Positions 1-64,000 of a DNA stretch of 64,000 nt are shown here, piece by piece. Location of the stretch: assembly GCF_000154725.1 (NCBI RefSeq), contig NZ_DS544873.1, forward strand, positions 4,886,649-4,950,648. Reading direction: 5' to 3'. The translations under genes and the position numbers were made by a program. The DNA is from Kordia algicida OT-1. Its GTDB lineage: Bacteria > Bacteroidota > Bacteroidia > Flavobacteriales > Flavobacteriaceae. The notes below the pieces were generated by a model. That model did not search any database and was not told the origin of the DNA. It was given only the letters and a program-made list of their open reading frames with translations. Within the stretch, counting starts at the first letter, position 1; each line of letters begins with the position of its first letter.

Positions 1-459
1 CGTGCCTTTACACAACACTTAAAGTGCAATCATGTATTAGTGCAAAGTGTAGTAGCAGGAATGAAAGAAGCTGGTTACGGACGCATCATCAATGTGATTT
101 CGACTTCGGTAAAACAACCATTAGATGGTTTGGGAGTTTCCAATACCATTCGTGGAGCCGTTGCCAATTGGTCAAAAACGCTGGCAAATGAACTCGGACA
201 ATTCGGAATTACGGTAAACAACGTTTTACCCGGAGCCACAGCAACCGAACGTCTTTCAGAAATCATAAAAAACAAAGCAGTAAAAACAGGAAAATCTATT
301 GATGAGGTAAGTACCGCAATGAAAAACACAATACCTGCCAGACGTTTTGCTGAACCAGAAGAAATTGCCAACGCGATTGCGTTCTTGGCAAGTGAAGCGG
401 CATCATACATCAACGGAATCAATGTTCCTGTAGATGGCGGACGTACGAAGTCTTTGTAA
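1..459 (+). CDS. SDR-family protein, 5' truncated by the window edge
   Basis: The frame is open from base 1, so the N-terminal Rossmann half lies outside the window. The visible part aligns without gaps to the C-terminal half of FabG-like short-chain dehydrogenases: GRIINVIS holds the catalytic Ser position, followed by LANELGQFGITVNNVLPG and a closing GGINVPVDGG-like end (NGINVPVDGG). The Tyr of the YxxxK active site is Ser and the Lys is Arg (SNTIR). This matches the known group of SDR-like, BKR-like proteins without a normal tetrad. Ordinary ketoreductase activity is therefore doubtful. The substrate is unknown. Confidence 0.85.
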   Translation, partial: RAFTQHLKCNHVLVQSVVAGMKEAGYGRIINVISTSVKQPLDGLGVSNTIRGAVANWSKTLANELGQFGITVNNVLPGATATERLSEIIKNKAVKTGKSIDEVSTAMKNTIPARRFAEPEEIANAIAFLASEAASYINGINVPVDGGRTKSL

Positions 460-666
460 TTTTATCAAATTATTAGTTCGAGCATTATTGAGATCAAAAT
501 TATTCAAAAAATCAACTAAAAATCCTACAACCACAAAAGTAAAACTACCTGACTTTAACATTTTTTACACGTAATTATGTGAAAGTGTTAAAAAATTCTT
601 AAATTGAAAATCAGAAAACCATTTTTGTAATGTATAATACATTGCAGACTAATAAACTAACCATAT

Positions 667-1251
667 ATGAACAGAAGAAACTTTATTGTATCTAGTGTAA
701 TGGGCGCAGGTGCGCTTTCGATGTTCCCTAGTTCAGCATTAGCCAGCAACAACGGTATTTCCCTAGTGAGTATCGGAAAAGGATTCAATCGTTTGAAAAG
801 TACTGTTGAGCACATTTCTGTTGCTAATTTGCCAAGTAGCGTTGCAAATGCACATGAACGTTTGCTGAAAGTATTAAGCAAAGATGAATATGTGTACAAT
901 GCTACCGAAGTTATTAAGTTAAACAACTCGTGTTTTGCTGTACCACTTCATAAAAAGCCAATATTAGGCTTTAATAGCAAAGAATTGGCACTCATTGTCA
1001 AACAACATGGCACAAGTAAATTTTACATTTTGAATGAAAAGCTAGCTACGGAATTTTCAGAATTAGTGGAAAATTTTAGTAAAAATGCCGAATCACACGA
1101 ACTAGATTTAGATGCCGCCTCTTTTGCATTTCCTGTAAAAGTAATAGCACAAAAACAAGGAAAAGAAACAACATTTGCCTACCAAAATAAATTTGACAAC
1201 ACGATTATCTTAAAAAGCACTCGAAAAAAATCGGAAGTTGCCATAAGTTAA
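667..1251 (+). CDS. exported protein of unknown function with Tat-like signal
   Basis: This 194-residue protein is not assigned to a family. The N-terminus has a twin-arginine-like motif (NRRNFIV, residues 2-8), then a short hydrophobic stretch rich in Ala and Gly and a probable cleavage site after SSALAS near residue 27. This suggests export, possibly by the Tat pathway in folded form. The mature part is mixed alpha/beta with no cysteine cluster and no sorting domain. It is monocistronic: a 207-bp gap precedes it and a strong terminator follows. The ATG at 667 is the only start that keeps the signal peptide. A Sec signal is the alternative reading. Confidence 0.7.
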   Translation: MNRRNFIVSSVMGAGALSMFPSSALASNNGISLVSIGKGFNRLKSTVEHISVANLPSSVANAHERLLKVLSKDEYVYNATEVIKLNNSCFAVPLHKKPILGFNSKELALIVKQHGTSKFYILNEKLATEFSELVENFSKNAESHELDLDAASFAFPVKVIAQKQGKETTFAYQNKFDNTIILKSTRKKSEVAIS

Positions 1252-1278
1252 GCAAATAACCAACCATACATATGATGC

Positions 1279-1329
1279 TAGCCTTTGTCTTTTTGAGGAT
1301 TCAAGAAGAAACAGAGGCTAGTTTTTTTA
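1279..1329 (+). terminator. Rho-independent terminator after the Tat-signal gene
   Basis: CTAGCCTTTGT and its complement ACAGAGGCTAG (one wobble) form a stem with an A/G-rich loop, directly followed by seven T residues at 1323-1329. It lies 27 bp after the stop codon of the upstream gene. Confidence 0.85.
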
Positions 1330-1400
1330 ACTTAATTATTTTAAAACGTTAAATTCAACACAAATTCTATAAGAAATACTATTTTTATAGGATTAATTTC

Positions 1401-1509
1401 GCGTGAAGGATAGAGGCATTGTTGAAGCTCCTCGTAGAGAGCGACTGCCGAAAGCCTGACCACGAAAGTACACGAAGCAAAGCCGAAGTGAACTTTTGTG
1501 GGCACGCCC
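1401..1509 (+). ncRNA. candidate structured RNA element, flavobacterial intergenic type
   Basis: Four nested helices can be drawn by eye. GCGTG (1401-1405) pairs with CACGC (1503-1507) and closes the element. GGCA (1415-1418) pairs with TGCC (1446-1449), and within it GCTC (1427-1430) pairs with GAGC (1439-1442). CCACGAAAGT (1460-1469) pairs with ACTTTTGTGG (1492-1501) with one G-U. The conserved-looking strings GCGTGAAGGATAGA, CCGAAAGCC and GGCACGCCC recall elements I remember from other flavobacterial intergenic regions, but I cannot name the Rfam family with certainty. It is GC-richer than its surroundings and ends 15 bp before the amidohydrolase start, so it may be a leader or an independent small RNA. 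The only apparent GTG start upstream (1498) falls inside the last helix. Confidence 0.65.
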
Positions 1510-1524
1510 AAAAACCAAACAACC

Positions 1525-2610
1525 TTGAAACGAAAACTACGCATCAACGGACATTCACATTTGTTGCCTTATCCTGAGCAAATTCCTCAGTTTATGAAGG
1601 AAAAAAAGATTTTTTGGGTAGATGATGAACGGAAATATATGTTGCAAGACGATTGGAAACGTCCTGTAACGGACTCTAGTTTTTTCTTGAATGAAAAGCT
1701 AGATTGGATGGCGCGAAATAAAATAGATCATGCAGTCATCTTAAATCTATCGCAATTGTATGGAAACGGTTTACGCCTAGAAGCAATGAAACATGCATTA
1801 CGTTTTCAAAATGATTTTAATGCGGAAGTACAACAAAATCATCCATCGAAATTTACCTGCGGATTTGTAGTGCATCCAGGATTTATACACGGTGCTTTGT
1901 GGGAAATTGAACGTTGTGTAGAACAGTTAGGATTGCGCGTGTTGTGTTTGCCAACGCACTTTATGGACTCTATCGGGCAATGGCGTTGTGTGTTTGATGA
2001 AGAAAATGATCCAATTTTTGAACTGGCTGATAAATACAAATTAGCTATCGAAATTCATCCGTATGATGGTGATAAAATGATTAAATTACAAAATGTTAAT
2101 TGGCGTTTTCATCTAATTTGGATGCTGGCGCAATGTGGTGATGCGTATCATTTTTACACGTTGAACGGAATGCAAGAACGTTTTCCGAACATTAGAACCT
2201 GTTTTGCGCATGGCGGACAGTTGGCGCAAATGAATCTTGGAAGAAGAATTCAAGGATTTGACGGTCGCCCAGATTTGTTTGAAGGTAAAGTGCATCCGCG
2301 AAAAGCTGTTGGACATCCAAATATTTACTTTGATACGCTAGTTCACGATACTGATTCGTTTAAGTTAATGGTAGATCGACAAGGAAGTCAGCAGATTTTA
2401 ATGGGATTAGACGATCCGTATCCGTTGGGAGAAATGGAAAGCGCACCACAATCTTCGTATCCTGGAAAGTTGCTCGATTTGGCTATGGAACGTAATATAA
2501 TCGATCAAAATCAATACGATGACATTTGGGAAGACAATGTGCTTCGTTGGTTGTTTGGAGAAGATGATGAAGCTAAAAAAGAATTAGTTCGTAAGATTTT
2601 AGGAGCATAA
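1525..2610 (+). CDS. amidohydrolase, ACMSD-like decarboxylase
   Basis: This is a metal-dependent amidohydrolase-2 (TIM barrel) protein closest to 2-amino-3-carboxymuconate-6-semialdehyde decarboxylase of tryptophan/kynurenine breakdown. Metal ligands are visible: HSH at residues 10-12, EIHP near 178, AHGG near 229 and the Asp of GLDDPYPLGE near 296. The last motif is typical of ACMSD. There is no ATG before the HSH motif. TTG 1525 gives MKRKLRINGHSH, a normal family start, with an A-rich leader before it. GTG 1498 is less likely because it lies in the preceding RNA helix. Other kynurenine genes are absent from the neighbourhood, so the pathway role rests on the family alone. Confidence 0.85.
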   Translation: MKRKLRINGHSHLLPYPEQIPQFMKEKKIFWVDDERKYMLQDDWKRPVTDSSFFLNEKLDWMARNKIDHAVILNLSQLYGNGLRLEAMKHALRFQNDFNAEVQQNHPSKFTCGFVVHPGFIHGALWEIERCVEQLGLRVLCLPTHFMDSIGQWRCVFDEENDPIFELADKYKLAIEIHPYDGDKMIKLQNVNWRFHLIWMLAQCGDAYHFYTLNGMQERFPNIRTCFAHGGQLAQMNLGRRIQGFDGRPDLFEGKVHPRKAVGHPNIYFDTLVHDTDSFKLMVDRQGSQQILMGLDDPYPLGEMESAPQSSYPGKLLDLAMERNIIDQNQYDDIWEDNVLRWLFGEDDEAKKELVRKILGA

Positions 2611-2634
2611 TTCTTTAATTTGAAGGTTTAATAA

Positions 2635-2678
2635 TGAACTCATTTTCGGTTAAAAATAAAAAAGTCAAGATGAGTTCA
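2635..2678. repeat. 9-bp inverted repeat between genes
   Basis: TGAACTCAT (2635-2643) and ATGAGTTCA (2670-2678) are perfect complements separated by 26 bp. There is no T-run, so this is either an imperfect terminator for the amidohydrolase gene or an operator before the next gene. The choice is open. Confidence 0.4.
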
Positions 2679-2743
2679 ATGAATTTCAACAACCGTTTCA
2701 CATTTTTTAAATTTTATAATTATAAAATCCTGCACCTTCGTAT

Positions 2744-3883
2744 ATGACAAATGTAGAGCAGTTTCATAATCTGGCACATATTTTTATTTCCTTTATTGGA
2801 GCTATTTTACTATTGGCAATTTATTCGAATATTCGGAAGCGTTTTCGTCAAATTTTGGAAGAAGACGAATCGCAAAAACGTGTTGATAGCGGATTGTTGT
2901 ACCTCAGTTTGGCTATGTTTGTTTGGGTTGGTTCTGGAATTTGGGCGTATGCGTCGAAACATTTTGAATTTTCAGAAACAATGACGTATCAAATTGGCGT
3001 CAACTTACTATCAATTGTAAACAATCTGTTTCTGTTGATGGCACTTTTTTACTTTTACTACGCACCAAAATTTATCTACAATAATATCAAAAACGTTAAA
3101 ATTATTATCGGAATCATCATTGCAGTGGCTTCCGTAACTTTAGTAATGGCAGGTGTTTTTGGTGAAAATAATATGTATGCGAATATTAAACTCAATGCTG
3201 TTCCTGATTTGATTTTGTCAGGTTTTCTGTGCTTTTTACTATTGATTTCGTTTTACAAAACCTTTTTACATCGCGGATTAAAATTGGTCGCCATGATTTC
3301 GGTAGTCATTATGATTTTAATTTTTGCATCACAATTGCCAGAAGTATTTTTAGATTTCAATGATGAGTTTACCACATTACTCATCAAAATTATTGCAAAA
3401 ACATCGTTGATTGCACTATTCTTAGTATTGGCGACAAGCTGGGTAATTCAGTTAGCAAATACACCGCGACCAAACGAAATGCGCATTCGTTTTTTAGATT
3501 GGTCGTTGATTCAATTAAGTATTCCATCAAAAAATATCAACAATGCTCAAGTTGATTTTGGTTCAAAAACGACACAGTATAAAAACTTGTTGAAATTTGC
3601 AATTCGTCGTGCGAATGGAAAAGGTGATTTACAAAGTATTTTGGTAAGTGCTGGTGGCGAAATTAAAAACCAAACCTATCTTACGCGAATCATTGAAAAT
3701 ATCAACGAAATATTGCAGTTAAGTAACGAACAACAACTAGAACGTAGAGACTTGTTTACGTTTTTAGGCGAAGGAAAATACCGTTTGCGAATGATTCCTG
3801 AAAATATTTCCATTGATGAAGGCTTGTTGCACGAATTCATCGGAAGTGCTGAAAACACTGAATATTCTTCACTTTGTAATTAA
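2744..3883 (+). CDS. seven-transmembrane protein with cytoplasmic C-terminal domain
   Basis: Seven hydrophobic helices lie between about residues 10 and 245, including IFISFIGAILLLAIY, LFLLMALFYFYYA and LIALFLVLATSWVIQL. A soluble tail of about 130 residues follows (GKGDLQSILVSAGGEI, ISIDEGLLHEF). The layout is like a membrane sensor with a small output module, but I recognise no kinase, cyclase or DNA-binding motif, so no function is proposed. It stands alone: 133 bp from the previous gene and 120 bp before the transporter. A small hairpin (3882-3902, AATTGTG/CACAATT) follows the stop codon. Confidence 0.75.
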   Translation: MTNVEQFHNLAHIFISFIGAILLLAIYSNIRKRFRQILEEDESQKRVDSGLLYLSLAMFVWVGSGIWAYASKHFEFSETMTYQIGVNLLSIVNNLFLLMALFYFYYAPKFIYNNIKNVKIIIGIIIAVASVTLVMAGVFGENNMYANIKLNAVPDLILSGFLCFLLLISFYKTFLHRGLKLVAMISVVIMILIFASQLPEVFLDFNDEFTTLLIKIIAKTSLIALFLVLATSWVIQLANTPRPNEMRIRFLDWSLIQLSIPSKNINNAQVDFGSKTTQYKNLLKFAIRRANGKGDLQSILVSAGGEIKNQTYLTRIIENINEILQLSNEQQLERRDLFTFLGEGKYRLRMIPENISIDEGLLHEFIGSAENTEYSSLCN

Positions 3884-4003
3884 TTGTGTTTCGCTCACAA
3901 TTGCACACAACTTGTTATTTTTTACTATACTTTACAACACAACTTTTATATAGAACCTACTAAAAACATATTTGTATGATATTAATTTTTAAAGATCATA
4001 CAC

Positions 4004-5548
4004 ATGTCATCTATTACAGATTCCAATACACGTTTCGGACATCCTAAAGGATTATTTTACTTATTTTTTGCTGAACTCTGGGAACGATTTTCTTTCTACG
4101 GAATGAAGGCATTGCTCATACTTTACATGACCAAACAATTGCTATTTAGTGACGATATGTCTATCGGAATTTTTGCCGCATACATGTCATTGGTATACGT
4201 AACTCCAGTATTGGGCGGCATTATTGCCGATCATTATATTGGCTACCGAAAAGCGATTTTCCTTGGCGGAATTTTAATGGCATTAGGACATTTTTTCTTA
4301 ACGATTGAATTGCCTGTGTTTTTCTATGGTTCGCTTGCGCTGATTATTGTTGGAAACGGATTTTTCAAACCAAATATTTCCACATTTGTAGGCGCATTGT
4401 ACAAAGAGGAAGACAAACGACGCGATTCTGGATTTACCATTTTTTATATGGGAATCAATATTGGTGGCGCAGTTGCTCCGTTATTATGTGCTTGGTTTGC
4501 GGAAGTCTACGGATGGCATTATGGCTTTATGTTGGCAGGAATTGGAATGTTGTTAGGATTGTTTTATTTCTATCGTGGTACCACTAAAAATGTATTTCTA
4601 AACAAAGGAAAAGTTCCTGATGAAAATATATATAACGAAAAATTTCTCGGATTAAACAAAGGGCAATTGGTTTGGTTGGGTGCATTTTTGGCAGTTCCTG
4701 TATTTGCCCTTATTGTAAAATTCAATCAATACGAACATTATATCGTTTGGATTGCTACGATCGCGATTACGGCAACAATGATTTATATTTATCGCTCTGT
4801 GGGAACAATTGCGCGAAAGCGATTATTGGTTACGGCATATTTCACCATATTAATGTCATTATTTTGGGCAATTTTTGAACAAGCAGGAAGTTCGTTGACA
4901 CTTTTTGCAGACCGAAATATCAACCTTGTCGGATTGAACGCAGCACAAACCAATAGTATCAATTCTGGATTTATCATTTTGTTAGCAATTCCGTTTTCGT
5001 GGTTGTGGGCAGTATTAATTCGAAAAAAGAAAAACCCGAATTCTGCGATCAAAGCTGGATTAGGATTGTTTCTTCTCGGACTTGGATTTATAGTCTTTGC
5101 GATGTCTGCTAATTCGGTAGATAGTTTTGCCAAAACGCCGATGTGGTATTTATTTGTAGGATATTTTATTTTGACTGTAGGTGAGTTGTGTATTTCTCCA
5201 ATTGGCTTATCAAAAATGACGGAACTTTCTCCAAAGAAATATTTAGCCTTTGTGATGGGCGTTTTCTTTTCAGCATCTTTTTACGGACATTTTTTTGCTG
5301 GAAAAATTGCCAAACTTACCACAGTTTCTGAAGAAGAAAATCTGTTTGCTAGCGGAATTTTTGGACAAATCACAGAAACTGTCACAGGATTAACTTCTAC
5401 GTTTTCAGGTTCAAACCAAGCAGCATTCGAACAACTATATCAATATGTATCTGTATACGCTGTTTTTGGAGTATTAACCGCAGTTATCGGAATCATTGTT
5501 ATGATGATATCGCCTTTTATTAAAAAGTTGATGAGCGGCGTTCATTAA
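4004..5548 (+). CDS. POT-family proton-coupled peptide transporter
   Basis: This MFS transporter of the proton-dependent oligopeptide family imports di- and tripeptides across the inner membrane. The ExxER-type motif ELWERFSFYG is at residues 24-33, and the second PTR2 signature is FYMGINIGGAVAPL near residue 150. There are 12-14 hydrophobic helices, and the length of 514 is normal. The ATG at 4004 gives a typical N-terminus reaching into the first motif. It is a single gene ending at a bidirectional terminator shared with the convergent secreted amidohydrolase. Confidence 0.92.
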   Translation: MSSITDSNTRFGHPKGLFYLFFAELWERFSFYGMKALLILYMTKQLLFSDDMSIGIFAAYMSLVYVTPVLGGIIADHYIGYRKAIFLGGILMALGHFFLTIELPVFFYGSLALIIVGNGFFKPNISTFVGALYKEEDKRRDSGFTIFYMGINIGGAVAPLLCAWFAEVYGWHYGFMLAGIGMLLGLFYFYRGTTKNVFLNKGKVPDENIYNEKFLGLNKGQLVWLGAFLAVPVFALIVKFNQYEHYIVWIATIAITATMIYIYRSVGTIARKRLLVTAYFTILMSLFWAIFEQAGSSLTLFADRNINLVGLNAAQTNSINSGFIILLAIPFSWLWAVLIRKKKNPNSAIKAGLGLFLLGLGFIVFAMSANSVDSFAKTPMWYLFVGYFILTVGELCISPIGLSKMTELSPKKYLAFVMGVFFSASFYGHFFAGKIAKLTTVSEEENLFASGIFGQITETVTGLTSTFSGSNQAAFEQLYQYVSVYAVFGVLTAVIGIIVMMISPFIKKLMSGVH

Positions 5549-5592
5549 TCAAAAAGCGGAAGATTGTTTATTTTTAAATAATTTCCACCATC

Positions 5593-5621
5593 AAAAAAGC
5601 CTCGCAATTGCGAGGCTTTTT
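5593..5621. terminator. bidirectional terminator between convergent genes
   Basis: The perfect palindrome GCCTCGCAATTGCGAGGC (5599-5616) is flanked by six A on the left and five T on the right, so it can stop transcription of the peptide transporter (+) and the T9SS amidohydrolase (-). Confidence 0.92.
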
Positions 5622-5651
5622 CAAGATTTAGCACTAATTTTTTGCTCCGAA

Positions 5652-7595
5652 TTACTTCTTCACAATTAGTTTCGTATATGTGTTTCCTGTGGTACTTTGT
5701 AGGTTTACAAAATAACTTCCTGTTTTTAATGCAGAGATATCAATAGATGCTGAATTTGCATCTAATGCAAATGTTTTCACTTGTTGTCCTACCAAATTGT
5801 AAACGGTTACTTTTGAAATTGTTTGCGCCGATTCAATACGTAAACTTCCTGTGGTTGGATTTGGATACAAGGCAAATGTTCCTTCAGCTACTTCTGGAGT
5901 GTTCAATGTTGTTGTAATGGTCATCATAGAAGTCGCTTCATACAAATTACAATCGCCAACGGTATGTGTAATGGTGTACATTCCTTCTGTAGATGCAGAT
6001 AAGTCAATTTCTCCTGTAGTTGGATCAATAGATAAACCTGCGGGCGTTGCTGTAAATACTCCAGTTACACCAGTTGTACGTGTTGGTGTAGGATCGGAAT
6101 CTCCTGTTGCATACGTGTTTGATCCGTATGTAAATGTTGCAAAATCGTTGTAATGTAAGTCAATATAATTTTTAATTACCGTAGCGTAATCGTCTGCAAA
6201 GGGAACAAGTGTTTGCGGACGTGTATCATATACATTTCCGTTGTAAGTTCCTAAATCACGGACGCGTCTGTTTACTTCGGTCATAATTCCATCAATTGTT
6301 CCGCCGCCGCCGAGTCCATCGCTCGCAGTTGGTCCAGAACCGTGACGTCTATTATTGTAAAAATCTCCATCAAAATAGGCGTTTGCATACGGACGTGTAT
6401 CATCACAGGATTGTGAACCACCATTAAAATCACTCGGAACTGTGCGGTAACCAGAAGTAACACCACAACCTGAATATCCTTGCGCGTTGTAAAATGCACC
6501 GCCAGTATCTCTAAAAAGTCCACCCAAACTGTTTGGTCCGCGAACCAATTCTTCTTGTGTTAAGTTTCCAAGATTGTTGCTCACTAAGTTTGTAATTGTT
6601 GAGTTTGAAACACTGTTTAAGTGATTTGGTGTTGTATTGTTTAAATCGGAAGCAGAAATGTTGTAGCCAGCTTCAATTCTAGGAATGCTATGACTTTGTC
6701 CATGTAAATCTATAAATAATCCTTTTCCCCATTTACTCATCACATCGGTACTTGCTTGATCGATAAAGTTATGGAAGGTATTCCAATAAAATAAAGCGTC
6801 ACTATCTCCGCAAGTCGCTTCGTTTTGTTCTCTATTTGGATCAAGTTTACTTCTGTGTAAATTATTGATAATCACATACGGATAACAACCTGTTTGTTCA
6901 AATACAGATTGTTGAATTTCCCTGATTAAAATATCTGTGTTGTCATCTCTTTCATTGGTTCCGCAACCTCTATCTGGTAATGCACTGTCGTTGTCTGGGT
7001 AGAAAGTTCCACCAATAGTTTGTCCTGATTGTTTTACACCTCCATGTGGCGCAGCAATAATAATTGGCATGTTTCCAGGAATATATTCTATGTATTCGTT
7101 TCCGCTCGTATCAAATTGTGAAACTCCAGGAAATGGTGGCGGTGGCGCAGGTGCTTCTTCAACTGCAAAGTAGAATGTTTGTGAAATTTCAACTGGATTT
7201 CCAGAATTCACATTATTAGAGAAATCTCCATCAAAGGTAAAAGCTGTTTGTCCATCTGCCGTAATCGTTAAGCTACCGTTATTGTTCCAATCATCACCAT
7301 AAAAATCATATAGAATTACATAATAACCAGTTCCTGCGGGCATATTATCATCTACTGGATAACTTACTGCCATTGTAGTTTCGTTGTATGGCGCATTTCC
7401 ATTTCCATCATAGCCATTGTCAACAGTTTGTAATAATGTTCCGCTTGGACTGTATAATTCGACTTTGTTTTCTGAAGACCAAGCTGGCCAATCTACTGTA
7501 ATAATTACATCGACATTTTGAGCATAATTTGTAGCGCTCATCAAGAAGCATAACATAAAAATACTTTTGAAAATAGGAAAAGTAGTTTTTTTCAT
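5652..7595 (-). CDS. secreted N-formylglutamate amidohydrolase-like protein with T9SS sorting domain
   Basis: A Sec signal peptide (to about residue 26, ending TNYAQ) leads into a beta-sandwich region (about 28-145) and a proline linker. A domain resembling the N-formylglutamate amidohydrolase fold follows at about 160-480, with IIIAAPHGGVKQSG, NLHRSKLDPNRE and LFIDLHGQSH giving His, Arg, Asp and Glu residues that could bind Zn and substrate. Next comes an Ig-like segment (PTTGEIDLSASTEGMYTI) and a type A T9SS sorting domain (about 575-647, LYPNPTTGSLRIES, ending KLIVKK). The protein should be exported and attached to the cell surface or released. The actual substrate is unknown; FGase family members are usually cytosolic and much smaller. 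Confidence 0.85.
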   Translation of the reverse strand: MKKTTFPIFKSIFMLCFLMSATNYAQNVDVIITVDWPAWSSENKVELYSPSGTLLQTVDNGYDGNGNAPYNETTMAVSYPVDDNMPAGTGYYVILYDFYGDDWNNNGSLTITADGQTAFTFDGDFSNNVNSGNPVEISQTFYFAVEEAPAPPPPFPGVSQFDTSGNEYIEYIPGNMPIIIAAPHGGVKQSGQTIGGTFYPDNDSALPDRGCGTNERDDNTDILIREIQQSVFEQTGCYPYVIINNLHRSKLDPNREQNEATCGDSDALFYWNTFHNFIDQASTDVMSKWGKGLFIDLHGQSHSIPRIEAGYNISASDLNNTTPNHLNSVSNSTITNLVSNNLGNLTQEELVRGPNSLGGLFRDTGGAFYNAQGYSGCGVTSGYRTVPSDFNGGSQSCDDTRPYANAYFDGDFYNNRRHGSGPTASDGLGGGGTIDGIMTEVNRRVRDLGTYNGNVYDTRPQTLVPFADDYATVIKNYIDLHYNDFATFTYGSNTYATGDSDPTPTRTTGVTGVFTATPAGLSIDPTTGEIDLSASTEGMYTITHTVGDCNLYEATSMMTITTTLNTPEVAEGTFALYPNPTTGSLRIESAQTISKVTVYNLVGQQVKTFALDANSASIDISALKTGSYFVNLQSTTGNTYTKLIVKK

Positions 7596-7718
7596 AGGGC
7601 AATTTGTGTGTTAAGTAAAGTGTATTTGAGGTACGAATTAATTTATTTTCCTTAGAATTGTGGTTAAGGATTAAATCTAATAACAATTATACGATAAAAG
7701 GTATAAAAAACCGATAAA

Positions 7719-8522
7719 ATGAACAATAATTATTTTAAAACCAATAAAGAAACTTGGAATAAAAAGGTGGCAATTCATGCCAAAAGCGATATGTATGATA
7801 TGGAAGCTTTTAAGAAAGGGAAATCGTCACTGATGAAATATGAACTGAATAGTTTATCAAACATTGAAGAAAAGTCGCTACTACATTTACAATGTCATTT
7901 TGGTCAAGATACGTTGAGTTTTGCCAGAATGGGCGTAAAAGCAACAGGAATTGACTTGTCTGATGAAGCCATAAAGTTAGCCAAATCGTTGAATGAAGAA
8001 TTAAATTTAGATGCAAAATTTCACTGTTGTAATGTTTTTGACGTAAACGATCATGTTTTAGATACATTTGATATTGTGTTTACCAGTTACGGCGTAATTG
8101 GTTGGTTGCCCGATTTAACAACTTGGGCGCAAATTATTGCTTCACGATTAAAAGATGGCGGAACGTTTTATATGGTAGAATTTCATCCAATTGTTTGGAT
8201 GTTTGATTATTTACAAACGCCACCAACATTACGATATGCATATAGCCAAGAAGAAGTGATTTATGAAGAATATGAAGGAACATATGCCGAAGATGGAGAA
8301 ACCAAAATGATAAGTAAAGAATATGCTTGGAATCACGGTTTGGGCGATGTAATTAATGCACTAATTGGTGCAGGATTAACCATTGAGTTTCTCACAGAAC
8401 ACGATGCATCACCCTACGATGTATTGCCTGATTTGATAAAAAATAAGGAAGGCTTATACCAAACAAAAGATAAGTTATATCCACTGATTTACGAATTGAA
8501 AGCCACAAAAAAACCTCGCTGA
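7719..8522 (+). CDS. class I SAM-dependent methyltransferase
   Basis: Rossmann methyltransferase. Motif I is LLHLQCHFGQDTLSFAR (about 52-68), followed by the acidic end of strand 2 in ATGIDLSDEAI and a motif IV-like DIVFTSYGVIGWLPD. The C-terminal half (about 145-267) forms a substrate cap rich in Tyr and Glu. The substrate is not evident. It is divergent from the T9SS gene with 123 bp between starts. The last codons and the stop (KKPR, TGA) lie in the A-tract and hairpin of the terminator. Confidence 0.85.
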   Translation: MNNNYFKTNKETWNKKVAIHAKSDMYDMEAFKKGKSSLMKYELNSLSNIEEKSLLHLQCHFGQDTLSFARMGVKATGIDLSDEAIKLAKSLNEELNLDAKFHCCNVFDVNDHVLDTFDIVFTSYGVIGWLPDLTTWAQIIASRLKDGGTFYMVEFHPIVWMFDYLQTPPTLRYAYSQEEVIYEEYEGTYAEDGETKMISKEYAWNHGLGDVINALIGAGLTIEFLTEHDASPYDVLPDLIKNKEGLYQTKDKLYPLIYELKATKKPR

Positions 8523-8539
8523 GTAGCGAGGTTTTTTTT
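8507..8539. terminator. bidirectional terminator overlapping the methyltransferase stop codon
   Basis: CCTCGCT (8514-8520) pairs with AGCGAGG (8525-8531) around a GAGT loop, with seven A before and eight T after. The methyltransferase stop TGA (8520-8522) sits at the stem/loop junction, so the terminator is partly coding. It also serves the convergent zinc-ribbon-like gene. Confidence 0.9.
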
Positions 8540-8555
8540 GATATGTTTGATGGAA

Positions 8556-9335
8556 TTAAAACTTAGCAAAAAGCTTGTCCATTTTCTCTTTTTCTTCTTC
8601 AGCCAATGCTGGATCAACCAAAATACGTCCACTGTGTTCGTCTGTGATAATTTTCTTTCTAGAAGCAATTTCTACCTGAACTTGTGGTGGAATTGTAAAA
8701 TACGAACCTCCAGAAGCACCTCTTTCAATTTTTACAACTGCCAAACCGTTACGTACATTTTTACGAATACGCTTGTAAGCTGCTAATAATCTGTCTTCGA
8801 TAAGTTTCTCGAATTCTTCAGATTTTCCTAAAAGGAATTCTTCTTCTCTTTTCGTTTCTTCAAGAATATCATTCAATTCAGCTTTTTTATGCTTTAAATG
8901 TGATTCTCTTTCTTCCAAACGTTCTTTAGTTTGTGCAATAACAGCTTTTTTCTGCTCAATAGAAACCTTAAATTCTTTGATATGCTTTTCAGCCAATTGC
9001 ATTTCTAACTCTTGGAATTCAACTTCTTTAGATAAAGCGTTGTATTCTCTGTTGTTTCGAACATTTTTTTGTTGTTCTGTATATTTCTTGATTAAGCTTT
9101 TTGCTTCTTCAATAATATTCTTTTTGCTTTTGATATTTTCGTCAATCTGATCTAGATCTCCGTGTAACTTTTCAAGTCTTGTATTTAATCCAGCTACTTC
9201 GTCTTCTAAATCTTCTACTTCTAATGGAAGTTCACCTCTTACATTCTTAATTTCGTCTACACGAGAGTCAATTAATTGTAAATCAAAAAGGGCGCGTAAT
9301 TTTTCTTCGACCGTAACTTCTTTCTTCTTTGCCAT
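8556..9335 (-). CDS. coiled-coil protein with degenerate C4 zinc-ribbon domain
   Basis: A long antiparallel coiled coil (about residues 10-190, rich in Glu, Lys and Leu heptads) is followed by a C-terminal domain with the backbone of the C4-type zinc ribbon of bacterial nif3-linked proteins: YFTIPPQVQVEI and SGRILVDP. The usual Zn-binding cysteines are replaced by Gly, Ser and Asp (GASGGS and DEHSG). From memory this degenerate form also occurs in other flavobacteria. It starts 2 bp after the nif3-like gene stop, so the two are one operon. The role is unknown; a structural or nucleic-acid-binding partner of the Nif3-like protein is plausible. Confidence 0.85.
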   Translation of the reverse strand: MAKKKEVTVEEKLRALFDLQLIDSRVDEIKNVRGELPLEVEDLEDEVAGLNTRLEKLHGDLDQIDENIKSKKNIIEEAKSLIKKYTEQQKNVRNNREYNALSKEVEFQELEMQLAEKHIKEFKVSIEQKKAVIAQTKERLEERESHLKHKKAELNDILEETKREEEFLLGKSEEFEKLIEDRLLAAYKRIRKNVRNGLAVVKIERGASGGSYFTIPPQVQVEIASRKKIITDEHSGRILVDPALAEEEKEKMDKLFAKF

Positions 9336-9337
9336 AT

Positions 9338-10432
9338 TTATGAATACTTGATTGGATTTGTATTTTCTGCTGATAAAATGAACGCAAAATTAGGAATTTT
9401 TTTCGTAAGATACTCAAATAAAAGAATTTTTGTATACTGTTCACTCTCATAATGTCCAATATCAGCTAAAATTATTTGATTTTCTGCCTGATAAAAATCG
9501 TGGTATTTCAGGTCTGCCGTGACATACGCATCTGCGCCCGCACGTTTTGCAGCACTAATCGCAAAACTTCCACTTCCACCCAAAACAGCTACTTTTTGAA
9601 TCATTTTTCCCGATAAAGCCGAATGTCTTACTACAGGAACCTTCATTTTTGTCTTTAAAAGCGTCATAAAATGCATTTCGTTGATCGGTTGTTTAAACGA
9701 ACCTACCATGCCCATTCCAATATGCTGATTGGTATTTTCTAAGGTTGTAATTTCGTAAGCGACTTCTTCATAGGGATGATTTTGATGAAGTGTTCGGATA
9801 ATTTTTCCTTCCAAATGTTTGGCAAATGTAATTCCTATCTGAATTTCATTTTCATAATGTGTCTTGCCTTTTTCTCCCACAGTAGGATTGGAAGCTTCAT
9901 TTCCTTGAAAACTACCAATACCTTCTGTATTAAAACTGCAATTACTGTAGTTGCCAATATTTCCTGCATCAACGGCAAACAATGCTTCTCGAAGTTTTTC
10001 AGCATCTTTTTTAGGAACAAATGTCACTAATTTTTTAATGGTTCCTTTTTGCGGAATTAATATTGATTTATTGGTCAAACCTAATTCATCACAAATACGA
10101 TCGCTTACACCATTCCAAGAATTATCTAGTGCAGTGTGCATGGCGTAAATGGCAATATCATGTTTGATGGCTTTTAGAACGACACGTTCTACATAGGTTT
10201 TTCCTGTAATTTTTTTGAGTCCAGAAAATATAATGGGATGAAAACTTACAATCATATTGCATTTTTTTTCAATAGCTTCATCCACCACATTTTCGAGTGT
10301 ATCTAACGAAATTAACACACCAGAAACTTTTTGTGTGTGATCGCCAACCAACAAACCAACATTATCAAAATCTTCGGCGTAGGCGAGCGGGCATAATTCT
10401 TCTATGTGCGAAATAATATCTTGAACAATCAT
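9338..10432 (-). CDS. Nif3-like dinuclear metal centre protein
   Basis: NIF3/GTP cyclohydrolase I type 2 family, predicted to form a toroidal hexamer with a two-metal site. Features include CPLAYAEDFDNVGLLVGD at the N-terminus, ligand motifs SFHPIIF and AMHTALDN, an inserted CutA-like central domain (about 130-240), and the C-terminal GGSGSF and TADLKYHDFYQA. At 364 residues it is the long form with the insert, as usual in Bacteroidota. It is first in a two-gene operon with the coiled-coil zinc-ribbon-like gene. The biochemical function is unsettled across the family. Confidence 0.93.
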   Translation of the reverse strand: MIVQDIISHIEELCPLAYAEDFDNVGLLVGDHTQKVSGVLISLDTLENVVDEAIEKKCNMIVSFHPIIFSGLKKITGKTYVERVVLKAIKHDIAIYAMHTALDNSWNGVSDRICDELGLTNKSILIPQKGTIKKLVTFVPKKDAEKLREALFAVDAGNIGNYSNCSFNTEGIGSFQGNEASNPTVGEKGKTHYENEIQIGITFAKHLEGKIIRTLHQNHPYEEVAYEITTLENTNQHIGMGMVGSFKQPINEMHFMTLLKTKMKVPVVRHSALSGKMIQKVAVLGGSGSFAISAAKRAGADAYVTADLKYHDFYQAENQIILADIGHYESEQYTKILLFEYLTKKIPNFAFILSAENTNPIKYS

Positions 10433-10448
10433 CTTCTTTAGCTTTTTT

Positions 10449-10456
10449 CAAATATA
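10449..10456 (-). promoter_or_regulatory. putative -7 promoter element of the nif3 operon
   Basis: CAAATATA on the plus strand reads TATATTTG on the minus strand, a perfect TAnnTTTG -7 box 17 bp before the nif3 start. No good -33 TTG is seen at normal spacing. Confidence 0.5.
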
Positions 10457-10606
10457 AAAATTCGTCATAAATAACTGTGCTCAAAAAAACAAAAGGTAGC
10501 TTATTTAGAACGCTTACGAATTCATTTTGACGCTTATACATTATTTATACTGTTTTGTAAATAGATGACTTACATTTAAAAGACATAACTAAAATCATAC
10601 GATATA

Positions 10607-11038
10607 ATGAAAATGAATCTGACTTTATTTTTGCTGTTTTTCACTACTTTTTCTTTGTTAGCGCAGTCGCGAAGCGGAATTATTCCGATTGATGACGATC
10701 GTTTGTTTAAAGTATTGTTAGAAATTAACGAAAACAATGTGCTTTCGCGAAGCAACGAATATTTTAGAATGCAAGCTGTTAAAGTAGCAAGTGACGAACG
10801 TGCTAGTGATGATGAAGATATTCAGGCGTTTAAAAGCTTTTATTACATAGTAATTGCTGATTTTGAAGAATCTCCGCAAGGAAAGCTATATCAAACTAAA
10901 AACTTGATTTCGCCACAAATTTCGGTATTTCCTGATAGTTATCGTTTTTTTAAAATCTTAATCACACATGGCAAGCGACAAGAAAAACAATTGGTTTTGT
11001 TTGCTTCAAATGAGAAATTGTATGTGAAAAAGGAGTGA
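10607..11038 (+). CDS. small secreted protein, DUF4174-like
   Basis: This 143-residue protein has a signal peptide (residues 1 to about 19, ending SLLAQ). The mature part is alternating strand/helix, with IIPIDDDRLFKVLLEIN at its start and KILITHGKRQEKQLVLF near the end. The latter resembles the thioredoxin-like DUF4174 family that handles a solute in the periplasm, but no CxxC is present. The family match is tentative. Its stop codon directly abuts the stop of the convergent HEPN-like gene, with no spacer. Confidence 0.65.
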   Translation: MKMNLTLFLLFFTTFSLLAQSRSGIIPIDDDRLFKVLLEINENNVLSRSNEYFRMQAVKVASDERASDDEDIQAFKSFYYIVIADFEESPQGKLYQTKNLISPQISVFPDSYRFFKILITHGKRQEKQLVLFASNEKLYVKKE

Positions 11039-11710
11039 TTATAGATTATAAAATGGATTTGATCTGTCTTCTCCAAATTTCAACATTAAATTAGTTATCA
11101 TGTCGTTTGCCCAGTTAGCTATTTTGACTTTTTGTATTGTGTAAACAAAGCCTTCCATTCTGAATTGAGCTTGTATGTCAATTAATTTTCTTCTTTCAAG
11201 AAAAGAAATTATTTTATCAGCATCTTTATCTCTTAGTATTTTCGTTGTTTTAGATAATTTTCTCATCTCTTTTTTTTCAATATGACTTGTATTTATAGAA
11301 ACTTTGATATCTTTTTTTGATTCTAAATCTTTCCACTCAAACAATTCTAACCTTGAATGTGTAATTAAATTTCTAAGTTTTATAAAATGATTATAGTCAT
11401 CATACAGTTTACTTGTTTTGTCAAAATTTTCATCGTTTAATATGTTGTAGAAAACAAAAGGCCTATCTATCATTTTTGGACGTTCGGGATAAGAATTAGA
11501 GTATTTATTTTTGAAATTATCATTATTAATAATTTGACTTTCAATATTAGTCAGAAAACATTCAAAAGCAGAATAAAGAGTTAGAATAGAAGGTATGACT
11601 AAACATTCAGCGGTTTCACTATTTTTATTCATTAGAATAATAAGTTTATCTACTGATTTGAATAATGGGAAGTGTTGGGGAAAAGAAGTATCAATATTAG
11701 GACCGTACAT
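11039..11710 (-). CDS. HEPN-like protein, possible ribonuclease
   Basis: This 223-residue, nearly all-alpha protein contains LTLYSAFECFLTNI (about 45-58) and, further on, KLRNLITHSRLE, which fits the RX4-6H motif of HEPN nucleases (RNLITH). HEPN proteins of this type act as RNases in defence and toxin systems, though some are inactive binding domains. No nucleotidyltransferase antitoxin or other defence gene is adjacent. The gene looks more AT-rich than its neighbours and sits as a lone minus-strand gene between two plus-strand genes, which hints at transfer. The call rests on the motif and helix pattern only. Confidence 0.6.
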   Translation of the reverse strand: MYGPNIDTSFPQHFPLFKSVDKLIILMNKNSETAECLVIPSILTLYSAFECFLTNIESQIINNDNFKNKYSNSYPERPKMIDRPFVFYNILNDENFDKTSKLYDDYNHFIKLRNLITHSRLELFEWKDLESKKDIKVSINTSHIEKKEMRKLSKTTKILRDKDADKIISFLERRKLIDIQAQFRMEGFVYTIQKVKIANWANDMITNLMLKFGEDRSNPFYNL

Positions 11711-11911
11711 TTATTATTTGTTTAAAAGAAATAAAGATTTAATAGCGTTTATTATGATTTAGATTAATAATATTTCATGAGAGATAAATATTATGCTTTC
11801 ATAAAAAAACTATTTACATTTTAAGTATATCGTAAACTTAAGTAAATAACTTGACATGAAAAATGAATATTACATTTTCATTTCTAGCTTAAAAAAGTAT
11901 ATTTTCGCTTT

Positions 11912-12925
11912 ATGCGACGACTTCGATTGATTTTATTGCCTTTTGCTTTGCTTTACGGAGCTATTGTTTTTGTGCGCAATTGGTTGTTTGATAATGGCTA
12001 TTTGAAATCGACTTCATACGATTTTCCAGTAATTTGTGTTGGGAATTTAAGTGTTGGTGGCACAGGAAAGTCTCCAATGATTGAATATTTGATTCGCTTG
12101 CTGAAAGATAACTACAAAGTCGCGACGTTAAGCAGAGGTTATAAACGAAAGACGACAGGTTTTTTGTTGGCGAATGAAACTACCACAGCTTCCGATATTG
12201 GTGACGAACCATTGCAGTTTTACAGTAAATTTAAAAATGAAATTCAGGTAGCTGTTGAAGCTGAACGTACCGCAGGAATTGAAGCTTTGCAAAATTTGGA
12301 AAATTCTCCAGAAGTTATTCTGTTGGATGATGCTTTTCAACACCGAAAAGTTAAAGCAGGATTTCAAATATTATTGACACCTTTCTACGATTTGTATGCA
12401 AATGATTTTATGTTGCCCGCAGGAAATTTGCGTGAACCAATTTCAGGAGCCAAACGCGCAGATGTAATTGTTGTTACAAAATGTCCAAAAGAAGTTTCCG
12501 TAGAAGAACGAGCACGAATTACAAAAAAACTACGTCCAAGAACATATCAAACGGTATTTTTTACGACGATTGCGTATGCAGAAAAAATTCAGAGCGCAAC
12601 AGATGAAATCTTATTGTCTTCTTTGAAGGATTCCGAATTTGTACTCATTACAGGAATTGCCAATCCGAAACCATTGTTGCAACACTTAAACGATCAACAG
12701 TTGCAGTATTCGCATTTAAAATATGCCGATCATTATGATTTCAGCGAAAGCGATATTCAAATTATCAGACAGAAAGCAGGAAACAAGGGTATTTTAACAA
12801 CCGAGAAGGATTTTATGCGTTTGCAAGGAAGTTTGGAAAATTTGTATTATTTGCCGATTGAAGTTGCTTTTTTAGCGGAAGAAGTGAAGTTTCAAAAGAA
12901 GATTCAGGAGTTTGTTGATTTTTGA
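11912..12925 (+). CDS. lpxK: tetraacyldisaccharide 4'-kinase (lipid A synthesis)
   Basis: LpxK phosphorylates the 4' position of the lipid A precursor disaccharide at the inner membrane. An N-terminal hydrophobic anchor (about 5-25) precedes the unusual P-loop VGNLSVGGTGKSP (43-55). ILLDDAFQHRKV is the DDGxQH catalytic signature, written here DDAFQH, and GNLREP follows. The length of 337 is normal. The start ATG 11912 keeps the anchor helix. It is monocistronic and followed by a dispersed palindromic repeat. Confidence 0.96.
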   Translation: MRRLRLILLPFALLYGAIVFVRNWLFDNGYLKSTSYDFPVICVGNLSVGGTGKSPMIEYLIRLLKDNYKVATLSRGYKRKTTGFLLANETTTASDIGDEPLQFYSKFKNEIQVAVEAERTAGIEALQNLENSPEVILLDDAFQHRKVKAGFQILLTPFYDLYANDFMLPAGNLREPISGAKRADVIVVTKCPKEVSVEERARITKKLRPRTYQTVFFTTIAYAEKIQSATDEILLSSLKDSEFVLITGIANPKPLLQHLNDQQLQYSHLKYADHYDFSESDIQIIRQKAGNKGILTTEKDFMRLQGSLENLYYLPIEVAFLAEEVKFQKKIQEFVDF

Positions 12926-12934
12926 AATTTGATT

Positions 12935-13020
12935 CGTCATAACGAGGAGTTTGCGACGAAGTTATCTGCTTCTAGATAAACAGATTGCTTCACGTTTTTT
13001 TCAAAACGCTCGCAAAGACG
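12935..13020. repeat. dispersed imperfect palindrome, copy 1
   Basis: The left end CGTCATAACGAG and right end CTCGCAAAGACG are imperfect complements. The right half contains AAACAGATTGCTTCACG and CAAAACGCTCGCAAAGACG, nearly identical to the right half of the copy at 40267-40374. It lies between lpxK and the CHAT gene 3' ends. Confidence 0.75.
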
Positions 13021-13046
13021 ATTCTTTAAAATTATATTTTAATTAT

Positions 13047-15854
13047 TTAACTCACTCTTTTCCTATAGAAAACGACTCCGATAACCAACAAAAAACCAAT
13101 TCCTAAAAGATACCAAATGATACTTGATGTAGGTTGCGAAATGGCAGTTTCGTCTCCGTATAATACAAAACCTGTCCAATAGAAAGGTTGTTCTAGTTTT
13201 GTGCCTTTGTGTTTGTTGAGATACTCAATTTTTGCTTTTTTGAGCGCTACTGATTTGGTGTTTCCTGCTTTGAGATAGCCGTAAAAACTTCCCATGATTT
13301 CACTGGTAGATTGATCGGGCACTTCCCACAAACTCACAACTGTGGCTGGAACACCTGAGAAGGTAAACGCACGCTGAAAGGATTCTAGATTTCTTCCTGC
13401 GCTTTCTTTTCCCAAACCTGTATTGCAAGCACTTAAAACGGCCAAATCAGCTTTTAGGTTGAGCGCGTACAGTTCTTCTAGATATAAATCGTCTTCTTCA
13501 ACGTTATTTTTATTGAATAGCAAGCGACTTAGTCCTGGTTCTTTGTCGTTGATTTCGGCATGCATTGCCAAGTGCAAGATTTCAGCTTTTGGAGCAGTTG
13601 CTATGAATTGTTTTTTGGAAACATTTTTTCCTGTGTACACTTTAGAGAGAAATAAATCGCTAATGATTTCAGCTTCTTTTTTAGCACCAGAAAGCTCTGA
13701 AGTATTGTTTCTAGTAACAATTGCCGAGTTATTGTTTGGGATTTCGTCATAATTCGGCGCATATATGGCTAATGTTCCTGTGGTTGGTAAGTGTTCTAAA
13801 GCTTCTAGATGTATAAATTTGAGGTTGGAAGTGTAGCGAATGTCGTAGTTTTTTGTTAAAAATTGTGCTTTTTTTTGTAGAATTTCAAACGGAATTCGGT
13901 ACAATTCTCCATCAGGATTAACAATGATTTTTTTAATGTTTTGGTCAATCTCAGGCAATAATTTGTTGCCCAAAAGTATGGCATTATTAGCATTGTAGGT
14001 TCTGTTTTTAATACTGTTTACTACATTTTCTACCAAGTCAATTTCTTCTATAGTCCACGGGCGAAGTTCCCAATCTACGGAAGTGTTTGTAATAGAAAAG
14101 ATGGCAATTTTTTTGTCGAAAATGAGGTATTTTAATGCTAATTCGTCATTCGAAAGCTTTTTTTGCAATGTGCTCAATTCAAACTTTTTACTACTGAGTA
14201 ATGCTAAGTTTGGAAATTTTTTGTTGGTAACTGCAATATGATTGTCAATAAGTTCTTGAACAGAATCTTTGTTTTTGATGTTGTTGTTTCTTTTCGCTGT
14301 AGCAAGTAATGAACGGAGTTTTAAATGTCTGAAATTTAACGAATCAAGTTCAGGAAGTTTATTGGTATATCTGTTTTGATAGAAACGTTGCCATGTCATT
14401 TGATTCATCATGGTTTCTGTCTGACTAAGCAATGTTGCCACGGAAATAGTTGCATCATCACTTTTTGTCGTTAATAATCCATAGAGAATTTTACGCAATT
14501 CGCGATTCTGTTGCAGATTGAATTTTGTACGCGCATAACTATTTTCAAATTGTACAAACGCCAAATGATAGAGTTTGGAAACCTTTTTTTGTACAATCGT
14601 ATCTTTTGGGTAGAATGCTGCTAGTTTTTCAGCAACACGCCTGATTAATTTTGATTCGCCAAACACTTTACTCGGCTTAAAATTACTGTAATCATTTGCC
14701 AATTTTGTAGTGTCGGAATGTATTTTTTCAATTACCTTATGAAATACGGCTACTGCACTGTCTTTTTGTTGAAGTTTCGCTTTGATAAGTCCTTTTTGAG
14801 CTAAGAAGAATGATTTTCTTTTGTCATTTGCAGTCATTTTGTTTAGCAAATGATTGATTAAACTGTCTGCTTTTGTAAGCTCGTTGGCTAATGTGAGCGC
14901 TTTGCATTTGTTGTATTTAAACATAAAAGGATCGCCAGGATAGTCTTTGTTTTCAATCAGATCAATAGATTTATCCAAATAGTAGGAGCCAAGTTGTACA
15001 TCTTTTTTTGTGGTGAGTGAATCGTGTTTGCGACTCACGTACCAATCGCCTACGTGATTCATGGCTGTACTGTAGTAAATGCGTTCGTGTTTGTTAAATG
15101 TTGGCAATGCTTGGAGCTCGTGGAGTTTTTTTACCACTTTTGTCAACGCCAAACTGTCTTCTGAGCTTTTTGCGTGTTTGTAATATACGTAGATTTCTCG
15201 GTATGCTAAGACAATTTCGTAGTTGTCCAATCGTTTTTTATCGAGATATTTTTTGTTGTTCTGATAGGTTTTTTTTGCCAAGCGAATGTAACGTTTTGCA
15301 TCTGCTGCATTTCCATGATAAGCTGCTGCACTTGATAGAAATACATACGCATCTACCAAATAATCTAAGTTATCATCATAATCTTTAGATAAATAATCGA
15401 TGGCAGTTTTCATCGTATTTTTAGCACGTTTTGCAAAGTTGAGACTCGATTCGGCATACGCGCGTTTGTAATATAAAACACCTTTGATGTGGTTGCCTCT
15501 TGGGCTGGTTGCTTTCCCGCAAAATAACATTCCTTTGTTGGTGCTTTGAATACTTTTTAGGAGTTTTCCAGTATTATAATATCCTTCAAACTGATTGTAA
15601 TATAAATCGGCAACATCCAAGCTGTCTTTTTCTGTTTTTGGCTGAACGTTTTTTAAGTGTTTTTCTAAGAAAGCTAATAATGTATCGTATTGTTTCGTGT
15701 TGTTTAATGCATTCGATTTTCCCCATAAATACCCTATTTTAGGTGTAGCAACTGTATCCTGCTCTTTTTCTTGTTGAAAATGAAAATTTATTGCTTGAGC
15801 GTTTGTATAAAATAACAATACGCACAGTGTAAAACATATGCGTATTGTTGTCAT
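13047..15854 (-). CDS. TPR-CHAT caspase-like protease, membrane anchored
   Basis: A signal peptide (residues 1-21) is followed by TPR-like helical repeats over about 500 residues and a C-terminal CHAT domain. The catalytic dyad is visible: His in HLAMHAE (about 763) and Cys in LSACNTGLG (about 809), followed by SLWEVPD and FYWTGFVLYG. One transmembrane helix (IIWYLLGIGFLLVIGVVFY) near the end and a basic tail put the protease domain in the periplasm. CHAT proteins are clan CD cysteine peptidases related to separase and caspases. ATG 15854 is preferred over an upstream TTG at 15878, which would add eight polar residues before the signal. It is the last gene of a four-gene run opposite an ECF sigma gene. 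Confidence 0.9.
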   Translation of the reverse strand: MTTIRICFTLCVLLFYTNAQAINFHFQQEKEQDTVATPKIGYLWGKSNALNNTKQYDTLLAFLEKHLKNVQPKTEKDSLDVADLYYNQFEGYYNTGKLLKSIQSTNKGMLFCGKATSPRGNHIKGVLYYKRAYAESSLNFAKRAKNTMKTAIDYLSKDYDDNLDYLVDAYVFLSSAAAYHGNAADAKRYIRLAKKTYQNNKKYLDKKRLDNYEIVLAYREIYVYYKHAKSSEDSLALTKVVKKLHELQALPTFNKHERIYYSTAMNHVGDWYVSRKHDSLTTKKDVQLGSYYLDKSIDLIENKDYPGDPFMFKYNKCKALTLANELTKADSLINHLLNKMTANDKRKSFFLAQKGLIKAKLQQKDSAVAVFHKVIEKIHSDTTKLANDYSNFKPSKVFGESKLIRRVAEKLAAFYPKDTIVQKKVSKLYHLAFVQFENSYARTKFNLQQNRELRKILYGLLTTKSDDATISVATLLSQTETMMNQMTWQRFYQNRYTNKLPELDSLNFRHLKLRSLLATAKRNNNIKNKDSVQELIDNHIAVTNKKFPNLALLSSKKFELSTLQKKLSNDELALKYLIFDKKIAIFSITNTSVDWELRPWTIEEIDLVENVVNSIKNRTYNANNAILLGNKLLPEIDQNIKKIIVNPDGELYRIPFEILQKKAQFLTKNYDIRYTSNLKFIHLEALEHLPTTGTLAIYAPNYDEIPNNNSAIVTRNNTSELSGAKKEAEIISDLFLSKVYTGKNVSKKQFIATAPKAEILHLAMHAEINDKEPGLSRLLFNKNNVEEDDLYLEELYALNLKADLAVLSACNTGLGKESAGRNLESFQRAFTFSGVPATVVSLWEVPDQSTSEIMGSFYGYLKAGNTKSVALKKAKIEYLNKHKGTKLEQPFYWTGFVLYGDETAISQPTSSIIWYLLGIGFLLVIGVVFYRKRVS

Positions 15855-15947
15855 TGTATATGGTTTGGGTGTTGTCAATTTTGATGGTTAGATTAAGTTT
15901 CTGTTTGATTCGCTTCGCTCAATTCAAGGATTTAAAAATACAATTTT

Positions 15948-16535
15948 TTAGAATAGTCCTGAGTTGTTGGCAATTTTTATTGCGATGTCTTTATAATCAC
16001 GTTTTTTAGCAATTTCCTCTTTGTTAAACGGCGCTCCTGGAACAGTAATGGTAATAGAATAACCTTCTAGTTTTATGCTGAGTTCGCGCTTTTTTCCAAT
16101 CCAAACGGCAGCTTTTCCCAAACCGCCAATATATTCAGAAGATTTGGACATTTTTTTCTTAAATTCCCATGCTTCTTTCCAATCTTGACCTTCTAAAAAG
16201 TTGTCTTTTAGCGCAAAAATACTTCCGCTTAAATAATTGAATTCGCCTTCGCCAACATACACCAAGAAGCGACAGTTTTTACTTTGAAATGTTTTTCCGT
16301 CGTCCACCAATACTTTTGAAGCATCAGGATAAAGTTTTTTTATTTGGTCAATATGAATGTATTCACACAGATTTTTTGAAAGTGCCGAGAATGCTACTTT
16401 GTTTCCAGAAAATTTGGTGTTTACAAAATCAGTATCTCCTAATTCTTGTCCGACAATTGTTCCTTTATCCCCAAAACAGGAAGTCAGTAGTATTGATAGA
16501 AAAGTAAATAGCGCAATACGTTGTATTGTTTTCAT
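15948..16535 (-). CDS. lipoprotein of unknown function
   Basis: This 195-residue protein has a lipoprotein signal peptide with lipobox LLTSC (Cys 20). The mature part is about 175 residues with YIGGLGKAAVWIGKKRELSIKLEG and YSITITVPG, a pattern seen in small periplasmic binding-type lipoproteins, but I cannot assign a family. It begins 7 bp after the T9SS leucine-rich-repeat gene, so they are probably cotranscribed. It is 93 bp upstream of the CHAT gene. Confidence 0.7.
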   Translation of the reverse strand: MKTIQRIALFTFLSILLTSCFGDKGTIVGQELGDTDFVNTKFSGNKVAFSALSKNLCEYIHIDQIKKLYPDASKVLVDDGKTFQSKNCRFLVYVGEGEFNYLSGSIFALKDNFLEGQDWKEAWEFKKKMSKSSEYIGGLGKAAVWIGKKRELSIKLEGYSITITVPGAPFNKEEIAKKRDYKDIAIKIANNSGLF

Positions 16536-16542
16536 AGTGTGA

Positions 16543-18075
16543 TTAGTTGATGATTAGTTTTTTTAGTGTTGTTGTTTTTTCGGTTTTGATTTGAACCATG
16601 TACATTCCACCAGAAAGATTTTTTAAGTCGAGCGTTTCTTGATTGCTACGATAGTTTTCATTTTTTAAGATGAGTTTTCCAGACATATCGTAAATCGCTA
16701 CTTGTTCTAAATTTGTTGGTGCGCTGATGTTTACGTGTTCTTTTGCAGGATTTGGATACACGCGAATTTGATTTTCTGTAGTTGCTATATCATTTACGCT
16801 TAGTGTTGTGCTATCTTGTATATTTAGAATAAAACCACCATTCGTATTTTCAGGATTTCCTGTTCGGTTCATGGCGTCTGCTTCTAGCCAAACTTGTAAA
16901 TAATAGGTTGCGTTTGGTGTTAGGTTGTCTACAGATAATTCGCCTTCTTGGCAAAATAACGGTTGCGCATCCGAACAAGATTCGTAGAAAGCTATTTTTC
17001 CAACTAATGGAGGCGCGTTAATCGTCATGGTTACACTTCCTGAAGCTGGTGCTTGAAATTCATACCATACATCTAAAATGGTAATTCCTGTTTCTTGACA
17101 ACTAGGTGTGTTTGTACTATTGGTTGCATTGAAGGTATTTCCAGAAGCTGGTTGAGCTAGCGTGATAGAAACTGCCTGTGCACAATCGTCGTTTGAAGGA
17201 GCGCAATTCAGACTAAAACCTGGAAAGTAATTTGTTGGAAATCCCCAAAAGGTATTGCTCCAAGCTACATCATCTACTTCTACACAGGTTAGTGATGGAT
17301 TGTCTTTTACTCTGAAAGTTTGTCCAATATTAGTATTGTTGCCATTTTTGATAAAAATAGTTTCCAGTTGCGCATTATCTTCAGCGCGTACACTTGTCAA
17401 AGCAGGATTGTTGGAGAGATCTACATAACGTAATAGTGCATTGTTATCAAATTCAATAGTTTCCAAAAGTACATTCTGCGTCACATCCAAATTGAACAAA
17501 GCTGTATTGTCATTTGCTAACAAATAGCGCAATGCTGTACAACTTGAAAAATCTAAGTTTGGTACGTTTACATTGTTGATATAGATGTCTTCTAGCAACG
17601 GATTGTTGTTTAACACCAATGAAGACAAGGTCATGTTTTCAATATTTAAACTCTCCAAATTAGAGCTATTGGAAAGATCAATAGTTTCCAAAGAAGCATC
17701 GGCAATGCTGACATAAGTTAAATTTACCAAAGCACTCAAATCAACAGAAGTATCCGTTACATCTCGAATTACAAGTTCTTCTAGGTTTGTTAAATTTTCA
17801 ATAGGAGATAAGTCTGCGATGGTTCCATCAACTCTAAGTTCCGTTAACGCAGTAAAATCTTGTAATCCTGTAATGTCTGACACAATAAAATTTCCGAAGT
17901 CAAAATCAAGTAATGTGTTGATGTTGCCTGTAAGTACTAAATTATCTAGCGGACCAGAATCGAGTCCTAATTGTTGCAATCTTGATTCCAAAGCATCGTC
18001 TGGAACAAAAGTGTTTTGAGCATTTGTTGTAATGCAAAGGAAAATAGTGATGAGTAAGAATATTTTTTCTTTCAT
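16543..18075 (-). CDS. secreted leucine-rich-repeat-like protein with T9SS sorting domain
   Basis: Signal peptide (to about residue 19), then about ten irregular leucine-rich repeats (about 25-265, with strings such as LTNLEELVIRD and SNLESLNIENM). A beta-sandwich region with Cys pairs follows (about 290-420), then a type A sorting domain (RVYPNPAKEHVNISAP through GGMYMVQI, ending KKLIIN). It should be exported by type IX secretion and bound at the surface. The LRR part suggests protein or polysaccharide binding. The context with a CHAT protease and an ECF sigma gene is discussed in the findings. Confidence 0.85.
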   Translation of the reverse strand: MKEKIFLLITIFLCITTNAQNTFVPDDALESRLQQLGLDSGPLDNLVLTGNINTLLDFDFGNFIVSDITGLQDFTALTELRVDGTIADLSPIENLTNLEELVIRDVTDTSVDLSALVNLTYVSIADASLETIDLSNSSNLESLNIENMTLSSLVLNNNPLLEDIYINNVNVPNLDFSSCTALRYLLANDNTALFNLDVTQNVLLETIEFDNNALLRYVDLSNNPALTSVRAEDNAQLETIFIKNGNNTNIGQTFRVKDNPSLTCVEVDDVAWSNTFWGFPTNYFPGFSLNCAPSNDDCAQAVSITLAQPASGNTFNATNSTNTPSCQETGITILDVWYEFQAPASGSVTMTINAPPLVGKIAFYESCSDAQPLFCQEGELSVDNLTPNATYYLQVWLEADAMNRTGNPENTNGGFILNIQDSTTLSVNDIATTENQIRVYPNPAKEHVNISAPTNLEQVAIYDMSGKLILKNENYRSNQETLDLKNLSGGMYMVQIKTEKTTTLKKLIIN

Positions 18076-18112
18076 TTTTTAATTTTTATTGTTTTGTTGA
18101 TTTTTATTTTGA

Positions 18113-19513
18113 TTAAAACATTTTCTTGTAATCTTTTGGGTTGATCGTTTTGCTGATATGATCTTTGATTTCAATAATTTCACTTTTCATGTTGCCTTCG
18201 TTTGACTGCATCGAATATTCCATGATGTGTCCTTTGATGACTTCATTGTTTTGTATGAACCAATTAGGTAAGTTGATGTTTGGCGCTACCCAAAGCTGCA
18301 TTTTTGCATTTGAATCAGACATTGTGTATTCGTGGCATTCTGCTCCCAAAATTGTTTTGGTTTTCCCAGTTTTGGTCAGTTTTGTATAATCGAAGTTTGC
18401 CATTTTATCGGTTGGATTCTCCATTTTTTGTCCCATCATTCCGCCAGACATGCGCATTTTCATTCCAGCTGATTCTACAAAAATGTGTGTGTTTCCTTTG
18501 TCCATCACAATAATAGATTCACCATTCATTTCTCCTTCACTATATTCACTCATATCAGCTTTCATCCCAATATATGTTGCATTCGGATTGATGAGATAAG
18601 ACATTTTATAGGTTCTATTTTGCTCTGAAACCGTAATTTTTGTCACTGTTTCATGTGTAAAATGATACGAGCCTGACGCAATATTGCTCGTTTTGTAATT
18701 TGGAACGCTCGTTTTTGTGGTCGTTTTAGATGAATTTTCATTAGTGTTCTTAACGATTGTTTCTTCATTGATAAATTTTGGTGTTTTTGAGTCAATTCCG
18801 CCTGTAACAGAAGCTTCAAAAAATGTCTCCGAATAGTCATCGGTATTTGCTTTTCTGATGACTTCTCTCAACGTAACTTTTCCAGAAAAACTAATCTGAA
18901 TTGTTTCGTCTGAAAGTACATCAATAGCGACTTCACCTTTTGAAATTTCGTAGTTTTGGTAATCGTCTGTCACTGCGCGCTTAAAACCGTTTTCAGTTTT
19001 TTTATTGTAAGGTAATTGCGGATCGTACCCAAGTTTTAAGGTAGCTTCTTGAGGAATTTTAAAGACTTGTTTGCCACGATTTTTGGCTTCTTCTGTATCA
19101 TGTTTTAGATTTTTATCAGTTTTTATTGTTAAGATAAAACCATCATAAATATCTGCTTCATGCGACCACCAATTTCCGCGCATAGTATACCCTGAATTGG
19201 TTTTGCTAACGTTTATTTGACTTACTTCTGTGATTTCTACACTACCAAATTTTTTGGAATGTTTGATGATGATGTCTCCAAAATCTTTTGTGTTTTTTAT
19301 TTTGGTATTTTTCGTTTCGGAATCTTTTTTTCCTTCTACAGCATCGTCAATCGTTTTATCAACTTTCTTATCTATTTTATTAATGATATCATTTTCAGCC
19401 TTTTCAACTTTTTCTTTTGCCTTCTTTTTTAATCTTTTAAATAATTGTGCATCAGCATGTTGAAATGTTCCTAAACAAAAGATAAAAAGGAGTACGTGTA
19501 ATTTTGATTTCAT
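18113..19513 (-). CDS. DUF4412-domain exported protein
   Basis: A signal peptide ends near HADAQ (22). A very Lys/Glu-rich helical segment (about 25-75) follows, then a beta-rich middle. The C-terminal DUF4412 region includes INPNATYIGMKADMSEY, GMKMRMSGGMMGQKM and TILGAECHEYTM. DUF4412 proteins are periplasmic or surface proteins of unknown function, common in Bacteroidota. It is the first gene of the run toward the CHAT gene and is divergent from the ECF sigma gene with 106 bp between starts. Confidence 0.85.
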   Translation of the reverse strand: MKSKLHVLLFIFCLGTFQHADAQLFKRLKKKAKEKVEKAENDIINKIDKKVDKTIDDAVEGKKDSETKNTKIKNTKDFGDIIIKHSKKFGSVEITEVSQINVSKTNSGYTMRGNWWSHEADIYDGFILTIKTDKNLKHDTEEAKNRGKQVFKIPQEATLKLGYDPQLPYNKKTENGFKRAVTDDYQNYEISKGEVAIDVLSDETIQISFSGKVTLREVIRKANTDDYSETFFEASVTGGIDSKTPKFINEETIVKNTNENSSKTTTKTSVPNYKTSNIASGSYHFTHETVTKITVSEQNRTYKMSYLINPNATYIGMKADMSEYSEGEMNGESIIVMDKGNTHIFVESAGMKMRMSGGMMGQKMENPTDKMANFDYTKLTKTGKTKTILGAECHEYTMSDSNAKMQLWVAPNINLPNWFIQNNEVIKGHIMEYSMQSNEGNMKSEIIEIKDHISKTINPKDYKKMF

Positions 19514-19619
19514 AATTAATACGTTTGTTTATCCTTTTGTATCTTTAGCAAGCATAATATTAACAGCTACGCAAAAAAAAATTATTCTATTGTTAATATT
19601 TTAATCCTTTTCATCACTA

Positions 19620-20165
19620 ATGAGTAGAAATAGTACAGAGACTGAATTGCAAAGGTTGTTACGATCTGATGATAAGAAGGCTCTCGAAACTATATATGTT
19701 ACCTACAAAAATGAGTTTTTAAACTATGCTAAAAAGTATCGTTTAGACAGATTTAGTGCATTAGATGTTTATCAAGATGCAATTATTGCTATGCATCACA
19801 ATTTTGTGTCGTCGCAATTGGTGTTGACTTCAAGCTCTATTAAAACATATTTGTTTGGTATTGGAAAATTTAAAATTTTAAAGAGATTAAAAGAAGAAGA
19901 TAAGTTGTTAAGCGTGGAAACACCAGAGGAAGGATTTACAGACATTCGCATTGAAGATACTTCTCCATCGGAACGCTCTGTGTTACTGAGTTCGCATTTG
20001 AAGAATATTTCTGAGAGTTGTAGAAAGGTACTAGAGTTGTTTTATTATCGAAATTTAACCGTCGAGGAAATAGTTCAACTTACCGATTATAAAGACGGAA
20101 ATACCGTGCGAAGTCATAAATCGAGATGTTTGAAGCGTTTAAAATCTTTATTTAAAATTAGGTAA
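19620..20165 (+). CDS. ECF sigma-70 factor
   Basis: This 181-residue extracytoplasmic-function sigma factor has region 2 with LDVYQDAIIAMHHNF (about 48-62) and region 4 with a helix-turn-helix VLELFYYRNLTVEEIVQLT and TVRSHKSRCLKRLKSLF at the C-terminus. It directs RNA polymerase to a specific regulon. Its stop overlaps the start of the next gene (TAATG), so the pair is translationally coupled, as for sigma/anti-sigma couples. Confidence 0.93.
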   Translation: MSRNSTETELQRLLRSDDKKALETIYVTYKNEFLNYAKKYRLDRFSALDVYQDAIIAMHHNFVSSQLVLTSSSIKTYLFGIGKFKILKRLKEEDKLLSVETPEEGFTDIRIEDTSPSERSVLLSSHLKNISESCRKVLELFYYRNLTVEEIVQLTDYKDGNTVRSHKSRCLKRLKSLFKIR

Positions 20166-20890
20166 TGAATAAGGAAGAAATCATACAAGATTATATTGCA
20201 AATCGCTTGTCGGAAAAAGAGAAGTTGAAGGTGGAAGCGTTGCTAAAAACCGATGAAGAATTACAAGAAATTTATGAAACGCATGTCACATTAGCGGAAG
20301 CTTTTAAGCTTACAAAAAGTGCTGAAATCAAAGAACGTTTGCAAGAATTAGATGCTAATGAAGTAAATGCAACGAAGAAAAAGTGGAATTTTGGCATGTG
20401 GAGTCGAATTGCCGTTGCGGCAGTTTTTATTTTGGGAATTTTCTATACGATCACGCAATTGCAATCAAATGATGATTTTTACGAATTGTATTTTGAAAAA
20501 TGTCCAAATACGTATCTTCCTGTTACAAGAGGAAATACGACACAAGATTTACAAATTCAGGCTTTTATAGCGTATGAAAGTAACGATTTTACTAAAGCTG
20601 TTAAATTGTTTGAAAAACTATTGCAAACTTCCGCCAAAGACAATCTCGATATTCAGTTTTATTATGCGATGTCATTGCTGAATCAAGAGAAATATGAGTT
20701 GGCTTTGAATGAATTAAATACACTTACAAACACTACTTTCGATTATCAAGCAGAATCACTTTGGTATGCAGCGTTGCTTCAACTGAAAAGTGAAAATACA
20801 GCAATTGCAAAGAAGTACCTTTTACAGCTTAGAGAGTTGAATCCTAGTTTTAAATCTGAAAAGGTAGGGATGATTTTAGAGGAACTTTAG
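20165..20890 (+). CDS. membrane TPR protein, probable anti-sigma factor
   Basis: The N-terminal cytoplasmic segment (YIANRLSEKEKLKVEALL, about 10-27) looks like the sigma-binding helices of anti-sigma factors, without the zinc His/Cys. A single transmembrane helix (IAVAAVFILGIFYTITQL, about 82-99) follows. The periplasmic part carries TPR-like repeats (AFIAYESNDFTKAVKLFEKLL). By gene order and topology it should hold the upstream ECF sigma factor at the membrane and sense a periplasmic partner through the TPRs. That role is inference. Confidence 0.75.
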   Translation: MNKEEIIQDYIANRLSEKEKLKVEALLKTDEELQEIYETHVTLAEAFKLTKSAEIKERLQELDANEVNATKKKWNFGMWSRIAVAAVFILGIFYTITQLQSNDDFYELYFEKCPNTYLPVTRGNTTQDLQIQAFIAYESNDFTKAVKLFEKLLQTSAKDNLDIQFYYAMSLLNQEKYELALNELNTLTNTTFDYQAESLWYAALLQLKSENTAIAKKYLLQLRELNPSFKSEKVGMILEEL

Positions 20891-20905
20891 GCTATATAAA
20901 AAAGA

Positions 20906-20933
20906 AAGACGAGTAACTAACTCGTCTTGTTCT
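20906..20933 (+). terminator. terminator hairpin after the sigma/anti-sigma pair
   Basis: AAGACGAGT (20906-20914) and ACTCGTCTT (20920-20928) form a perfect 9-bp stem with a 5-nt loop. The following T-run is weak (GTTCTTT). Confidence 0.75.
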
Positions 20934-21096
20934 TTAACTAACCAATCCAAAATTTATGTGAAATGAAAACAAAGCGTGATTGCTTGTTTTGCTTTCAAAT
21001 AATTTATAACAAACGACGTGCCAAAAATTATTTTTCGTTAAATTTTGAATGCTAAATATTTGTTAATGAAATGGTTCGTAAAAATCGTTTCGTTTC

Positions 21097-23301
21097 TTAG
21101 GTAAGAATATTAGAAATCTTTTTGTAGAAAATCTCAGGATCAAATGGTTTTGAAATAACTTCGTTGAAACCATCTTTTAAGAAATCCCCTTTGTTATCAT
21201 CTAAAGAAATGGCAGTTAAAGCGATAATTGGCGTTGAAACATCAAATTTTCTAATTTCTTTTGTTGCTTCAACTCCGCTAATACCTGGCATGTGAATGTC
21301 CATTAAAATAAAGTCGTAACGATTGCTACGTGCATAATCAATTGCTTGATAACCATCATCCGCGATATCGCAAGTCATGTTTTGCTTGGCAATAATTTTC
21401 TTCGTAATTACTTGATTAATCTTATTGTCTTCTACCAATAATACTTTGAACTTTCTATTTTTGAGATCGGTTTTTTCTTCGTTTGGAGCTTCTGTCGTAT
21501 TTGCTGTTTCTGGTTCAAGTTTCTCTAAAATTAGTGGGAAACGAAAGGTAGATCCTTCTCCTAATTTACTCTCCAACTGAATGTCACTTTCAAGCAATTC
21601 CAACAAGCTTTTTACAATGGTCAATCCTAAACCTGTTCCACCATATTTGCGATTAATTTGTACAGAACCTTGCGAGAAACTATCAAAAATATTTTCCTGC
21701 ATTGCTTGTGAAATCCCGATTCCGTTGTCTTTTATTTCAAATTGAATATGCTGTTGTGTTTCATCTTCTTCCAAAATCTTTGCAGAAATTTCAACAACTC
21801 CATTTTTGGTAAATTTCAAGGCATTGCTTATTAAGTTGATGAATACTTGCGACATTTTTAAATAGTCTCCAACTAGCTTTTCAGGAATACCTTTGTCAAT
21901 ATTTAAAACAATCTTATTGTTATTTTCTTTTGAGGTTTGCGTGAGCGAATTTACAACATCATTCAATATCTTTTTAAGATTCAATGGTGCTTTTTCAACG
22001 GCTAATTTTCTAGCTTCAATTTTATTTACTTGAAGAATATCGTTGATGAAGGTCAGTAAATAATCACCAGAAAATTTTAAGGATTTTAAGTGTTCTTTTT
22101 GGCTTTCACTCGGATTTTCTTCCAATAATAAATGTGTCAAACCTGTTACCGCATACAACGGTGTTCGCAGTTCGTGCGTTACCGTAGATAAGAATTGCGC
22201 TTTCGCTTTCATTGCTTTTTCAGCATTGTCTTTTGCTAATTGCAATTCAGAATTTTTCTTAAGTAATAGATTGTTTGTTTTTACTTTAATCTGATTGTTT
22301 CTGTAAAGTGAAATCGTCAATAAAGAAATAATAATCAGCAATGCCGAACTCAATATTGACGTTAATTTGTTACGTTTTCCTTTTTGGGTAGAATCATCAT
22401 ATTGACGTTCCAATTCTAAAATATGGCGTTTTTGAAACTCGTTATCAAAAGAGGCATTTGCTTCGGCAACACTCTGTATACTTGCCTGATTGTAGATTGA
22501 ATCTTTAACTTTTAAATATAAACTTTGATATTTGTAAGCACTTTTAACATCATCTAAAGCAGCATACGTATCACTGATAATTTTTGAGCTTTGTAGTTTT
22601 ATAATAGGGAAACCGTACGAATTTGCAATTTTTAACGCCGTTTCAGCATTCAGTTTTGCATTTGCGTACTCTTTGATATTTCGATATGCTTTTGCAAGAT
22701 TCAAATGTACTTTTGCACGAAGATAATTTGGTTGATACGGGTCGTTAATTGGTAAAGAATTTTCAAAACGTTCAATGGCACGACTGTTAATTCCCTGACT
22801 TAAGTAAAACAATCCGCGATAATATTTTAATTTATTAATATCGTCGGTAGAATGGTATTTATCAAAAACTACTTCGGCATCACTAAAATGTTTGTCAGCA
22901 TTGCTATACGAAGTATTTCGAGTTGCTGTCAAAGCTCTCAAGACATGATTGTAGCCAAGTCCGAGTGAATCATTAATTTCTTCTTGAATTTGTTTAGCTC
23001 TGCGTAAATAACTTTCTATTTCAGTAGGATTAAAACTATTGTAGTTTTCTTCAATGCCTATTTCTGCACGTAGCATGTAGGCGCGCGCTTTGCTTTTTTG
23101 ATCTTGAATGCTATCAGATAAGTCTAAAATGACGGTCAATTTTTGAAGCGCGTCATTCAACCTTGCCTTCTTTTTATATTCATACACGTCAATAAAAGAG
23201 CGCTCTATACTGTCCTTAATTTTTTCGTTTGATTGGGCTTGGGACAATACAGAGAATAAAGAAAACAATAAAAATAAAACGTGCTTTACTTTACACACCA
23301 T
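21097..23301 (-). CDS. TPR-containing hybrid histidine kinase
   Basis: Signal peptide, periplasmic TPR-like repeats (about 25-300) and one transmembrane helix (ILSSALLIIISLLTISLY, about 315) are followed by a coiled coil. HisKA has the phospho-acceptor His in VTHELRTPLYA (about 375). HATPase_c has DNGIGIS and GTGLGLTIVKSLLE. The C-terminal receiver has phospho-acceptor Asp in FILMDIHMPG (about 666) and Lys in VISKPFDPE. There is no output domain, so the signal must pass to an unlinked phosphotransfer protein or effector. It lies 26 bp after gap but has its own -7 box. Two close paralogues lie at 53395-57784. Confidence 0.94.
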   Translation of the reverse strand: MVCKVKHVLFLLFSLFSVLSQAQSNEKIKDSIERSFIDVYEYKKKARLNDALQKLTVILDLSDSIQDQKSKARAYMLRAEIGIEENYNSFNPTEIESYLRRAKQIQEEINDSLGLGYNHVLRALTATRNTSYSNADKHFSDAEVVFDKYHSTDDINKLKYYRGLFYLSQGINSRAIERFENSLPINDPYQPNYLRAKVHLNLAKAYRNIKEYANAKLNAETALKIANSYGFPIIKLQSSKIISDTYAALDDVKSAYKYQSLYLKVKDSIYNQASIQSVAEANASFDNEFQKRHILELERQYDDSTQKGKRNKLTSILSSALLIIISLLTISLYRNNQIKVKTNNLLLKKNSELQLAKDNAEKAMKAKAQFLSTVTHELRTPLYAVTGLTHLLLEENPSESQKEHLKSLKFSGDYLLTFINDILQVNKIEARKLAVEKAPLNLKKILNDVVNSLTQTSKENNNKIVLNIDKGIPEKLVGDYLKMSQVFINLISNALKFTKNGVVEISAKILEEDETQQHIQFEIKDNGIGISQAMQENIFDSFSQGSVQINRKYGGTGLGLTIVKSLLELLESDIQLESKLGEGSTFRFPLILEKLEPETANTTEAPNEEKTDLKNRKFKVLLVEDNKINQVITKKIIAKQNMTCDIADDGYQAIDYARSNRYDFILMDIHMPGISGVEATKEIRKFDVSTPIIALTAISLDDNKGDFLKDGFNEVISKPFDPEIFYKKISNILT

Positions 23302-23318
23302 GAAGTGTTGAATTTATT

Positions 23319-23326
23319 CAAAAATA
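23319..23326 (-). promoter_or_regulatory. putative -7 promoter element of the hybrid kinase
   Basis: CAAAAATA reads TATTTTTG on the minus strand, a perfect TAnnTTTG box 17 bp before the kinase start in the short gap after gap. Independent transcription is therefore possible despite the close spacing. Confidence 0.45.
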
Positions 23327-23327
23327 C

Positions 23328-24323
23328 TTATTTATTTGAAATATATAGCATTAAATCAATTAATCTGTGGGAATAGCCGATTTCATTATCGTACCAACCT
23401 ACAACTTTTACCATTTTTCCAATTACGGAAGTCATCAAAGAATCAAATGTACATGAATACGGATTGTCAATAACATCAACGGAAACAATTGGATCTTCGG
23501 TATACGAAAGAATGCCTTTTAAATTTGTTTCAGCAGCTTTTTTAAACGCTTTATTGATTTCTTCGATAGAAGTTTCCTTTTTTACGTTGAATGTAATATC
23601 TGTCAGAGAACCATCGGGTACAGGAACACGAATTCCGCAGCCACCAATTACATCCGAAAGTTCTGGAAATATCTTGGTCAGTGCTTTGGCTGCTCCTGTT
23701 GTAGTAGGCACAATGCTTTGACTTGCACCACGCGCACGACGTAAATCGCGATGTGGCTGATCGTGTAAACTTTGATCGGTTGTATACGAGTGAATTGTGG
23801 TAATATATGCTTGTTCAATACCGCACAAATCATTAATTACCTGAATCATTGGTGCGGCGTTGTTAGTGGTGCACGAAGCATTTGAAATGATGGTTTCTGT
23901 TCCTTCTAAAATTTCTTCGTTCACACCCAAAACAACCATTTTAATATCCTCATCTTGTGGCGGAACAGACAAGATAACTTTTTTTGCGCCATTTGTAATA
24001 TGATGTTCTAAAAGTGCTTTTGTTTTAAATTTCCCTGTCGCTTCAATCACAAAATCAACGTTGTAAGGCTTCCAATTAAGTGCTTCAATTGAAGCAATAT
24101 TTGTTACAGGATACGATGTTCCATCAACCAAAATTTCAGTAGTAGTATGACGAACTTCATTTGGCAAAACACCATGAATACTATCGTATTTTAACAAGTG
24201 ACTCAGCGTACGTGTGTCAGCCAAATCGTTAATAACCACAACTTCAATTGTTGGATGTTGTATCAATAAGCGAAATAAATTTCGACCAATTCTTCCAAAA
24301 CCATTAATGGCAATTCTAATCAT
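23328..24323 (-). CDS. gap: glyceraldehyde-3-phosphate dehydrogenase, type I
   Basis: NAD-dependent GAPDH converts glyceraldehyde 3-phosphate to 1,3-bisphosphoglycerate in glycolysis. Features are the nucleotide site INGFGRIGRNLFRLL (6-20), catalytic Cys in SNASCTTN (about 149) with the His of the TTIHSYTTDQ segment, the RRARGASQSIVPTTTGAAKA phosphate site, and the C-terminal WYDNEIGYSHR. The length of 331 is normal. The promoter region holds an inverted-repeat operator candidate (next entry). It could be one of several GAPDH copies, and the cofactor is not decided here. Confidence 0.96.
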   Translation of the reverse strand: MIRIAINGFGRIGRNLFRLLIQHPTIEVVVINDLADTRTLSHLLKYDSIHGVLPNEVRHTTTEILVDGTSYPVTNIASIEALNWKPYNVDFVIEATGKFKTKALLEHHITNGAKKVILSVPPQDEDIKMVVLGVNEEILEGTETIISNASCTTNNAAPMIQVINDLCGIEQAYITTIHSYTTDQSLHDQPHRDLRRARGASQSIVPTTTGAAKALTKIFPELSDVIGGCGIRVPVPDGSLTDITFNVKKETSIEEINKAFKKAAETNLKGILSYTEDPIVSVDVIDNPYSCTFDSLMTSVIGKMVKVVGWYDNEIGYSHRLIDLMLYISNK

Positions 24324-24344
24324 ATGAATGTCGTATTTTTAAGA

Positions 24345-24434
24345 ATGGTAAAATTACATTTTTTTGACTGATTTTTTTAGTAGTTGATGCGCTATGTAAT
24401 TTTTACCATTTTGTATGATAAGGTAAAATTACGT
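24345..24434. promoter_or_regulatory. three-copy inverted/direct repeat in the gap upstream region
   Basis: ATGGTAAAATTACAT (24345-24359), its complement ATGTAATTTTTACCAT (24394-24409, one extra T) and a third copy GGTAAAATTACGT (24422-24434) lie in the 320-bp region 24324-24643 between divergent genes. On the minus strand the first copy contains TAATTTTA, one mismatch from a -7 box for gap, so a regulator bound here would cover the promoter. The rest of the interval is AT-rich with no other feature seen. Confidence 0.55.
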
Positions 24435-24643
24435 GCTAAGTAGTAGGCTGTTTTTAAGATATTTACACCGATAAAAACAAAGTAAGTATTGAAATGCTAT
24501 TTTTTTATTCTCAAAAAACAAAAAAAGAATTGCATCATAACTAACATAGAAAACATTTATTTTTTCTTTTTTTATGTATTTTGAACACCAGTATTAACCC
24601 CTAAGTTGCTAAAAAAGTAACTTTTTCTAAAACCTTAATAATC

Positions 24644-25396
24644 ATGGAATCAACACAATCATCACTAACGTCGTTAGCATGTATTCAAAATTGGGAACAA
24701 TGTAGAACCAACCAATCGTCCATAGAAAATTCACTTTTTACAGGAAATAGTTTTACACTAAAAGTAGGAACGGTAAGTCCAGTTTTTAACAGATTGCACA
24801 TATATATTGGTAAAGCAACTCCAGAAAATGAAAGTGGAGGCATATCTTTTTATGCTGTGCCAAGCGTTTGTGATTACCAATCAACCATACAAACTGAGTA
24901 TGAAAACTATAGCAGTGAGCCTCAAAAAGTAGCAAGGACTTTGCCTGATCTTGTAAATTCAAAATTAGTTCCTGTAGATTTTAAAACAACTCCATTCAAA
25001 TATTCCGCACAAGGAGAATCGCCGTCAGCACAATTATTAATTGATAGTGTGAACAATTGGAATAACGAATCTGTAAGAGCTTCATGGCTAAATGCTAAAT
25101 TTGAAGGCGGACCAAGATATGTCTTAGCTGCATTTGATATTGATGTAAGTGATTTTGAGCCATCGCATGAACATACTTGCTTTTTAGCGTTAAAACCAGA
25201 CGCCAAAAATCCTAACGATTATACAATTGATTTGGTAGTTGTGAATACTGTCACGGGAAATATCTTAAATCTTGAGGAAAATGAAAATAATGTTTCTTTC
25301 AGAGATTTGGCACGTTTAGTTCCACCATTTGGGCAAGCTAAACGTCCGTCTACCAACGAACCTAACTTTGGTGTATACCAAATTGCCAATGAATAA
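24644..25396 (+). CDS. cytoplasmic protein of unknown function
   Basis: I do not recognise a family for this 250-residue protein. It has no signal peptide and no membrane segment. It is rich in Asn, Ser and Pro, with strings such as TPENESGGISFYAVPS, YVLAAFDIDVSDFEP and HTCFLALKPDA that suggest a beta-rich globular fold. It precedes a membrane protein by 15 bp and may belong to the same operon as the sensor kinase and response regulator. A long AT-rich leader with a near-consensus -7 box (TATTTTG at 24588-24594) precedes it. Confidence 0.65.
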   Translation: MESTQSSLTSLACIQNWEQCRTNQSSIENSLFTGNSFTLKVGTVSPVFNRLHIYIGKATPENESGGISFYAVPSVCDYQSTIQTEYENYSSEPQKVARTLPDLVNSKLVPVDFKTTPFKYSAQGESPSAQLLIDSVNNWNNESVRASWLNAKFEGGPRYVLAAFDIDVSDFEPSHEHTCFLALKPDAKNPNDYTIDLVVVNTVTGNILNLEENENNVSFRDLARLVPPFGQAKRPSTNEPNFGVYQIANE

Positions 25397-25411
25397 TGGT
25401 AACAACTCATT

Positions 25412-26068
25412 ATGAATTTTAACACATTTTCAGAAATCATAACAAAAGTAACTCCACTCGTGCTGATATTTGGTGCGAGTGTGGGTTTGTACTATTACAA
25501 ACAGCTGACAAATGTAGCAAAACTGTTGTTTTATTTTTTGTTGGGAAGCTTGTTAATTGATTTGTGTTCTAGGTTGCTGGAAAAAATTTTTAGTAACAAT
25601 TTAATTTTAGTTTTTGTGCTGACGTTACTAGAACTTTTGATTTTTCTGAAATTGTATTATGAGTTGACTCAAAAAAAGAAACTGGTAATTTTCCTATCAA
25701 TTTTTGGAGTCTTATATACCATAATAGAGTCTATTTACGTAAATACCAACGATGTAAAGCTATTTCAACCGTATGCAAAAGCGTTTGGACCTTTACTTAT
25801 TGTGGGAATGACGCTATTGTTTTTCTTTGAATTGATTCGTGATGAAGAAAACTTATTCAAAAGAGAAAATGATTATTTTGTATTGAACAGCATGATTTTA
25901 TGTTTTTTTTCTTTGCAATTTTTGGTCTTTCTTCCGCTAAATTTTTTAGTAAATACTGATATACAACTCACAGGATACATCCTCATCGGGAATATTTTCT
26001 TTATGATTTTGTTTTACCTGTATTTAACTTATTTTATATGGAAACGTGGCAGAAACCTGAAACAATAA
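25412..26068 (+). CDS. polytopic membrane protein in a sensor-kinase operon
   Basis: This 218-residue protein has about seven hydrophobic helices (for example VTPLVLIFGASVGLYYY, LLFYFLLGSLLIDL, FGPLLIVGMTLLFFFEL, YILIGNIFFMILFYLYL) and short loops. There is no enzymatic motif. Its end overlaps the start of the sensor kinase by 31 bp, implying translational coupling. From memory, similar proteins precede this type of kinase in other flavobacteria. A role as signal-receiving partner of the kinase is inference. Confidence 0.75.
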   Translation: MNFNTFSEIITKVTPLVLIFGASVGLYYYKQLTNVAKLLFYFLLGSLLIDLCSRLLEKIFSNNLILVFVLTLLELLIFLKLYYELTQKKKLVIFLSIFGVLYTIIESIYVNTNDVKLFQPYAKAFGPLLIVGMTLLFFFELIRDEENLFKRENDYFVLNSMILCFFSLQFLVFLPLNFLVNTDIQLTGYILIGNIFFMILFYLYLTYFIWKRGRNLKQ

Positions 26069-26789
26069 TCTTTTGGATTACCATCGTTGCTTTGTTTGTC
26101 ATTGTCTTACTAACGGTGATTATTTTCTTGATACGTGCCATTTTTAAGAAAATCATCACGCAAGAGAAAAAGAAGCAGCCATACAATTAAACAACCAAAA
26201 GAGTTTGCTGGAAACGACTATAAAAACACAAGAATTAGAACGTCATCGGATTGCCGCAGATATTCACGACGAACTGATTGGAAAGTTGACCGCATTGAAA
26301 ATGGAGCAAGAAATCACTCAGAAAGATCCCAAAACGATTGAAGCACTTCATCAAAGTATCAATATCGCACGCAGAATCTCACATGATTTAAGTCCGCCGT
26401 TAATCGAATTTACTTTATTACCAGATTTAATTAAAGAACTGCTAGATCCGTGGGAACAACATCTACTCATTGATACCAAATATGACATTCGCTCGGAAAT
26501 CAACGATACCGATGAATTTAAAGTGCAAATTACGCGACTCGTTCAGGAAATCATCACAAATATCATAAAACACGCCAATGCAACTAGAATGTATCTACAT
26601 CTAAAACAAACAAAAAATTACATGGCATTGCGTATTGGCGACAACGGAAAAGGCTATGATGTTGCCAAACAAAGCAAAGGTTTGGGAACAAAAAATATAG
26701 AAACGCGCGTGCAATATTTAAAAGGTCAGTACAAAGTAAAATCTCAGATTGGAAAAGGAACCACAAGTCTATTTCTATTTAAAAACTAA
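26038..26789 (+). pseudogene. sensor histidine kinase with apparent -1 frameshift
   Basis: Reading from ATG 26038 gives a membrane helix (IIFWITIVALFVIVLLTVI) and the start of a linker, ending at TAA 26188 after 50 residues. The kinase continues in the -1 frame: AAIQLNNQK, then the HisKA_3-type box RIAADIHDELIGKL, LVQEIITNIIKHANA (N box) and GDNGKGYD (G box), to the stop at 26789. The frames join at GAGAAAAAG (26164-26172): one more A, or a -1 slip, restores the expected QEKKEAAIQL. All catalytic boxes are intact and the cognate regulator follows 5 bp later. It may be a recent disruption, a programmed or transcriptional slippage site, or a sequence error. Confidence 0.8.
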
Positions 26790-26794
26790 AAAAC

Positions 26795-27472
26795 ATGGAA
26801 GATATCATAACAATTGCTTTAGTAGATGACGATGCATTAATTGTGTCATTATTAAAAGATTTTTTAGGCAATCAAGAAAAAATGGAAATTTGCTACACGG
26901 CAGATAGTGGCGAAATGCTGATGGAAAAATTGGCAACAGAAACAGCTTTGCCAGATATAATGGTACTTGATTTAAATATGAAAGGAATCAACGGTGTAGA
27001 AGTTACCGAGTTTTTAAAAAAGAATTACCCAAGTATCAAAGTCATTCTAATGACGTCACATTACAAGCGATCTTTTATGGGATTCATGTTAAAAACAGGT
27101 GTTTCAGCATTTATTCCTAAAGGAATTTCTCCTGTGCAATTAGTGGAAATTATCAAAGAAATCTACGACAAAGGATTCTACTTTATGGAAGATCAATTGG
27201 GGATTTTACGCGAACAAATCTCACACAAAAGTCCAAAACCCACCTTAATCGAAAAAAATGTACTCACCGAACGAGAAATTGAAGTCTTAAAACTGATCTG
27301 TTTTCAAAAAACTGCCAAAGAAATAGGAGAGCAGCTATTCATTACTCCGCGAACGGTAGAAGGTCATAAAAGCAACTTATTCATCAAAACGGAAGCGAGA
27401 AACATTGCAGGTTTGGTCATTTATGCGATTCAGAATAATTATATTGAACCGAATGAAATTCCGTTGATTTAG
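26795..27472 (+). CDS. NarL/FixJ-type response regulator
   Basis: The receiver domain (about 5-120) has acidic pair DDD near residue 12, phospho-acceptor Asp in IMVLDLNMKG (about 57), Thr/Ser in ILMTS and Lys in FIPKG. The C-terminal LuxR-type helix-turn-helix (about 155-215) has LTEREIEVLKLI and RTVEGHKSNLF. It is a DNA-binding transcription regulator, predicted to be phosphorylated by the kinase encoded just upstream. It is the last gene of the run; a degenerate repeat array begins right after its stop. Confidence 0.93.
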   Translation: MEDIITIALVDDDALIVSLLKDFLGNQEKMEICYTADSGEMLMEKLATETALPDIMVLDLNMKGINGVEVTEFLKKNYPSIKVILMTSHYKRSFMGFMLKTGVSAFIPKGISPVQLVEIIKEIYDKGFYFMEDQLGILREQISHKSPKPTLIEKNVLTEREIEVLKLICFQKTAKEIGEQLFITPRTVEGHKSNLFIKTEARNIAGLVIYAIQNNYIEPNEIPLI

Positions 27473-27540
27473 ACTCGCTGTCGCTTTTGGACCGCTTCGC
27501 TGTTAGAATCAAGATCGCTTCATTTCGACAGGCTCAATGT
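27473..27540. repeat. degenerate CGCTTCGCTTTT-type repeat after a stop codon
   Basis: Blocks such as TCGCTTTTGGACCGCTTCGCT and TCGACAGGCTCAATGTGAACGC follow the regulator stop within a few bases. This is part of the 352-bp interval 27473-27824, which also holds a palindrome copy, small hairpins (ATTCCT/AGGAAT at 27727-27746; GGCTAG/CTAGCC at 27768-27792) and no gene. Confidence 0.55.
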
Positions 27541-27579
27541 GAACGCTATTAGACTTTTTGAAACGCTTATCCTTTGATT

Positions 27580-27680
27580 CGTCCTTGCGAGAAGCGTAGC
27601 GCCACGGCAATCTGTGACTTCAAAAAACTAAAGTGTTCTGTGATAAACAGACTGCGACGTCATTCTTCCTCGCAGTGACG
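27580..27680. repeat. dispersed imperfect palindrome, copy 2
   Basis: The left end CGTCCTTGCGAG (27580-27591) and right end CTCGCAGTGACG (27669-27680) match as complements at 10 of 12 bases. Inner marks are CAATCTGTG and AAACAGACTGCGACG, as in the other copies. Confidence 0.75.
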
Positions 27681-27800
27681 TTTCTTTTAATTAAAAAAAA
27701 TCGTGCATTCGTGGCAAAAAAAAGAGATTCCTGCCTCTGAAGGAATGAAAAAAAGGTATATGTATAAGGCTAGAAGCGAAGCGCCACTAGCCAAAATTCA

Positions 27801-27827
27801 TAATTCTGAATTCAGCATTCAGAATTA
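27801..27827 (-). terminator. hairpin overlapping the lipA stop codon
   Basis: TAATTCTGAAT (27801-27811) and ATTCAGAATTA (27817-27827) form a perfect 11-bp stem with a 5-nt loop. The lipA TAA lies in the stem. Only a weak T-run follows on the minus strand, so the terminator role is probable rather than certain. Confidence 0.5.
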
Positions 27828-28700
27828 ATCTATATGTTTATGTGCCTTATAAGAAGAACGCACCAACGCGCCACTTTCTACATGTCTAAAACCTAAATCG
27901 AGTCCGATTTGACGATAACGGTCAAATTCATCAGGCGTGACAAAACGTTGTACAGGCAAATGTTTTTTACTTGGCTGTAAATATTGTCCGATCGTAACGA
28001 CATCGACATTGGCTTCACTTAAATCGTGCAAAGTTTGAATTACTTCTTCTTCTTTTTCACCCAAACCAAGCATGATTCCTGATTTCGTTCTATTGATTCC
28101 CTGATCTTTTAAATATTTCAACACACCTAAACTACGATCATATTTCGCCTGAATTCGCACTTCACGCGTCAAACGACGCACCGTTTCCATGTTATGTGAA
28201 ACTACTTCTGGAGCAACTTCTACAATACGATCCAAATGACGCTCGATTCCTTGAAAATCTGGAATCAGCGTTTCTAAAGTTGTCGTAGGATTCATTCGGC
28301 GAACAGCTTTCACCGTTTCTGCCCAAATGATACTTCCCATATCTTTCAAATCATCACGATCTACCGAAGTCAAAACTGCGTGCTTAATTTTCATAATTTT
28401 AATAGAACGTGCTACTTTTTCAGGTTCGTCCCAAGCAACCGTTTCTGGTCGTCCCGTTTTTACACCACAAAATCCGCAAGAGCGTGTACAAACATTCCCC
28501 AAAATCATAAACGTTGCCGTTCCTTCTCCCCAACATTCGCCCATATTTGGGCAACTTCCTGAGGTACAAATTGTGTTTAATTTGTATTTGTCAACCAATC
28601 CGCGAAGTTCTGTATATTTCTTTCCTGTTGGAAGCTTCACACGAAGCCATTTCGGTTTTCCTTTTGGAGGCAATACACTAGCTTTTGTTTCTATACTCAT
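27825..28700 (-). CDS. lipA: lipoyl synthase
   Basis: Radical SAM enzyme that inserts two sulfurs into octanoyl groups on the E2/H proteins. Both iron-sulfur clusters are visible: auxiliary cluster [12 protein letters not shown] (Cys 45, 50, 56) and radical [11 protein letters not shown] (Cys 71, 75, 78). The closing RSSYKA provides the conserved Ser. ATG 28700 gives 291 residues, the usual length, and is preceded by an A-rich leader. An ATG at 28718 is possible. A TTG at 28736 lies inside the -7 promoter box and is rejected. Confidence 0.95.
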
Positions 28701-28733
28701 AGCAACTTTTCTATTCATTGAAAATATGAAATG

Positions 28734-28741
28734 CAAAGATA
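28734..28741 (-). promoter_or_regulatory. putative -7 promoter element of lipA
   Basis: CAAAGATA reads TATCTTTG on the minus strand, a perfect TAnnTTTG box. Transcription would start near 28727, giving a leader of about 27 nt to ATG 28700. Confidence 0.6.
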
Positions 28742-28857
28742 CAAAGAATCTTGTTGTTGTTCGCTTCGCTCAATTCAAAAATTTAAAGATTAAAAATTCA
28801 AGGTTTATAGACGTATACACTTAAACTCAAAAAGCACCAAATACCCAACATCTATCT

Positions 28858-30075
28858 TTACAACATGAGAAGATACCAAATAGAAAATCCTGTCAAAAAC
28901 AAAATTCCCATCCAGCTTAAAATTCGTAAGCCAAGTTTGGGTTGCCATGCTTTTGGTGTGTGTTTACTTGTGATGAGAATGTAGTTTGAAATTGCATAAA
29001 AAGGCGCAGTGACAAACGATAAAACCGTAGCAATGTAGATTAATGAGCCCATTTCTGCTAAAAATTGTGTCATGATGATAATGGTTCCGACAACTAAAAT
29101 CAACATCCAAAAAATATAACTGTGTTTGATGTATTTTCCGAACAACAACTGACTCGTTTTTGCCATCGCTCTCGGAGAAGCATCAAGTGTTGTTAAAGTA
29201 GTGCTAAACATGGTTGTAAAAGCTGCTACTGCAATGATAATATATACGTTTTCATTTAAGCTTGTTGTGTATAATTCAATAAGTTGTGATGCAAATTCGC
29301 CACCTTTGGAAGAAAATTTAATTCCAGAATTGAACATGATATACGCACCTAATGCCATAAAGCAAATTCCAAGAATGATGGTTACAATATAACCAAAATT
29401 GAAATCGAATAAAGCTCTTTTTGGCGTGAAACCTTCTGCTTCCTGACGTTTTTCAATAGCCCAAAGTGAATGAAAAATTGAAACATCTAGCGGCGCAGGC
29501 ATCCATCCCATAAAAACAATTAAAAGCGTAATGCCGCCAATTTCCGTGGGAAGTATTTGTGCTGCACTTAAGACTTCATTTCCGTTAAAAACAGCGAAAA
29601 ACACAGCAATAACAGTACTTATAGTTAATATAATGATGATAACCTTCATTAATTTATCGAGGAAAGAATAACGTCCTGCGGTTAAGATTCCCAAACAAAT
29701 CAGTGTGATAATTGTACTCCAAATTTCCATTGACAATTCAATGCCAAATAATTGAGAAGCTAAACCAGCTGTGACAATGGTGACAGCGGTTTGTATGGTA
29801 AACATGGTGGCAAATGACAATATGAAATAGGCGACAAGCAACCCTTTGCTTAACTTTTTATAACCATCTAGCAAACTTTCGCCTGTAGCGGCAGCGTAAC
29901 GTGGACCGAATTGAAAGAAAGGATATTTAAACAAATTTACTAATAACAACGCCCACAATAATCCAAAGCCAAATTCGGCACCAACTTTTGTTGAATTTAC
30001 CAAATGCGATACGCCAATTGCCGCGCCTGCAAATAGTAATCCTGGACCTAGTTTTTTAAGGAAGGAAACGTTCAT
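28858..30075 (-). CDS. Nramp-family-like metal ion transporter, divergent
   Basis: About 11 transmembrane helices and the Nramp N-terminal pattern KKLGPGLLFAGAAIG identify the family. The canonical DPGN metal-binding motif in helix 1 is replaced by GVSHLVNST, and the helix 6 region reads WMPAPLDVSIFHSLW without the usual MPH. Substrate choice may therefore differ from Mn/Fe, and some divergent Nramp proteins carry other ions. Its start overlaps the upstream ECF sigma gene by 4 bp, so the two are cotranscribed and coupled. Length 405 is normal. Confidence 0.85.
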   Translation of the reverse strand: MNVSFLKKLGPGLLFAGAAIGVSHLVNSTKVGAEFGFGLLWALLLVNLFKYPFFQFGPRYAAATGESLLDGYKKLSKGLLVAYFILSFATMFTIQTAVTIVTAGLASQLFGIELSMEIWSTIITLICLGILTAGRYSFLDKLMKVIIIILTISTVIAVFFAVFNGNEVLSAAQILPTEIGGITLLIVFMGWMPAPLDVSIFHSLWAIEKRQEAEGFTPKRALFDFNFGYIVTIILGICFMALGAYIMFNSGIKFSSKGGEFASQLIELYTTSLNENVYIIIAVAAFTTMFSTTLTTLDASPRAMAKTSQLLFGKYIKHSYIFWMLILVVGTIIIMTQFLAEMGSLIYIATVLSFVTAPFYAISNYILITSKHTPKAWQPKLGLRILSWMGILFLTGFSIWYLLML

Positions 30076-30629
30076 TTTTTCTGAATAATTTCTGCCAATA
30101 ACTTCTTAGCACGCAACAATTTTACTTTTACATTGCTCATCGGTTCTTGCAATTGCGTTGAGATTTCCTTGTAACTCAACTCTTGAAAGTAGCGTAAATT
30201 GATGATTTCTTGATAATGCGGTTTCAGTTTTTTAATATCGCGCAGCAGCTTGGCTAAATTTTGCTCGGTAATAATTTTATCTTCTGGCGTTGGTCCGTCG
30301 TCAATAATTTGATATACTTCTTCCTCTTGTTCTTCTGTCGTTTCAATGTGTTTTTTCTTTTTGCGAAGAAAATCAATATGCACATTTTTAGAAATGGTAA
30401 TTAGCCAGGTTTTAAACTTGTACTTTTCGTCAAACGTATCAATTTTATCAAAAGCTTTAGAAAACGTTTGAATGGTAATATCTTCCGCGTCGTTTTCGTT
30501 TTGAACACGTTTTAGTTGAAAACCATAGACATCATTCCAAAAAGAATTTAGAAGAAAATTAAAAGCGACTTGGTTGCCCATTTTTGCTTTTTGTATGTAT
30601 GCTTTCAGAATCGTTTCGGCTATTTCCAA
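30072..30629 (-). CDS. ECF sigma-70 factor
   Basis: This 185-residue sigma factor has region 2 with NENDAEDITIQTFSKAFDKI (about 43-62) and the -10 recognition helix in FKTWLITISKNVHIDFLR. Region 4 has INLRYFQELSYKEISTQL and a VKVKLLRAKKLL recognition helix. It overlaps the glycosyltransferase gene (10 bp) and the Nramp-like gene (4 bp), so all are one tight unit. No anti-sigma gene is adjacent. Its regulon is unknown. Confidence 0.93.
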   Translation of the reverse strand: MEIAETILKAYIQKAKMGNQVAFNFLLNSFWNDVYGFQLKRVQNENDAEDITIQTFSKAFDKIDTFDEKYKFKTWLITISKNVHIDFLRKKKKHIETTEEQEEEVYQIIDDGPTPEDKIITEQNLAKLLRDIKKLKPHYQEIINLRYFQELSYKEISTQLQEPMSNVKVKLLRAKKLLAEIIQKK

Positions 30630-31723
30630 TGCGTGGGTTTTGAAGTCATATTCGTTATAAAGATACCAAAATGTATGATAACTAAAAAGAGTTCTAATAT
30701 GGGAAGCAAATATAACGTGTCTTGTTCTTTAAGTTTGCTTGCAGAAAATCCGATAATTGTATATTGTAATAAAATACGAATTCCAAAAACTCCTAAAGTT
30801 AACATCCAGATTTTTGTAAAGAGTAAAAAAATCGCCAATATCCAGAATATAACTTGCGTGATGTAAAAAGTGCCTAATAAAAATTTGTGAATAAATTTAT
30901 AATGCGATGACGTACTAACATGTCTTCTTTTTTGTTGAAACCACGCGCCGAAACTCAATTTTGGTTGTGAAATTGTAAAACTATTTTTAGAGAAACAAAT
31001 GGCGGTATTTTTACCTGTTGCAGCATCTTTGATAAACAAATCGTCATCGCCAGAACGGATTTTCATGTGGTTGATAAAACCGTTTACTCTGTAGAATTCA
31101 TCTCTATGATAAGCCAAGTTTCGACCAACTGCGGTATACGGAATGCCCAATTTTGCATAACTGAACGCTTGTACGGCTGCCATTAAAGTTTCAAAACGTA
31201 TCAAAAGATTTAGGAACGAATATTTCTTTTTCGCATAAGCGCCATAACCAATGACAATCTTTTTAGTGCTTGAAAAATGTTGTGTAATTTCAGTCAGCCA
31301 ATTCTTCGAAGTAGGTACACAATCTGCATCTGTAAATACCAAATAATCGTTGGTTGCGGCTTTAATTCCTAGGGTAAGTGCGTATTTTTTATTTCCCCAA
31401 AAGGCTTCATTATTTTCAACATTTACCAGTTTGATATTGCTGTTTTCTTGTTGAAAAGCTTCCATAACATCTTGGGTTTCATCGGAAGATGCATCGTTGA
31501 TTAAAACAATTTCATAATTTTTATATGCTTGTTGTAGCAACTCAGGAATAAGCGTTTTTAAATTTTCAGCTTCATTTTTTGCACATACAATTACCGAAAC
31601 AGGCAAGTTGTGTTGCTTGTGTCGTTTCAACTTCGCAAAAGCGAATGTGCCAAAAAGTAAAAAGTAAACAACTTGAATAGCGGCAACGGCTATAAAAGCG
31701 TAGAAGAAAATTGTAATCATCAA
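30620..31723 (-). CDS. family 2 glycosyltransferase, membrane bound
   Basis: GT-A fold glycosyltransferase. An N-terminal transmembrane helix is followed by VSVIVCAKNEAENL (about 41-54), the nucleotide-sugar motif INDASSDET, the DxD-type motif VFTDADCVP, and RSGDDDLFI, with a QKRRH-type QxxRW acceptor motif (FQQKRRHVS). C-terminal hydrophobic helices (about 275-345) anchor it. Such enzymes extend surface glycans or lipids; donor and acceptor are unknown. It starts 15 bp after the small Cys-rich membrane protein. Confidence 0.88.
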   Translation of the reverse strand: MMITIFFYAFIAVAAIQVVYFLLFGTFAFAKLKRHKQHNLPVSVIVCAKNEAENLKTLIPELLQQAYKNYEIVLINDASSDETQDVMEAFQQENSNIKLVNVENNEAFWGNKKYALTLGIKAATNDYLVFTDADCVPTSKNWLTEITQHFSSTKKIVIGYGAYAKKKYSFLNLLIRFETLMAAVQAFSYAKLGIPYTAVGRNLAYHRDEFYRVNGFINHMKIRSGDDDLFIKDAATGKNTAICFSKNSFTISQPKLSFGAWFQQKRRHVSTSSHYKFIHKFLLGTFYITQVIFWILAIFLLFTKIWMLTLGVFGIRILLQYTIIGFSASKLKEQDTLYLLPILELFLVIIHFGIFITNMTSKPTHWK

Positions 31724-31738
31724 AAAATGGAAAACTAT

Positions 31739-31942
31739 TTATTGGTGTTGTGGCTCAGCGCAAGTGTCAAATTGATCGGGTGTTTTTCCGCAAAACCCAC
31801 AGGCGTCACCATCTTTGTTTAACATTGGATTTTGACTCGCGCAAGTTCCTGCAAATTTCCCATCTTTCTTTGCCCAAAGTTTAATTGCAATTCCAGCAAC
31901 ACCTAGTAATAATAATCCAATTGTTAATAATACAAGTTTCAT
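31739..31942 (-). CDS. small membrane protein with Cys-rich tail
   Basis: This 67-residue protein has one N-terminal transmembrane helix (LVLLTIGLLLLGVAGIAI, residues 3-20) and a tail with four Cys (GTCASQNPM, DACGFCGK, DTCAEP) that could bind metal or form disulfides. The family is common in flavobacteria but has no known function. It heads the operon with the glycosyltransferase, the ECF sigma factor and the Nramp-like transporter. A metal link is tempting but is inference. Confidence 0.75.
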   Translation of the reverse strand: MKLVLLTIGLLLLGVAGIAIKLWAKKDGKFAGTCASQNPMLNKDGDACGFCGKTPDQFDTCAEPQHQ

Positions 31943-31985
31943 CAGTAATTTTATTTTATGAATTTTGTCTTCAATAAATGTCTTG

Positions 31986-31993
31986 CAAAGATA
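31986..31993 (-). promoter_or_regulatory. putative -7 promoter element of the Cys-rich/GT2/sigma/Nramp operon
   Basis: CAAAGATA reads TATCTTTG on the minus strand, a perfect -7 box 43 bp before the start at 31942. A weaker TATCTTGT for the divergent lipoprotein gene lies at 32019-32026. Confidence 0.6.
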
Positions 31994-32056
31994 CGGCTTT
32001 TTATGGAATATTTATTGCTATCTTGTCGTAGGTTTTTTAATTGAAAAATAAACGCT

Positions 32057-32575
32057 ATGAAGTACTTAGGAACACTTTTATTACTCATCTTGTTTGTTGC
32101 ATGTACAACGCCAAGAGTGATGTATGACTATGATAAGAAAGTGAATTTTGAAAAATATAAAACATACAATTTCTATCCAGATATTGACACGGGTTTGAGC
32201 GATTTAGACAACAAACGTTTATTTCGTCAAGCAGATTCTATTCTGCAATCACGCGGATTTGTGCGAACAGCAACGCCCGATTTTTATATCAATATTGAAA
32301 CAAGTGCTTTTCAGCCGAATCAAAATGGTGGTGTTGGTGTCGGAGTTGGCGGTGGTGGAAGAAACGCTGGCGGCGGAATTTCCATCGGATTGCCAATCAA
32401 CGCAAAACTAAATCAGCAATTGGTGTTTGATTTTGTAGATGTTCGCGAAGACGATTTGTATTGGCAAGCAGTTGCCGAAGGTTATTACAAAGAAAAAGCC
32501 ACACCAGAAGAACGAGAAGCTTATTTTAGAAGGATTTTGCTGAAAGTTTTAAAAGGATATCCGCCGAAACGGTAG
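32057..32575 (+). CDS. DUF4136-domain lipoprotein
   Basis: A lipoprotein signal peptide with lipobox FVAC (Cys 16) leads into a DUF4136 domain: MYDYDKKVNFEKYKTYNFYP at its start and LYWQAVAEG near its end. A glycine-rich loop (GGVGVGVGGGGRNAGGG) sits mid-protein. DUF4136 lipoproteins are envelope proteins of unknown function. It is monocistronic and divergent from the Cys-rich membrane protein operon with 114 bp between starts. Confidence 0.88.
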   Translation: MKYLGTLLLLILFVACTTPRVMYDYDKKVNFEKYKTYNFYPDIDTGLSDLDNKRLFRQADSILQSRGFVRTATPDFYINIETSAFQPNQNGGVGVGVGGGGRNAGGGISIGLPINAKLNQQLVFDFVDVREDDLYWQAVAEGYYKEKATPEEREAYFRRILLKVLKGYPPKR

Positions 32576-32641
32576 TTGTGAAATGTTAAATTTTAAATGT
32601 TGAATTTTGAATTACTTCAAAAAACGATTTTGCGCTATGAC

Positions 32642-32678
32642 AAACAGACAGCCACGTCGCAAACTCCTCGCAGTGACG
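32642..32678. repeat. dispersed palindrome, right half only (copy 3)
   Basis: AAACAGACAGCCACGTCGCAAAC followed by CTCGCAGTGACG (32667-32678) matches the right half of the copy at 27580-27680. No left half is seen. Confidence 0.65.
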
Positions 32679-32708
32679 AAAAATAGTCTTTGATTTACCA
32701 AATGTCAA

Positions 32709-32845
32709 TTCGAGCGCAGTCGAGAATTCTTTAAAATAAAAAATCTTTCAATCAAAAAAACAAAATCTAGCAGCAAAGCGGTATAACAGATTCCCGCCTA
32801 CGCGGGAACGAGTCTAAAAGCGCTTGCACTGAGCTTGTCGAAGTG
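32709..32845. repeat. cluster of short palindromes downstream of DUF4136 gene
   Basis: TTCGAGCGCAGTCGAGAA (32709-32726), TTCCCGCCTACGCGGGAA (32791-32808, a 7-bp stem) and CACTGAGCTTGTCGAAGTG (32827-32845) lie in a 277-bp gap between convergent genes. Related strings occur elsewhere in the window. The GC-rich hairpin could act as the 3' end for both genes. Confidence 0.55.
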
Positions 32846-32852
32846 AAGCGAA

Positions 32853-33869
32853 TCAAATAACATTTACTTCTGCTTCAATAGTAATGACAAATTTCTCTAA
32901 AACAGTTGCTTGTATTTTTTTGGCTAATGCCAGAATTTGTTCTCCGGAAGCATTGTCATAATTGACTAAAACCAATGCCTGATTTTTATGCACACCAGCG
33001 TCTCCAAATCGTTTTCCCTTGAAACCACATTGCTCAATGAGCCAACCTGCAGGAACTTTAATTTCGGTGTCAGACACTACATAATGCGGAACGTTTTCGT
33101 GTTTTTGCTGTAAAATGTCAAACTCTGCTTTTGGAATGACAGGATTTTTAAAGAAACTTCCGCTATTTCCAATTTCTTTTGGATCGGGTAATTTTCGTTG
33201 ACGAATGGCAATCACAGCGTCACTCACATCTTTTATCGTAGGATTTGAAATGTTGTTACTTTCCAATTCCTGTTGAATTGCTCCGTAAGAAGTATTTAAC
33301 TTATGATTTTTAGAAGTCAATTTAAACACTACAGCAGTAATAATATATTTTCCTTTGGCTTCGTTTTTAAAAATGGAATTTCGGTAGCCAAATTTACAAT
33401 CTGAAAGTGTGAATGTTTTTTCTTCCTGAGTTTCAATATCGATTGCTGTACAACTGTGAAATGTATCTTTCAATTCTACACCATACGCACCAATATTCTG
33501 AATTGGTGATGTTCCTACATTTCCTGGAATTAAAGATAAATTCTCAACGCCACCATAATTATTTTCAATACACCAAAGTACAAATTCATGCCAATTTTCT
33601 CCTGCTTGAATTTCGACTAAAACATCAGTTTCAGTAGTTTCAATCACTTTTTTTCCTTTGCTATTGATGTGTAATACGGGAAGTTCTAAATTGCGCGTAA
33701 GCAACATATTACTTCCGCCACCAAGAATAAAATACTTAGAAAATTGTGGTAATTGTAATGCTTCTATTAATTGTGCTTTATTTTCAATAGAAATAAAATG
33801 TGAAGCTTTTACATCAATACCAAACGTATTGAATTCTTTTAGAGAAACGTTATGTTGTATAGAAACCAA
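32853..33869 (-). CDS. murB: UDP-N-acetylmuramate dehydrogenase
   Basis: FAD enzyme that reduces UDP-GlcNAc-enolpyruvate to UDP-MurNAc in peptidoglycan synthesis. FAD site strings are YFILGGGSNML and IPGNVGTSPIQNIGAYG. The catalytic Ser/Tyr region includes GNSGSFFKNP and FGYRNSIFK, and the end is type II-like with ITIEAEVN. The start is TTG 33869, nine bases after the aminotransferase stop and in the same frame. No ATG is available before the NTFG motif, so TTG must be used. Length 338 is normal. Confidence 0.95.
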   Translation of the reverse strand: MVSIQHNVSLKEFNTFGIDVKASHFISIENKAQLIEALQLPQFSKYFILGGGSNMLLTRNLELPVLHINSKGKKVIETTETDVLVEIQAGENWHEFVLWCIENNYGGVENLSLIPGNVGTSPIQNIGAYGVELKDTFHSCTAIDIETQEEKTFTLSDCKFGYRNSIFKNEAKGKYIITAVVFKLTSKNHKLNTSYGAIQQELESNNISNPTIKDVSDAVIAIRQRKLPDPKEIGNSGSFFKNPVIPKAEFDILQQKHENVPHYVVSDTEIKVPAGWLIEQCGFKGKRFGDAGVHKNQALVLVNYDNASGEQILALAKKIQATVLEKFVITIEAEVNVI

Positions 33870-33878
33870 AGTGTCGTT

Positions 33879-35072
33879 TTATGATGCGTTATACGCTTTT
33901 AAAGCTTCTTTTAGAATGTTGACAGCTTTTTTCAAACTGTTTTCATTTAAAACATATGCAATTCTTATTTGATTCAATCCTGTATTTGGCGAAGAATAAA
34001 ATCCAGCAGCAGGAGCTACCATGATGGTTTGTCCTTCATAATCAAAACTTTCCAACAACCATTTTGCAAAATCTTCAGCATTTTCTACGGGCAATTCTGC
34101 AATGCAATAAAAAGCACCTTTTGGGTTTGCCACACGAACACCTTCAATTTCTTTTAAACCAGCAATTAGGGTATTTCTTCTGCTTACATATTCATCAATG
34201 ACATCATCAAAATAACTTTGTGGAGTTTTTAAAGCCGCTTCACTAGCAATCTGAGCAAATGTAGGTGGCGACAAACGTGCCTGAGCAAATTTCATCGCAG
34301 TTGCCATCACTTCTTTATTTTTAGAAACAATACAGCCAATTCGTGCGCCACACATACTATAACGTTTTGAGACAGAATCAATCATAATGGCGTGATTCTC
34401 CAAATCAGGTTCTTGCATAATAGAGTAGTGTACCATTCCGTCGTAGGCGAACTCGCGGTATACTTCATCAGCAATTAAAAATAAATCGTGCTTTTTGACA
34501 ATTTTTGCTAGTTTTTGAATTTCCTCTTTGGTATATAAATATCCTGTTGGATTTCCAGGATTACAAATTAAGATTGCTTTCGTTTTTGGGGTGATTAATT
34601 TCTCAAACTCCTCAATTGGTGGCAAAGCAAAATTATTTTCTATTTTAGAAATTACAGGTACAACTTTTACACCAGCAGCGACAGAAAAACCATTGTAATT
34701 TGCGTAAAATGGCTCTGGAATTATTACTTCATCATTAACATCCATCGTACTTCCAAAAGCAAATGCCAAGGCTTCACTTCCGCCAGTAGTTACAATAATA
34801 TTATCAGCAGCTATATTAACATCATGCTTTGCGTAATAGTTGGCAATTTTCTCTCGATACGCTTCCGAACCATCAGATTTTGTGTATGCTAAGACATCAA
34901 GCATGTGAACTTTTACAGCATCTAAAGCTATTTGTGGTGTTTTAATATCAGGTTGTCCAATATTTAAATGGTATACAGTTTTACCTTGCTTATACGCTTT
35001 TTCAGCATACGGAACCAATTTACGAATTGGTGATTGTGGCATTGCAATTCCTTTGTTGGAAATAGTTGGCAT
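33879..35072 (-). CDS. PLP-dependent aminotransferase, class I/II
   Basis: Fold type I aspartate-type aminotransferase. The PLP Schiff-base Lys is in DSVSKRYSMCGARIG (about 237), with ICNPGNPTGY for the Asn/Arg carboxylate side and the NQIRIAYVL C-terminal Arg. It probably transfers amino groups between aspartate or aromatic amino acids and 2-oxoglutarate; specificity cannot be read from sequence. It is directly upstream of murB with 9 bp between stop and start, so the two form one operon. Confidence 0.93.
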   Translation of the reverse strand: MPTISNKGIAMPQSPIRKLVPYAEKAYKQGKTVYHLNIGQPDIKTPQIALDAVKVHMLDVLAYTKSDGSEAYREKIANYYAKHDVNIAADNIIVTTGGSEALAFAFGSTMDVNDEVIIPEPFYANYNGFSVAAGVKVVPVISKIENNFALPPIEEFEKLITPKTKAILICNPGNPTGYLYTKEEIQKLAKIVKKHDLFLIADEVYREFAYDGMVHYSIMQEPDLENHAIMIDSVSKRYSMCGARIGCIVSKNKEVMATAMKFAQARLSPPTFAQIASEAALKTPQSYFDDVIDEYVSRRNTLIAGLKEIEGVRVANPKGAFYCIAELPVENAEDFAKWLLESFDYEGQTIMVAPAAGFYSSPNTGLNQIRIAYVLNENSLKKAVNILKEALKAYNAS

Positions 35073-35246
35073 AATCTAGAGTTTTGTGAAAGACAAAAAT
35101 GCAAAATAAATTTATAAAAACAGCTTAATTTAGTGTTATAATTACACACATCACAATATATTTTATCAACGTTAAAAAATGTATTTTGTTCGGATAAAAA
35201 ATGGAAATTTTGTATATTAGTTTGTTACCAAATATCCTCTCATTCA

Positions 35247-36602
35247 TTGCAAACAGTAAAGAAACATATTATTTTACTCCTTATTTGTATTTGCGGTAGT
35301 ATGCAAGCACAAGATAATTTTGAGATTTTAAACGATAAAGAAAAGGCTTCTGTGTCGTTTCAATTGATAAATAATCTTATTGTAATCCCTGTTGAAATTA
35401 ATGGTGTCAAAATGTCTTTCTTGTTAGATTCTGGAGTAAATAAACCCATCATGTTCAGTCTAAATCCAGGCGATTCTCTATCCATTGAACAAACAGAACG
35501 CATGCATCTTCGCGGTTTGGGCTCAGGAGAAGCGATTGAAGCTGTAAAAGCACGAGCAAATTCTTTTAAAATTAATGATATCCTAAAACGCAATTTAGAA
35601 TTATACATCATTCTCGATAAAGAAATCAATATGTCTACACGTTTGGGCGTTCCCATTCATGGAATTATTGGCTATGACGTTTTTAAAGATTTTATTGTGG
35701 AAATAAATTACAATTCTGAACGAATAAAGTTTTACAATCCTGAAACCTACGAATACAGCAATTGCAGAAAATGTACCGATTTGCCACTTACGTTTCGAAA
35801 TAATAAGCCTTACATTGACGTAAATGTTGCTATTGAAGATGAAAAAGCACCAAATATTCCTGTAAAACTTTTAATTGATTCTGGCGGAAGCGACGCATTG
35901 TGGTTGTTTGAAGATGAAGAAAAACAAATTAAAATACCCGAAAAGAAGTTTGATGATTTCTTAGGGCGAGGTTTGAGCGGAAGTATCTACGGAACAAGAT
36001 CACGTGTAAAAAAGTTTCACATGGGCGATTTCTCTTTTAAAAATGCAAAAGTTGCTTTCCCTGATTCTACGGCGATTACATATGTAAAAAACTTTAAAGA
36101 ACGTAATGGAAGCATTGGTGGCGAAATTTTAAAACGCTTCAAAGTTATTTTCGATTATGGAAACAATCGCATCCGATTGCGAAAAAGTAAATATTTCTCA
36201 GATCCTTTTCATTACAATATGAGTGGTATAGAATTGCAACACAACGGTATGCGTGTCATAAAAGAGGTTAAAAAAAGAAACAATTCTATTCACACCAACT
36301 ACGGACGTGGTGGAAACAGTACGAATCTTGGAGAGGTAAGCGTTGTATATGAACATTACAATAAGTTTAGTTTGGTAAAAGCATACGAAATTGCAGAGAT
36401 TCGTAAAAATTCGCCCGCAGAACTCGCCGGACTTAAAGAAGGTGATATCATTATTTCCATCAACGGACGTACGGTTGACCGACTTTCGCTGAACAAAGTC
36501 ACAGGAATGTTAGAAGGAAAAGAAAACAAAAAAATACGACTAAGAATTGTACGTGGTCAAACGGAATTAAAATTTGAATTTCGCTTGAAAGAAGTGCTTT
36601 GA
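35247..36602 (+). CDS. secreted aspartyl protease with two DSG motifs and PDZ domain
   Basis: Signal peptide (residues 1 to about 22, ending SMQAQ), then two retropepsin-like halves with active-site strings FLLDSGVN (Asp 61) and LLIDSGGSD (about 211), each with a following hydrophobic-Gly flap (HGIIGYDVF, GSIGGEIL). A C-terminal PDZ domain (about 375-450, KNSPAELAGLKEGDIIISING) ends the protein. The start is TTG 35247, needed to keep the signal peptide. It is a probable periplasmic protease or sensor. A degenerate repeat array follows the stop. Confidence 0.88.
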   Translation: MQTVKKHIILLLICICGSMQAQDNFEILNDKEKASVSFQLINNLIVIPVEINGVKMSFLLDSGVNKPIMFSLNPGDSLSIEQTERMHLRGLGSGEAIEAVKARANSFKINDILKRNLELYIILDKEINMSTRLGVPIHGIIGYDVFKDFIVEINYNSERIKFYNPETYEYSNCRKCTDLPLTFRNNKPYIDVNVAIEDEKAPNIPVKLLIDSGGSDALWLFEDEEKQIKIPEKKFDDFLGRGLSGSIYGTRSRVKKFHMGDFSFKNAKVAFPDSTAITYVKNFKERNGSIGGEILKRFKVIFDYGNNRIRLRKSKYFSDPFHYNMSGIELQHNGMRVIKEVKKRNNSIHTNYGRGGNSTNLGEVSVVYEHYNKFSLVKAYEIAEIRKNSPAELAGLKEGDIIISINGRTVDRLSLNKVTGMLEGKENKKIRLRIVRGQTELKFEFRLKEVL

Positions 36603-36740
36603 TTTAGACGCAGCTTTGCCTTTTAGACTGCTAGACACGCTATCGCTGTTGGTATGTTGGTCACGCTTCGCTTTGGTATTTTGGATTCTAGACGTCACTT
36701 CGAGTAAAATTCTGCACATTGAGCAGAGTCGAAATGAAAG
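36603..36740. repeat. degenerate CGCTTCGCTTTT-type repeat after a stop codon
   Basis: Blocks such as GACTGCTAGACACGCTATCGCT and TCACGCTTCGCTTTGG start at the protease stop. Toward 36740 a pair of TCGAGTAAAATTCTGCACATT / GAGCAGAGTCGAAATGA-type palindromic strings follows. Confidence 0.55.
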
Positions 36741-36801
36741 AATTTTGTATCGAGAAGTACGCTGATTCACTAACGTTTTTTAATTTTACAAAACCCAAAA
36801 C

Positions 36802-36835
36802 AAAAAAATGCCTCATCAAATTGACAAGGCATTTT
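36802..36835 (-). terminator. terminator of the DUF1573 gene
   Basis: AAAATGCCT (36805-36813) and AGGCATTTT (36827-36835) form a 9-bp stem. Read on the minus strand it ends in a run of T. It lies 21 bp beyond the DUF1573 stop. Confidence 0.8.
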
Positions 36836-36856
36836 CCATTTATATAATATTTTTAA

Positions 36857-37285
36857 TTACGATCCAAGCTCTGATTTGTCTTTCATCATAATGCTTTTTT
36901 CCTTACTTGGGTCAACAATCTTTCCTTTAATTTTGATTGCTTTCGTTGGCTCATCTGCATTAGAATAAACGGTAATTGTCTTTCTAATTGGTCCAACACG
37001 CTTCGTATCATACTTCACTTCAATTACGCCAGTTTTTCCTGGTAAAATAGGAGCGTCTGGTTTTTTAGGAATGGTACATCCACAACTAGAATATACTCTT
37101 GTAATAACCAATGGTGCATCTCCTGTGTTTGTAAATTCAAATACACGAACGCCATCTGCACCTTTCTCAATCGTTCCGTAATCAATAACTTCTGTTTTAA
37201 ACTTTATTTTTGCAGTTTTTTCCTGTGCTTGTACAGCGAAGGTAAACAAACCAACAAACAATAATATTGCTATTCTTTTCATCAT
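36857..37285 (-). CDS. DUF1573-domain secreted protein
   Basis: A signal peptide (to about residue 21, FAVQAQ) is followed by one DUF1573 domain (about 30-120) with the typical TIEKGADGVRVFEFTNTGDAP, SSCGCTIP (two Cys) and VKYDT strings: an immunoglobulin-like fold of the ASPM/PapD type. The length of 142 is usual for the family. Function is unknown; such proteins are abundant in Bacteroidota envelopes. It is divergent from valS and has its own terminator. Confidence 0.93.
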   Translation of the reverse strand: MMKRIAILLFVGLFTFAVQAQEKTAKIKFKTEVIDYGTIEKGADGVRVFEFTNTGDAPLVITRVYSSCGCTIPKKPDAPILPGKTGVIEVKYDTKRVGPIRKTITVYSNADEPTKAIKIKGKIVDPSKEKSIMMKDKSELGS

Positions 37286-37437
37286 TCTTATTTTTTAGTA
37301 TTAGTGTAAAATTAGGTACTTATTTGTAATCTCACAAAAATTGTTTCACAAAATACAAACTAATCTGTATTACATGCACATATTTAACAATTAAATGCAA
37401 ATGTGATAAAACACTTTTTAAATACTACAGATATAAG

Positions 37438-37445
37438 TACTTTTG
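37438..37445 (+). promoter_or_regulatory. putative -7 promoter element of valS
   Basis: TACTTTTG is a perfect TAnnTTTG box, with a T-rich -33 region (CTTTTTA near 37414). Transcription from here excludes the upstream GTG 37403 and supports ATG 37475. Confidence 0.65.
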
Positions 37446-37474
37446 CAAACTATTATTACAAAAACAATACCAAA

Positions 37475-40111
37475 ATGAGTATTCAGAAAAAGTATGATCC
37501 AAGTAAGATCGAAGACAAATGGTACCAATATTGGATGGAAAACAACTACTTTCATTCAGAACCAGACGAACGTGAAGCGTATACAATTGTAATTCCGCCA
37601 CCAAACGTCACAGGAGTCTTGCACATGGGACACATACTGAATAATACCATTCAAGATGTATTGATTCGTCGTGCGCGATTAAAAGGATTCAACGCTTGTT
37701 GGGTTCCTGGAACCGATCATGCTTCTATTGCAACCGAAGCAAAAGTTGTAAATAAATTGAAGCAAGAAGGCATCAAAAAGTCAGACCTGACACGTGAAGA
37801 ATTTTTAACCCATGCTTGGGAATGGACGCATAAACACGGCGGTATTATTTTAGAGCAACTTAAAAAATTAGGAGCTTCTTGTGATTGGGACAGAACGAAA
37901 TTTACAATGGATGACGATATGTCAGCTTCGGTAATTAAAACTTTCGTTGATTTATACAATAAAGGCTTGATTTATCGCGGATATCGTATGGTAAATTGGG
38001 ATCCAGAAGCAAAAACAACACTTTCTGATGAAGAAGTAATTTACGAAGAAAAGCAAGGAAACTTGTACTATCTGTCGTATGCAATTGAAGGAAGCGATGA
38101 AAAAGTAACAATAGCTACCACACGTCCAGAAACGATTTTGGGAGATACTGCCATCTGTATCAATCCGGAAGATGAGCGTTATGCACATTTAAAAGGAAAA
38201 AAAGCGATTGTTCCTTTGGTAAACAGAGTTATTCCGATTATTGAAGACGATTATGTTGATATTGAATTTGGTACAGGTTGCTTAAAAGTAACACCTGCGC
38301 ATGATGAAAACGATAAGGTTTTAGGCGATAAGCACAACTTGGAAGTAATTGATATTTTCAATGAAGATGCTACGCTGAATAGTTTCGGATTGCATTACGA
38401 AGGAAAAGATCGTTTTGTAGTTCGTAAAGAAATTTCAAAAGAATTAGAAGAAAAAGGGTTCTTAATCAAAACAGAACAGCATATCAACAAAGTTGGAACG
38501 TCAGAGCGTACAAAAGCTGTGATTGAGCCAAGATTATCCGATCAGTGGTTTTTAAAAATGGACGATTTGGTAAAACCTGCCATTGAAGCCGTTTTAGGAG
38601 AAGATAGTGATATTAATTTATTTCCTAAAAAGTTTGAAAATACCTATCGTCACTGGATGGAAAATATTCGCGATTGGAATATTTCACGTCAACTTTGGTG
38701 GGGACAACAAATTCCTGCATACTATTTTGGTGATGGAAAAGAAGATTTCGCTGTAGCGGAAACGAAAGAAGCAGCTTTGGCATTAGCAAAAGCGGCTACT
38801 GGAAACGAAAACTTAACAATGGACGATTTACGTCAGGATGCAGATGCACTCGATACTTGGTTTTCATCTTGGTTATGGCCAATGAGTGTTTTTGATGGAA
38901 TCCGAAACCCTGAAAACGAAGAAATTAAATATTACTATCCAACAAATGACTTGGTAACTGGACCAGACATTCTATTTTTCTGGGTTGCCCGAATGATTAT
39001 TGCTGGATACGAATATCGTGACATGAAACCTTTTACGAATGTGTATTTAACAGGTTTGGTGCGCGATAAGCAAGGTCGTAAGATGTCAAAATCATTAGGA
39101 AATTCTCCTGATGCTTTAAAGTTGATAGAAAATTACGGAGCTGATGGCGTTCGTGTAGGATTGTTATTAAGTGCTGCTGCTGGAAACGATTTGTTATTTG
39201 ACGAATCACTCTGCGATCAAGGAAAAAAGTTTGCCAATAAAATTTTCCAAGCGTATAATCTAACGCAAATTTGGGAAGTAAGTGACGAAGTTACACAACC
39301 TGAAGTTGCTAAAATTGCGATTGATTGGTACAAATCAAAACTTCAAAAAGCGTTGGTAGAATTGGAAGATCAATACAGTAAATACAGAATCTCAGATGCG
39401 TTGATGATTTCGTACAAACTCGTTTGGGATGATTTCTGTTCGTGGTTCTTGGAAATGGTAAAACCAACTTACGGTTCGCCAATTGATAAAACGACGTATG
39501 ATACGGTAATTTCTTTATTTGAAGCAAATTTAAAGATATTACATCCGTTTATGCCGTTCCTTACGGAAGATATTTGGCAGCGTATGACAACTCGTACCAA
39601 AGAAGAAGCATTAGTAGTTTCTAGCTGGCCAAAAAGCGGAGCGATTAATGAAGACTTGTTAGCTAATTTTGAAATGATTCAAGATGTTGTTTCTGGAATC
39701 CGAACCATTCGTAAAGAAAAGAACATTCCGCAAAAAGATGCGTTGGCATTGACAGTTATCAATACTGAAAAGCTTACGGCAGATTTAGATTCAGTAATCG
39801 TAAAGCTTGGAAACATTGAAAATATTACATACAGTACTGAAAAGCTTGATGGCGCATTGTCATTCCGTGTAAAATCGAATGAATATTTTATTCCGATGGA
39901 AGGCGCAATTGATATTGAAGCAGAAATTGAAAAGTTAACGAAGGAGTTGGAATATGTAGAAGGTTCATTGGTAATTGCCCGTAAAAAACTATCAAACGAA
40001 CGTTTTGTAAACAATGCCCCTGAGCAAGTTGTAGCTAACGAAAAGCAGAAAGAAGCAAATGCATTAGCAAAAATTGAAACGTTGAAAGCGAGTCTCGCTT
40101 CGCTAAAATAA
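37475..40111 (+). CDS. valS: valine--tRNA ligase
   Basis: Class Ia aminoacyl-tRNA synthetase charging tRNA-Val. The HIGH motif is LHMGH (49-53), the editing CP1 domain is at about 200-420 ([11 protein letters not shown]), and the KMSKS motif is [10 protein letters not shown] near 536. The anticodon-binding domain ends in a coiled-coil arm (about 810-878) that contacts the tRNA. Start ATG 37475 gives the usual [18 protein letters not shown]-terminus and 878 residues. The last codons (TCTCGCTTCGCTAAAATAA) contain a CGCTTCGCT unit like the intergenic repeats. Confidence 0.97.
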
Positions 40112-40266
40112 TGTATTGATTTTTTAATGTAACAATCTTCTAATTTGGAGGTTTAAAAATATTTTAATTTGAAAATGGGAGTTCTCGATAGCTCACTTAT
40201 GTGTGACTCGCTGACGCTCATTTTTTGTTTTTTTGAAATTGAATGATAAACATAATATTTATGAAA

Positions 40267-40374
40267 CGTCGTTACGAGGAAGAATGACGAAGTAATCTGT
40301 TTTTAGTTGATGCACAAAATCATTTTTGAAACAAACAGATTGCTACACGTTTTTACAAAACGTTCGCAAAGACG
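40267..40374. repeat. dispersed imperfect palindrome, copy 4
   Basis: The left end CGTCGTTACGAGG (40267-40279) and right end CGTTCGCAAAGACG (40361-40374) flank AATCTGTTT (40294-40302) and its complement AAACAGATT (40333-40341). This is the best preserved copy. It lies in the 402-bp interval 40112-40513 between valS and ohr, which otherwise holds short CGCTGACGCT-type strings and a terminator but no gene. Confidence 0.8.
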
Positions 40375-40445
40375 TTTCAAATAATTTAATTTTTTTTAGA
40401 AAAAATCTAAAATCCAAAAGCGCAACGATCTAGATTCTTGACGCT

Positions 40446-40484
40446 AAAAAAATCGCCTAAAAATTACTTTCTAGACGATTTTTT
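40446..40484 (-). terminator. terminator of ohr
   Basis: AAAAAATCG and CGATTTTTT (40446-40455 and 40476-40484) can pair around a 20-nt loop, giving a T-run on the minus strand 29 bp after the ohr stop. Confidence 0.65.
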
Positions 40485-40513
40485 ATGAGTTACAATTTAT
40501 GTGAGACAAATGT

Positions 40514-40942
40514 TTATTCGTCCAACAATAAATTTAAGTTTACAGTAATATTATCACGTGTAGCTTTGCTAAACGGGCAAACTTTATGTGCTTTTTCTAC
40601 CAAATCTTCTCCAGTTTCTAAATCAACACCAGGAATGTAGCAGTCTAACGTTGCTTCTAAGAAGAAACCATCGTCATCTTTACAGAAACCAATAATCGCG
40701 GTGACGCTTAGTTCTTCATTGTTAATATCAATACCTTCGTTTTTAGCAACAGATTGTATTGCGCCTCCAAAACAGGCTGCATACGCTGCGCCAAAAAGTT
40801 GTTCAGGATTTGCGCCGTCACCACCATTTCCGCCCATAGATTTTGGGACAGATAAATTGAAATCTATTGGACTGTTTTCTGAATGTACTTTTCCTTCTCT
40901 ACCACCAATTGCTTGCGTAGTAGCTTCGTATAATGTTTTCAT
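40514..40942 (-). CDS. Ohr-type organic hydroperoxide reductase
   Basis: OsmC/Ohr family thiol peroxidase reducing organic hydroperoxides. The two active cysteines are in AAYAACFGGA (about 55) and KVCPFSKATRDN (about 121), and the catalytic Arg is in IGGREGKV. The N-terminus TLYEATTQAIGGREG and length of 142 are typical of Ohr rather than OsmC. It is a single gene. A TATCTTTA box (one mismatch from -7 consensus, minus strand of 40968-40975) precedes it. Confidence 0.93.
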   Translation of the reverse strand: MKTLYEATTQAIGGREGKVHSENSPIDFNLSVPKSMGGNGGDGANPEQLFGAAYAACFGGAIQSVAKNEGIDINNEELSVTAIIGFCKDDDGFFLEATLDCYIPGVDLETGEDLVEKAHKVCPFSKATRDNITVNLNLLLDE

Positions 40943-41102
40943 TTTTTTCTTTTTATTGTTAATTCCTTAAAGATACTATCATATCTATTCTTTATAAAAT
41001 GTATGATCTTAAAATTCTCATAAAACAGCTATTTGTTGTTCTTTTTTTTAGCAGAAATTCCTTTTAATTATAAAATTGCAGATATATGTAAGTAGTACAA
41101 TA

Positions 41103-41975
41103 CTATATTTTGACTCCGTTGAACGCATGCTTTGATTTGTTTTCGTAATATCTCCAAAGAAGAAAAATTACAAAAAGTAGGATAAAAGTTGCCAATAATG
41201 AACCCTCAAATCCGAAGCTTCCGCCGTTGAGTAGATTATCTTCTGTACGTGTTTGTTGAATCACGGAATAAAATTCCTGTCCGCTAACTTCAAAACCGAA
41301 AATTGGACCTTGAAAGAAATTCCAGCTAAAATGTAATGCAATAGGAAACCATAAGTTTTTTGTGTAGATGTAAGTGATTCCCAAGAGAATTCCCGCTAAA
41401 AAAAGATTCAAAACAGGAACAACTGCCATATTCGGATTGAACGAATGCAATGCTGTAAAAATGACCGAAGAAATTGTTAAGGCAATGTATTTATTGTTGG
41501 TTTCTAGTAGACGATTTAATATGTAACCTCTACATAGTATTTCTTCTAATAAGGATACTAATGTAAAAAAGATGATGCTGTAAATGATATCTTCAATTTT
41601 TACATTTAAAGATGTATATGTGATTTCATGTAAATTCTCCAACAAAACATAAGCAAACGCCATAACTATAAAACCTAGTATGATTCCGAAAAGGATATCT
41701 TTCCATCTGTTTTTCAGGTAAAAACCTAAGGATTTAAAAGGAATTTTATCTATAAAGCGTGTAAATAGCCAAATGCTTAGAATGGTAGCAGAAAGTTGAA
41801 ATGAATGCCGAATGATACGAAAAGGAATCGTGTCAGGCTTTAAGCTAAATTCTAATGTGTCTGGAATGATAAAAGCACTGCTAATTTCAAAAACAATAAG
41901 AAAGAAAAACCATGTGATTATAAATAAACATAGTTTTAACCAAGTTGGTAAGAAGATAGTTTTACTAGCTTTCAA
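41103..41975 (-). CDS. CPBP-family intramembrane metalloprotease
   Basis: Multi-pass membrane protein (about eight helices) with the CPBP/ABI glutamic-type motif SLLEEILCRGYIL (EExxxR, about 140-152), FTALHSFNP and the late HFSWNF motif. Family members cleave or process membrane substrates, such as prenyl-protein or bacteriocin-related ones; the substrate is unknown here. It overlaps the ACBP gene by 11 bp and is the last gene of the LUD-cdsA-psd-ACBP unit. Confidence 0.9.
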   Translation of the reverse strand: MKASKTIFLPTWLKLCLFIITWFFFLIVFEISSAFIIPDTLEFSLKPDTIPFRIIRHSFQLSATILSIWLFTRFIDKIPFKSLGFYLKNRWKDILFGIILGFIVMAFAYVLLENLHEITYTSLNVKIEDIIYSIIFFTLVSLLEEILCRGYILNRLLETNNKYIALTISSVIFTALHSFNPNMAVVPVLNLFLAGILLGITYIYTKNLWFPIALHFSWNFFQGPIFGFEVSGQEFYSVIQQTRTEDNLLNGGSFGFEGSLLATFILLFVIFLLWRYYENKSKHAFNGVKI

Positions 41976-42225
41976 AATAGGAGTTTACCAATTCGATATA
42001 TGCTTTTTTTGCTTCTTCAGGAGAAATATCTTGTGTTTGCAACAACGCGTTCATTTTAAATGCATTGATTATTGGTCGACGACTGCTAGGTTTATCGTCA
42101 TTATTTGTTGCACGTTTGTAATATGCATACAATCGCAATAAAAAATCCGCAGGAAAAGATTCCGTACTGTTATTGACACGTTCTACGGCTTCAAAAAATG
42201 TTATGTCTAACTTTGAGGAACCCAT
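41965..42225 (-). CDS. acyl-CoA-binding protein
   Basis: This 86-residue four-helix protein has the ACBP signature LLRLYAYYKRATNNDDKP. The second helix carries the Tyr and Lys that bind the acyl-CoA phosphate and adenine. It carries long-chain acyl-CoA in the cytosol. It starts directly at the psd stop codon (1-bp overlap) and overlaps the CPBP gene, fitting an operon of membrane lipid genes. Confidence 0.93.
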   Translation of the reverse strand: MGSSKLDITFFEAVERVNNSTESFPADFLLRLYAYYKRATNNDDKPSSRRPIINAFKMNALLQTQDISPEEAKKAYIELVNSYFES

Positions 42226-42872
42226 TATTTCATTGCAATTACGTCTATTCCGCCTTTTACTGTTTGGTTGAGTTTTACCTTTATGTTGGTGTCGAGCGGT
42301 AAATATAAATCGACACGCGATCCAAATTTTATAAATCCAGCATCTTCACCTTGTATTGCAGCTGCATTTTCTTCGGCATAATTTACGATTCTTTTTGCTA
42401 ATGCACCAGCGACTTGTCGGTATAAAATGGCACCATACGTTTCGTTTTCAACCACCACAGAAGTGCGTTCATTTTCTTCAGAAGCTTTTGGATGCCAAGC
42501 AACTAGATATTTTCCAGGATGATATTTGCTGTATTTTACCGTTCCGCTAATAGCATAACGCGTTACATGTACATTAATTGGCGACATGAAGATAGAAACT
42601 TGCAAACGTTTGTCTTTAAAGTATTCTTTTTCAAATACTTCTTCAATCACAACCACTTTTCCGTCAACCGGAGCAATGACATGCGCATCATTTTTTGGCG
42701 TGTTACGCGATGGATTTCTAAAAAATTGTAAAATTAAAATTAAAAATACCACGGCAATTCCTTGCAAAAGGTATTTTATCCAAGCGGTATCAATCTTATC
42801 TGCTGTAATCACGACAGCCGCAACAATAATAAATGTTACAATAATGATTTTGTATCCTTCTTTATGAAACAT
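42225..42872 (-). CDS. psd: phosphatidylserine decarboxylase proenzyme
   Basis: Makes phosphatidylethanolamine from phosphatidylserine at the membrane. The two N-terminal membrane helices (about 8-50) and the short length (215) are those of the Psd-A type. The self-cleavage site giving the pyruvoyl group is the GS in FIKFGSRVDLYLP (about 181), and FMSPINVHVTRYA carries the conserved His residues. It overlaps cdsA by 11 bp, so CDP-DAG synthesis and the step two reactions later are cotranscribed. Confidence 0.95.
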   Translation of the reverse strand: MFHKEGYKIIIVTFIIVAAVVITADKIDTAWIKYLLQGIAVVFLILILQFFRNPSRNTPKNDAHVIAPVDGKVVVIEEVFEKEYFKDKRLQVSIFMSPINVHVTRYAISGTVKYSKYHPGKYLVAWHPKASEENERTSVVVENETYGAILYRQVAGALAKRIVNYAEENAAAIQGEDAGFIKFGSRVDLYLPLDTNIKVKLNQTVKGGIDVIAMK

Positions 42873-43686
42873 AGTGTAATATCTTTAAAAACAAATAAAT
42901 AAATGGCGCTGAAAATATCATGCTATCCAATCGGTCAAAAATTCCGCCATGTCCAGGCATAATTGATCCGCTATCTTTTACATTGGCTTGTCTTTTAAAT
43001 TTTGACTGAATTAAATCGCCAATCGTTCCAATAGAACTTATAATGATTGCTAAGATAAGCCAACTGCTGAAACTCAGTGGTGTATCTGTAAATTTATATA
43101 TAAAATAACTAGCAATGCAAGAAAAAAGTAATCCGCCTAAAAAACCTTCTACCGTTTTTTTGGGTGAGATGCGTTCAAATAATTTCTGTCTTCCGAATTT
43201 TTTACCAATTAAATATGCAAACGAATCATTTACCCAAACTAAGAGAAAACTTCCTAGAATAATATATGGTTCGTAGGTTTCTGTTGCGTTTGGTATCAAT
43301 AATAAAAAAGCAAAACTACTACTCATATAAAAAGAAACAAGTAGGTATTTTTTGAATTTGAATTCGGGAATTATTTTTTTTGAGAATAAATCTCTGATAA
43401 GAAATAAAGAAACAAAAATGGAAAAGACCAGTAAAATCATGGTGGCTTCTTCTATTTTTAACTCAGGTTGTAAGTGTTTCCAAAATACAAAAACGCTTAA
43501 AAAAGCTAAAAATACGATGTATTGTATAAATCCTTTAAGCTCAATAAGCTTGCTAAACTCGAACATACACAAGAGCCCAAATATGGTAAAGACAGCAAAA
43601 ATAGCTGTTTGTGATAGAAATACTGAAGAAATTAGTAGTGCAACAAAAATTAATCCAGCTAAAGATCGAGTTAAAAATTCTTTCAT
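42862..43686 (-). CDS. cdsA: phosphatidate cytidylyltransferase
   Basis: Integral membrane enzyme making CDP-diacylglycerol from phosphatidic acid and CTP. About eight hydrophobic helices and the signature SPKKTVEGFLGGLL with SKFKRQANVKDSGSIMPGHGGIFDRLDS near the end (written here as separate parts: SKFKRQANVKDSGS, MPGHGGIFDRLDS) identify it. The length of 274 is usual. It begins 2 bp after the LUD-domain gene and overlaps psd. Confidence 0.96.
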   Translation of the reverse strand: MKEFLTRSLAGLIFVALLISSVFLSQTAIFAVFTIFGLLCMFEFSKLIELKGFIQYIVFLAFLSVFVFWKHLQPELKIEEATMILLVFSIFVSLFLIRDLFSKKIIPEFKFKKYLLVSFYMSSSFAFLLLIPNATETYEPYIILGSFLLVWVNDSFAYLIGKKFGRQKLFERISPKKTVEGFLGGLLFSCIASYFIYKFTDTPLSFSSWLILAIIISSIGTIGDLIQSKFKRQANVKDSGSIMPGHGGIFDRLDSMIFSAPFIYLFLKILHYVS

Positions 43687-43688
43687 TT

Positions 43689-44297
43689 TTAGAGGTCTTC
43701 CAGAAGCAGCAAATATAAGTTTTTTGAGCTACTTCCATAGGATAAAAAGTCCTTTTCTTCCTGCACTTGAAAATGCTTTATTGTAGTAATGTTACTAGGA
43801 ATATTAGACTTGTATTTATTTTTGATACCGCGCAAACCTTCGCCGATGGCACCAACGAGTTGACTTGTTGTGGCAAGAATGACAAAATTGTCAGGCAAAT
43901 CGTTGAGTTTTTTTTCTTTTATTTGGTTGGAACAAACTAAGATAGAACCATTGTCGGCAATTAGATATTCACACGAAGCCAAATAAAAACTTGCATTCAT
44001 GTTGATGCGTGAGAATTTTAAATCGAAATTGTCAAATCGTTCTTGAAGTTGCTCGTCAAAGCATAAGGCTTCTTTCCCTTCCCAACCATTTTCCATGAGA
44101 ATATTTTCTAAACTGTTGTAAACATCTGTAAAAGAGTCACAGTATAGAAATTTTCCTCCATTTTTACGAAAGTTGATGGTAAAACGTTCATCAATTGGAA
44201 GTTCAATTTGTGGCATATATTTTCCACGCTCGTTCGCAGGAGCGCTTTCCTGTTGAGGTTTGGTTTTGGAGCCGAAAATTTTCTTAAAAAGACTCAT
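43689..44297 (-). CDS. LUD-domain protein
   Basis: This 202-residue LUD (LutC/YkgG-like) domain protein has ASFYLASCEYLIADNGSILVC in the core and LVGAIGEGLRGIKNKY following. LutC-type proteins take part in lactate oxidation with LutA and LutB, but those genes are absent here and the flavobacterial single-gene form has no proven role. It is the first gene of the cdsA-psd-ACBP-CPBP unit, separated from ftsH by a terminator. Confidence 0.88.
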   Translation of the reverse strand: MSLFKKIFGSKTKPQQESAPANERGKYMPQIELPIDERFTINFRKNGGKFLYCDSFTDVYNSLENILMENGWEGKEALCFDEQLQERFDNFDLKFSRINMNASFYLASCEYLIADNGSILVCSNQIKEKKLNDLPDNFVILATTSQLVGAIGEGLRGIKNKYKSNIPSNITTIKHFQVQEEKDFLSYGSSSKNLYLLLLEDL

Positions 44298-44341
44298 AGA
44301 GTCAATTGTAGTTTATAATTAGGAAAAATTTATGTAAAGAT

Positions 44342-44378
44342 AAAAAATCTCGACTTATGCTAGCGATAAATCGAGATT
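44342..44378 (-). terminator. terminator of ftsH
   Basis: AATCTCGACTTAT (44346-44358) and ATAAATCGAGATT (44366-44378) form a 13-bp stem with one wobble and a 7-nt loop. Six A at 44342-44347 give the T-run on the minus strand. Confidence 0.88.
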
Positions 44379-44409
44379 ATTTAAAGTGAAATATATTATA
44401 AAAGACGAA

Positions 44410-46347
44410 CTATTCTTCTGAATCGCTAGAAGCGTCAGATTTTAAAAACGGTCTTGCTCCGAAAATTCCTTCTAAATCATCTTTGAAAATAACTTCTTTT
44501 TCTAGAAGTAATTCGGCAAGCTTTGTTAGTTTGTCTTTATTTTGTTCTAATATTTGAATTGCTCGTTGGTATTGGTTTTCAATAATCTTCGAGATTTCTT
44601 CATCAATTGTTTTAGCAGTTTCTTCACTATACGGTTTTGAGAAACCATTGTCGTTTCCGCTAGAATCGTAATACGTAAGGTTTCCAATTTTATCATTTAA
44701 ACCATATACGGCTACCATAGCACGTGCTTGTTTGGTTACTTTTTCCAAATCGCTCAACGCACCTGTAGATATTTTATCGAAGATAACTTTCTCTGCGGCA
44801 CGTCCACCCAAAGTAGCACACATTTCGTCTAGCATTTGTTCTGTACGAACCAACATACGTTCTTCTGGTAAGTACCAAGCTGCTCCAAGTGATTGTCCTC
44901 TTGGTACAATGGTAACTTTTACCAACGGTGCGGCATGTTCTACCAACCAACTTACCGTTGCGTGTCCAGCTTCATGAAACGCTACTGTTTTCTTTTCTTC
45001 TGGCGTGATGATTTTATTTTTCTTTTCCAATCCACCAACAATACGATCTACAGCATCTAAGAAATCTTGCTTTTCAACAGCTTTCTTTCCTTTTCTTGCC
45101 GCGATTAATGCTGCTTCGTTACAAACATTTGCAATATCTGCTCCAGAGAAACCTGGCGTTTGCTTTGATAGGAAATCTGTGTCTAAATTATCTGCTTTTT
45201 TAAGTGGTTTTAAGTGAACTTCGAAGATTTCTTTACGCTCACGAATGTCTGGAAGATCAACATAAATTTGTCTGTCAAAGCGTCCAGCACGCATTAAAGC
45301 TTTGTCTAAGATATCTGCACGGTTTGTTGCTGCCATTACAATAACGTTTGTGTTGGTGCCAAAACCGTCCATTTCTGTCAGTAATTGGTTTAAGGTATTT
45401 TCGCGTTCGTCGTTAGAACCTGTAAAATTGTTTTTTCCACGAGCACGACCGATAGCATCAATTTCATCAATAAAAATGATTGCAGGCGATTTTTCTTTGG
45501 CTTGTTTGAATAAGTCACGAACTCTGGAAGCTCCAACTCCTACAAACATTTCTACGAAATCTGAACCTGAAAGCGAGAAGAACGGTACTTTTGCTTCTCC
45601 TGCTACGGCTTTTGCAAGTAATGTTTTACCAGTTCCTGGTTGTCCTACTAATAGTGCTCCTTTTGGAATTTTTCCTCCTAAAGAGGTATATTTTTCAGGG
45701 TTTTTCAGGAAATCCACAATTTCTTGAACTTCTTCTTTTGCACCTTCTAATCCGGCAACATCTTTAAATGTTACTTTGATATCCGTTTTTTCATCAAAGA
45801 GTTTAGCTTTCGATTTCCCAATATTGAAAATTTGTCCGCCTCCGCCACCAGCGCCTCCGCCAGACATTCTACGCATGATGAAAATCCAAACTGCAATAAT
45901 TAAAACGAACGGTAAGATGCTGAAAATAAAGTTGGAAACGGTGTTGTTTTGTTGATCGGGAGCGATTTCAAAATCAAGATTTTTTTCTTCCTTTACTTCA
46001 TTTAGATATTCTTCAAAATTCTCAAGATTTAAGTATTTAATAGTAAAATCAGGCGTATCTCCCATTAAAAAGAGATTTCCTTTTTTGTTTACCAATTCTT
46101 TATATGCGTCTTTGGAAGCTGCACCTTCTTTTAGATATACTTCTGCAAAACCTGCATTGGTAAATACTTTAATTTTTTGAATATCATTGTTTGGTACTAA
46201 TTCCTTGAATTTAGAAAAAGTAACTTTATCGTCTCCTCCTGAGCCATTAGAGAATACTAAAAAAAGGAGAAAAACTCCGATCAAACCATAAATCCAATAT
46301 GCATTGAATTTAGGTTTTTTTGTCATGTTATTGTTGTCTTTTGCCAT
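44410..46347 (-). CDS. ftsH: ATP-dependent zinc metalloprotease FtsH
   Basis: Membrane-bound AAA+ protease that removes damaged or regulatory membrane proteins. Two transmembrane helices (about 15-32 and 143-162) flank a periplasmic loop. The AAA module has Walker A VGQPGTGKT (about 235), Walker B IIFIDEIDAIG and the SRH NRADILDKALMRAGRFDR. The Zn site is HEAGH (about 457). The length of 645 is usual. It follows rsfS by 18 bp and forms an operon with it, ended by the hairpin at 44342-44378. Confidence 0.97.
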   Translation of the reverse strand: MAKDNNNMTKKPKFNAYWIYGLIGVFLLFLVFSNGSGGDDKVTFSKFKELVPNNDIQKIKVFTNAGFAEVYLKEGAASKDAYKELVNKKGNLFLMGDTPDFTIKYLNLENFEEYLNEVKEEKNLDFEIAPDQQNNTVSNFIFSILPFVLIIAVWIFIMRRMSGGGAGGGGGQIFNIGKSKAKLFDEKTDIKVTFKDVAGLEGAKEEVQEIVDFLKNPEKYTSLGGKIPKGALLVGQPGTGKTLLAKAVAGEAKVPFFSLSGSDFVEMFVGVGASRVRDLFKQAKEKSPAIIFIDEIDAIGRARGKNNFTGSNDERENTLNQLLTEMDGFGTNTNVIVMAATNRADILDKALMRAGRFDRQIYVDLPDIRERKEIFEVHLKPLKKADNLDTDFLSKQTPGFSGADIANVCNEAALIAARKGKKAVEKQDFLDAVDRIVGGLEKKNKIITPEEKKTVAFHEAGHATVSWLVEHAAPLVKVTIVPRGQSLGAAWYLPEERMLVRTEQMLDEMCATLGGRAAEKVIFDKISTGALSDLEKVTKQARAMVAVYGLNDKIGNLTYYDSSGNDNGFSKPYSEETAKTIDEEISKIIENQYQRAIQILEQNKDKLTKLAELLLEKEVIFKDDLEGIFGARPFLKSDASSDSEE

Positions 46348-46365
46348 TAAATCAAAATGTAATTT

Positions 46366-46737
46366 TTAATAATTTGCTTGAATAGAAGTTACTTTAGCAT
46401 CTCCCCAAAGTCCTTCTATGTCATAAAACTCACGGATGTGTTTTTGGAATACATGCACTACTACATTAACGTAATCCATTAATACCCATTCGGCATTTTC
46501 AGCTCCTTCAATGTGCCATGGTTTGTCTTTTAATTCTTTACTAACCATTTTTTGTACTGAACCTACAATGGCATTTACTTGCGTATTTGAAGTACCATTG
46601 CATATTATAAAGTAGTCACAAACTGTATTGTCAATTTCGCGTAAGTCTAAGATGGTGATATCATTTCCTTTTACTTCTTCTATCCCTTTTATGATTCCCG
46701 TGATCAATTGATCCGTACTAACCTTAGTTTTTGTCAT
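46366..46737 (-). CDS. rsfS: ribosomal silencing factor RsfS
   Basis: The 123-residue Iojap/DUF143 protein binds uL14 and blocks 30S/50S joining in starvation. Conserved strings are DITILDLREIDNTVCDYFIIC, shortened here to LREIDNTVCDYFIIC, then KPWHIEGAENAEWVLMDY and VVVHVFQKHIREFYDIEGLW (VHVF, FYDIEGLW). It is divergent from birA and first in the operon with ftsH. Confidence 0.96.
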   Translation of the reverse strand: MTKTKVSTDQLITGIIKGIEEVKGNDITILDLREIDNTVCDYFIICNGTSNTQVNAIVGSVQKMVSKELKDKPWHIEGAENAEWVLMDYVNVVVHVFQKHIREFYDIEGLWGDAKVTSIQANY

Positions 46738-46757
46738 TCAATTAATTATATTTTATA

Positions 46758-46765
46758 CAAAAGTA
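46758..46765 (-). promoter_or_regulatory. putative -7 promoter element of rsfS-ftsH
   Basis: CAAAAGTA reads TACTTTTG on the minus strand, a perfect TAnnTTTG box 20 bp before the rsfS start. No clear TTG is seen at -33. Confidence 0.55.
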
Positions 46766-46830
46766 TTACTTTTAAATGTTATTTGTAACTCCTTTATCAT
46801 AAGAATATCTAAAGATTTTTTAAATATACG

Positions 46831-47562
46831 ATGAAAATAATCAAACTTGATGCCATTGACTCCACAAATACCTTTTTAAGACAGTTAAGTTGGGAACAAA
46901 AACTGGATGATTTTACAATTGTCATCGCTGCCTCTCAAACCGCAGGGAAAGGTCAGATGGGAACTGTTTGGGATTCTGAAAAAGGCAAAAACCTTACGTT
47001 TAGTGTGTTTAAAAAGATTTCTTGTCTAGAGAATGATGAAGGATTTTATATCAGTATCGCTACTTCTTTGGCGATTTATAACGCGTTGAAACATTTTCAA
47101 ATTCCGAAATTGACGATCAAATGGCCAAACGACATTTTGTCAGAGAATCAAAAAATATGTGGAATCTTGATTGAAAATGTCATACAAAATAGCAAAATGA
47201 CAGCAGCTATTATTGGAATTGGCTTAAATGTCAATCAAACAAATTTTGAAGCACTACCAAATGCAACTTCTTTAAAACAGCGTACAGGAATTCATTTTGA
47301 TTTGGATGAAGTGATGTTTCAGATTGCAGGACAGTTAAAAAAATATTCTGAATTGATTACTGCGCGTTCTTTTGAAATATTGAAAATGGAATATGAATCG
47401 TTATTATTCCGAAAAGATAAACCTTCAACTTTTAAAGATAAAACAGGTAATATGTTTATGGGATTTATTCAAGGTGTAGCTGATGATGGAAAGTTGAATG
47501 TATTATTGGAAGATGAAATTATGGCTGAGTTTGATTTGAAAGAGATTAAGTTGTTGTATTGA
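46831..47562 (+). CDS. birA: biotin--[acetyl-CoA-carboxylase] ligase
   Basis: Attaches biotin to the carboxylase carrier protein. The catalytic domain has the biotin-AMP loop QTAGKGQMGTVWDSEKGKN (in GRGRRGR position, here GKGQMG), IKWPNDIL and GILIENV, followed by a small C-terminal SH3-like domain (about 195-243). It lacks the N-terminal helix-turn-helix of repressor-type BirA, so it is the monofunctional form. The 16-mer tandem array begins 3 bp after its stop. Confidence 0.95.
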   Translation: MKIIKLDAIDSTNTFLRQLSWEQKLDDFTIVIAASQTAGKGQMGTVWDSEKGKNLTFSVFKKISCLENDEGFYISIATSLAIYNALKHFQIPKLTIKWPNDILSENQKICGILIENVIQNSKMTAAIIGIGLNVNQTNFEALPNATSLKQRTGIHFDLDEVMFQIAGQLKKYSELITARSFEILKMEYESLLFRKDKPSTFKDKTGNMFMGFIQGVADDGKLNVLLEDEIMAEFDLKEIKLLY

Positions 47563-47565
47563 TTT

Positions 47566-47818
47566 GGATCGCTTCGCTTTTGGATCGCTTCGCTTTTGGA
47601 TCGCTTCGCTTTTGGATCGCTTCGCTTTTGGATCGCTTCGCTTTTGGATCGCTTCGCTTTTGGATCGCTTCGCTTTTGGATCGCTTCGCTTTTGGATCGC
47701 TTCGCTTTTGGATCGCTTCGCTTTTGGATCGCTTCGCTTTTGGATCGCTTCGCTTTTGGATCGCTTCGCTTTTGGATCGCTTCGCTTTTGGATCGCTTCG
47801 CTTTTGGATCGCTTCGCT
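47566..47818. repeat. tandem array of a 16-bp unit, 15.8 copies
   Basis: The unit GGATCGCTTCGCTTTT is repeated 15 times without a change, then a 13-bp partial copy (47806-47818). It is open in several frames on both strands because 16 is not a multiple of 3, but these reading frames are spurious. It lies in the 335-bp gap 47563-47897 between birA and a convergent gene, after the birA stop. Related degenerate units follow other genes in this window. Confidence 0.97.
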
Positions 47819-47842
47819 GATTTTCCTAAAATACTTAAAACA

Positions 47843-47877
47843 AAAAAGCTGAACAAAGATCACTTTATTCAGCTTTT
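47843..47877. terminator. bidirectional terminator after the tandem array
   Basis: AAAAAGCTGAA (47843-47853) pairs with TTCAGCTTTT (47869-47877 region) around a 15-nt loop, with A- and T-runs on either side. It serves birA (+) and the SRPBCC gene (-). Confidence 0.85.
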
Positions 47878-47897
47878 AAAAAAATATTTATTTTAAA

Positions 47898-48290
47898 TTA
47901 TAACTTACTCATATTTTCAGCGAGCGTATTTACAAATTTACCAATAGGACCTTTTATCATCATTGCCATCATGGGATTAAAATCGCCTTCAAAAAGCAAT
48001 TGTGCTTCACTTTTACCTTCTTCTAATTCCTGAATGTCTCCAGTAAGTGTAAATGGTAATTTGTCGGAAGCAGCACCCAAAACAACTTTGTTTGGTGGTG
48101 TACTTTCTTTGAGTTTCAATACGATTTCTGGCATTCCTTTTAGTGCAAAAAGAAATTTTCCTTCTGCCAATACTTCAAATTTACTGATGCTTTCAGGCAT
48201 TAGTTTTTCAAAATTTTCAACATTCGTCAAAAAATCGTAAAGTTCTTGAGGAGATTTATTTACGGTGACTTTTGGGCTTTCTATGTTCAT
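47898..48290 (-). CDS. SRPBCC-fold (START-like) protein
   Basis: This 130-residue protein has the helix-grip pattern of polyketide cyclase/START-like proteins: YDFLTNVENFEKLMPESI near residue 16, then alternating strands (FLFALKGMPEIVLKLKE, EAQLLFEGDFNPM) and a long C-terminal helix (IGKFVNTLAENM). These bind hydrophobic ligands. No specific ligand is evident. It is 22 bp downstream of pyrE and probably cotranscribed. Confidence 0.8.
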   Translation of the reverse strand: MNIESPKVTVNKSPQELYDFLTNVENFEKLMPESISKFEVLAEGKFLFALKGMPEIVLKLKESTPPNKVVLGAASDKLPFTLTGDIQELEEGKSEAQLLFEGDFNPMMAMMIKGPIGKFVNTLAENMSKL

Positions 48291-48312
48291 ATTATTATTT
48301 TTCGATATCTAA

Positions 48313-48957
48313 TCAATTAGCATTCCAATTTGCAGGATCTTTTCGCCAATTTTCTAAAGTTTCTAGTTCTGATGATGTGATGTAATTGGTATCTAAAGCT
48401 TGTTCTAAGAGATTTTCATAATTGCTTAAAGTATGTAAATTTACCTTAGCCGTTTCAAAATTTTCTTTAGCAATATCAAAATTATAAGAAAAAATAGCAA
48501 CCATTCCTTTTACATTTACTTCGGCGGCGTCTAGTGCTTTTACAGCGTTTAAACTACTTTTTCCTGTACTAATCAAATCTTCAACAACGACCACATTTTG
48601 TCCTTTTTGAATAAATCCTTCAATTTGATTTTGTCTTCCATGTTTTTTTGCTTCTGGTCGTACATACACAAAAGGAACGCTTAAATATTCGGCTACAAGA
48701 ATCCCAATTCCAATAGCGCCAGTAGCAACACCTGCAATTACATCAGGTTTTCCATACTCTTTTTCAATATGCTTGGCAAATTGTTCTCTAAGATAATTAC
48801 GTATCGGTGGAAATGATAGCGTAATTCGGTTGTCGCAATATATTGGCGATTTCCAACCAGAAGCCCAAGTAAAAGGTTCTTGCGGTTGTAATTTAATTGC
48901 GTTAATTTGCAACAACAATTCGGCAGTCTTTTTAGCTGTATTTTTATCAAAAATCAT
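48313..48957 (-). CDS. pyrE: orotate phosphoribosyltransferase
   Basis: Adds phosphoribosyl to orotate to form OMP in pyrimidine synthesis. The PRPP-binding motif is VVVVEDLISTGKSS (about 121-134), the flexible loop RPEAKKHGRQNQIEG precedes it, and GVATGAIGIGI is the substrate loop. Start ATG 48957 gives 214 residues, the normal length. A longer open frame to 49110 would run into the divergent NUDIX gene and is rejected. The pyrE start is one base from the divergent NUDIX start. Confidence 0.96.
   Translation of the reverse strand: MIFDKNTAKKTAELLLQINAIKLQPQEPFTWASGWKSPIYCDNRITLSFPPIRNYLREQFAKHIEKEYGKPDVIAGVATGAIGIGILVAEYLSVPFVYVRPEAKKHGRQNQIEGFIQKGQNVVVVEDLISTGKSSLNAVKALDAAEVNVKGMVAIFSYNFDIAKENFETAKVNLHTLSNYENLLEQALDTNYITSSELETLENWRKDPANWNAN
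48880..48909 (+). promoter_or_regulatory. putative NUDIX gene promoter inside pyrE
   Basis: TTG (48880-48882), a 19-bp spacer and TTAATTTG (48902-48909, one mismatch) fit the Bacteroidota promoter. It lies within the first codons of pyrE, as it must because the two starts are adjacent. Confidence 0.5.
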
Positions 48958-48958
48958 A

Positions 48959-49546
48959 ATGCAAATGTATAAAGTTTTTATCAATGAAAAGCTCATAATT
49001 TTATCAAATGAAGTTGAAAAGAGTGAAATTTCCGACACATATCTGTTGAAAGATGTTGATTTTGAGTGGCTTATAGGGAAAATGGCTTCTGGAAAAATCG
49101 ACAAAGCCATACTTTATCACGATAACGGAGAAGAATTATTACCATTATTGTACAAAAAGCTTCCTGTGGTAGAAGCTGCGGGCGGTTTGGTGAAAAATAC
49201 AAAAGGAGAAGTCTTGTTTATCTTTAGAAACGGAAAGTGGGATTTGCCCAAAGGAAAAACCGAAAAAGGTGAAAATATAGAGCAAACCGCCGTTAGAGAA
49301 GTGGAAGAAGAAACTGGCGTAAACGGATTGAAAATCACAGACTTTTTACTACAAACGTATCACGTTTTTAAACGAAATGGCGAATACCGATTGAAGCTAA
49401 CTTATTGGTATGCTATGGAAACTGCCTATGAAGGTGAATTTTTTCCACAAGAAGACGAAGGCATTATGGAAGTAGCTTGGAAAAACGAAGCGGAAACGCA
49501 GCAAGCGCTCTTAAATTCGTATGAGAATATAAAGTTGTTGTTTTAA
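48959..49546 (+). CDS. NUDIX hydrolase
   Basis: The N-terminal segment (about 1-65) is followed by a NUDIX domain with the motif GKTEKGENIEQTAVREVEEE, then TG (Gx5Ex7REUxEExGU fit, about 98-120), which binds Mg and hydrolyses a nucleoside diphosphate linked compound. The substrate is not clear from sequence. Start ATG 48959 (MQMYKVF) or 48965 (MYKVF); both start just after the pyrE start on the other strand. A degenerate repeat array follows the stop. Confidence 0.92.
   Translation: MQMYKVFINEKLIILSNEVEKSEISDTYLLKDVDFEWLIGKMASGKIDKAILYHDNGEELLPLLYKKLPVVEAAGGLVKNTKGEVLFIFRNGKWDLPKGKTEKGENIEQTAVREVEEETGVNGLKITDFLLQTYHVFKRNGEYRLKLTYWYAMETAYEGEFFPQEDEGIMEVAWKNEAETQQALLNSYENIKLLF
48962..48969 (-). 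promoter_or_regulatory. putative -7 promoter element of pyrE, within the NUDIX gene
   Basis: CAAATGTA reads TACATTTG on the minus strand, a perfect TAnnTTTG box beginning 5 bp from the pyrE ATG. If used, the transcript would be leaderless or nearly so. No good -33 box is seen at normal spacing. Confidence 0.45.
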
Positions 49547-49549
49547 TGC

Positions 49550-49620
49550 GGATTGTTAGAACGCTACGCTTTTAGAATATTAGACGCGCTGACGCTTTTG
49601 GACTTCTTCTTGAGAAAGTT
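49550..49620. repeat. degenerate CGCT-type repeat after a stop codon
   Basis: GAACGCTACGCTTTTAGAATATTAGACGCGCTGACGCTTTTGG-like blocks (shown as parts: ACGCTACGCTTTTAGAAT, GCGCTGACGCTTTTGG) start within 4 bp of the NUDIX stop. Up to 49745, TTTTAGAC direct repeats follow. Confidence 0.55.
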
Positions 49621-49746
49621 TCATATTCAAATAATACGATTTTTTTAGAAATATCCTGACTCTATCATCTTGATTCATTTTAATAAAAAACACTTTCAGG
49701 AGCTTAGACAATTTAGATTTTTAGACTTTTAGACTTTTTTATTTTT

Positions 49747-49770
49747 GATCTAACGATCTAACGATCTAAC
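49747..49770. repeat. 8-bp tandem repeat at the carboxypeptidase 3' end
   Basis: GATCTAAC occurs three times in a row (49747-49770). On the minus strand it encodes the last residues of the carboxypeptidase (VRSLDR) and its TAG stop. A change in copy number would shift the frame at the C-terminus. Confidence 0.8.
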
Positions 49771-51513
49771 AATCCTAAAAATAGGATACCGCAAATGTGC
49801 CTTTTCGTAATGATGTGATTTTTTGTAAATCCAACGTAATTGTTGCGAAGCACTTTTGGCAAACATATCATCGGAAGCTTTCTTTGCTTCAAATTCTTGT
49901 TGCCATTGCGGATTGTTTGCTAATAATTCTTTGGCTTCATCTTCAAAAACATACGCAGAAAATCCTTCTTTTTGCTGTAAAATAGTGTCGAAGAAATTCC
50001 AGTTAAAAAAGGAATCTACAGCTTCGGGTTCGAGTGTTTCTAACAAATAACGAAATGCAGGTTGATTGGTTTTAACTATAAAATCACCTTTGTTAAAGCT
50101 AATTTTTTGCAGAGTTTTAGAAACTTCAGTATTGTAATGTGTATAATGTCCTTCAAACGGATTTGGATAGGTTTTAAAATCTTTAATATGATAAGTTTCT
50201 ACATCAATAATTGTGTCGTTTTCAATCGTATTCAACACAACATTATTCAATGTTAACAAGTCTATGACATTGTGCCAACCTTGCGGAATTACGTATGCTT
50301 TTGGTACCGTAACTTCTTTTTTTATTTTAAAATAATTGTAATATGGAACTTCTTTGGTAAATGGTTTGGTGTCATCATATTTTAAGCGTTTTTGTCCTGT
50401 CAAATCACTTTTCACAAAAGTACCTTCATAACCTTTAAAATTTAATGTAGTTTCTTGACTTCTATCCAATTCCCATTGAACAGGATAAGTCTCAGTATTT
50501 ACAAAGGATTCATGTGTTTTTTTACGAATCGATTTGATGTTTTGATGATGTTTCGTTTCAATATTTTCAATTAGTGCTTCCATCAAAGCATATGTTCCTT
50601 CCACGCGCTGTTTGTAAGGTTTTAGCATGTGTGTTTCTACCATTAAACCAAGTGTGTTAAATAAGGTTGTGTATCCTGTAGAATATCTTGGCGAATCCAT
50701 AAATTGCGAAAATCCTGATTCTGGCGTACGCCCAAAAACATTTACATACGGCGTAATGTCCCAACTATTTTTTTGCAATGTCGCTTCCAAATCGGGCATC
50801 ATGGTTTTATGTAAAAATTCGCCTGCTTCATGACCTAATTTGTTGTGCTGTGTAAATAAATGTGTCAAAGTATATTGATAATCGGCACCATTACTCACAT
50901 GATTGTCTACAAAAACATCGGGTTGTACTTTGTGGAAAATTTGTGCAAAAGCTTTGGCATTTCGTGTATCAGATTTGATAAAATCACGATTCAAATCATA
51001 ATTTTTAGCGTTTCCGCGAAAACCATATGCTTCTGGACCATTTTGATTGGCTCTTGTGCCAAAATTACGATTCAAACTTCCTCCAACATTATACACAGGA
51101 ATCGCAGAAATTACTATATTTTTTGGTGCTTTTTTGGTGCCGTTTGCCAAATCTCTCAAAAGCATCATGGTTGCGTCAATTCCATCACTTTCTCCAGGAT
51201 GAATTCCGTTGTTGACTAATAAAATAGTTTTTTCTTTGCGAATGTTCTCAAAATCAAAATTCCCGCTAGGATTATATGTCACTAGGTGTAAAGGTTTGCC
51301 CGAATCTGTAAGCCCAATGGATTCTAGATGAATTTCTGAGTAGCTTTCTGCTAAGTTCTCGTAATACTGAATAACTTCTGGATAGGTTGGTGTTTGTGTT
51401 CCACCAGATTTTTCAAATATTGTTGTAAAATCGTGAGTTATTGTTGTTTTTTCTTTTTCAGCATCACAAGCAAAAAAGATAGAAATACAAAGAAGAAAAA
51501 CTACTTTTTTCAT
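49750..51513 (-). CDS. M14-family zinc carboxypeptidase lipoprotein
   Basis: A lipoprotein signal peptide (lipobox FFAC, Cys 16) is followed by an M14 peptidase domain (about 40-330). Zn ligands are in NNGIHPGESDG (HxxE) and VDNHVSNGADY (His). A C-terminal region of about 230 residues has no family I can name. Start ATG 51513 (MKKVVFLL) gives the proper lipoprotein signal; an ATG 33 bp upstream would add charged residues. It is likely outer-membrane or periplasmic, trimming peptides. Its last codons lie in an 8-bp repeat. Confidence 0.92.
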   Translation of the reverse strand: MKKVVFLLCISIFFACDAEKEKTTITHDFTTIFEKSGGTQTPTYPEVIQYYENLAESYSEIHLESIGLTDSGKPLHLVTYNPSGNFDFENIRKEKTILLVNNGIHPGESDGIDATMMLLRDLANGTKKAPKNIVISAIPVYNVGGSLNRNFGTRANQNGPEAYGFRGNAKNYDLNRDFIKSDTRNAKAFAQIFHKVQPDVFVDNHVSNGADYQYTLTHLFTQHNKLGHEAGEFLHKTMMPDLEATLQKNSWDITPYVNVFGRTPESGFSQFMDSPRYSTGYTTLFNTLGLMVETHMLKPYKQRVEGTYALMEALIENIETKHHQNIKSIRKKTHESFVNTETYPVQWELDRSQETTLNFKGYEGTFVKSDLTGQKRLKYDDTKPFTKEVPYYNYFKIKKEVTVPKAYVIPQGWHNVIDLLTLNNVVLNTIENDTIIDVETYHIKDFKTYPNPFEGHYTHYNTEVSKTLQKISFNKGDFIVKTNQPAFRYLLETLEPEAVDSFFNWNFFDTILQQKEGFSAYVFEDEAKELLANNPQWQQEFEAKKASDDMFAKSASQQLRWIYKKSHHYEKAHLRYPIFRIVRSLDR

Positions 51514-51533
51514 AAGAATTGGTTTTGGCTCAT

Positions 51534-51541
51534 CAAACATA
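51534..51541 (-). promoter_or_regulatory. putative -7 promoter element of the carboxypeptidase gene
   Basis: CAAACATA reads TATGTTTG on the minus strand, a perfect -7 box 20 bp before ATG 51513. It also shows that the upstream in-frame ATG (51546) would lie in the promoter. Confidence 0.55.
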
Positions 51542-51632
51542 AACAAAAAAATAAAAACGTTGCTTTTTTAAAAGAAGATATAAAACAAAGGTTAAGATAT
51601 TTTTATAGTTGCAGTCAATACATCGAAAAAAC

Positions 51633-51662
51633 TTGTCAGTAGAAATAATAGCTGTATTTTTG
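51633..51662 (+). promoter_or_regulatory. promoter of the SulP transporter gene
   Basis: TTG (51633-51635), a 19-bp spacer and TATTTTTG (51655-51662) match the Bacteroidota consensus at both boxes. Transcription would start near 51669, about 30 nt before the ATG. Confidence 0.75.
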
Positions 51663-51700
51663 CCGCTTCTTATTTTCAAGAAATACAAGAGCAAAGAATT

Positions 51701-53311
51701 ATGACTGAGTTTATTAGAAAGCGAGCGGCGAATGCCAAAAATGATATTTTAAGTGGATTAACGGTAGCGTTGGCATTGGTGCCAGAAGCTGTTGCCTTTG
51801 CCTTTGTGGCAGGTGTTCCACCAATGGTAGGTTTGTATGGAGCTTTTATGATGGGATTGATTACCGCAATTTTTGGAGGACGACCAGGAATGATTTCGGG
51901 AGCAACAGGCGCCATGGCAGTTGTAATGGTCGCTTTGGTAGCCAAAGGAAACGAATTAGGATTGGAAACAGGTATTGAAGAACAAGGTTTAATGTTCTTA
52001 TTTATAACACTTTTAATGGTTGGTGTGATTCAAATGCTGGCAGGTGTTTTTAAACTTGGAAAATTCGTCCGATTGATTCCACATCCTGTAATGATGGGAT
52101 TTGTAAACGGCTTGGCAATTGTGATTTTTATGTCGCAACTACAATTGTTTAAATCTGGAAGTGGTGATAATAAAGTTTGGTTAGAAGGTTCTCCTTTGTG
52201 GATTATGCTTGGTTTGGTAGGATTGACAATGTTGATTATGTGGGGATTGCCAAAATTAACGAAGAAATTGCCAGAAGCATTAATTGCGATTATTGTAGTG
52301 TCTGCGATTGTAATTTTAGGGAATTTTGAAGATGTTGCTACGGTAAAATCATTTATTGTTGAAGGAAGTGAAGGAAGAGCTTCTGGACTAAAAGGAGGTT
52401 TGCCAACATTTCAAACAGCCATATTTTCTGCCGAATTGTGGAGCATAAAAAATCTGCTAATCATGGCGCCATATGCGTTTATTTTAGCAGCAATTGGATT
52501 GATAGAGTCGTTGATGACTTTAAATTTAGTAGATGAACTTACCGAAACTCGTGGAAATGGAAACCGCGAATGTTTGGCGCAAGGTGGTGCAAATATTGTA
52601 AACGGACTTTTTGGTGGAATGGGCGGTTGTGCCATGATCGGACAATCGATTATTAATATAAAAGGTGGTGGACGCGGAAGATTGTCTGGAGTTGTTGCCG
52701 CTTTAGCATTGTTATGTTTTATACTTTTTGCTTCAGGATTAATAGAACAAGTACCAATTGCCGCTTTAGTTGGTGTGATGTTTATGGTAGTGATTGGAAC
52801 ATTTGCGTGGAGTAGTTTTAGAATCTTACATAAAATTCCTGTGAGTGACGCTGTTGTTTTAATTGCTGTTTCGTTAATTACCGTTTGGAAAGATTTGGCG
52901 GTTGCAGTAATTGCAGGAGTTATCATTTCGGCGTTGGTGTTTTCTTGGGAGAATGCAAAGCGCATTCGTGCACGCAAAAAAGTATTGGAAGATGGAACAA
53001 AAGTGTATGAAATTTTTGGACCATTATTCTTTGGAAGCATTCAAGCGTTTAATAATAAATTTGATGTGAAAAATGATCCTGATATGGTGGTGATTGATTT
53101 TATGGAATCGCGTGTGTCAGATTATTCGGCATTAGAAGCTATTTTCAATCTCATCAAAAAATACGAAGCCGCTGGAAAACAATTGCGCGTAAAGCACTTG
53201 AGTGAAGATTGTAAAGCATTGATGGTCAAAGCGTCTCCAAAACTCGCCAATGTCATTGAAGATGCAATTGATGATCCTAGGTATTACGTAATGATGGATT
53301 TGCAAAAATAA
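51701..53311 (+). CDS. SulP-family anion transporter
   Basis: About 11-12 membrane helices with the SulP signature ALALVPEAVAFAFVAGVPPM (about 24-43) and GLIESLMTLNLVDELT, followed by a cytoplasmic STAS domain (about 435-530) with DFMESRVSDYSALEAI, whose Ser is where regulated STAS domains are phosphorylated. It transports an inorganic anion such as sulfate or bicarbonate; the choice is open, as no carbonic anhydrase or sulfate genes are adjacent. Confidence 0.94.
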   Translation: MTEFIRKRAANAKNDILSGLTVALALVPEAVAFAFVAGVPPMVGLYGAFMMGLITAIFGGRPGMISGATGAMAVVMVALVAKGNELGLETGIEEQGLMFLFITLLMVGVIQMLAGVFKLGKFVRLIPHPVMMGFVNGLAIVIFMSQLQLFKSGSGDNKVWLEGSPLWIMLGLVGLTMLIMWGLPKLTKKLPEALIAIIVVSAIVILGNFEDVATVKSFIVEGSEGRASGLKGGLPTFQTAIFSAELWSIKNLLIMAPYAFILAAIGLIESLMTLNLVDELTETRGNGNRECLAQGGANIVNGLFGGMGGCAMIGQSIINIKGGGRGRLSGVVAALALLCFILFASGLIEQVPIAALVGVMFMVVIGTFAWSSFRILHKIPVSDAVVLIAVSLITVWKDLAVAVIAGVIISALVFSWENAKRIRARKKVLEDGTKVYEIFGPLFFGSIQAFNNKFDVKNDPDMVVIDFMESRVSDYSALEAIFNLIKKYEAAGKQLRVKHLSEDCKALMVKASPKLANVIEDAIDDPRYYVMMDLQK

Positions 53312-53394
53312 TCTTAGACAAGAAGCGTTAAAATCGTAGAAAGCTACGCTAATTTTTGTATCTTTTTCGACAGATTATAGCCTTTCTACCAAGC

Positions 53395-55611
53395 ATGAAT
53401 CTTATACGTGTGTTTTTATTATTTTTTGTCTTTGTATCTGTATCACATGGACAAATAGGTCGTACCGTTGATAAAGACAGTATTATTCAATTACAAACCG
53501 AAGCCAAAAAACTATCTTCTCAAGAAAAATATAACAAAGCACTAAGCAATACACAACGTGCTTTAAAGTATGCTGGACTTATGGAAAATGATAGCCTGAT
53601 TGCGGAAAGCTATCATATACTAAGTGTTATTTACATTCAAATGCGTCGTGAAGACCTCGCTCTTGAAAATTACGAGAAAGCCATTTCTTATTTCAAACAG
53701 CAACGTAATGACAAGCGTTTGTTGCAAATGTATAATGAGATAGGTTACAGTTTTTACAAAAATGGCTCGTTCAAAAAAGCAGAAAAGCACCTAAAATCAG
53801 CACTCAAACTCTCAGATAAATTTAAAGAAGACATCAATTCCATTGATGCTAAATTTTACATGGGAAAATTATGTTTGGCAACAAAGCAATATAGCAAAGC
53901 ACAAGAATGTTTTCAGAAAGTTATTGAATATTGTATAGACAATCCGTACTATCCTAGAAGTTCCGACATGCTTCAAAAAGCATACTATTACAATGGAAAA
54001 GTATTACTTGCTATGAAGAAGACAATTGATGCAGAAAAAAGCTATAAAAGTGTTATTTCTTTATGTGACAAAAAAAATATCAATCACTTAGAATTACTTT
54101 CGCTTACCTACAAAGACTTAGCGGAATTGTATGCAGCAAAAGGCAAGCGACAAGCTGAATTGGAAGCTTTAGAAAAGCATATTGAGCATTACGAAGCATT
54201 TAAAGTGCTGGAAAAAGAGCAGATACTTTCTAAAATTGTGATGAAATATGGAATTGACGAATATGAAGATCGTTTAGAAAATATTGAAAAAGAACAAGAA
54301 GTAAAAGAATTATACATTACCAATTACCGAAATCTAACGACAATTTTAATTGTAATTTTGGTCATTTTGGTATTGTTAACAGGAGTTTTCTATTTAAATC
54401 AACGTGCACGAGTTCGCACCAATGCATTATTAAGCGGACAAAACAAGCAATTGTTTGAAGCTAAAAAACAAATTGAAAACGTTTCTAAAATTAGAACAAA
54501 TTTCTTCTCTTTAATCAGTCACGAATTGCGAACACCTTTGTATGCAATCATTGGAATGACAAACTTATTATTGCTTGAAAAACCTGAAAAATTTCAAGAA
54601 GGTTATCTTAAATCATTAAAATTTTCGGGGGAACATTTGCTAGCAATCATCAACAATATTCTTCAAATGAATAAGATTGAAGCCAGCAAAATGAACACCA
54701 TTGAAGAAATAATAGACATTCGAAAAAGCATCAAAAATGTTACGGCTTCTGTAAACTTTTTGGTCAAAGAAAACCGCAATGTTATTGATGTGAAGGTTGA
54801 TGAGCACATTCCTAAAAACTTGTTGGGCGATAGTCTAAAAATTTCGCAAATACTTTTCAATTTACTCGATAATGCAGTGCGTTACAATATGGAGTCAAAC
54901 ATTCGGTTGAAAGTGAATCAAGTGGCAGAAACTTCGGAGACAATCACATTAAAATTTTCAATCAAAGACAATGGTTTGGGAATTCCACAACAGAAAAAAC
55001 ACATCATTTTTGAAAATCTTGAAAAAGGCATCATTCTCAGTGAGGATAATGGTTATCTCGATTTAGGTTTGGGATTGACAACCGTAAACAATCTACTCAA
55101 AGTACTAAAATCAAAATTGCACTTGCGAAGTGTACTTAACAAAGGTTCTGAATTTTATTTTGAATTGGTATTGCGTAAAGTTGAAATCTCTGAAACAAAC
55201 GATGAAGAAGAATTTGAACACAAAACCTACAATTTTGACAATTTGAATATCTTAATTGTGGATGATAATGCCGTAAACGGATTGTTAACGCAAAAAATTC
55301 TAGAACGTCAAAACATACAAACAAAAGTAGTGCACAGTGGTTTTTCTGCGCTAGAAATTATAGACAAACAAACATTCGATTTGATTTTGATGGACATGTT
55401 TATGCCAAAATTAAACGGTATTGAAACCATTCAAAAAATCAGAGAAAACAATAACAATATTCCAATTATTCTATTGACCGCAATGGAAATTTCGGATGCT
55501 TATGCAAAAGTGGTTGATACTAAAATTAGCGGTGTGATAACCAAACCGTTTGAGCCAGAAATGCTATACGACAAAATTGATTATGTAATACGCCAATCAG
55601 ATGAAGAATAG
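53395..55611 (+). CDS. TPR-containing hybrid histidine kinase
   Basis: Signal peptide (MNLIRVFLLFFVFVSVSHGQ), periplasmic TPR-like repeats (about 25-300), a transmembrane helix (TTILIVILVILVLLTGVFY, about 322), then HisKA with the acceptor His in SHELRTPLYAIIG (about 375). HATPase_c has DNGLGIP and LGLGLTTVNNLL. The receiver has Asp in LILMDMFMP (about 666). ATG 53395 is chosen over TTG 53356, which would precede the signal by 13 residues. It overlaps the next kinase gene by 11 bp. Confidence 0.94.
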   Translation: MNLIRVFLLFFVFVSVSHGQIGRTVDKDSIIQLQTEAKKLSSQEKYNKALSNTQRALKYAGLMENDSLIAESYHILSVIYIQMRREDLALENYEKAISYFKQQRNDKRLLQMYNEIGYSFYKNGSFKKAEKHLKSALKLSDKFKEDINSIDAKFYMGKLCLATKQYSKAQECFQKVIEYCIDNPYYPRSSDMLQKAYYYNGKVLLAMKKTIDAEKSYKSVISLCDKKNINHLELLSLTYKDLAELYAAKGKRQAELEALEKHIEHYEAFKVLEKEQILSKIVMKYGIDEYEDRLENIEKEQEVKELYITNYRNLTTILIVILVILVLLTGVFYLNQRARVRTNALLSGQNKQLFEAKKQIENVSKIRTNFFSLISHELRTPLYAIIGMTNLLLLEKPEKFQEGYLKSLKFSGEHLLAIINNILQMNKIEASKMNTIEEIIDIRKSIKNVTASVNFLVKENRNVIDVKVDEHIPKNLLGDSLKISQILFNLLDNAVRYNMESNIRLKVNQVAETSETITLKFSIKDNGLGIPQQKKHIIFENLEKGIILSEDNGYLDLGLGLTTVNNLLKVLKSKLHLRSVLNKGSEFYFELVLRKVEISETNDEEEFEHKTYNFDNLNILIVDDNAVNGLLTQKILERQNIQTKVVHSGFSALEIIDKQTFDLILMDMFMPKLNGIETIQKIRENNNNIPIILLTAMEISDAYAKVVDTKISGVITKPFEPEMLYDKIDYVIRQSDEE

Positions 55612-57784
55612 TTGGTTCATACATATCGTCTTTTTTGTATTTACTTGTGTGCAACTCTGTGCGCAAGAAGTTTCAAAAGACAGCATTCAAACATTAAATA
55701 AAGAAGCGTTTAGTTTAACGCGCGCATACAATTTTGGAAAAGCACTTTCGTACAGTTATCTCGCCATACAACACGCTACAAATAATCAAGATGAAGCGTC
55801 GTTGGCATCTTCCTATCATATCTTAGGAAGCACATATCGCAGAATGCAATATCGCGGGAAAGCTACAAAATATTACCTAAAGGCTTTAAAAATTCAGAAG
55901 AAACTCCATAACACGCGTGAAATAATAGTAGCATATCACGATTTAGTACGTATTTCACTAGATGATTACGACTCTGAACAATCACGAGAATACCTAAAAG
56001 AAGGATATCAAATAGCAAATACTTCGGGTGATTTGGAAGATATTTTAGTGCTCGATTGGGCAAAAATTTCACTCTTACAAAAAGAAGAACGCTACAAAGA
56101 ATTACTGCCATTTCTTGATGAAATGATGCTTCGTGTAAAAAAAATAAAAGCATCAGAAATAATGATTCAAGCTCGGATTAATTTTTTAGAATATACCAAA
56201 GGTGATACGTATTTTAATTTGGGGAATTACGCTTTGGCGGAAAAATATCTAAAAACACACACTGATAATGAATATAATCATGTGCAGGACTTGGCATCTT
56301 CATACAAGCAATTGGCGGAAATCTATAAATCGAAAGGAGACATAGAAAAACAGCGAGAAGCACAACTCAACTATCAGAAGAATTTAAAGAAAAAGCTAGA
56401 CGATGATTATAAGAGTATTGAAGAAGAATTGCTCGGAAACTATTCATTGCGTAAAGATCAATTGAAACTTGATGTTTTAGAAGAAAAAAACAATCAGCAA
56501 AGTATCATTGTCAATAGGTTTAAAGTTGTTTTAGCTATTATCGCGTTACTATTGATTGGTTGTATTTTCTTAGGAGCATTAATCATCAAAGCAATCTACA
56601 AGAAGACAAAAAGTAACAAATTACTTCGCATCAAATACAACAAGTTGGAAGAAGCAAAACTGAAAGCAGAAATGACTTCAAAAACAAAATCAAACTTCTT
56701 TTCCATGATGAGTCATGAATTGCGAACACCTTTGTATGCTGTTACCGGAATCACACATTTACTATTAGAAGAAAATCCAAGACCGTCACAACAACAATAC
56801 TTAAAATCATTAAAATTTTCGAGCGATCATTTACTGTCGCTAGTAAATAATATTTTGCAAGCCAATAAGTTAGAAGATAACACAATTACCATTGGCGCAT
56901 CGACATTTAACCTAAAAGCAAATATTGACAATATTATAAAGTCATTTGATTTGTTGATAAAAGATCGTGAAAACGAACTAAACATTGCGTACGATCGTGA
57001 AATTCCAGAATTGTTAGTGGGCGACAGTTTAAAAATTTCGCAAATACTCATCAACCTTATCAGTAATGCGATCAAATTTACCAAAGGAGGAACCATTCGC
57101 ATCAGTGTAGAAAAACTGGAAGAAACTGCAGAAGAGGTGCTTTTGCATTTCTGTGTACAGGATACGGGAATCGGAATTCCGAAAGAAAAGCAGGAAAAAG
57201 TATTTGAAATGTTCTCGCAAAACTATGACGAAATCAACGAACAATATCAAGGTTCAGGATTAGGATTGTCAATTGTAAAAAAGCTATTAAAAGCGTATGA
57301 TAGTGACATTCATTTGGAAAGTAAAGAAAATGTAGGAACGACATTTACCTTTGATATTCGTTTCCCAAAAACGAGCGAAGGAGTTGATCCAAATATCGAA
57401 GTGCATATCGATGACATTGACTTTAGTCACTTAAAAATGTTGGTGGTTGATGACAATAAAATCAATCAAATGCTTACCAAAAAAATCCTTTCTACAAAAC
57501 AAATTACTACAGATATTGTGGCAAGTGGTGCAGCGGCGATAGAAAGTGTTCAAAATAATCAGTATGATTTAATTTTGATGGATATTCACATGCCTGAAAT
57601 GGACGGTTATGAAGCGACAAAGGCCATTAGAAAATTTAACAAACAAGTGCCAATTGTAGCATTCACGGCAGTTTCTTTGGATGATAGTTTGCCTAAAATT
57701 ATCAACTCAGGAATGAATGATATGTTGATAAAGCCTTTTGTAGCGGCAGAATTATTTGCGTTGATTCAGAAATATATGAAGTAG
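55601..57784 (+). CDS. TPR-containing hybrid histidine kinase (tandem paralogue)
   Basis: Same architecture as the gene it overlaps: signal peptide (to CAQ, about 22), TPR-like repeats (about 25-290), a transmembrane helix (VVLAIIALLLIGCIFLGALI, about 310), HisKA His in SHELRTPLYAVTG (about 371), HATPase_c (DTGIGIPKE, GSGLGLSIVKKLL) and a receiver with Asp in LILMDIHMPE (about 661). The phospho-acceptor surroundings (ELRTPLYAVTG) are closer to the kinase at 21097-23301 than to its tandem neighbour. There is no output domain. Confidence 0.94.
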   Translation: MKNSWFIHIVFFVFTCVQLCAQEVSKDSIQTLNKEAFSLTRAYNFGKALSYSYLAIQHATNNQDEASLASSYHILGSTYRRMQYRGKATKYYLKALKIQKKLHNTREIIVAYHDLVRISLDDYDSEQSREYLKEGYQIANTSGDLEDILVLDWAKISLLQKEERYKELLPFLDEMMLRVKKIKASEIMIQARINFLEYTKGDTYFNLGNYALAEKYLKTHTDNEYNHVQDLASSYKQLAEIYKSKGDIEKQREAQLNYQKNLKKKLDDDYKSIEEELLGNYSLRKDQLKLDVLEEKNNQQSIIVNRFKVVLAIIALLLIGCIFLGALIIKAIYKKTKSNKLLRIKYNKLEEAKLKAEMTSKTKSNFFSMMSHELRTPLYAVTGITHLLLEENPRPSQQQYLKSLKFSSDHLLSLVNNILQANKLEDNTITIGASTFNLKANIDNIIKSFDLLIKDRENELNIAYDREIPELLVGDSLKISQILINLISNAIKFTKGGTIRISVEKLEETAEEVLLHFCVQDTGIGIPKEKQEKVFEMFSQNYDEINEQYQGSGLGLSIVKKLLKAYDSDIHLESKENVGTTFTFDIRFPKTSEGVDPNIEVHIDDIDFSHLKMLVVDDNKINQMLTKKILSTKQITTDIVASGAAAIESVQNNQYDLILMDIHMPEMDGYEATKAIRKFNKQVPIVAFTAVSLDDSLPKIINSGMNDMLIKPFVAAELFALIQKYMK

Positions 57785-57860
57785 TTTTTTTCGCTTCGCT
57801 TTTAGATTGTTAGACAAGCTACCGCTTTTAGATTTTAAGAGCGCTTCGCTGTTAGTATCT
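57785..57860. repeat. degenerate CGCTTCGCTTTT-type repeat after a stop codon
   Basis: TCGCTTCGCTTTTAGATTG, GACAAGCTACCGCTTTTAGA and GAGCGCTTCGCTGTTAG follow the kinase stop directly. The 290-bp gap to coaD also holds the 7-bp array at 58001. Confidence 0.6.
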
Positions 57861-58000
57861 CTTTGGTATATATTTTAGAGATCATTACCAGAATCTAATT
57901 TTCAAATCTGTACATTACACAAAGCGTCTCATCTATTTTCGGAATAAAATGAAGAAAATTGTATCGAGATGTACTTTAAAACAAAGAAGTTTGTAATTTT

Positions 58001-58070
58001 CCTAATTCCTAATTCCTAATTCCTAATTCCTAATTCCTAATTCCTAATTCCTAATTCCTAATTCCTAATT
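58001..58070. repeat. tandem array of a 7-bp unit, 10 copies
   Basis: CCTAATT is repeated ten times without a change. It ends 4 bp before the coaD stop codon. The unit places a TAA (plus) or TAG (minus) in every frame, so the array also works as a universal translation stop. Confidence 0.95.
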
Positions 58071-58074
58071 CCCA

Positions 58075-58527
58075 TCAAACCCTAACCGAATCCGGAACCA
58101 ATAACGTATAATCTCCATTATGGCGAATTACTTCACGAACAATAGAAGACGAAATATAAGAAGTACTTGCAGCTGTCAATAAAAAGATAGTTTCTACAGG
58201 AGCTAAATCACGATTGGTATGTGCAATAGCTTTTTCAAACTCAAAATCGGCAGGATTTCGAAGTCCACGTAAAATAAAATCGACATTATGTTTCTCACAA
58301 AAATCAACTGTTAAACCTTCATAAGTAACCACAGTCACTTTTGGTTCGTCCTTAAATGAATCTTCAATAAACTTCTTGCGTTCTTCAAGACTGAACATGT
58401 ATTTTTTAGCAGAATTTACGCCGATAGCGACAATTACCTCATCAAACAACTTTATGCCACGTTGAATAATATCGTAATGTCCTAACGTAATCGGATCAAA
58501 AGATCCTGGGAAAATAGCTCGTTTCAT
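58075..58527 (-). CDS. coaD: pantetheine-phosphate adenylyltransferase
   Basis: Transfers AMP to phosphopantetheine to make dephospho-CoA. The nucleotidyltransferase motif GSFDPITLGHYDII (8-21), the substrate-site LRGLRNPADFEFE and YISSSIVREV near residue 125 are all present. The length of 150 is usual. It is downstream of ddl with 36 bp between. Confidence 0.97.
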   Translation of the reverse strand: MKRAIFPGSFDPITLGHYDIIQRGIKLFDEVIVAIGVNSAKKYMFSLEERKKFIEDSFKDEPKVTVVTYEGLTVDFCEKHNVDFILRGLRNPADFEFEKAIAHTNRDLAPVETIFLLTAASTSYISSSIVREVIRHNGDYTLLVPDSVRV

Positions 58528-58563
58528 TTTTTTATAATTGTAGTGAAAAACAGCAACAAGGTA

Positions 58564-59544
58564 CTACTTTTTAGTCAAAGCCAATTCAACAGCGTTGCCA
58601 AATAATGCTTCAAGGGAAATGCCTGCTTCTTTTGCTTGTTGTGGTAAAATACTTTCTTCGGTCATTCCAGGAATGGTATTTACTTCCAAAAGATATGGTT
58701 CGTCATCTTTAAAAATAAATTCGCTTCGCGAGAAACCTTCTAGTTTTAAAATTTCATAGATTTTTTTGGCGACTTTAGCAACTTTTGCTGATAACTCAGG
58801 AGAAATTCGCGCAGGTGTAATTTCTTGTGATTTTCCTAAATACTTTGCTTCATAATCAAAAAAATCATTCTCAGAAACAATTTCTGTTATTGGCAACACC
58901 GTAACATTTCCTTTGTAATTAATTACTCCGACAGAAACTTCAACACCATCCAAAAAAGATTCAATAATGACTTCATCATCTTCTTTTAGTGCAATAGCAA
59001 TAGCGTTTTTCAAATCTGAAATTTCATGTACTTTCGAAACTCCAAAACTACTTCCTGCTTTATTCGCTTTTACAAAACACGGCAAGCCAACTTTAGCAAC
59101 AATTGCTGCTTCATCAATTGAATCGCCTGCATTCAAATAATACGAAGTGGCACATTTAATTCCGTACGGTTTTAAAGTAGCTAGCAAATCACGCTTATTA
59201 AAAGTCAATGCCGCTTGATACATGCCACAACTTGTATGCGGAATTTCTAAAAGTTCCAAATATCCTTGCATAAATCCATCTTCGCCTGGAGAACCATGAA
59301 TTGCATTAAACACACAATCAAACGTAATTTTGATATCATCAATAGTGACAGAAAAATCGTTTTTATCAATTGGAAACTCTTTACCAACAGTCGTAACACA
59401 AACCCATTTATCTCTAAAAATATGAACTTTATAAGTGTTATATTTTTCAGGGTTTAAATGGTTGTACACCACAGTTCCAGTTTTTAGCGATATGGCGAAT
59501 TCACTGGAATAACCGCCCATAATGATAGCTACATTTTTCTTCAT
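58564..59544 (-). CDS. ddl: D-alanine--D-alanine ligase
   Basis: ATP-grasp ligase joining two D-Ala for peptidoglycan. The N-terminal VAIIMGGYSSEFAISL has a Gly-Gly-rich binding loop, and HGSPGEDGFMQGYLELL is the family signature. The ATP-grasp strings FVKANKAGSSFGV and LLEVNTIPGMT give Mg and ATP contacts. At 326 residues it is slightly long but normal for Bacteroidota. It is divergent from the PASTA gene across a MITE-like element. Confidence 0.96.
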   Translation of the reverse strand: MKKNVAIIMGGYSSEFAISLKTGTVVYNHLNPEKYNTYKVHIFRDKWVCVTTVGKEFPIDKNDFSVTIDDIKITFDCVFNAIHGSPGEDGFMQGYLELLEIPHTSCGMYQAALTFNKRDLLATLKPYGIKCATSYYLNAGDSIDEAAIVAKVGLPCFVKANKAGSSFGVSKVHEISDLKNAIAIALKEDDEVIIESFLDGVEVSVGVINYKGNVTVLPITEIVSENDFFDYEAKYLGKSQEITPARISPELSAKVAKVAKKIYEILKLEGFSRSEFIFKDDEPYLLEVNTIPGMTEESILPQQAKEAGISLEALFGNAVELALTKK

Positions 59545-59626
59545 TAGTACACGAAATAAGGCAAATAAACGTTATAAAAACGAAAGTAAATGTATTTGAG
59601 GACAAATCAAAGTAGAATATTAGTAA

Positions 59627-59787
59627 TGAAGTGATTTAAACTTTTTTGATTTGCTAAAAAAATGCTGTTTTCAGCCCTATTTTTGGTTTTTTTTGTTCCG
59701 TGGCGTTGCTATGAAACTCAAAAAAGACTTCAATAGCACTTAAAACTTCTAATTTTCGCTTAAACCCGAAAAGTTTAAATCACTTCA
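59627..59787. mobile_element. MITE-like element with 19-bp terminal inverted repeats
   Basis: TGAAGTGATTTAAACTTTT (59627-59645) and AAAAGTTTAAATCACTTCA (59769-59787) are perfect complements with a 123-bp non-coding centre. TAGTA flanks the element on both sides at a small distance. It codes for no protein. It fills most of the 283-bp ddl/PASTA interval. A non-autonomous transposable element is the likely reading; a long-stem RNA or operator pair is the alternative. Confidence 0.6.
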
Positions 59788-59798
59788 ATAATAGTATG

Positions 59799-59806
59799 TA
59801 TATTTG
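59799..59806 (+). promoter_or_regulatory. putative -7 promoter element of the PASTA-rluA operon
   Basis: TATATTTG is a perfect TAnnTTTG box. At the -33 position lies TTTA (59774-59777), inside the right terminal repeat of the MITE-like element, so the element may supply part of this promoter. Confidence 0.6.
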
Positions 59807-59827
59807 TCCCATAAAAACGTATTATAA

Positions 59828-60424
59828 ATGAAATTTATCAAGTTTCTATTTTCCAAAGAATTTTTAAAGCACATAGGATTAGCCTTAGGAATTGTAATTG
59901 TATTGATCTTTGTAATGACACAATGGTTAAAATTTTCTACCAATCACGGCGAATTTAAAACGGTACCAGAATTGGGCAAACTTTCTTTTGAAGAAGCCAA
60001 AGCAAAATTAGAAGAAAACGATTTAACATATCAACTAGAAGATACTATCAATTACAATCCAGATTTTCCACCATTTTCTGTCATTGAGCAAAATCCTGTT
60101 GCAGGAGAAAAAGTAAAAGAAAACAGAAAAATATATCTTAAAATAAATCCTTCTAAATACAGAGAAATCACAATTCCCCATGTCATTCAGATTACCAGAA
60201 GAACTGCAGAATCAACTCTAAACGCAGTTGGATTTCAGGTAGAAAAAGTAACTTATAAAGACAATATTGGAAAAGATATGGTCTTGGGAATGCAGTACAA
60301 AGGTAAAACAATCAATCCAGGTGACAGACTTCCAAAAACCTCAAAAATAGAATTGATTCTAGGAAACGGAAAGCGTCCAGGCGCTAGCAATACTGATGAA
60401 AACGATGACGATGCAGGAGAATAA
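59828..60424 (+). CDS. PASTA-domain membrane protein
   Basis: One N-terminal transmembrane helix (IGLALGIVIVLIFVMTQWL, about 17-35) is followed by two PASTA domains (about 45-110 and 112-180: VPELGKLSFEEAKAKLEEN, IPHVIQITRRTAESTLNAVG) and a short acidic tail. PASTA domains bind muropeptides or peptidoglycan, which fits its place between ddl and the shared cell-wall neighbourhood. No kinase domain is attached. Its last 14 bp overlap the rluA start. Confidence 0.92.
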   Translation: MKFIKFLFSKEFLKHIGLALGIVIVLIFVMTQWLKFSTNHGEFKTVPELGKLSFEEAKAKLEENDLTYQLEDTINYNPDFPPFSVIEQNPVAGEKVKENRKIYLKINPSKYREITIPHVIQITRRTAESTLNAVGFQVEKVTYKDNIGKDMVLGMQYKGKTINPGDRLPKTSKIELILGNGKRPGASNTDENDDDAGE

Positions 60425-61451
60425 TTTTCCACAACCACAAGACGAAGCAGACGAATTATACGAACATTATTCCTTTACTGCTGAAAAAGGACAGCAACCT
60501 TTGCGTGTTGATAAATATTTAATGAATTTTATTGAAGGCGCAACACGAAACAAAATTCAGCAAGCTGCCAAAGACGGAAATATTTTTGTAAATGGAAAGC
60601 CTGTAAAATCGAACTACAAAGTAAAAGGAAATGACGTCATTAAAGTTTTATTTGCGCATCCGCCGTATGAAAACTTATTAGTTGGAGAAGACATTCCGAT
60701 TGATATTGTATACGAAGATGATGATTTACTCGTGGTCAACAAACCCGCAGGAATGGTAGTGCATCCAGGTCACGGAAATTACTCTGGAACCTTGATTAAC
60801 GCGTTAATTTATCATTTTGATAACCTTCCGAAAAACTCCAACGAACGCCCAGGCTTGGTACACAGAATTGACAAAGATACGAGCGGATTGTTGGTCGTTG
60901 CCAAAACGGAAGAAGCCATGACACACTTGGCAAAACAATTTTTTGACAAAACTTCTGAGCGTATTTACTATGCATTGGTTTGGGGAAATGTGGAAGAAGA
61001 TGAAGGAACTGTAGAAGGAAACATTGGTCGTCACCCTAAAAATAGATTGCAAAACACGGTATTTTTTGGCGAGGATGCTGATAAAGGAAAACCTGCTGTA
61101 ACACATTACAAAGTCTTAGAACGTTTGGGATATGTAACATTGGTTTCTTGTCAACTTGAAACAGGTCGTACGCACCAAATTCGTGTGCACATGAAGCATA
61201 TTGGTCACACCTTATTTAACGACGAACGCTATGGTGGCGAACGCATTTTAAAAGGAACAACCTTTACCAAATACAAACAATTTGTAGAGAACTGTTTCAA
61301 AATATTACCACGACAAGCATTGCATGCAAAAACACTCGGATTCATTCACCCAAGAACAGGCGAGAAGATGAGTTTTAACTCAGAAGTACCGTCGGATATT
61401 GCAGAATGTATAGAGAAGTGGAGAAACTATGCGAAACACACAGAAATGTAG
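60411..61451 (+). CDS. RluA-family 23S rRNA pseudouridine synthase
   Basis: An S4 RNA-binding domain (about 23-85, LRVDKYLMNFIEGATRNKIQ) precedes the catalytic domain with the active Asp in HRIDKDTSGLLVVAKT (about 146). LETGRTHQIRVHMKHIGH follows in the RluA manner. The length of 346 and S4 domain suggest the RluC/RluD group, which modifies 23S rRNA helix 69 or nearby; the exact positions are not readable. ATG 60411 is preferred; ATG 60396 would start deeper inside the PASTA gene. Confidence 0.94.
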   Translation: MQENNFPQPQDEADELYEHYSFTAEKGQQPLRVDKYLMNFIEGATRNKIQQAAKDGNIFVNGKPVKSNYKVKGNDVIKVLFAHPPYENLLVGEDIPIDIVYEDDDLLVVNKPAGMVVHPGHGNYSGTLINALIYHFDNLPKNSNERPGLVHRIDKDTSGLLVVAKTEEAMTHLAKQFFDKTSERIYYALVWGNVEEDEGTVEGNIGRHPKNRLQNTVFFGEDADKGKPAVTHYKVLERLGYVTLVSCQLETGRTHQIRVHMKHIGHTLFNDERYGGERILKGTTFTKYKQFVENCFKILPRQALHAKTLGFIHPRTGEKMSFNSEVPSDIAECIEKWRNYAKHTEM

Positions 61452-61569
61452 CTTTGACTTCACTCTGCTATCTTTTTTGAAGTATTATTAGTATTGAGTA
61501 TTGAGATTTTAGTATTGAGAAGTTTCAAACAAAATAAAGTCTAGAAAAGTAGATTGAGCGGAGTCGAAA

Positions 61570-62013
61570 TCACTTTTTAGCATCAAACAACAACGATTTC
61601 TTTTGAAAATCGAGACGCATTTGAGTGTACTTTTTCTTCTTAATATAATTCAGGTCTTTCTTTGTAATTTCAAAACTTACTTCGGTCAGCCAACGATTGA
61701 ACATATCTGAAAACTCAGATTTAATCTCGGTATTGTCTGACTTTAGGACCAATTCAGTATCACCCATAAAAGTTAACGTACAACCTTTAAACGTTTTGAT
61801 TTTTGCAGTATCTAAAACAAGCAATTCCATAAACACATAACCGTTCAATTCCTGTAATGCAGCCCAAATTCCACCACTTTCTGAAATAGCGAGATGTTCG
61901 CCAGGAACTTTTTTAATAATATCTTCGGTTAATGGTTCATTGTATGCACGTTCGGTAGCTTTTGAACTTCCCATACGAGCCAATACTTTGTCAACAGTTT
62001 TAAATAATTTCAT
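61570..62013 (-). CDS. conserved protein of unknown function
   Basis: A 147-residue cytosolic protein from ATG 62013 (MKLFKTVDKVLARMGSS); an upstream in-frame ATG at 62031 adds six residues. It shows alternating strands (GCTLTFMGDTELVLKS) and a Lys-rich C-terminus with KKKYTQMRLDFQKKSLLFD. No motif is recognised. A TCGA-type palindrome fragment (GAGCGGAGTCGAAATC, 61554-61569) touches its stop codon. Confidence 0.6.
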   Translation of the reverse strand: MKLFKTVDKVLARMGSSKATERAYNEPLTEDIIKKVPGEHLAISESGGIWAALQELNGYVFMELLVLDTAKIKTFKGCTLTFMGDTELVLKSDNTEIKSEFSDMFNRWLTEVSFEITKKDLNYIKKKKYTQMRLDFQKKSLLFDAKK

Positions 62014-62094
62014 CGGTACTATTTTAAGCACCGCAAGATAGTGTTTTTTGTGAAGTTGAAAAGTACTGTGTGTATAAGTTTTGTGTCTGAATGA

Positions 62095-62649
62095 CTATAG
62101 CGTAAGTAATTGATTAAAAATGTCAAAATGATGTTCATCGCTTCGTAATTCAATCGTTAACTTACTATTTTTCAAACGAATGCTGTAAATTTCTTCATTG
62201 CTAAAAAGTGGTTGTAATATGGCAATGAGTTGCGAAAATAATTTTGTTTGCTTTCTGCCTGATTTTACTACATAATTATGATACAGTTTCAATCGAGAAT
62301 ACCGCAGATTAAAATTATCTAAGAACGTTCTTTTACGAACAAAAAAGGAAGAAGTGCCTGTATTCATATTTTCGCAAGTCCAAACAGCTAATGTGAGATA
62401 AACTTCTTCTTTATAAAGAATTGAAATCAAACTTCCTGTGCTAGAATAAATCGCTTTTTTGTACTTCAAATTCCAGTTTCTTGCACTTTCAATCTTACCC
62501 AAAACAACAAAACTCCACGCGTTATAACTTCCTTTTACCATTCCGTTTTTACTTGCAATAAAGCGTTCAAAATCGTGACAAAACTTTTCATTAATACCAA
62601 AAAAAGGAGAATTTACTTCCTGTGGAGCTGCGTTCGATTTGATTTTCAT
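62095..62649 (-). CDS. protein of unknown function
   Basis: A 184-residue protein without signal or membrane helix, rich in aromatic and basic residues (FERFIASKNGMVKG, FVRKRTFLDNFNLRYSRLKLYH). Not recognised. It follows an AT-rich leader with TATATTTA (one mismatch from a -7 box, minus strand) and shares its strand with the previous unknown gene 81 bp away, so the two may be cotranscribed. Confidence 0.6.
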   Translation of the reverse strand: MKIKSNAAPQEVNSPFFGINEKFCHDFERFIASKNGMVKGSYNAWSFVVLGKIESARNWNLKYKKAIYSSTGSLISILYKEEVYLTLAVWTCENMNTGTSSFFVRKRTFLDNFNLRYSRLKLYHNYVVKSGRKQTKLFSQLIAILQPLFSNEEIYSIRLKNSKLTIELRSDEHHFDIFNQLLTL

Positions 62650-62700
62650 ATACTATATCTGTTTGTAAATATATGATTTTGTTACATATTGGGTATTGTA

Positions 62701-62865
62701 TCTCGACTACGCTCGATATGACAGGTATTAGGCATTAGTATAGTTCTAAATATAATTTCAAAAAACATAATAACAAATAACCAAAGTTTAAGAGTTTATA
62801 AGTTTAACAGTTTACGTTTTGATTTAAAAAGTTGTGTAAGCATGTCACATCGAGCGTAGTCAAGA
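62701..62865. repeat. inverted pair of TCGA-type palindromes
   Basis: The 23-bp blocks 62701-62723 (TCTCGACTACGCTCGATATG then ACA) and 62843-62865 match as complements at 21 of 23 positions, separated by 119 bp. They sit in the 305-bp gap 62650-62954, which also has AGTTTAAGAGTTTATAAG-type direct repeats and no gene. Confidence 0.65.
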
Positions 62866-62954
62866 TGAAACATCATAAACAATCTTTATTTCCATATAAA
62901 AGATAACTTTTTTGATTCCTGTTTTTTCTTTGCATAAAATGGTATTTTTATCTT

Positions 62955-63611
62955 ATGAAAATTAGCGAACTCACTCTTTTTACCACGAATTTATCAGAAC
63001 AGCGAGACTTCTACACAAATGTGTTAGAGTTGCCATTGATCGCTTCTACAGCAGAAAAATTCACTGTAAAAATTGGAGTTTCTTCTTTAACGTTTGTAAC
63101 ATCTGAACAGGCGAATCCTGCACATTTTGCCATTAATATTTCATCCTATAAAATTCAACAAGCGTTATCTTGGATGCAACAGCGAACGGATATTTTATTA
63201 TGTGAAGGCGAACAGATTGCAGATTTTTCTAATTGGAATGCAGCAGCAGTATATTTTTATGATAAAGATGGAAATATTGTCGAATTTATCGCGCGGAAAG
63301 ATTTAGACATCGTAAACACACATCCGTTTTCTGCGACAGATTTATTGAGTATTAGTGAAATCGGAATTGTTTCAGATGATAACGAAGCAATATACCATCA
63401 GCTAAATGCAATACTACCAATTGAAATATATGACGGAAATTTTAAACGATTTTGTGCATTGGGAAATGTAGAAGGTTTATTTATTTTGGTAAATCACACA
63501 AAGAAAAAATGGTTTCCAACGCAAGAAGAAGCGCATGTGGCTGATTTTCATATCAAAGGCGACTATAATTTTAGATTTTTAAATGGTAAAATAGTCACAG
63601 AAAAAGAGTAA
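62955..63611 (+). CDS. VOC-family (glyoxalase-like) protein
   Basis: The N-terminal vicinal oxygen chelate module (about 1-115) has ELTLFTTNLSEQRDFYTNVL at the start and VYFYDKDGNIVEFIAR at the end, the Glu being a metal ligand. The second half (about 120-218) is a weaker, second module starting with ISEIGIVSDD. It could act as a dioxygenase, isomerase or resistance protein; the substrate is unknown. It precedes yaaA by 29 bp and may be cotranscribed with it. Confidence 0.9.
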   Translation: MKISELTLFTTNLSEQRDFYTNVLELPLIASTAEKFTVKIGVSSLTFVTSEQANPAHFAINISSYKIQQALSWMQQRTDILLCEGEQIADFSNWNAAAVYFYDKDGNIVEFIARKDLDIVNTHPFSATDLLSISEIGIVSDDNEAIYHQLNAILPIEIYDGNFKRFCALGNVEGLFILVNHTKKKWFPTQEEAHVADFHIKGDYNFRFLNGKIVTEKE

Positions 63612-63640
63612 ATTTAACATTCAAAAAAGAAAGAGGATAC

Positions 63641-64000
63641 ATGAAAATTGTTATATCACCCGCAAAGTCATTAGATTTAGATAGCAACATTCCAACAGAA
63701 AAATATACAGAAGCCTGTTTTTTAAAAGAAGCCGAACGATTGAACAAAGTTTTAAAAAAGAAGTCTAGAAAACAATTGTCAAAATTGATGAAAATTTCAG
63801 ACTCTTTGGCAGATTTAAATTATCAGCGAAATCAAGAATGGAGTTTGCCATTTACTACAGAAAATGCGCGTCCAAGTATTTATACGTTTAGCGGACAAGT
63901 TTTTCAAGGATTAGATGCTTTTACACTTCCCGAAGATAAAATAGATACCTTACAAAGTACTTTACGAATTCTTTCAGGACAATACGGATTGCTAAAACCG
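63641..64000 (+). CDS. yaaA: peroxide stress protein YaaA, 3' truncated by window edge
   Basis: The frame starts at ATG 63641 (MKIVISPAKSLDLD) and is open to the last base (120 codons). It has the DUF328 strings LMKISDSLADLNYQR and IYTFSGQVFQGLDAFTL, ending at LRILSGQYGLLKP, the core of the YaaA family. YaaA lowers free iron under peroxide stress and binds DNA. About the first half of the protein is in the window. Confidence 0.93.
   Translation, partial: MKIVISPAKSLDLDSNIPTEKYTEACFLKEAERLNKVLKKKSRKQLSKLMKISDSLADLNYQRNQEWSLPFTTENARPSIYTFSGQVFQGLDAFTLPEDKIDTLQSTLRILSGQYGLLKP

Follow-up and report, generated by a model that had tools for sequence, protein, structure and literature searches.

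Flavo-1 (Rfam family RF01705) is a structured motif dispersed in flavobacteria, and the part of Weinberg et al. 2010 that concerns it lists it as 'RNA? y, cis-reg? n' (PMC2864571). In the passages of a Flavobacterium psychrophilum transcriptome study that deal with Flavo-1, its matches are described as lying indistinctly sense or antisense to transcribed regions, with many outside them (PMC9723704). Our literature search on Flavo-1 returned mentions only, and the passages of the two relevant papers that touch on it (PMC2864571, PMC9723704) assign it no function. The same F. psychrophilum passages describe structured leaders in a member of the family Flavobacteriaceae, several of which coincide with Flavo-1 matches; others are named upstream of single genes such as pheA, hisG or alaS, unlike the element described here, which is tied to no one gene (PMC9723704). 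REP sequences offer a further likeness, being short, dispersed, stem-closed and intergenic; a section of PMC12306157 places many of them within 15 nt after a stop codon and, citing Liang 2015, gives E. coli REPs ≤15 nt past stops as stalling ribosomes. The present element is larger than a REP (about 70–150 nt), and where a REP is a simple short palindrome it forms a three-way junction with conserved inner loops, a polarity and a stop phase. REPs are also said to carry a conserved tetranucleotide tag, GTAG/CGTC.

The element was encountered in a 64-kb stretch of Kordia algicida OT-1 DNA (64,000 nt, genome positions 4,886,649–4,950,648; hereafter the window), directly before a gene for an ACMSD-like amidohydrolase. 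Our analysis shows that it is one of at least 15 own-genome copies of a family-wide structured element rather than a feature peculiar to the ACMSD-like gene.

The window copy and its leader

The locus contains the following features.

1272–1327 (+), terminator-like hairpin with a T run, downstream of the preceding gene, by reading of the sequence
1380–1387 (+), promoter-like −7 box TATTTTTA, a 7/8 match to TAnnTTTG
1401–1507 (+), structured element, type II (window-like) variant of a Flavo-1-related family, from fold (z −3.34), covariance model and covariation
1401–1405 (+), P1 5′ strand GCGTG, closing the three-way junction and pairing with 1503–1507
1407–1409 (+), P2 5′ strand AGG, pairing with 1455–1457
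1410–1414 (+), conserved inner loop, 5′ side ATAGA (consensus AUUGA), from column identity in the copy alignments
1415–1418 (+), P3 5′ strand GGCA, pairing with 1446–1449
1419–1445 (+), type II apical arm, with a bulge and GCTC (1427–1430) pairing GAGC (1439–1442) as P3b
1446–1449 (+), P3 3′ strand TGCC, partner of 1415–1418
1450–1454 (+), conserved inner loop, 3′ side GAAAG, from column identity in the copy alignments
1455–1457 (+), P2 3′ strand CCT, partner of 1407–1409
1460–1501 (+), P4 hairpin, a 10-bp stem (1460–1469/1492–1501) with one G-U pair
1503–1507 (+), P1 3′ strand CACGC, partner of 1401–1405
1525–2610 (+), ACMSD-like amidohydrolase gene with a TTG start (PF04909 Amidohydro_2, E 2.6e-10)

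A preliminary description of this DNA had drawn four helices within 1401–1509, including the GCGTG/CACGC closing pair and a 10-bp stem with a G-U pair, and all are present as it placed them. The predicted minimum free energy of 1401–1507 on the plus strand is −37.2 kcal/mol, against a mean of −26.2 for shuffled sequences (z −3.34, 0/200 shuffles as good), and P1, P2 and P4 form a three-way junction in the predicted fold. The reverse strand folds more weakly (z −1.70, 7/200 shuffles as good), and the sense strand folded as DNA gives z −2.83 (2/200). Covariance model R1 was trained on seven trimmed copies from this genome and scores the window copy at 88.7 bits (E 5.7e-16, whole genome searched), a score that is not independent because the window copy is one of the seven. 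A chance fold was ruled out by the shuffled energies together with covariation in both sets of copies described below. Downstream, the window copy is followed by CCAAAAACCAAAC, and on reading it lacks the G+C-rich hairpin plus U run of an intrinsic terminator or attenuator. Elsewhere in the locus, the arms of the 1272–1327 hairpin also pair in two chance miRNA alignments (Rfam, E up to 10), and the ORFs at 667–1251 and 2744–3883 have no Pfam match at E 0.001.

'ACMSD-like' is the name given to the amidohydrolase gene in the preliminary description; the family support for it is Amidohydro_2, and its protein matched no NCBIfam family at E 0.001. The TTG start at 1525 is conserved in 11/11 same-genus genomes, and the element, which had been thought to end 15 nt before it, ends 17 nt upstream. 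The relevant part of PMC6414381 gives TAnnTTTG as a promoter consensus. At the position of the box, TAnnTTTA is present in 11 same-genus orthologues in an alignment of the locus, and transcription would start downstream of the box at 1380. By reading the alignment, all 11 Kordia orthologues keep the promoter-like box and 9 keep at least 4 bp of P1; the inner core is whole in only 3/11, two of them type II (G000 and G003) and one type I, split by an insert (G008).

Translational control of the ACMSD-like gene, raised in the preliminary description, is possible because the element fills the leader between the promoter-like box and the TTG. The part of that suggestion that does not hold up well is a dedicated regulator of this gene, which is unlikely because most copies analysed elsewhere are antisense to the gene they face, often past the stop codons of unrelated genes, and two precede tmRNA.

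Covariation and the relation to Flavo-1

For comparison among copies we analysed 122 of the 146 Kordia matches to R1 and 109 copies from other genera, the latter being the best-scoring among the matches listed and hence biased to conserved copies. One candidate (L034, E 0.87) was left out as noise, and L098, at the same place as L072, was counted once. Both resulting alignments, A3 (100 Kordia copies) and A5 (99 other-genus copies), were fitted to the R1 structure and lean towards it, the copies share ancestry, and the shuffles ignore relatedness; read with these properties in mind, the values in A3 are 94.6% of cells paired and covariation 0.375, versus 0.128 for shuffled and ≤0.058 for slid alignments, and those in A5 are 97.4% paired and covariation 0.258, versus 0.081 and ≤0.049. 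In A5, 13/18 pairs are doubly changed, and 0/500 shuffles are as high on every measure. The corresponding counts in A3 are not clearly distinct from shuffling: 12/18 pairs are doubly changed versus 9.8 (33/500 shuffles as high), and there are 30 pair types versus 28.2 (121/500). The covariation check that the preliminary description had proposed among homologues thus supports the structure in both sets. A structure predicted from A5, whose columns were already R1-fitted, recovers P1, P2 and the P4 base, together with most pairs of P3 and P3b.

The helices differ in how strictly they are kept. P1 is paired in 99.0% (A3) and 99.4% (A5) of cells, with double changes, and over 231 rows it is nearly wobble-free (1142 Watson-Crick, 4 G-U, 5 A-C and 4 other cells). 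The first pair of P2 is doubly changed in 46/100 (A3) and 26/99 (A5) copies, and P3 occurs in compensated forms including GGCA/TGCC, GCAA/TTGC and GGTA/TACC. Most failures to pair fall at the last P3 and last P3b pairs of R1, which account for 79/97 unpaired cells in A3 and 26/46 in A5; the last P3 pair itself is unpaired in 38/98 cells of A3. The two basal pairs of P4 are conserved (99.5% paired in A3, 98.5% in A5), and the remainder of that hairpin is free to vary in length and sequence. Three inner pairs added in A3 give covariation of 0.353 versus 0.122 shuffled, with no excess of pair types (34 versus 34.1). Among these inner columns, 12–120 holds a standard pair in 80/100 copies (U-A 70, A-U 9, G-C 1) and is unpaired in 20, the window copy itself having A-A; 26–113 is G-C in 81, U-G in 10 and unpaired in 9. 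The inner loop is strongly conserved, with identity of 0.91–1.00 at columns 10, 11, 13 and 14 of its 5′ side in A3 and A5, and of 0.84–0.99 (A3) and 0.94–1.00 (A5) across the GAAAG of its 3′ side. Unpaired columns 6, 10, 11, 27, 76, 77, 84, 86, 87 and 91 are at identity 1.00 in A5.

Searched with Rfam 15, the window has no match at or above any family's gathering score. Around the element (1250–1650) RF01705 gives no match even at E 10, the other low-scoring Rfam matches there being chance, and the window copy stays below the RF01705 gathering score of 42 bits. Similarly, no Rfam family fell on the element at E 0.01 in 20 window-type loci from other genera, of the 109 taken. The preliminary description had proposed a 'known or unnamed flavobacterial RNA class' and an Rfam check; it was right in substance, the element being family-wide, related to Flavo-1 and unmatched by Rfam 15. 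RF01705 and R1 nevertheless coincide in place and strand at 3/15 own-genome copies, two of them over the RF01705 cut-off (51.9 and 43.8 bits) and one under it (36.6). With E below 1e-4, RF01705 has matches at 8 places of the own genome; in 14 control genomes it gave below-cut-off matches (E up to 1) in 5 and none over the cut-off.

Both are dispersed structured motifs of flavobacteria, and the core GAUUGA-GC ... GC-GAAAGC and its nesting are common to the two. The Flavo-1 model is without P1 and P4; the window type adds both, giving the three-way junction. The apical arm also differs: that of Flavo-1 is AUCCUUU/AAAGAU, as carried by type I copies at orthologous sites (with AUCCUUUU/AAAAGAU among them), whereas that of the window copy is GCUC/GAGC with UUGUUGAA, the type II form. 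In still other copies the arm is lengthened by inserted repeats. As with Flavo-1, there is no fixed gene association, with 98/149 family genomes and 101 clusters of facing genes represented. Because the window copy is unmatched and yet three other own-genome copies match RF01705, we judge that the element is an uncatalogued relative of Flavo-1 that differs from it in having a closing stem, in adding a second hairpin and in the make-up of its apical arm. Some 60 nt from one Flavo-1-like copy (locus L029) lies a SAM riboswitch (RF00162, 79.9 bits, 1625–1727 of that locus, minus strand).

Spread, placement and history of the copies

In the K. algicida OT-1 genome (5,033,129 bp), R1 detects at least 15 copies at E below 1e-3, further copies having first been found by DNA search. 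The 11 same-genus genomes hold 4 to 24 copies each, at least 146 in total; two of these loci, L050 and L046, agree at every base with named Kordia records over 3107 and 3077 bases. Across Flavobacteriaceae, R1 matched 98/149 genomes (one per genus, E up to 1e-5), and in a sample of the phylum 16/296 genomes were positive (E up to 1e-6), all in the window's family, with 14 further genomes of that family negative. All copy numbers are lower bounds, with 150, 31 and 15 candidates scored per genome at the levels of genus, family and phylum. An exact core pattern occurs in 92 stretches, and the named carriers beyond Kordia among the 80 matches listed include Algibacter, Hyunsoonleella, Lacinutrix, Gelidibacter, Winogradskyella, Bizionia, Tenacibaculum, Aquimarina and Dokdonia. 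Plasmid and phage records searched by blastn contained no match to the element, nor did viral contigs searched with one exact pattern, a weak test; mobile carriers of these kinds were rejected on that basis.

Placement follows a polarity. The CCCAAA end of the element faces an ORF, usually antisense to it and past its stop codon, or sense and before its start as in the window. Both neighbours are antisense at 77 of the 122 Kordia copies and sense at 24, with 8 copies in convergent and 8 in divergent settings and 5 with one side undetermined; counted by 38 locus groups, the figures are 23 both antisense, 9 sense, 5 convergent and 1 divergent. The gene at the CCCAAA end is antisense in 80/109 copies from other genera and sense in 29/109. 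Its stop codon falls in a span from 4 nt inside the element end to 14 nt past it in 59/80 of the antisense-facing copies from other genera and in 40/87 of those in Kordia, so the rule is looser in the latter. Among the sense copies from other genera, 11/29 lie 10–30 nt from the called start; context ORFs are longest-ORF guesses, with firm stops and uncertain starts, and 6/29 sense distances are consequently negative.

The facing genes form 101 clusters, 73 antisense and 28 sense, and 26 recur across two or more genera, frequently with identical spacing (−4 for a queD-like gene in six genera, +2 for a trpE-like gene in four). Names over the NCBIfam cut-off are serS, uvrB, HAAO, paaE, fructose-bisphosphate aldolase, trpB and 3-oxoadipyl-CoA thiolase; the queD-like, trpE-like and heterodisulfide-reductase-like proteins have matches below it. 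One reading phase is common to 29/41 antisense clusters with a near stop (p 1.2e-6). The element end may simply supply the stop itself: at the queD-like ORF the stop is made at the element junction, as TAG|GGCG or GGCA (L304–L307, L313, L316, L320, L322–L325, L329).

Transcription signals were counted with one representative per Kordia locus group. A TAnnTTTG box lies ≤40 nt upstream of 11/39 sense-facing representatives, versus 1.4 by shuffling, and sense copies precede serS, uvrB, HAAO and the ACMSD-like gene of the window. In two genera a tmRNA gene (ARAGORN) lies 10–16 nt from a sense copy (L183, tmRNA at 1092–1484, minus; L186, tmRNA at 1600–1993, plus). There the copy has a promoter-like box on one side and the tmRNA gene on the other, so the element can also stand before genes that are not ordinary translated ORFs. 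The TAnnTTTG box shows no excess upstream of antisense-facing copies (6/109 versus 5.6 shuffled), and a sense promoter of their own was rejected for them. In the stretch from an antisense copy to the following co-directional gene, promoter boxes number 12/79 versus 3.6 shuffled. Terminator-like sites beyond antisense copies number 9/79 in the gene's direction, versus 1.2 shuffled, and 16/79 in the opposite direction; because the former exceed shuffling, at least some antisense copies lie in a 3′ UTR. In antisense-facing copies, P1–P4 without P3b contain 36 G-U versus 11 A-C cells on the sense strand, a count uncorrected for relatedness. Since G-U is tolerated there even though the neighbour's mRNA carries the antisense, the sense strand is likely the folded one, as RNA or as single-stranded DNA.

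Old sites, in-place arm replacement and lineage homogenisation are all evident. At the queD-like locus, in the best 30 of 139 matching genera, R1 found a copy in 13 (E 0.01); reading added one further copy and one degenerate remnant and left 15/30 empty. On a weak queD tree (1 starred branch of 27), the filled and empty states need 4 changes versus 10.4 shuffled, and within the filled sites the split into types I and II takes 4 as well. Copies within a genome (0.796, n=211) resemble one another as closely as copies at the same locus across genera (0.789, n=84), and both exceed unrelated pairs (0.759, n=5464); the closest paralogues are up to 0.97 alike, yet their flanks are only 0.39–0.69 identical. 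No clean recent insertion with a target duplication was seen among the loci compared. Recent gene conversion between the PaaE-like and fructose-bisphosphate aldolase loci of one genome (G009) was suspected from equal bit scores and dismissed, as the sequences differ.

Explanations for the element and its placement

Our leading reading, on which belief and doubt are evenly balanced, takes the element to be REP-like and chromosomal, serving in the window as a structured leader with a passive effect. The element would be copied, swapped or converted at the DNA level by a putative enzyme recognising the fold of the sense strand, and would persist where it borders an ORF, some sites being perhaps old enough for several genera to share. 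In the window it would be transcribed as nearly the entire leader of the ACMSD-like gene, where stable folding 17 nt ahead of the start may passively govern how long the mRNA lasts and how readily ribosomes reach it; that it is a ligand-sensing switch for that gene is improbable. No copying enzyme was identified, which counts against the REP-like reading. 'Passive' may in turn undersell the element, because exact positions common to several genera make a real regulatory function possible. The companion transposase of REP-RAYT systems is lacking here: the own genome has 0 matches to Y1_Tnp (PF01797) at E 1e-5, so an own RAYT would not be driving the element now, and with Y1_Tnp present in 11/27 genomes holding at least 10 copies, a RAYT-driven REP was rejected as the general cause. 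A past role is still conceivable because Y1_Tnp is commoner in element-bearing than in element-free family genomes (39/98 versus 10/51, Fisher p 0.017).

The somewhat higher frequency of Y1_Tnp would also suit a doubtful alternative that we nonetheless take seriously, in which the copies are purely selfish, MITE-like mobile DNA whose folded single strand is recognised by a transposase, the window copy being neutral and decaying in the genus. Dispersal in both orientations, other repeats nested inside copies, lineage homogenisation, the sense-strand wobble bias and, by reading, an interior lost or replaced in 8/11 same-genus orthologues at the window locus are all as expected of such DNA. Yet the own genome has no Y1 transposase, blastn of plasmid and phage records and one exact pattern run on viral contigs found nothing, and the same position is held in several genera (queD-like, trpE-like and others); these shared positions, the clustering of filled sites on the weak tree and the compensated stems imply long maintenance. 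By analogy with the REP effect near stops (a section of PMC12306157, citing Liang 2015), the element might instead act at ribosomes or mRNA ends, hindering terminating ribosomes or 3′ decay when past a stop and limiting initiation when before a start. We think this unlikely. It could draw on the stops within 14 nt, the phase lock in 29/41 clusters and the copies in 3′ UTRs (terminator-like sites at 9/79 versus 1.2), but the antisense RNA of the window copy folds weakly (z −1.70), more terminator-like sites point the opposite way (16/79), and the phase might simply reflect a stop provided by the element's own end (TAG|GGCG). A pure 3′-UTR role is further counted against because the wobble bias sits on the strand opposite the neighbour's mRNA.

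Gene-specific control of the kynurenine-pathway genes, ACMSD-like and HAAO, by a riboswitch or leader is very improbable. Sense copies do precede HAAO genes (3-hydroxyanthranilate dioxygenase) in four genera (G046, G078, G107, G025), each with an ACMSD-like gene near that HAAO locus, and the window copy sits in a leader, downstream of a conserved promoter-like box. A riboswitch or gene-specific leader should, however, keep a steady sense position before the genes of one pathway, and this element faces 101 gene clusters, 73 of them antisense, with ten named facing genes of many functions, its interior not being kept in 8/11 same-genus orthologues. That the family is an independent, sense-transcribed, trans-acting sRNA is scarcely to be expected: the Rfam type of Flavo-1 ('Gene; sRNA') and the sense-strand wobble bias speak for it, against which stand the want of any promoter excess before antisense-facing copies (6/109 versus 5.6) and, in the passages on Flavo-1 in PMC9723704, matches indistinctly sense and antisense to transcribed regions, many outside them.

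More tentatively, the copies may represent a new class of chromosomal element whose docking at the edges of ORFs has a constant polarity and reading phase. It would bring or overlap the stop of the gene it joins, exchange its apical arm in place between the two architectures, and be kept in position across genera for its function, with a putative enzyme maintaining it. Were this so, the element would serve as punctuation between genes that is peculiar to this family; such a gene-border element would be of a new kind, and the family carrying it is large and well cultured. Flavo-1, a computed motif of 2010, is thus joined by a bigger relative, as yet uncatalogued, whose placement follows rules that make function testable, namely the ORF-facing polarity, stops within 14 nt, a single phase and arm swapping at orthologous sites. 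For annotation, such leaders should not readily be named gene-specific riboswitches.

Additional palindromes accompany some copies. Some antisense copies, for example L024, L029 and L045, have a small extra hairpin (TTCCCGATTTCTCGGGAA or similar) immediately before GCGTT, and several own-genome copies have repeat-like palindromes (CACTTCGACTCCGCTCAGTG; CATTACGAGGAG..CGCAATGAC) nested within their apical arm or P4.
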